Part shown: in pieces, positions 1-16,636 of the stretch
How the letters are laid out: each line of letters opens with the position of its first letter
Position numbering within the stretch: position 1 is the first letter of the stretch
Assembly (NCBI GenBank): GCA_001789515.1
Contig: MFZT01000026.1
Location: 9,283-25,918 of the forward strand
DNA from: Candidatus Roizmanbacteria bacterium RIFCSPHIGHO2_02_FULL_43_11
Lineage (GTDB): Bacteria; Patescibacteriota; Microgenomatia; UBA1406; HO2-37-13b
Length of the DNA: 16,636 bases
Direction of reading: 5' to 3'
The notes under the pieces: generated by a model
The model's database searches: none
What the model was told of the DNA's origin: nothing
Seen by the model: the letters and a program-made list of their open reading frames with translations, nothing else
Translations under genes and position numbers: made by a program

Positions 1-285
1 AGCCTGATGCTTTTTTGCCTCGACTTCTAAAAGATCAAGAACTTCTGCTGAAGGAATCGTTGTACGGGGCATGTACCCAATGGTAAAAAACGTGAATGGA
101 ATCGGGTGGAATGTGACTTGAAAAGCTGCAGTAAGGGTGTCTTGATCAAATTCACCAATGCGCATTACATCGATGCCCATTTTTTTCCGTGCTTCCCCCC
201 ATTCCCAAGCAACAAGTGGATGAGGGGCTATTTTATTCCACTGATATTGGTCAAAATCTTCTCCGACCTTTCGCACACGAGTCAT
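1..285 (-). CDS. FemX/FemAB-family peptidoglycan bridge transferase, N-terminal part (runs off the window)
   Basis: Reading the minus strand from an ATG at 285-283 gives 95 open codons to the window edge, so the C-terminal part of the gene is missing. Residues 22-35 read HPLVAWEWGEARKK, followed by GIDVMRIGEF and, at 59-73, FHPIPFTFFTIGYMP. This is the pattern seen at the start of FemAB/FemX (GNAT-like fold) proteins, which move an amino acid from an aminoacyl-tRNA onto the lipid II stem peptide at the cytoplasmic face of the membrane. An in-frame GTG at 300-298 is an alternative start; ATG is preferred because it leaves the usual ~20 residues before HPL and has AAGG just upstream. It follows uvrD by 57 nt with no terminator seen, so the two may be co-transcribed. 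The family is a motif-based recognition; the donor amino acid cannot be told. Confidence 0.72.
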   Translation of the reverse strand, partial: MTRVRKVGEDFDQYQWNKIAPHPLVAWEWGEARKKMGIDVMRIGEFDQDTLTAAFQVTFHPIPFTFFTIGYMPRTTIPSAEVLDLLEVEAKKHQA

Positions 286-342
286 ATCCTTATTATGCAC
301 TGCCCGTACACATTTCTCATCACCAAAAAGTCATCTCTTGAA

Positions 343-2121
343 TTAAGAATCCCAGATTTGATCCATGCCCACTTTATAAGCGATAAATCGTGAAACCTGG
401 CCATATCCTCCACGACCAAACAAGAAGCGTCTTTGGACATAGGTGATATATAATTTTTTCCTTGCTCTAGTTATACCAACATAGAGGAGACGTCGCTCCT
501 CCTCTAATTCATATTTATCATACAGAGACCTTGAGTGAGGTAATATACCTTCCTCAACACCGATAATAAAAACAACAGGAAATTCAAGTCCTTTTGCCTG
601 ATGCAATGTCATCATACGAACGCCAGCTTTTGTCTTTTGCAACCGTTCGTTTTCCGAGTACTCAGATTCGACAAGAGCTACTTGATGCAGAAATTCCACC
701 AAATTCTCAAATCGTAGCGCAACAGAGCGCAACTCGCGAAGATTCTCCAGCCGCGGAGCATCTTCTGGATCGTCTTTTTCATATAAATCAAGATAACCAG
801 TTTTGTTGAAAACATACTCTATACATTGATCCGTGGTTATTTCATTTTTTTGTTCTTTAATTTCTTCATAGAGCTCCTTAAAACGAGCGAATCTTCCTTT
901 ACCAAGCTTCTTTACTCGCTCCAGAGATACCTCATCTGTAGGATTCACTATGAGACGCAGATAGGCCAAAATATCTTTTATTTCCTTCCTCTCATAAAAC
1001 CGTGTCCCTCCAATAAGGACATAGGGAATACTATAGTGCAGAAATGCTTCTTCAATAGTGCGAGATTGAGCGTTCATTCTATATAAAATAGCAATATCAT
1101 CGTAATGGTATCCTTCAAACTCACATAATTTTTCGACTTCTTCTGCAATCCAGAGTGCCTCTTCTTGTTCGTTTGTAAGCTGCTTGATCGTGATATCATC
1201 GCCTTGTTCATTTTCTGTGAAGAGTTTAAGTATTGGATGAGTATCATTACCACTTATAATTTCAAACGCAAAATTCAGAACATTCTGTGTTGATCGATAG
1301 TTTTGTTCCAGATGAAAAACTTTTGTGTTAGGAAAGTCCTGCTCGAATTTTTTGAGGTTCTTTACATCTGCCCCACGCCACGAGTAAATACTTTGAGAAA
1401 AGTCACCAACAACAGTTATCCGAGAATACTTTTGCGCTAGGAGCTTTGCAAGACGATACTGCGCAGCATTAGTGTCTTGAAACTCATCAACCAAAATGTG
1501 CGTGAATGTTTCCTGATAACGATCCAGTACCCCTTGTTTCTTCTCAAACATCCAAACCGTTTTAACAATAAGGTCATCAAAATCAAGCGCATTATTTTCC
1601 TCGAGTTTTTTTTGGTATTGTCCATAGAGATCAACAATGACTTCGTCCTGTTCGGACTGAGAGAATGCTGCCAACTTTTTGGGGGACAGCATATTATCCT
1701 TTGCAGCAGATATACGATACTTTACATAACTTGGAGTGAGCTTACGATGGAACGTAACACTTTTAAGTATATTTTTAATGAGAACCTCTGTGTCATCATC
1801 ATCATAAATCACAAAATCATTACCCATTTCTATATGCACTGCATCATGGCGGAGAATACGGGCACATAGTGAATGAAATGTTCCAATAAATCCCAATTGA
1901 TGATTTACTCTTTCTGCCATCTCCCGTGCTGCTTTGTTCGTAAAAGTCATCATAGCAATATTTGATGGATCAATTTTCTTTTCCTGAATGAGATAAAGGA
2001 CCTTGTGGGTTAGTACACGTGTTTTGCCTGAACCTGCGCCTGCAAGAATGAGAGAAGGACCTTGTGTGTATTGAACAGCTTCAATTTGCCGAGGGTTAAG
2101 ATGATCAAAAAGTGAGGACAT
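343..2121 (-). CDS. uvrD: UvrD/PcrA-type superfamily 1A DNA helicase
   Basis: A 592-residue 3'-5' DNA helicase used in repair and replication-fork clearance. All SF1A motifs are present in order: Walker A AGAGSGKT (27-34), Ia TFTNKAA (59-65), Ib GTFHSLCARILR (80-91), II VDEFQDTN (211-218), III VGDFSQSIYSWRGAD (238-252), IV LEQNYRST (271-278), V MMTLHQAKGLEFPVVF (503-518), VI EERRLLYVGITRARKK (541-556). Motif III has GDFSQS where classical UvrD has GDDDQS. The protein stops about 35 residues after motif VI, so the long C-terminal extension of classical PcrA/UvrD (usually over 700 residues) is absent. An ATG three codons upstream (2130) overlaps the -10 hexamer TATAAT at 2134-2129, so the ATG at 2121 is chosen, with a leaderless mRNA. 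It lies between the tRNA unit terminator and the FemX-like gene. Confidence 0.93.
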   Translation of the reverse strand: MSSLFDHLNPRQIEAVQYTQGPSLILAGAGSGKTRVLTHKVLYLIQEKKIDPSNIAMMTFTNKAAREMAERVNHQLGFIGTFHSLCARILRHDAVHIEMGNDFVIYDDDDTEVLIKNILKSVTFHRKLTPSYVKYRISAAKDNMLSPKKLAAFSQSEQDEVIVDLYGQYQKKLEENNALDFDDLIVKTVWMFEKKQGVLDRYQETFTHILVDEFQDTNAAQYRLAKLLAQKYSRITVVGDFSQSIYSWRGADVKNLKKFEQDFPNTKVFHLEQNYRSTQNVLNFAFEIISGNDTHPILKLFTENEQGDDITIKQLTNEQEEALWIAEEVEKLCEFEGYHYDDIAILYRMNAQSRTIEEAFLHYSIPYVLIGGTRFYERKEIKDILAYLRLIVNPTDEVSLERVKKLGKGRFARFKELYEEIKEQKNEITTDQCIEYVFNKTGYLDLYEKDDPEDAPRLENLRELRSVALRFENLVEFLHQVALVESEYSENERLQKTKAGVRMMTLHQAKGLEFPVVFIIGVEEGILPHSRSLYDKYELEEERRLLYVGITRARKKLYITYVQRRFLFGRGGYGQVSRFIAYKVGMDQIWDS

Positions 2122-2128
2122 GGGAACC

Positions 2129-2134
2129 ATTATA
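2129..2134 (-). promoter_or_regulatory. -10 box of uvrD promoter (TATAAT)
   Basis: The minus strand reads TATAAT followed by 7 nt and the uvrD ATG at 2121. Transcription would start at or next to the A of the start codon. The -35 region 17-18 bp upstream (TTCATG) is a weak match. The box overlaps the first possible ATG (2130), which argues against that start. Confidence 0.6.
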
Positions 2135-2173
2135 CCCGAAGAGAGATTTTACATGAAAAGGTCTATTGCTAAG

Positions 2174-2215
2174 AAAAAAGCGTTGCCGGCCCCCTGTGAC
2201 GATCTGGGGACCGGC
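2174..2215 (-). terminator. Intrinsic terminator of the tRNA unit
   Basis: On the minus strand a 10-bp GC-rich stem, GCCGGTCCCC (2215-2206) against GGGGGCCGGC (2194-2185), has one C-A mismatch and an 11-nt loop. After 5 nt it is followed by six T (2179-2174). This suits termination of the tRNA transcript ahead of the uvrD promoter. The 5-nt gap before the T run is slightly long. Confidence 0.7.
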
Positions 2216-2278
2216 AGAATTCAAATTGGATCCGATGATCTGGCCTAGAACGGCGGCCAGTTCCAGATCCCATCTGAT
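2216..2278 (-). other. Structured 3' trailer of the tRNA transcript, no gene recognised
   Basis: This 63-nt stretch lies between the last tRNA-like gene and the terminator hairpin. Reading the minus strand, CCCAT-CAG-ATGGG (2281-2269) makes a hairpin that uses the last bases of the preceding tRNA. Next, GATCTGG (2269-2263) pairs with CCAGATC (2243-2237), while CTGGCC (2260-2255) can instead pair with GGCCAG (2245-2240). The last two pairings share bases and exclude each other. No tRNA cloverleaf or open reading frame fits. It may only be a processing trailer or may be a small RNA. Confidence 0.35.
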
Positions 2279-2354
2279 GGGTCGCAGCAGGATTTGCACC
2301 TGCACCTCTCCGCCTACTGCGGAGCGCTCTTTCCGACAATGAGCTATGCGACCC
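2279..2354 (-). tRNA. Aberrant tRNA-like gene: His-type acceptor, GTA in the anticodon position
   Basis: Minus-strand cloverleaf: acceptor GGTCGCA/TGCGACC, with an extra 5' G (2354) opposite discriminator C (2279), the G-1:C73 pair typical of tRNA-His. Then TA, D stem GCTC/GAGC, anticodon stem CTCCG/CGGAG with 7-nt loop CAGTAGG, a 4-nt variable region, and T stem GCAGG/CCTGC with loop TGCAAAT. By position the anticodon is GTA (Tyr), but bacterial tRNA-Tyr has a long variable arm, which this lacks. Two near-invariant bases are wrong: position 33 is A rather than U, and position 55 is G rather than U, which should break the G18-psi55 elbow contact. CCA is not encoded. It is last in a four-gene tRNA unit. 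It may be a degenerate tRNA-His or a tRNA with a non-translational role; charging identity is not assignable. Confidence 0.55.
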
Positions 2355-2357
2355 GCA

Positions 2358-2429
2358 TGCAGCCGCCAGGACTTGAACCTGGAACCTACCCCGTGTGAGG
2401 GGGGTGCTCTACCATTGAGCTACGGCTGC
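2358..2429 (-). tRNA. tRNA-Val (CAC)
   Basis: Minus-strand cloverleaf: acceptor GCAGCCG/CGGCTGC, TA, D stem GCTC/GAGC with loop AATGGTA (G18G19 present), anticodon stem CCCCC/GGGGT (outermost pair mismatched), loop CTCACAC giving anticodon CAC, variable AGGTT, T stem CCAGG/CCTGG with loop TTCAAGT, discriminator A. CCA is not encoded. It is the only member of the cluster with all conserved loop bases. Spacers to its neighbours are only 3-4 nt, so processing must be from a common precursor. Confidence 0.88.
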
Positions 2430-2433
2430 CGGA

Positions 2434-2505
2434 TGCCCCCGCCAGGACTTGAACCTGGAACCTTCTGGCTCCGAACCAGACGCTCTTACATTGAGCTACG
2501 GGGAC
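2434..2505 (-). tRNA. tRNA-Pro (CGG) by position, or Arg-like; G19 lost
   Basis: Minus-strand cloverleaf: acceptor GTCCCCG/CGGGGGC (one T-G pair), D stem GCTC/GAGC, anticodon stem TCTGG/CCAGA, loop TTCGGAG, variable AGGTT, T stem CCAGG/CCTGG with loop TTCAAGT, discriminator A; no encoded CCA. Standard geometry gives U33 and anticodon CGG (Pro). However, position 37 is A (tRNA-Pro normally has G37) and the 1:72 pair is G:C, while bacterial tRNA-Pro normally has C:G. The body looks more like tRNA-Arg, and a one-base shift would read TCG (Arg). The D loop is AATGTAA, so T replaces G19 and the conserved G19-C56 tertiary pair is lost. Amino acid identity is therefore left open. Confidence 0.7.
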
Positions 2506-2512
2506 CCCGAAA

Positions 2513-2594
2513 AGCGGGCGACGAGACTCGAACTCGTAACCTCCATGCCAACTGTGATGATAGCATGGCGCTCTGCCAACTGAGCTACGCCCGC
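2513..2594 (-). tRNA. tRNA-Gly-like gene with an expanded 16-nt anticodon loop
   Basis: First gene of the tRNA unit. Minus strand: acceptor GCGGGCG/CGCCCGC, TA, D stem GCTC/GAGC with loop AGTTGGCA, variable AGGTT, T stem ACGAG/CTCGT with loop TTCGAGT, discriminator T. The G1:C72, C2:G71 and U73 set is that of bacterial tRNA-Gly. The anticodon arm is abnormal: CCATG and CATGG are separated by 16 nt (CTATCATCACAGTTGG) instead of 7. It can close further to an 8-bp stem with a 10-nt loop. No Gly anticodon (NCC) occurs in the loop. Removing 9 nt in several ways would restore a 7-nt loop (for example GTT, Asn), but no bacterial mechanism for such a small intron is evident. CCA is not encoded. It may be a non-decoding tRNA or carry a tiny intron. 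Confidence 0.6.
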
Positions 2595-2619
2595 ATAAGT
2601 TTATCAATGAACGGAGTGT

Positions 2620-2648
2620 ATTGTAGCAAAGAGGTTTGGGTAATGCAA
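2620..2648 (-). promoter_or_regulatory. Promoter of the four-gene tRNA unit
   Basis: On the minus strand TTGCAT (2648-2643), 17 bp, then TACAAT (2625-2620). The -10 box ends 25 nt before the first tRNA-like gene at 2594. It is a good sigma70-type match facing the tRNA cluster. Confidence 0.7.
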
Positions 2649-2670
2649 TATGGTAGAAACGTAGAGAACA

Positions 2671-2840
2671 TAGAGGGATAGAAGAATAGGGAGGTGATGT
2701 ATGTTTAGGACTGAAAGTTATTTCAGAACCCTAACCTCCCCACCCCCTCCACGCTCTTCACCCCTCTACACTTCTATCCCCCTATCCTTCTATCCCTCCA
2801 TCCATCTGTCCCTCTATCCCTCTATCCCTCTATCCCTCTA
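2671..2840. repeat. Octamer tandem repeat (TCCCTCTA) with an inverted partner
   Basis: Four perfect copies of TCCCTCTA run from 2809 to 2840, preceded by degenerate copies from about 2770. The exact reverse complement TAGAGGGA stands at 2671-2678. The longest perfect inverted match is 12 bp: GAGGGATAGAAG (2673-2684) against CTTCTATCCCTC (2787-2798). Between the arms CTGAAA-GTTA-TTTCAG (2710-2725) forms a small hairpin. The block is pyrimidine-rich on the plus strand, contains no convincing gene and separates the divergent tRNA and tpiA promoters. Confidence 0.75.
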
Positions 2841-2851
2841 TATCTTCCACC

Positions 2852-2880
2852 TTGCCTTATGTCTCTTACTCAATTACACT
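2852..2880 (+). promoter_or_regulatory. Promoter of tpiA
   Basis: TTGCCT (2852-2857), 17 bp, TACACT (2875-2880). The -10 box ends 9 nt before the ATG at 2890, so the predicted transcript has almost no leader. It begins just downstream of the octamer repeat block. Confidence 0.5.
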
Positions 2881-2889
2881 AAAAAGGGT

Positions 2890-3549
2890 ATGAAATATGT
2901 GATTGGGAATTGGAAAGCGTATAAAAGCTTCTCCGAAGTTCAGGAATGGCTTAATACTTTTACTGCTCACGATCTTGCGTCCATCCCACAAAGCCTTAAG
3001 GTTATTCTCTGTCCTCCAGCGCCTTTCCTGCACATGTGCGCAGAGAAGCTTCATCAATATAATATATCTATTGGCTCACAGGATATTTCTCAGTTTGAGA
3101 TTGGTCCGGTTACTGGTGAAGTGACGGGCACACAGCTTGATGGACTGGCAGAATATGTCATTATTGGGCACAGTGAGCGTCGCCAGTATTTTCATGAAAA
3201 TGATGAAGTTTTGTCAGCAAAAGTCAGAAGTGCACTTCATCATGGGCTTAAGGTGATTTTTTGCATAGATGGAGCTTCGGATTTTATCCCGGAGGGTGTA
3301 ACCATGGTTGTATATGAGCCTATTGATGCCATTGGGACTGGTCGTAATGCAACAGTTGATAGTGTTATGCAGATGAAGTCACAATTAACACATCTGCCAC
3401 ATTGCCTGTATATTTACGGCGGTTCTGTAGATTCGAGTAATGTGACCATGTATATGCAGCATGACAGTATTGATGGGGTTTTGCCAGGAACTGCAGCACT
3501 TAATCCTCAGGAGTTTTATGAGCTTATTCAAGAAAGCCTAATTTCCTAA
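2890..3549 (+). CDS. tpiA: Triosephosphate isomerase, compact form
   Basis: Interconverts dihydroxyacetone phosphate and glyceraldehyde 3-phosphate in glycolysis. The 219 residues carry the family signatures: NWK (N7, K9), GSQDIS (62-67), TGEVTGTQL (75-83), IIGHSERRQ with catalytic His94, YEPIDAIGTG with catalytic Glu143 and phosphate-gripping loop 6 (142-151), YGGSV (176-180) and LPGTAAL (198-204). The usual bacterial enzyme has about 250 residues; the loss lies mainly around residues 124-136, where CVGE and the following helix are replaced by FCIDGASDFIPEG. Loop 6 has D146 where Trp is usual. Short length is otherwise typical of archaeal enzymes. The frame stays open upstream to 2701, but that part is low-complexity repeat; the ATG at 2890 puts NWK at its normal place and fits the promoter. 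It converges on the 3562-4275 gene with 12 nt between stops. Confidence 0.93.
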   Translation: MKYVIGNWKAYKSFSEVQEWLNTFTAHDLASIPQSLKVILCPPAPFLHMCAEKLHQYNISIGSQDISQFEIGPVTGEVTGTQLDGLAEYVIIGHSERRQYFHENDEVLSAKVRSALHHGLKVIFCIDGASDFIPEGVTMVVYEPIDAIGTGRNATVDSVMQMKSQLTHLPHCLYIYGGSVDSSNVTMYMQHDSIDGVLPGTAALNPQEFYELIQESLIS

Positions 3550-3561
3550 AGCAGCCTTCTC

Positions 3562-4275
3562 TCACAGGATAAAGGCAAGATAAATAAGTGTGACTGAAAC
3601 AACCATGATCAGTAATGTTGTCTGAAAGGATCCTGATTGCGGCATACCAGGGGATGTAGACACCGAAGGAGTCTTTGAAACCGCTGTCGACGTTGTTGTC
3701 ATAATTGTTGCACTTGTTTTTGTTGCAGAGATGCTTGGAGCTTGGGTCAGCATGTATGTTGGCACCTTAGTAAGAGTCGTTGTTACATTTTGTTGAACAG
3801 TCGTCGGACTTAGGCTATCATCATTTTCTCCTTCCATGCTTCCGACCCCAGGAGTTCCCCACACAGCGCCAGTTGAACTCAAAATATTCGTTGGGGTAAG
3901 CTTATCGCTTTCTGCTATCGGAGAGGTTTCCTTTTTGACACGTCGAACAGAAAGTGCACTTTGGTTAAAAATCCATACTGCCAAAGCCGTAACAAGTACG
4001 ATAATGGTAATTCCACCAATAAATACTACTGCTCGAGGAATTCTTTTTCGCTCCTGCATAACAGGTGTTGCCTGTATATCCGGAAGCTCAGTGAAGTGGT
4101 GCTCTGAAGCCTTAGCTTGATTAAATTCAGGGATATGAACATCTTCCTTGGGATGTTCCCTTTCCCTGTTTTTTTTCATGAGTGTGACTATTTCAAAGAC
4201 AACAACACCAAGAGTGATAATAAAGGCAATAACAGCAATTTTGCTGACTGAAGATATAATACCTAGAGTGTCCAT
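3562..4275 (-). CDS. Thr/Ser-rich membrane protein of unknown function, last gene of the rpsT-pilN operon
   Basis: Not recognised as a named family. The 237-residue protein has hydrophobic segments at about 10-32, 82-104 and 218-237. A charged stretch (KKNREREHPKED and onward) joins the first two. A long Thr/Ser/Pro-rich segment (about 112-215) joins the second to the extreme C-terminal helix. The low-complexity segment between two membrane anchors suggests an extracytoplasmic, possibly glycosylated spacer. It starts 1 nt after the stop of the fibronectin-type surface protein gene, so the two are probably translated from one mRNA. The similar ending of both proteins (Thr-rich linker, hydrophobic helix, almost no residues after it) suggests a shared mode of surface display; that is inference. 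Confidence 0.72.
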   Translation of the reverse strand: MDTLGIISSVSKIAVIAFIITLGVVVFEIVTLMKKNREREHPKEDVHIPEFNQAKASEHHFTELPDIQATPVMQERKRIPRAVVFIGGITIIVLVTALAVWIFNQSALSVRRVKKETSPIAESDKLTPTNILSSTGAVWGTPGVGSMEGENDDSLSPTTVQQNVTTTLTKVPTYMLTQAPSISATKTSATIMTTTSTAVSKTPSVSTSPGMPQSGSFQTTLLIMVVSVTLIYLAFIL

Positions 4276-4276
4276 A

Positions 4277-5569
4277 CTAAAATAGTAATATAATTCCTGC
4301 CCCTATAACAATGAGTACAAGGCTCACAAGGGTAATTGGAAGAACATTAATCCCAGAGACTGGTGGTGTGGGAGTTGCTGTTGCTGTTTCCGGGGCTGTT
4401 GGTCCAAGAGTGGGAGTTGCTGATGGACTTGCTGTTGGGGTAACAGTACCTGACGCCGTTGCCTCCCCGAGTACTGCTTCCCCGCTTTTTAAAATCGTGA
4501 ATGCCCGCGTTAACGTAACAACATTGCCTTGAGTATCTCCTGTTTGAACAGTTAAGGTATGTTCTCCTGAAGTAAGATCAAAGGATGGTTGGTAAAACCA
4601 GTTTCTCTTATCATCAATGTTTACCTGGAAGATGCGTCCGTCTTTTGGAAACCGACCCTTTACTATTTCATGTGCTTCACCTACTCCACGCACAAGGGGA
4701 CGTGACCCCGGGATGGAAGCTCCATTTTTTGGAAATATAATATCTATTGGTTCCAACTTAGGAACACTATCTGTGACTGCTAAAACTGCTGGGACATCTT
4801 TCTGATCTGAGATTGGTTGTAATTGAGCTACTTGGTTATCTATAACCAGAGCTTGAGTGAGCGGATACATATCCCTAAAGACCCCCTCTTCTGTCTTTTC
4901 AGTCCCATCTTCTGCAATCATGTGTATCCTGATTCCAGTTTTGTCTGCGGGTAATAGTGATTCCTGATTCTGCGAATTGATCAGACAACATAAAGAAAAT
5001 AAGAAAGTACCTTTGTCACTGGTTCGTGCAAGAAGAGGAATGCTTGCCCCTATTTGGACTATCACAACAGCATCCTTTTCTGGCTGTCCATTTTGCCGTA
5101 CAAGATCTCCATATACTGGCTCAAGGTCAACAGAAGAGGTTAAAGGCCTAGTTGTTTGTGCAGTATAGGCAACATTTTGAGATTGCCCGACAGTCGTGCC
5201 ATCAACATATACTTTAAAGTAAAGCGTTTGGTTAGGACTCACACCTTTGATCTGAACGACATGGTTGCGTTGCTTAGATAAACCACCGAGACTATCGCGT
5301 TCATCAAAGGCAGTATTATCAAGTTTTGTCTGAGAAGCCCCATAGATAATATAGCCTTGTGTCGGTTCCTTTGTACGCCAAAATATTGTGAGAGAACGGT
5401 CTCTCACATTTACCACATCAATACGCTCAAGCTTTACTTGCTTCTGTGGCTTAGGGCTGGGCATCCCACGAAACACGGCTATGACAGTCCCCATTACCAC
5501 AATAGTTATCCCAATAAGCACAATGCCAGGAATTCTTTTTGCGCGGGAATAATAACGAGCATAATACAT
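4277..5569 (-). CDS. Membrane-anchored fibronectin-III / Ig-like surface protein
   Basis: 430 residues. A basic N-terminus (RAKR) precedes a membrane helix at about 14-34. A fibronectin type III-like domain follows (about 45-140, with LTIFWRTKEPTQGYIIYG and LYFKVYVDG). Next comes a beta-rich segment resembling carboxypeptidase-regulatory or CNA-B folds (about 150-245), then an Ig-like domain (about 275-365, IIFPKNGASIPGSRPLVRG to EHTLTVQTGDTQGN). A Thr/Pro/Ala/Ser linker (about 370-410) and a C-terminal hydrophobic helix (about 413-430) end the protein. Both ends are thus predicted in the membrane with the domains outside. No LPXTG or catalytic motif is seen. It starts 1 nt after the stop of the 61-residue gene in the pilN-pilO operon, suggesting a role in adhesion or as a pilus-linked surface component. 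The fold calls come from pattern reading and are moderate. Confidence 0.78.
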   Translation of the reverse strand: MYYARYYSRAKRIPGIVLIGITIVVMGTVIAVFRGMPSPKPQKQVKLERIDVVNVRDRSLTIFWRTKEPTQGYIIYGASQTKLDNTAFDERDSLGGLSKQRNHVVQIKGVSPNQTLYFKVYVDGTTVGQSQNVAYTAQTTRPLTSSVDLEPVYGDLVRQNGQPEKDAVVIVQIGASIPLLARTSDKGTFLFSLCCLINSQNQESLLPADKTGIRIHMIAEDGTEKTEEGVFRDMYPLTQALVIDNQVAQLQPISDQKDVPAVLAVTDSVPKLEPIDIIFPKNGASIPGSRPLVRGVGEAHEIVKGRFPKDGRIFQVNIDDKRNWFYQPSFDLTSGEHTLTVQTGDTQGNVVTLTRAFTILKSGEAVLGEATASGTVTPTASPSATPTLGPTAPETATATPTPPVSGINVLPITLVSLVLIVIGAGIILLF

Positions 5570-5570
5570 G

Positions 5571-5756
5571 CTAATTTTTCGCCTCTAACTGGTTAAATAT
5601 TTCCGTATCTATTGTAGCTGTTATGGGCCGTGCAAAACGAGGGTCATTTTTTGGCAACTGTTCAGTATGAGAGAGGTGATTAAGATCTGCAATAATCCAG
5701 ATGATCACTGTTAAAAAAATGGTTAACGATATGATGAATAATTCTTTCTGGTTCAT
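5571..5756 (-). CDS. Small single-pass membrane protein in pilus operon
   Basis: 61 residues: a short polar start (MNQKE), one hydrophobic helix at about 6-24 (LFIISLTIFLTVIIWIIAD) and a 37-residue tail outside or in the cytoplasm. No family is recognised. It begins 6 nt after the pilO stop and ends 1 nt before the next start, so it lies inside a tightly coupled operon, which is the main reason to trust such a short frame. By position it could be a small partner of the PilN/PilO platform, comparable in place though not visibly in sequence to PilP; that is inference only. Confidence 0.68.
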   Translation of the reverse strand: MNQKELFIISLTIFLTVIIWIIADLNHLSHTEQLPKNDPRFARPITATIDTEIFNQLEAKN

Positions 5757-5762
5757 GCCTTC

Positions 5763-6416
5763 TTATAATTTTTGTGCTGTTAAATAATACGTTTCAATAA
5801 TTGCCTGAATAGTTAAATCAATCACTTTGGGCTCAGTTCTACTTGTCTTGTTCTCGACAGTCATCTTCAACCCTGTTATCTGCTTTATTCTCCGTTGATT
5901 AAGTAAAGCTAATAAAAAAGCTTGAAAGCCTTCGTATGTTGCTTCCACCTTAATGCGTGCTCCCACAGTTTGTACCTTGGAAAGGGCCTGATTATCCGTG
6001 TCTTTTTTGGCCACCACCTTTCTTACCTTGCTCTTCATGGATGGATCAACTTTGAGGCTGATCGGGTCAATCATGACAGATGTTACTTTCACACCCGAAT
6101 CATGGCCTGCTCTTTGAATATCCTGAATAAAACCGCTTAGATTTACTCCTTCAGGGACTGTCTCGTCAAGTAAATATCGTTTCGCACGTATGTCCTCAAT
6201 TTGCGATTGTAGCTCAAGCACACGAGTGATATTTTTTTCATATGTTGCGTTAATGCGGTGGAGATCTTCCCCCTGCCTGCGAATACTTATGGCAATGCTT
6301 AAAACAGGCCGGATGACCCAGAAGGCAAAAAAAGACGCCACAAGTAAAAACATTATGGCATAGGTATAATCCTTTACACTTTTATTTTGTATTTTTTTTA
6401 TCAGTTCGTCTTTCAT
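5763..6416 (-). CDS. pilO: PilO-like type IV pilus inner-membrane platform protein
   Basis: 217 residues. A short cytoplasmic start is followed by one membrane helix (about 18-40, YTYAIMFLLVASFFAFWVI), a coiled-coil-like stretch (about 45-85, with LHRINATYEKNITRVLELQS), then an alpha/beta ferredoxin-like region (about 90-217, GARIKVEATYEGFQAFLLAL). This architecture and its place directly after pilN match PilO, which pairs with PilN to link the pilus motor to outer parts. The start overlaps the end of pilN by 35 nt. There is no Shine-Dalgarno, and the ATG sits in the loop of a possible CAGTTC/GAACTG stem (6431-6426 with 6407-6402). Sequence similarity in this family is low, so the call rests on architecture and context. 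Confidence 0.7.
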   Translation of the reverse strand: MKDELIKKIQNKSVKDYTYAIMFLLVASFFAFWVIRPVLSIAISIRRQGEDLHRINATYEKNITRVLELQSQIEDIRAKRYLLDETVPEGVNLSGFIQDIQRAGHDSGVKVTSVMIDPISLKVDPSMKSKVRKVVAKKDTDNQALSKVQTVGARIKVEATYEGFQAFLLALLNQRRIKQITGLKMTVENKTSRTEPKVIDLTIQAIIETYYLTAQKL

Positions 6417-6945
6417 TTTTTTTCTGAACTGGTATTTCTACCACAAACTCGTACCCACCGGACCTCACTTGCGAGATCATGTTAATCTGTGCAGTCTCAA
6501 ACCCTTTTGTTAACACAAGTTTACGGTGCAGTGCCCGAATGGATTCCACGTTTGCCGAAACTCCTCCTAATTTAACTATATTTCCTGACATATCCAGAGA
6601 GTTCAAACTCGTATCGCTCGGAATTGATGCAAGCACTGTCTGTAGCTTTTTCAAAAACGCGTCCTGCGCATCCAGAATAGCTTTGACATACGTCGTTTGG
6701 CTTTGAATCATTTCAGCTTCCTCAACAATTGGAGCTGTCACTGCAAGGATTTGCTGTTTTTGACGAAATTTCTGTTTGAGATCAATGATTTTCTGATCCT
6801 CCCTGAATCGAAAGAAAAACACACTAATGACAACAATTTGGGTAATGATAATGATGTATCTGAAATAAAACAGAATAAAATGAAGCAGCCTGTCCGCTAC
6901 CTTTTGTTTCCTCTTTGGTAATAGATTAACCGTATACGAGCTCAT
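6382..6945 (-). CDS. pilN: PilN-like type IV pilus inner-membrane platform protein
   Basis: 187 residues. The start SSYTVNLLPKRKQKVADR is the classic PilN cytoplasmic motif (INLLP), which docks on PilM in pilus systems. One membrane helix follows (about 28-46, YFRYIIIITQIVVISVFFF), then a coiled coil (about 50-85) and a ferredoxin-like domain (about 95-175, with SLNSLDMSGNIVKLGGVSANVESIRALHRKL). The C-terminal tail is very basic. Its ATG overlaps the rpsT stop as ATGA, a translational-coupling arrangement, and it overlaps pilO downstream. No pilM, motor ATPase or prepilin gene lies in this window, so whether it serves a pilus or a DNA-uptake/secretion variant is unknown. Confidence 0.78.
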   Translation of the reverse strand: MSSYTVNLLPKRKQKVADRLLHFILFYFRYIIIITQIVVISVFFFRFREDQKIIDLKQKFRQKQQILAVTAPIVEEAEMIQSQTTYVKAILDAQDAFLKKLQTVLASIPSDTSLNSLDMSGNIVKLGGVSANVESIRALHRKLVLTKGFETAQINMISQVRSGGYEFVVEIPVQKKNERRTDKKNTK

Positions 6946-7202
6946 TGAGCACCACGTGATAATTTAGATATCCGCGATTTCATCCGAGCCGCCTTGTTTT
7001 TATGGATAATATTCTTCTTTGCTGCCTTGTCAATGGTAGAAAATGTTGCAGCTAGAGCTTTATTGCCTTTTTTTGACTTTACTGAAGCCGATTTTGTAAA
7101 AGTTTTTACTGCTTCTTTCAGTGTTCTCTTGAGACCGACGTTATGTTCTGTCCTTTTTCTATCCTTTCGGAGTTTTTTTTGAGCTGACTTAATAATAGGC
7201 AT
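6942..7202 (-). CDS. rpsT: 30S ribosomal protein S20
   Basis: 86 residues, the normal S20 length. The sequence is Lys/Arg/Ala-rich and helical: MPIIKSAQKKLRKDRKR at the start, then LKEAVKTFT, KKGNKALAATFSTIDKAAKK and IHKNKAARMKSRISKL, the standard S20 pattern that binds 16S rRNA in the 30S body. An in-frame TTG five codons upstream (7217) is open, but the ATG at 7202 gives the conserved N-terminus and has a GGGGGTGA ribosome site a few bases upstream, one of the few clear ones in the window. It is the first gene of a six-gene operon leading into pilus and surface-protein genes, and overlaps pilN as ATGA. Confidence 0.94.
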   Translation of the reverse strand: MPIIKSAQKKLRKDRKRTEHNVGLKRTLKEAVKTFTKSASVKSKKGNKALAATFSTIDKAAKKNIIHKNKAARMKSRISKLSRGAQ

Positions 7203-7235
7203 AACAATCACCCCCAATCCTCATGCTGGTAATCT

Positions 7236-7241
7236 ATAATA
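7236..7241 (-). promoter_or_regulatory. Possible -10 box for the rpsT operon (TATTAT)
   Basis: The minus strand reads TATTAT about 33 nt before the rpsT ATG, leaving room for a short leader with the GGGGGTGA ribosome site. No convincing -35 is seen at 16-18 bp. It is the best candidate for the operon promoter, but weak. The rest of 7203-7293 shows nothing recognisable. Confidence 0.35.
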
Positions 7242-7293
7242 TTCTTGCGACCCAATAAGCCCTATTGTATGAAATTTCAGAGCAAGATACAAT

Positions 7294-7332
7294 CAACTAG
7301 TTACAACTGGTTGAACTCGTTCTAACTAGTTG
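7294..7332. promoter_or_regulatory. Four phased AACTNGTT palindromes, operator-like array upstream of murJ
   Basis: The octamer AACTNGTT occurs at 7295-7302 (N=A), 7305-7312 (G), 7314-7321 (C) and 7324-7331 (A), with start-to-start steps of 10, 9 and 10 bp, about one helical turn each. The whole 39-bp block is a near-dyad; its outer arms CAACTAGTTA and TAACTAGTTG are perfect reverse complements. It lies 10 bp from the murJ start, across the likely core promoter. A TGTAAT at 7331-7336 is a possible -10 for murJ; no good -35 is seen. It looks like a protein binding site, or a strong hairpin if transcribed; the regulator is unknown. Confidence 0.6.
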
Positions 7333-7341
7333 TAATCAAAC

Positions 7342-8970
7342 ATGCACGATATTATTAATCACACAAAGACACTTATTTTCAGAAAGCAAAAGGATATCCT
7401 CTCCTCTGTCATTATTCTTTCATCAATGATGGTTTTATCACGATTTCTAGGGCTCGTGCGTAACCGGACCTTTGCAACCTTCTTTTCTAAAGAGGAGCTT
7501 GATTTGCTAATTGCTGCATACCGTCTGCCCGATTTTGTATTTGAGGTTCTTGTCACAGGAGCACTCAGTTCTGCTTTTATTCCTATTTTCATTCAGTACA
7601 AGAAGAACCCTAAAGAGCTATCAGTCAAAATATCCTCCATTGTTAATCTTTTAACTCTCATGCTGTTTGTCTTTATGTTACTGTCGTTTATATTTGCTGA
7701 CGTTATTATTCGCATCATTACTCCCGGATTTACACCATCACAGATTAAGGAGGTAACGTATATCGCAAGGATATATCTCATAAGTCAGATGCCATTCTTT
7801 GTATTTGGGAATATTCTGTCTGGTATTGCGCAGGCAAATAGGATTTTTATGTTAACAGCACTTGCCCCATTAATCTATACCATTGGTGTCATCGGTGGCA
7901 CTGTGTTTCTGTCACACTCATTTTGGCTGTATGGTCCTGTAATTGGGACTGTTGCAGGAGCTTTCCTCTTTTTTTTCATCCAGTTGCCCATTTTGCACAT
8001 CACACACTTTCACTATTCCCCATTTGTGTTTGAGAGAAAAGTTCTCAGAGAGTTTTTTACGCTTTTCCTGCCAAGAACGTTTTCCGTCCTCACCAGTCAG
8101 ATTGAGCAAACTATTGATTTGTCTCTTGCAACTTTGGTCGGGGCAGGTAGTGTGACCGTGGTAAACTTCGCCCAGCGACTGCAGCTTTTTCCTGTTGCGT
8201 TTGTTGGTATGGCTTTCGGGCAGGCTTCACTTCCATATATTTCCAGTCTTTATAAGGATCACAATATAGATGCTATACGCAAGCTATTTGTTGATTCAAT
8301 ACTTCAGCTTGTGTACTTAAGTGTCCCTCTTGGCATCTTTTTTATCTTTGCACGTACCCCAATCGTTCGTATTGCATATGGTGGACGAATGTTTGACTGG
8401 GAGGCAACTGTTCTTACCGCATCAACGCTTTCATATTTCGGTCTGTCTATCCCATTCCACAGCATCTTCTATTTTGTCACCCGGGCGTTCTACGCAGCTC
8501 ATGATACAAAAACACCTCTTTACATTAACCTTTTTTCTATCTTTGTCAATGTTCTCTTAAGCGTCCTTTTTATTATCTTTCTGCACATGCCCGTCTGGTC
8601 ACTTGGTATATCATTTTCTTTTGCCATTACGTTAAACGTCATCCTGCAGCTTGCTGCATATTATAGAAAGGTTGAAGGATTTCATTTAACAAAACTCATA
8701 CATCACAGCATCAAGATATACCTAGCAGGCTTCCTGGCAGCTCTTCCTTCATATACTGCGTTAAAAGTCTTTGATGAACTACTTATTGATACGTCCAGAA
8801 GCATTAATGTATTCTTATTGCTCCTATGCGTTTTCATCATTTATGGTATTGGGTATCTTTTTTTCTCATGGCTATTTAACATTGAGGAAGTATACATTCT
8901 TGGGAAGTTGTTGCGAAAGATTAAAATATTGAGAAGACAAGTCGAAGAGCCTGTTACCCAAGCGAGTTGA
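7342..8970 (+). CDS. murJ: Lipid II flippase MurJ (MviN family)
   Basis: 542 residues of almost continuous hydrophobic helices, consistent with the 14 membrane segments of MurJ, which moves lipid II to the outer face for peptidoglycan synthesis. The N-terminal signature SRFLGLVRNRTFATFF (about 33-48) and the following AAYRLPDFVFEVLVTGALSSAF (split at about 58-79) are characteristic; GIAQANRIF (about 161-169) and FGLSIPFHSIFYFVTRAFYA (split) also fit. About 30 residues precede the first conserved segment, usual for this family in reduced bacteria. The start at 7342 has no Shine-Dalgarno and lies 5 nt after a possible -10, so the mRNA may be leaderless. It is followed after 79 nt by mltG, another peptidoglycan gene, and runs divergently from rpsT. 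Confidence 0.93.
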   Translation: MHDIINHTKTLIFRKQKDILSSVIILSSMMVLSRFLGLVRNRTFATFFSKEELDLLIAAYRLPDFVFEVLVTGALSSAFIPIFIQYKKNPKELSVKISSIVNLLTLMLFVFMLLSFIFADVIIRIITPGFTPSQIKEVTYIARIYLISQMPFFVFGNILSGIAQANRIFMLTALAPLIYTIGVIGGTVFLSHSFWLYGPVIGTVAGAFLFFFIQLPILHITHFHYSPFVFERKVLREFFTLFLPRTFSVLTSQIEQTIDLSLATLVGAGSVTVVNFAQRLQLFPVAFVGMAFGQASLPYISSLYKDHNIDAIRKLFVDSILQLVYLSVPLGIFFIFARTPIVRIAYGGRMFDWEATVLTASTLSYFGLSIPFHSIFYFVTRAFYAAHDTKTPLYINLFSIFVNVLLSVLFIIFLHMPVWSLGISFSFAITLNVILQLAAYYRKVEGFHLTKLIHHSIKIYLAGFLAALPSYTALKVFDELLIDTSRSINVFLLLLCVFIIYGIGYLFFSWLFNIEEVYILGKLLRKIKILRRQVEEPVTQAS

Positions 8971-9034
8971 GGCGAAGAAGTATAGAAAGGTATGGGCACA
9001 GTTGAGGGTAGGGTATAGTGGTTGTATGCTTTTG

Positions 9035-9040
9035 TATAAT
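9035..9040 (+). promoter_or_regulatory. -10 box of mltG promoter (TATAAT)
   Basis: TATAAT, preceded directly by TG, ends 9 nt before the ATG at 9050. No good -35 is visible at 16-18 bp. The short distance implies a leaderless or nearly leaderless mRNA and supports the 9050 start over an in-frame start at 9002, which lies upstream of the promoter. Confidence 0.5.
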
Positions 9041-9049
9041 AGAAACCAT

Positions 9050-10015
9050 ATGAAACGTATCTATATATTGGCCATGCTGTTTATTATTGGCATCATAGGC
9101 TTCGGGCTCTTTTATGCCGAAGGCTCACTTCCTGCACAGCCAACGGTCAAGACAAAGCAAAATTTCGTTATTGCAAAAGGTGATTCTGTGAACAAGATCA
9201 TTAATAATCTTGAAAAGCAAGGGTTTATTCGCAACCGCTTAGTATTTTTTATCATTGTGAAGCAACTGGACATTGAGAACAAAATTCAGGCCGGGTTATT
9301 CAGAATATCGCCGTCGATGCGTGCCAAAGATGTTGCTTTAACGTTAACTCATGGCTCTGATGATGTATGGGTCACTGTTATTGAAGGATTGCGTAAGGAA
9401 GAAATTGCCCAGATACTCTCTGATGATGTCGGTATTCCTGAGTCTGAATTCATAAAAAGAGCGCAGGAAGGCACCTTATTCCCCGATACCTATTTAATAC
9501 CCAGAGATGCCACGATTGATCAGGTCCTTAATACATTTGCATCTAATTTCAATAAAAAATATTCGGATACCTTGCGCTCACAGGCACGAGCACAAGGTCT
9601 TTCTGATAACGATGTTCTTATCCTTGCCTCTATTGTGGAGCGAGAGGCAAATAGCTTCCAAACAATGAAACAAGTTGCATCTATTCTGCGTAAACGTCTG
9701 AAGGAAGGCTATCCACTGCAAGTTGATGCAACTGTTCAATATGCGCTCGGATATCAGGAAGAAGAAAATTCATGGTGGAAAAAAAGCCTTTCTCTTGAGG
9801 ATTTAAAGATTTCTTCACTCTACAATACATACACTCACACAGGGCTTCCACCAGGCCCTATTGGTAGCCCAGGTTTGAGTGCAATAACGGCTATTATCGA
9901 GTCCGACACGGATACTCCATATCTTTACTACATCTCAAATAAGGATGGATCACAATTGCATTACGCTCGTACTCTGGATGAACATAATGAAAACATTCGG
10001 AAGTATCTAAGATAA
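9050..10015 (+). CDS. mltG: Endolytic murein transglycosylase MltG (YceG-like)
   Basis: A 321-residue membrane-anchored enzyme that cuts nascent glycan strands and so ends their growth. An N-terminal membrane helix (about 3-22) precedes a LysM-like region (about 37-100, FVIAKGDSVNKIINNLEKQG). The catalytic YceG domain contains LFPDTYLIP (143-151), ILASIVEREA (191-200) with Glu197 as the likely catalytic acid, LQVDATVQYALG (223-234), YNTYTHTGLPPGPIGSPG (258-275) and YLYYISNKDGSQLHYA (291-306). All expected motifs are intact and the length is normal. The open frame reaches 9002, but the promoter position and the membrane-helix start favour 9050. It follows murJ and ends 6 nt from the convergent ftsK stop, with no terminator seen. 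Confidence 0.93.
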   Translation: MKRIYILAMLFIIGIIGFGLFYAEGSLPAQPTVKTKQNFVIAKGDSVNKIINNLEKQGFIRNRLVFFIIVKQLDIENKIQAGLFRISPSMRAKDVALTLTHGSDDVWVTVIEGLRKEEIAQILSDDVGIPESEFIKRAQEGTLFPDTYLIPRDATIDQVLNTFASNFNKKYSDTLRSQARAQGLSDNDVLILASIVEREANSFQTMKQVASILRKRLKEGYPLQVDATVQYALGYQEEENSWWKKSLSLEDLKISSLYNTYTHTGLPPGPIGSPGLSAITAIIESDTDTPYLYYISNKDGSQLHYARTLDEHNENIRKYLR

Positions 10016-10021
10016 TAGGCC

Positions 10022-12202
10022 TCAATGAATTCCTTGTATCTCTTCCTGCATGTTCTGTTCATGAATTTGCTCAGGTGTAGGTTCAGTCATATGTGCACCA
10101 GGTCTTTGCAAAATCTCCCGAGCCTTCGATCCGTGTGCTGAACTTACATACCCTTTGGCTTCAAGTTGATCCAGAATGCGAGCAGCACGTGCATAGCCTA
10201 CTGACAACCGTCGCTGAATAAGAGAGGCAGATGCCTTTCCTTCCTGGTAAATGAGATCTAAAGCTTGTTTGAGCAAGGGATCACTTCCGTCTCCTGAGAC
10301 CACACGAGATTCTCCACTTGATGTCATTACCGTCGTGACATCCTGCTCAGTAACTTCTTCTGTATAATGCACTTCTGGCACGCGCTCTCTTAAAAATTGA
10401 ACGATGTGCTGGACATCCTTCTCAGAAAGATATGGTCCTTGAATACGTCGTGGTTTCGCCTGATCTGCAGGTAGATATAACATGTCTCCTTTACCAACAA
10501 GTTTTTCTGCCCCAGGCATATCAAGTACAACACGGGAGTCTATAAGGCTGGCAACATTAAATGCAATACGCGTTGGAATATTCGCCTTCATGAGGCCGGT
10601 GATGACATTCACTGAAGGCCGTTGTGTAGCAAGAATAAGATGAATTCCTGTTGCACGGGCCATTTGAGCAATACGTGTAATATACTCCTCCGCCTCACGA
10701 GCGGCTGCTATCATTAAATCTGAAAGCTCGTCAATAATAAAGATGATGTAGGGAAGCTTTTGGATGCCGGGGCGCTCATTGTAACTTTCAAGATTTCGAG
10801 CGCCGACCTGAGCAAAGAGTTTATACCTGTTATTCATTTCCCCAACGGTCCACTTAAGTGCAGAAATGATCTTTTCCGAGTCAACGATGACTTCAGTAAG
10901 TAAATGCGGAATCCCATTGTACTGTGTAAATTCGACACGTTTCGGATCAATAAGGATAAGTCGCAGGTCTTCAGGCGTTGTACGGAAAAGGAAACTACAT
11001 ATCCACGCATTTAAGAGGACTGATTTACCCGACCCTGTTGTACCTGCAACAAGGGCATGAGGCATTTTACCAAGGTTTGTCACAACTGTTCTGCCTGATA
11101 CATCAAGCCCCAAAGGTACTGTAAGGGGGTGGTGGTTTTCAGAAACTTCTGGATCAAGCATCATACGTTTCAGTGAAACAATTTCTGAACGTCTGTTTGG
11201 AATTTCAATACCGACAAGTGACCGACCGGGCATTGGGGCCTCGATACGCACCTGACCAGTTGGAGCAGCAAGAGCGAGTGCAAGATCGTTTGAAAGTGCT
11301 GTAATTTTGGATAGCTTTGTCCCCATAACAATTTCAATTGCATATTGGGTGACTGTGGGGCCGGGATTGATTTCCGAAACACGTGCACGAATACCAAAAC
11401 TGTCAAGGGTTCGCTCAATGGTGTCTGAATTCATCCCTACATCTCCAATGTCTGCTTTTTGCTCTTGGATGTCTTCAAGTAGAGCAAGTGGGGGATAAGC
11501 CCAGTTTTTGGATGAATGACCTGAGAGTGTTCGAATATTAAGTTCATCTGTCCCTTTCAGCACGGGTTTTGCAGGGGCAGGCTGAATTTGTGGAGGGTTA
11601 CCTTGGAGCGGTGAAGATGTGATAAATTCGCCTTTGCCTTGCTGTCGAGAACCAGTTTGGGCCTTCTTGCTCATAAGAGGCTGTAGAAATCCATTCCACA
11701 CAAATTTCATTGCGGTCTTAAGTCCAGTCAAGACCATCAAAATGAAGATATCAATTGAGGTGTTAAAAAAAAGAATGATGCCAACAATAAAAGTGACAAG
11801 AAGAATTAAGAATGCACCAAAACCCGAGAAATCTGAGGCAAGATTAACAGCAATCAGTTCCCCGAATCTTCCTGCACGGGCAGCACCAAGAAGCGTAATA
11901 AAAATGAGGGTGAGTCCTACTGTAACATGTGGTTTGATAAGTTTCAACTTGGCAGTATTAAAAAAATGTGAAGATAGTAGAAGTGCAATTATTGGAATGA
12001 AAATGGCAAGAATCCCAAAATAACCGGATAAGATATCGTTCAGGATAATTAAAACATTTCCTGCTCTTGCAAAGGAGATAAACCCCATCGAAGAGAATAC
12101 AAAAATAAGAAGGCCAATAATATTGAAAAACAGGTTTTTTTTGATCTTGATGTTTTTTCTGAATGGGAGCTTGAACGTTATGTGCTTCTTGTGCTTAGGC
12201 AT
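10022..12202 (-). CDS. ftsK: DNA translocase FtsK
   Basis: 726 residues. About four membrane helices (about 24-46, 58-80, 93-108, 128-160) are followed by a short linker (about 170-230, Gln/Pro-rich) and the RecA-like motor: Walker A GTTGSGKS (387-394), Walker B IIFIIDE (485-491), ATQRPSVNVITG (525-536) and RIAFNVASLIDSRVVLD (545-561). A C-terminal winged-helix gamma domain (about 640-698, LIYQEGKASASLIQRRLSVG split) would read KOPS-like sites. It pumps chromosome DNA through the closing septum. The linker is much shorter than in E. coli. The frame is open to 12235, but the promoter TTGACT-N17-TACAAT covers that part, so the ATG at 12202 is chosen. It lies downstream of pnp but has its own promoter. 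Confidence 0.94.
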   Translation of the reverse strand: MPKHKKHITFKLPFRKNIKIKKNLFFNIIGLLIFVFSSMGFISFARAGNVLIILNDILSGYFGILAIFIPIIALLLSSHFFNTAKLKLIKPHVTVGLTLIFITLLGAARAGRFGELIAVNLASDFSGFGAFLILLVTFIVGIILFFNTSIDIFILMVLTGLKTAMKFVWNGFLQPLMSKKAQTGSRQQGKGEFITSSPLQGNPPQIQPAPAKPVLKGTDELNIRTLSGHSSKNWAYPPLALLEDIQEQKADIGDVGMNSDTIERTLDSFGIRARVSEINPGPTVTQYAIEIVMGTKLSKITALSNDLALALAAPTGQVRIEAPMPGRSLVGIEIPNRRSEIVSLKRMMLDPEVSENHHPLTVPLGLDVSGRTVVTNLGKMPHALVAGTTGSGKSVLLNAWICSFLFRTTPEDLRLILIDPKRVEFTQYNGIPHLLTEVIVDSEKIISALKWTVGEMNNRYKLFAQVGARNLESYNERPGIQKLPYIIFIIDELSDLMIAAAREAEEYITRIAQMARATGIHLILATQRPSVNVITGLMKANIPTRIAFNVASLIDSRVVLDMPGAEKLVGKGDMLYLPADQAKPRRIQGPYLSEKDVQHIVQFLRERVPEVHYTEEVTEQDVTTVMTSSGESRVVSGDGSDPLLKQALDLIYQEGKASASLIQRRLSVGYARAARILDQLEAKGYVSSAHGSKAREILQRPGAHMTEPTPEQIHEQNMQEEIQGIH

Positions 12203-12213
12203 ATGATGCAACC

Positions 12214-12242
12214 ATTGTAGATAGAGCCTGCACAAAAGTCAA
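12214..12242 (-). promoter_or_regulatory. Promoter of ftsK between pnp and ftsK
   Basis: On the minus strand TTGACT (12242-12237), 17 bp, TACAAT (12219-12214), close to consensus. The -10 box ends 11 nt before the ftsK ATG at 12202, so the transcript would have about 5 leader bases. It lies in the 42-bp gap between pnp and ftsK and shows ftsK is not only read through from rpsO-pnp. Confidence 0.75.
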
Positions 12243-12244
12243 TT

Positions 12245-14440
12245 TCAACGGTGGAATCTGTCTGTTTTATGAAACCGTTGTCGTCTGTCTGAATGTTCCG
12301 CTCCTCTAAATCCTGTGTCATCCCGCTGTCCGCCGCTATCTTTCGCATCATCATCAAGCATCATCGTTAAATTAACTCTTCCTCTTTCATCGATGTTGAC
12401 AACTTTGACTTGAACTTCCTGCCCTTCCTGAACAACATCCCCTGGATTGCGAACGTATCCAGAAGACATCTTTGAGACATGTACCAAACCATCCCTACCC
12501 GGCAAGAACTCTACCATTGCCCCTATGGGTAATATTTTCTTTACTGCACCTTTGAATACTTCGCCTGTGTGAACTTCGCGATATATGTTTTTAATCGTCT
12601 CGGCAGCTCTGTCCACAGCCGCTTGATCAGTCCCGGAAATGGTTACTTTTCCATCATCTCCAACATCAATACTTGCACCCGTTCTCGCCTGAATACCCTT
12701 GATGGTCTTGCCTCCTGATCCAATGATTTCGCCAATTTTGTCCTCTGGTGGAGTCAGCATTAATACTTTTGGTGCATATTGGGAAACCTGCTCGCGCGGA
12801 GTTTGGATAACGGTCCCCATTTGATCAAGTATCAGCCCCCGTGCCTTTTTTGCAGCTTCAAAAGTTTCGGCAATCATTTTTTCAGTCAGTCCGTCGTTTT
12901 TGACATCAAGCTGGATCGCTGTTACCCCCGTTGCTGTACCTGCAACTTTAAAGTCCATATATCCTGCAAAGTCTTCAATCCCAGCAATATCTGTAAGTAA
13001 GACATAGTCATCATCCGTTTTACACATAAGTCCAATTGAAATACCTGCAACCGCTGCTTTTATCGGCACGCCTGCGTCCATGAGTGCCAAGGACGAGCCA
13101 CATGTAGAGGCCATGGATGTTGAACCATTTGATGACATCACTTCTGAAACTACCCGAATAGCATATGGAAACTGTTCTTTTGATGGGAGGACCGGCATAA
13201 TAGCCTTTTCTGCAAGTGCACCATGCCCGATTTCCCGACGACCAGGACCATCCATACGCCCTGTTTCTCCGTTTGAGTATGGAGGAGAGAAGTAATGATG
13301 AATATAGCGTTTCGTTGCTTCACCTTCCGGCGTTTCAATATACTGCTCAAGGGATGTCGGACCAAGTGTTGCAACAGCCATAACCTGTGTGAGTCCCCTT
13401 TGGAAAAGGGCTGAACCGTGGGTGCGAGGAAGAAGGTGTGTCTCAATTTTGAGCTCTCGAATTTCGTCAAGTTTTCGACCATCAATACGCTTCCCGTGCT
13501 CAAAAATTTCAGTTCGCACATGATCCAGTAAACTATCTTCAATGGCATCTGCAATGACTTTCGGATCTGCCTCTGGATTTTGGCCTACTACTGTTGCGAC
13601 AAGATCCTTCTTTACCACCATTGCATCATCATCCCGCGCTGCATATTTCTGCGTGAGAATGGCAATCTCACTCGCGTACTTCGCTTTGAGCGTTTTCTTC
13701 ATGTTGTATACTGCCTCATTTTCCACAACCTCAATTTTTGGCTTCCCAATTTCCTTGCGGATTGACTCAATAAATTCAATGATCTGGACATTGGTGCTAT
13801 GTGCATGTTTTATCCCCTCTATAAGAATATGTTCCGACACCTGTTCTGCCATGGTTTCAATCATGAGAACCTTTTTGTTTGTCGAAGATACAATGAGATC
13901 AAGCTTCGAGTAATCCTGGACGTCTTCGGTTGGATTAATGATAAAGGCCTCTTCATCTCCCTCCTCAGAAACATAGCCGACACGCATTGTGCTGATCGGG
14001 CCTCTCCATGGAATTTGTGAGATATGCAGTGCTGCGGAAGTCCCAATTGCAGCCAGAATTTCCGGAGAATGTTCCCCGTCAAAAGAAAGTAATATACACA
14101 CAACCTGCACATCCCTTTTAAATGACTTCGGAAACAGAGGACGGATTGATCGGTCAATTAATCGTCCTTTTAAAACAGCCTCCTCGCTTGGTCGACCTTC
14201 ACGTTTGACCCATCGCGATGCTTTAATTCTTCCACCAGCATACAGCTTTTCCACATATTCGACGCTTAATGGGAAGTAGCCAAGATCTCGCTCATCACCA
14301 AGCACAACCGTTGTGAGAACACATGTATCTCCCATTCGTGCCATCACAGCAACATCTGCCTGTGGAGCAAGGCGTCCAAATTCCAGGGAGAGGTCTGTAT
14401 CACCAATTGTTGTCGTAAACGTTTTCGGTAGTTTTATCAT
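12245..14440 (-). CDS. pnp: Polyribonucleotide nucleotidyltransferase (PNPase)
   Basis: A 731-residue 3'-5' phosphorolytic exoribonuclease of RNA decay. Two RNase PH-type domains are visible: the first with KREGRPSEEAVLKGRLIDRS, the second with GPGRREIGHGALAEKAI and DFAGYMDFKVAGT. A helical region lies between them. A KH domain (about 565-625, IGEIIGSGGKTIKGIQARTG) and an S1 domain (about 626-694, VFKGAVKKILPIGAMVEF to VQVKVVNIDERGRVNLTM) follow, then a charged 37-residue tail rich in Arg/His/Asp. In the active-site segment usually GDMDFK, this protein has GYMDFK; the flanking Asp, Asp and Lys expected for catalysis remain. Length and order are normal. It starts 6 nt after rpsO, the conserved rpsO-pnp pairing. 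Confidence 0.96.
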   Translation of the reverse strand: MIKLPKTFTTTIGDTDLSLEFGRLAPQADVAVMARMGDTCVLTTVVLGDERDLGYFPLSVEYVEKLYAGGRIKASRWVKREGRPSEEAVLKGRLIDRSIRPLFPKSFKRDVQVVCILLSFDGEHSPEILAAIGTSAALHISQIPWRGPISTMRVGYVSEEGDEEAFIINPTEDVQDYSKLDLIVSSTNKKVLMIETMAEQVSEHILIEGIKHAHSTNVQIIEFIESIRKEIGKPKIEVVENEAVYNMKKTLKAKYASEIAILTQKYAARDDDAMVVKKDLVATVVGQNPEADPKVIADAIEDSLLDHVRTEIFEHGKRIDGRKLDEIRELKIETHLLPRTHGSALFQRGLTQVMAVATLGPTSLEQYIETPEGEATKRYIHHYFSPPYSNGETGRMDGPGRREIGHGALAEKAIMPVLPSKEQFPYAIRVVSEVMSSNGSTSMASTCGSSLALMDAGVPIKAAVAGISIGLMCKTDDDYVLLTDIAGIEDFAGYMDFKVAGTATGVTAIQLDVKNDGLTEKMIAETFEAAKKARGLILDQMGTVIQTPREQVSQYAPKVLMLTPPEDKIGEIIGSGGKTIKGIQARTGASIDVGDDGKVTISGTDQAAVDRAAETIKNIYREVHTGEVFKGAVKKILPIGAMVEFLPGRDGLVHVSKMSSGYVRNPGDVVQEGQEVQVKVVNIDERGRVNLTMMLDDDAKDSGGQRDDTGFRGAEHSDRRQRFHKTDRFHR

Positions 14441-14446
14441 CTTGAT

Positions 14447-14845
14447 TTATTTCTTCAACCCAAGTTTCTTGATGAGGTCCTTATACCTTGGTTCATCTTT
14501 ACTTTGAAGATAATGCAGGATTCTACGTCTTTTTGCAATGATTTTCAGCAGTCCGCGACGCGAATGATTATCTTTTGGATTCTCTCCTAAATGTTCAGTC
14601 AGGTTAATCACCTTCTGTGTCGAAAGTGCAATCTGCACTTCAGGAGAACCTGTATCTCCCTCTTTCGTAGCAAAATTTTCAATAATCTGCTGTTTTGACA
14701 TTGTACCAACTTTTGCGTTACCGGTTTCTATTGGTTGCTCCAGAGAAGTTGCTTTCTTTGTTGTCTTCGCAGTTTTTGGTTTTTTTGTCTCTTTTGGAGT
14801 TTCTTGTGCAGATTTCTCTGCGGCTTTTGCATCTTTCTTTGGCAT
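14447..14845 (-). CDS. rpsO: 30S ribosomal protein S15 with Lys/Ala-rich N-terminal extension
   Basis: The last 84 residues (from MSKQQIIENFATKEG) form a full S15: DTGSPEVQIALSTQKV, HSRRGLLKIIAKRRRILHYL and RYKDLIKKLGLKK. S15 binds the central domain of 16S rRNA early in 30S assembly. Ahead of it lie 48 residues rich in Lys, Ala, Thr and Glu (PKKDAKAAEKSAQETPKE and onward), probably disordered, which normal S15 (about 89 residues) lacks. The frame is open to 14950, but a near-consensus promoter covers that region and puts the -10 box 10 nt before the ATG at 14845. An internal ATG at 14701 would give a standard-length S15 but lacks a promoter. It heads the rpsO-pnp unit and is divergent from the ThyX-family gene. 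Confidence 0.93.
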   Translation of the reverse strand: MPKKDAKAAEKSAQETPKETKKPKTAKTTKKATSLEQPIETGNAKVGTMSKQQIIENFATKEGDTGSPEVQIALSTQKVINLTEHLGENPKDNHSRRGLLKIIAKRRRILHYLQSKDEPRYKDLIKKLGLKK

Positions 14846-14855
14846 ATCGATTGGT

Positions 14856-14884
14856 ATTATAGTGAAAAAGAGACTATTCTGCAA
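14856..14884 (-). promoter_or_regulatory. Promoter of rpsO-pnp
   Basis: On the minus strand TTGCAG (14884-14879), 17 bp, TATAAT (14861-14856). The -10 box ends 10 nt before the rpsO ATG at 14845, implying a leader of about 4 nt. It fixes the rpsO start and excludes the upstream in-frame ATG at 14950. Confidence 0.8.
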
Positions 14885-14925
14885 GGGCTGATTGAGAAAA
14901 GGTGCTTGGCAAACGCATATTTGCC

Positions 14926-14955
14926 TTGACTTTAGGTTTACCCGCTCCATATAAT
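14926..14955 (+). promoter_or_regulatory. Promoter of the ThyX-family gene
   Basis: TTGACT (14926-14931), 18 bp, TATAAT (14950-14955). The -10 box ends 10 nt before the ATG at 14966, again predicting an almost leaderless mRNA. It is back to back with the rpsO promoter, the two -35 boxes being about 41 bp apart. Confidence 0.8.
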
Positions 14956-14965
14956 TCGACCAACC

Positions 14966-16606
14966 ATGCCAAGTCGTGAATCCACCTTTTCACAGAGCGA
15001 ATCTCTTCCACCGAATATTCGGGCATATCTTGAAGAATATCTTGCCTACGGAAGTCACTTTGTCGATCCTCCTCAGGTACGTCTTGCTCTTGCTACACAA
15101 GGAATTGACGCAGATTTAAGCGCAGCAGATGTTGCAACAACTGTAGCGTATCAATGTTATCAACCCGGTGTTACTCCCATGCGCCACCGCGAACCTGAAA
15201 AATCACAACGTGTCCTTGATATCACCCTTGACGGCGGGCACCACACAACACGTCAACATATGTATTATTGTTGGCATCTTGTGGGCATTTCCAGATCTGC
15301 ATTGCATGATGTTTTTCATGCACACCCGTATTACAACTCAGAACAGCAAAGTCAGCGTTATGCCGAGGCTCGCGCTGGATATTTTCTGCTTCCTGCTCAC
15401 CTTCACCCAGAGCAGAGAGAGCACTATGAACGATCTGCGGATTTTATGAATCAAGCCTATTTTCAGCTCCTTGAAGCTTTACAGCCATACGTGCTTGAAC
15501 GTATCGGGCAGATGTATCCCTCTTCACGCTGGCTGGTTGATCGGACTCAGAAAAGACTTGAAGAAAAAGCAAAGAAAATTTGCCAGGAAATTGCCCGGTA
15601 TGTACTGCCCATTGCCCAAAAAACAAACCTCTACCATACACTCAGTGAACTTCAGTTATTGAGACTGTTTCGTGCCTCCCAAATTGGACATTTTACTGAA
15701 GAAGTTCGGTATATTATCGCCCGTATGGTGGGGGAAGTTGGTCAACATGATCCAAGTATTTATCGTGAATTGCGTACACCCGTGAAGATAGATCAACATC
15801 CACAAATTCCGCATGATGAAAAAAGAGTATATTGTGCAAATTTTGACGCTGCACTTGACTCCACTCAGTCTAAGCAATCAGCCATTACAGGCAATCCCCG
15901 AGATGTCCTTACTTCTGCTATCCAAAACGCACTGTGCGTGCCAGCCCATTCAATAACTTATGAGAGAGCGCTGCAGATGTTGTTTGATCCGCACGAAAAT
16001 GGGTTGTGGGCAGATGTTTTTGACTCAGGCATGCACGATCCTGTAACACAAGCTGCAAGAAATGTCAGTGTCACATTTCTTACTCGACTCTCACACACAG
16101 CTGATTCTCAGCGCCAACGCCATCGTATGACCCCCGGAACAACACCACCCATCTCTGCATCTTACACCGGCATACCCGACTATGTAACACCTCTTATTAT
16201 CCGCGAAACCCCAGAACTTGCCCAGCTGTATGACAGTATGATGGAAAGTATTTATGCACATGTCGAAGCAGCACTCAAGGTAGGTGTCCCTTTAGAGTAC
16301 GCACATGCTTTGCTCCCGAATGCACATACCTTACGCGTTGTTGAGTCTGGTGATGTCTTTGACTGGGTTCATCGATTGAGACTTCGATTGTGTTATTTAG
16401 CGCAGGAAGAGATTTTCTTTATATCGCTTGAACAAGCAAAAGCTTTTGTTGAGGAGTTTCCAGAAGGCCGGGATCTTTTTCTTGCTCCCTGCGGAGTTCG
16501 AAAAGCTGCCGCGATTACTCCCAAATGCCCTGAAGGAGACCGCTGGTGCGGAAAGCCAGTATATAACTGGGATCTTGATACATATGCAGAGGGAAGGCTC
16601 ATTTAA
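14966..16606 (+). CDS. Double-domain ThyX-family protein (flavin-dependent thymidylate synthase-like)
   Basis: 546 residues, about twice a normal ThyX (220-250), with two ThyX-like halves. Half 1 (about 60-260) has GGHHTTRQHMYYCWHLVGISR (split at 90-110) and SEQQSQRY (125-132), but where ThyX has the flavin-binding RHR it reads HAH (118-120). It also has RYVLPIAQKTNLYHTLSELQ (211-230). Half 2 (about 310-500) has TFLTRLSHTADSQRQRHR (370-387), keeping RHR, but lacks the SxxxSxRY part; it also has ALLPNAHTLRVVESGDVFDW (448-467). The C-terminal end carries Cys509, Cys521 and Cys528, a possible metal or disulfide set. ThyX makes dTMP from dUMP using FAD, NADPH and methylene-tetrahydrofolate, normally as a tetramer whose sites lie between subunits. 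The two halves may make complementary shared sites. Family membership is well supported; thymidylate synthase activity is inferred. Confidence 0.82.
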   Translation: MPSRESTFSQSESLPPNIRAYLEEYLAYGSHFVDPPQVRLALATQGIDADLSAADVATTVAYQCYQPGVTPMRHREPEKSQRVLDITLDGGHHTTRQHMYYCWHLVGISRSALHDVFHAHPYYNSEQQSQRYAEARAGYFLLPAHLHPEQREHYERSADFMNQAYFQLLEALQPYVLERIGQMYPSSRWLVDRTQKRLEEKAKKICQEIARYVLPIAQKTNLYHTLSELQLLRLFRASQIGHFTEEVRYIIARMVGEVGQHDPSIYRELRTPVKIDQHPQIPHDEKRVYCANFDAALDSTQSKQSAITGNPRDVLTSAIQNALCVPAHSITYERALQMLFDPHENGLWADVFDSGMHDPVTQAARNVSVTFLTRLSHTADSQRQRHRMTPGTTPPISASYTGIPDYVTPLIIRETPELAQLYDSMMESIYAHVEAALKVGVPLEYAHALLPNAHTLRVVESGDVFDWVHRLRLRLCYLAQEEIFFISLEQAKAFVEEFPEGRDLFLAPCGVRKAAAITPKCPEGDRWCGKPVYNWDLDTYAEGRLI

Positions 16607-16636
16607 AGCTATTTTTTCTTTTGAGGTGAGAGGTTC

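Follow-up and report, generated by a model that had tools for sequence, protein, structure and literature searches.

What might a bacterium do with a tRNA that appears unable to read a codon? The question is raised by glyX, an 82-nt tRNA-Gly-like gene at 2513..2594 (minus strand) of the window, by which we mean the whole 16,636-nt stretch of Candidatus Roizmanbacteria DNA analyzed here. An earlier note had placed such a gene at exactly these coordinates, and the tRNA model RF00005 matches it end to end (57.4 bits, E 2.4e-10, model positions 1-71, 2594-2513 on the minus strand). Like a decoding tRNA-Gly, glyX has a cloverleaf with intact acceptor, D and T arms, G1:C72, C2:G71, and U73, all of which the note had listed and all of which are seen in the sequence; what it lacks is the 7-nt anticodon loop with an NCC triplet. 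In that place stands a replaced anticodon arm (2543..2568, minus strand; from the fold and alignment with Gly tRNAs), whose 5-bp stem, CCAUG/CAUGG, encloses the 16-nt loop CUAUCAUCACAGUUGG (2548..2563, minus strand), again as had been described. In the RNAfold structure, a full cloverleaf of -36.1 kcal/mol that none of 200 shuffles equalled (z -3.24), this stem lengthens to 8 bp and closes a loop of 10 nt, which contains a single lone pair. Because the loop contains no CC, glyX has no Gly anticodon. ARAGORN returns tRNA-Asp(atc), which we take to be a forced reading of the long loop. CCA is not encoded by the gene.

The genome (708,812 bp in 51 contigs, 87% complete) holds 43 matches to the tRNA model, 4 of them in the window, and ARAGORN finds 39 distinct tRNAs outside it (40 listed, one Ser gene appearing twice where fetched stretches overlap). 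Three of these are ordinary tRNA-Gly genes—Gly-GCC, Gly-UCC, and Gly-CCC, on other contigs—and glyX is therefore surplus. The prediction that it should not decode Gly codons is thus backed both by its sequence and by its redundancy with three ordinary genes, and we regard glyX as very probably surplus and non-decoding. Among the other 39 tRNAs of this 87%-complete genome ARAGORN finds no tRNA-Asn or tRNA-Cys and only one Met-CAT, in line with incompleteness of the assembly. A tRNA recoding UGA to Gly was considered and rejected: the loop has UCA, yet the long window ORFs read normally under table 11.

The earlier note had missed that glyX opens an array of four tRNA genes, which runs on the minus strand as glyX, a Pro-CGG-like gene, a Val-CAC-like gene, a fourth tRNA-like gene, and a structured tail. 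The tRNA-Pro(CGG)-like gene (2434..2505) and the tRNA-Val(CAC)-like gene (2358..2429), both on the minus strand and both found by RF00005 and ARAGORN, are each the second of their kind in the genome and have a T arm in common; the former shows G1:C72 and a D loop without GG, and the latter one mismatched anticodon-stem pair and otherwise no clear defect. The fourth gene (2279..2353, minus strand; RF00005 48.6 bits, no ARAGORN call) carries GUA in the anticodon position, A33, and a G in place of U55; the ordinary Tyr gene of the genome is 84 nt long. The G1:C72 and GG-less D loop of the Pro-like gene, and A33 and G55 of the fourth, lie at positions that we take to impair translation, and judged by sequence two of the three array mates of glyX also look unfit for it. 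Pro-TGG, Pro-CGG, Val-TAC, Val-GAC, Val-CAC, and Tyr-GTA are likewise among the 39 other tRNAs, so that no nominal specificity of the array is needed. Two window ORFs, 2346-2681 and 2386-2607, cross the array, one on each strand, and are probably spurious.

A weak promoter-like element, TTGCAT-17-TACAAT, lies 25 nt before glyX (2620..2648, minus strand), with a sigma-70 score of 8/12 (shuffle P 0.39); the median of 38 other tRNA genes in the genome is also 8. At the other end, a terminator-like hairpin followed by a U-run (2174..2215, minus strand; from the fold of 2160-2279) would mark the end of the array transcript. A promoter and terminator scan around the array called none, the hairpin being missed because neither its 11-nt loop nor its distance from the U-run falls within the limits of the scan. 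The fold of 2160-2279 has an energy of -54.0 kcal/mol (z -5.54). Such strong structure in the stretch that separates the fourth tRNA from uvrD may reflect something beyond a terminator.

The array is flanked downstream by a uvrD/pcrA-type helicase gene (343..2130, minus strand; PF00580, PF13361) and on its other side by tpiA (2890..3549, plus strand; PF00121), with uvrD and tpiA start codons about 760 bp apart. In six of seven family relatives the two genes stand head to head, their matched segments ranging from 6 bases overlapping to 50 apart, and an Rfam scan of these six tpiA loci matched no family, hence no tRNA in the gap. Neither uvrD nor tpiA had a match in the seventh, the sole congeneric relative. 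Absence of the locus from related strains, which the earlier note had named as a refutation, was accordingly found at family level, in six of seven genomes. From these comparisons it would appear that this lineage acquired the four-gene array as an insertion between uvrD and tpiA. A covariance model built on glyX gives its own source gene 116.1 bits; when 83 genomes of the order, this one included, were searched under strict filters, nothing besides glyX exceeded 69.9 bits among the matches listed, the others all being at most 75 nt, ordinary tRNA length. An 8-bp tandem repeat, CCCTCTAT, occupies 2762..2841 between the array and tpiA (repeat scan). Three other contigs of the genome have arrays similar to this repeat. 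In a named collection that may omit this genome, the UvrD proteins closest to the present one, 58% and 55% identical, are those of Candidatus Roizmanbacteria, a group placed by NCBI taxonomy within the Microgenomates group of Patescibacteria; the 80 named loci examined there served solely to name these relatives.

Our preference, a tentative one, is for a role of glyX outside the ribosome, as a surplus, non-decoding tRNA. Almost as likely is that the array is a relic: an imported or duplicated, unneeded, and drifting set of tRNAs, in which replication slippage or recombination gave glyX its loop hairpin and the body has not yet decayed. An insertion unseen in six of seven family relatives speaks for a relic, and each array member is redundant or odd, low-complexity repeats adjoin the array, and the glyX model found no second strong match among those listed for the order. 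What a relic explains less readily is the body of the gene. Outside the anticodon arm glyX differs from the genome's own Gly-UCC at 6 of 56 positions, and after these six substitutions 16 of 16 body pairs remain standard, with a neutral P of 0.023 that assumes all changes fell on the glyX side; in the alignment, every one of the four Gly genes has 21 standard pairs out of 21. Conservation of the body had been offered as an argument against simple decay: the pairs are indeed all kept, though at this P they favor a maintained fold only modestly. The anticodon stem, too, is fully paired, even though all five of its pairs differ on both sides from those of the genome's own Gly tRNAs, yet a single arm-replacement event would look identical.

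How might glyX act outside the ribosome? In the scheme that we prefer, a tRNA-Gly body would have gained a longer hairpin in place of its anticodon arm, and the resulting glyX would probably be transcribed together with the array, after which RNase P and RNase Z would trim it and CCA would be added, as with other tRNAs. Charged with glycine, the mature molecule would escape the ribosome for want of an anticodon, and could feed the FemAB-family ligase encoded two genes downstream, by analogy with the passage of Gly-tRNA to FemX. Glycine donation to this ligase is the likeliest specific mechanism and, taken alone, an unlikely one. A carrier tRNA for non-ribosomal use was among the suggestions of the earlier note, and the FemAB-family gene downstream and A49-U65 lend it circumstantial support. 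For the broader role speak the combination of an intact body with a replaced arm, the redundancy, the kept Gly pairs, A49-U65 in the T stem, the FemAB-family ORF nearby, the impaired array mates, and genes of similar form in the class, surplus in the three genomes whose tRNA sets were read; against it stand the array-free gap in six of seven relatives, the weak consensus promoter, and a FemX score far from its cut-off.

The ligase gene itself, of a family that uses charged tRNAs in building the cell wall, runs off the window: its 5' part lies at 1..300 (minus strand; PF02388 and a PDB match) and it continues on the contig (G000:C26:8572-9582) as an ORF of 336 codons, on the same strand and 42 nt after uvrD. 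PF02388 matches the full ORF with 110.7 bits, and Pfam found no match in the 100-residue window piece alone. The best PDB match is 6snr_A, a lipid II:glycine glycyltransferase (E 1.6e-14), followed by FemA 1lrz_A; the NCBIfam FemX equivalog gives 25.1 bits against a cut-off of 500. PF02388 was found in seven of the eight family genomes, and in five relatives without the array its match lies at most 600 bp from that of uvrD (a sixth has them on separate contigs), so the neighborhood is independent of the array and the proximity perhaps due to chance. Bacterial GlyRS usually reads C35 and C36, which makes glycine charging of glyX doubtful. Around five of six other class genes of similar form, FemAB was absent from 10 neighbor proteins, and FemAB as a general partner of long-arm tRNA-like genes was rejected on that ground. 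A search of the open-access literature on FemAB together with the Candidate Phyla Radiation, peptidoglycan, and tRNA found no paper.

Known systems offer partial parallels. The non-proteinogenic tRNA-Gly species of S. aureus, donors for FemX, FemA, and FemB, resemble glyX in being surplus tRNA-Gly bodies with A49-U65, where the genome's own Gly tRNAs have G49-U65; according to PMC4052509, this T-stem change is among those tied to weak EF-Tu binding. The same paper describes these carriers as altered also at 18-19 and 51-63, whereas glyX retains G18 G19 and G51-C63 rather than showing replacement of G18 G19 and A51-U63. The S. aureus system also has its FemAB-family gene in the genome, and a FemABX-type ligase is here present by sequence family only, two genes downstream; unlike the carriers, glyX has no Gly anticodon. 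Another chromosomal tRNA look-alike thought to be non-translational is the Bacillus cereus pseudo-tRNA tRNA-Other, which, according to PMC3399842, has a Trp anticodon and forms part of a larger RNA, in contrast to glyX with no usable anticodon. Phage and chromosomal tRNA arrays are likewise short, co-oriented, redundant, and odd, although a Pfam scan of 10 window proteins detected no mobile or phage gene. The tRNA fragments left by integrating elements are, as described in PMC9897764, non-canonical and redundant as glyX is, yet glyX is complete at both ends and abnormal in its anticodon arm only. Only a small group of tRNAs is known to be released from decoding. A bacterial tRNA without an anticodon arm but with an intact body would be a natural split of the amino-acid-carrying half from the codon-reading half, and if charged, glyX would be a tRNA dedicated to non-ribosomal use in a small-genome bacterium.

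Genes of similar form are also encountered in viruses. A stretched-centre pattern was matched by at least 120 stretches of viral contigs; the complement pattern, serving as a composition-matched control, gave 7 in the whole viral collection. Of the 120 viral matches examined, all with full flanks, 101 have a tRNA body, defined by 6 or more of 7 acceptor pairs and 4 or more of 5 T-stem pairs, a threshold that 12 of 6000 random placements pass. A normal arm with a 7-nt loop is fully paired in 10 of these and has 4 of 5 pairs in 18 more; in the remaining 73 (65 distinct) it has no more than 3 of 5 pairs, and 49 of the 73 have an arm of stretched form in which 4 or more of 5 pairs are made, compared with 15% of shuffled centres. 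CCA is encoded after the discriminator in 15 of the 65 distinct genes, where 1.0 would be expected. In one viral family of four (L302, L308, L310, L332), a constant GCAAGGACGCTT centre replaces the anticodon between covarying stems; in L332 the gene lies one small ORF after the major head protein gene, and its neighbors in L308 gave no named match. A second family (L236, L253, L296, L249, L321, L330, L222) has a centre like CTACCCGGGTTCTGATAC. The member in L236 lies near a 604-aa integrase gene. When members of six viral families were compared with named phages, four had no match, one had a 62-base match to a Gordonia phage gene annotated as tRNA-Leu, and the last had matches in six records, 72-73 bases long in five, which is ordinary tRNA length.

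These counts suggest that replacement of the anticodon arm in a tRNA body is no rarity among viral contigs. Such genes are easily overlooked, as a finder may assign an arbitrary or undetermined anticodon, just as ARAGORN does for glyX. Titles and abstract openings from the open-access literature on anticodon-less, extended-loop, and odd tRNAs, in phages and the Candidate Phyla Radiation, described no such genes among the matches listed. The likeness of the viral genes, and of those in the class described below, to glyX is one of form, and common descent is not claimed. No viral match was obtained with any of four signature patterns, exact or near-exact, and a search of the phage collection returned 434 records with tRNA-like similarity only, below 90%; on both counts a direct viral origin was judged unsupported, although the array may have distant viral homologues.

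The viral genes also bear on the idea that glyX is a structural or regulatory RNA, using the tRNA fold only for stability, RNase P/Z processing, or protein binding, with the arm serving as a hairpin cap or antisense loop and no amino acid attached. Viral genes of similar form often have hairpins at this place together with diverse acceptor ends, the constant loop and covarying stems of the family of four would suit such a use, and tRNA-Other, according to PMC3399842, sets a precedent as part of a larger RNA. Set against this, glyX keeps its Gly acceptor identity. With up to 3 mismatches allowed, the window contains 5 sites for the loop complement, its own counted, against an expectation of 1.89; at least 5 were also found with 7 of 200 shuffles, and an antisense target within the window was rejected as not convincing. 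Overall, we judge a purely structural or regulatory use to be a distinctly minor prospect.

Far less probable still is an intron of 9 nt, whose best excision would leave a 7-nt loop, CUGUUGG, with an Asn-type GUU, making glyX an interrupted tRNA-Asn. One excision does yield U33-GUU, Asn is absent from the other 39 tRNAs, and in another genome of the class, G381, the loop of an Asn-like gene is longer by 15 nt; yet that genome carries an ordinary tRNA-Asn beside it, and the present one, at 87% complete, is also without Cys and has only one Met tRNA. The body of glyX, moreover, is that of a Gly tRNA with U73, and tRNA-Asn uses G73. The earlier note had proposed a tiny intron and held that glyX should not decode Gly unless 9 nt are removed, but every contiguous excision that leaves a 7-nt loop reads GUU, AUU, or AUC, never NCC, so that removal of nine bases never restores a Gly anticodon. 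The splicing endonuclease domain PF01974 is absent from all eight family genomes, including this 87%-complete one; among 14 control genomes, the 4 archaeal ones matched. In both enzyme and product glyX departs from the small-intron tRNAs of archaea and eukaryotes, with which it shares extra anticodon-loop bases. A group I intron was rejected, the extra 9 nt being no ribozyme-sized insert and Rfam scans showing no intron family. That glyX is an ordinary tRNA-Gly wrongly sequenced or assembled would be compatible with a fragmented source assembly but is scarcely credible, as the added bases lengthen the stem and the whole stem differs from those of the three ordinary Gly tRNAs, each of them encoded separately on another contig.

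Returning to a non-ribosomal role, it is conceivable that glyX belongs to a broad, unrecognized kind of gene in phages and Microgenomates: hairpin-capped, CCA-ended tRNA bodies without an anticodon, working via the body alone and here donating glycine to a FemX-like cell-wall ligase. We hold this wider proposal to be quite improbable. Within the class, a class I tRNA pattern with a stretched centre matched in 10 of 372 genomes, and inspection found an abnormal anticodon arm in seven (this genome, G381, G344, G315, G393, G015, and G349), a normal loop with a long variable region in two (G282, G326), and a match containing N in the last (G179). The G349 gene has a weak T stem, with 3 of 5 pairs, and scores 36.4 bits. 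In the phylum sample, a narrower pattern (at least 33 instead of 30 central bases, which would catch 5 of the 7 class cases) matched 2 of 380 genomes, namely this one and one with a normal loop by eye. Inspection of the whole tRNA set of G381, G344, and G315 showed a broad ordinary set besides the odd gene in each. The Asn-like gene of G381 (L212 1489-1576) has a 22-nt anticodon loop that starts as a normal Asn loop does.

The odd genes of G344, G315, and G349 all lie upstream of ruvC, in genomes of one family, 49 of whose 50 genomes have a RuvC match. Of 30 ruvC loci fetched from that family, 8 have tRNA matches alongside, and 6 of these 8 include at least one tRNA whose anticodon geometry is abnormal by ARAGORN or RNAfold. 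The ruvC-side loci and the others in the class are not orthologous to glyX. Sigma-70 scoring of 13 array and relative genes gave 11/12 for G344, 12/12 for the Asp-like gene of G381, and 11/12 for G315 (shuffle P 0.002, 0.002, and 0.006), with P at least 0.048 for the remaining 10. Among the tRNA-like genes upstream of ruvC, most with abnormal anticodon arms, are L379 1287-1365, L381 1235-1311, L387 763-843, and L392 1323-1393, and further ones are found at L395 2522-2607, L400 2384-2453, and L406 2221-2297. Sigma-70 promoter matches of 11-12/12 precede those of L379, L381, and L395.
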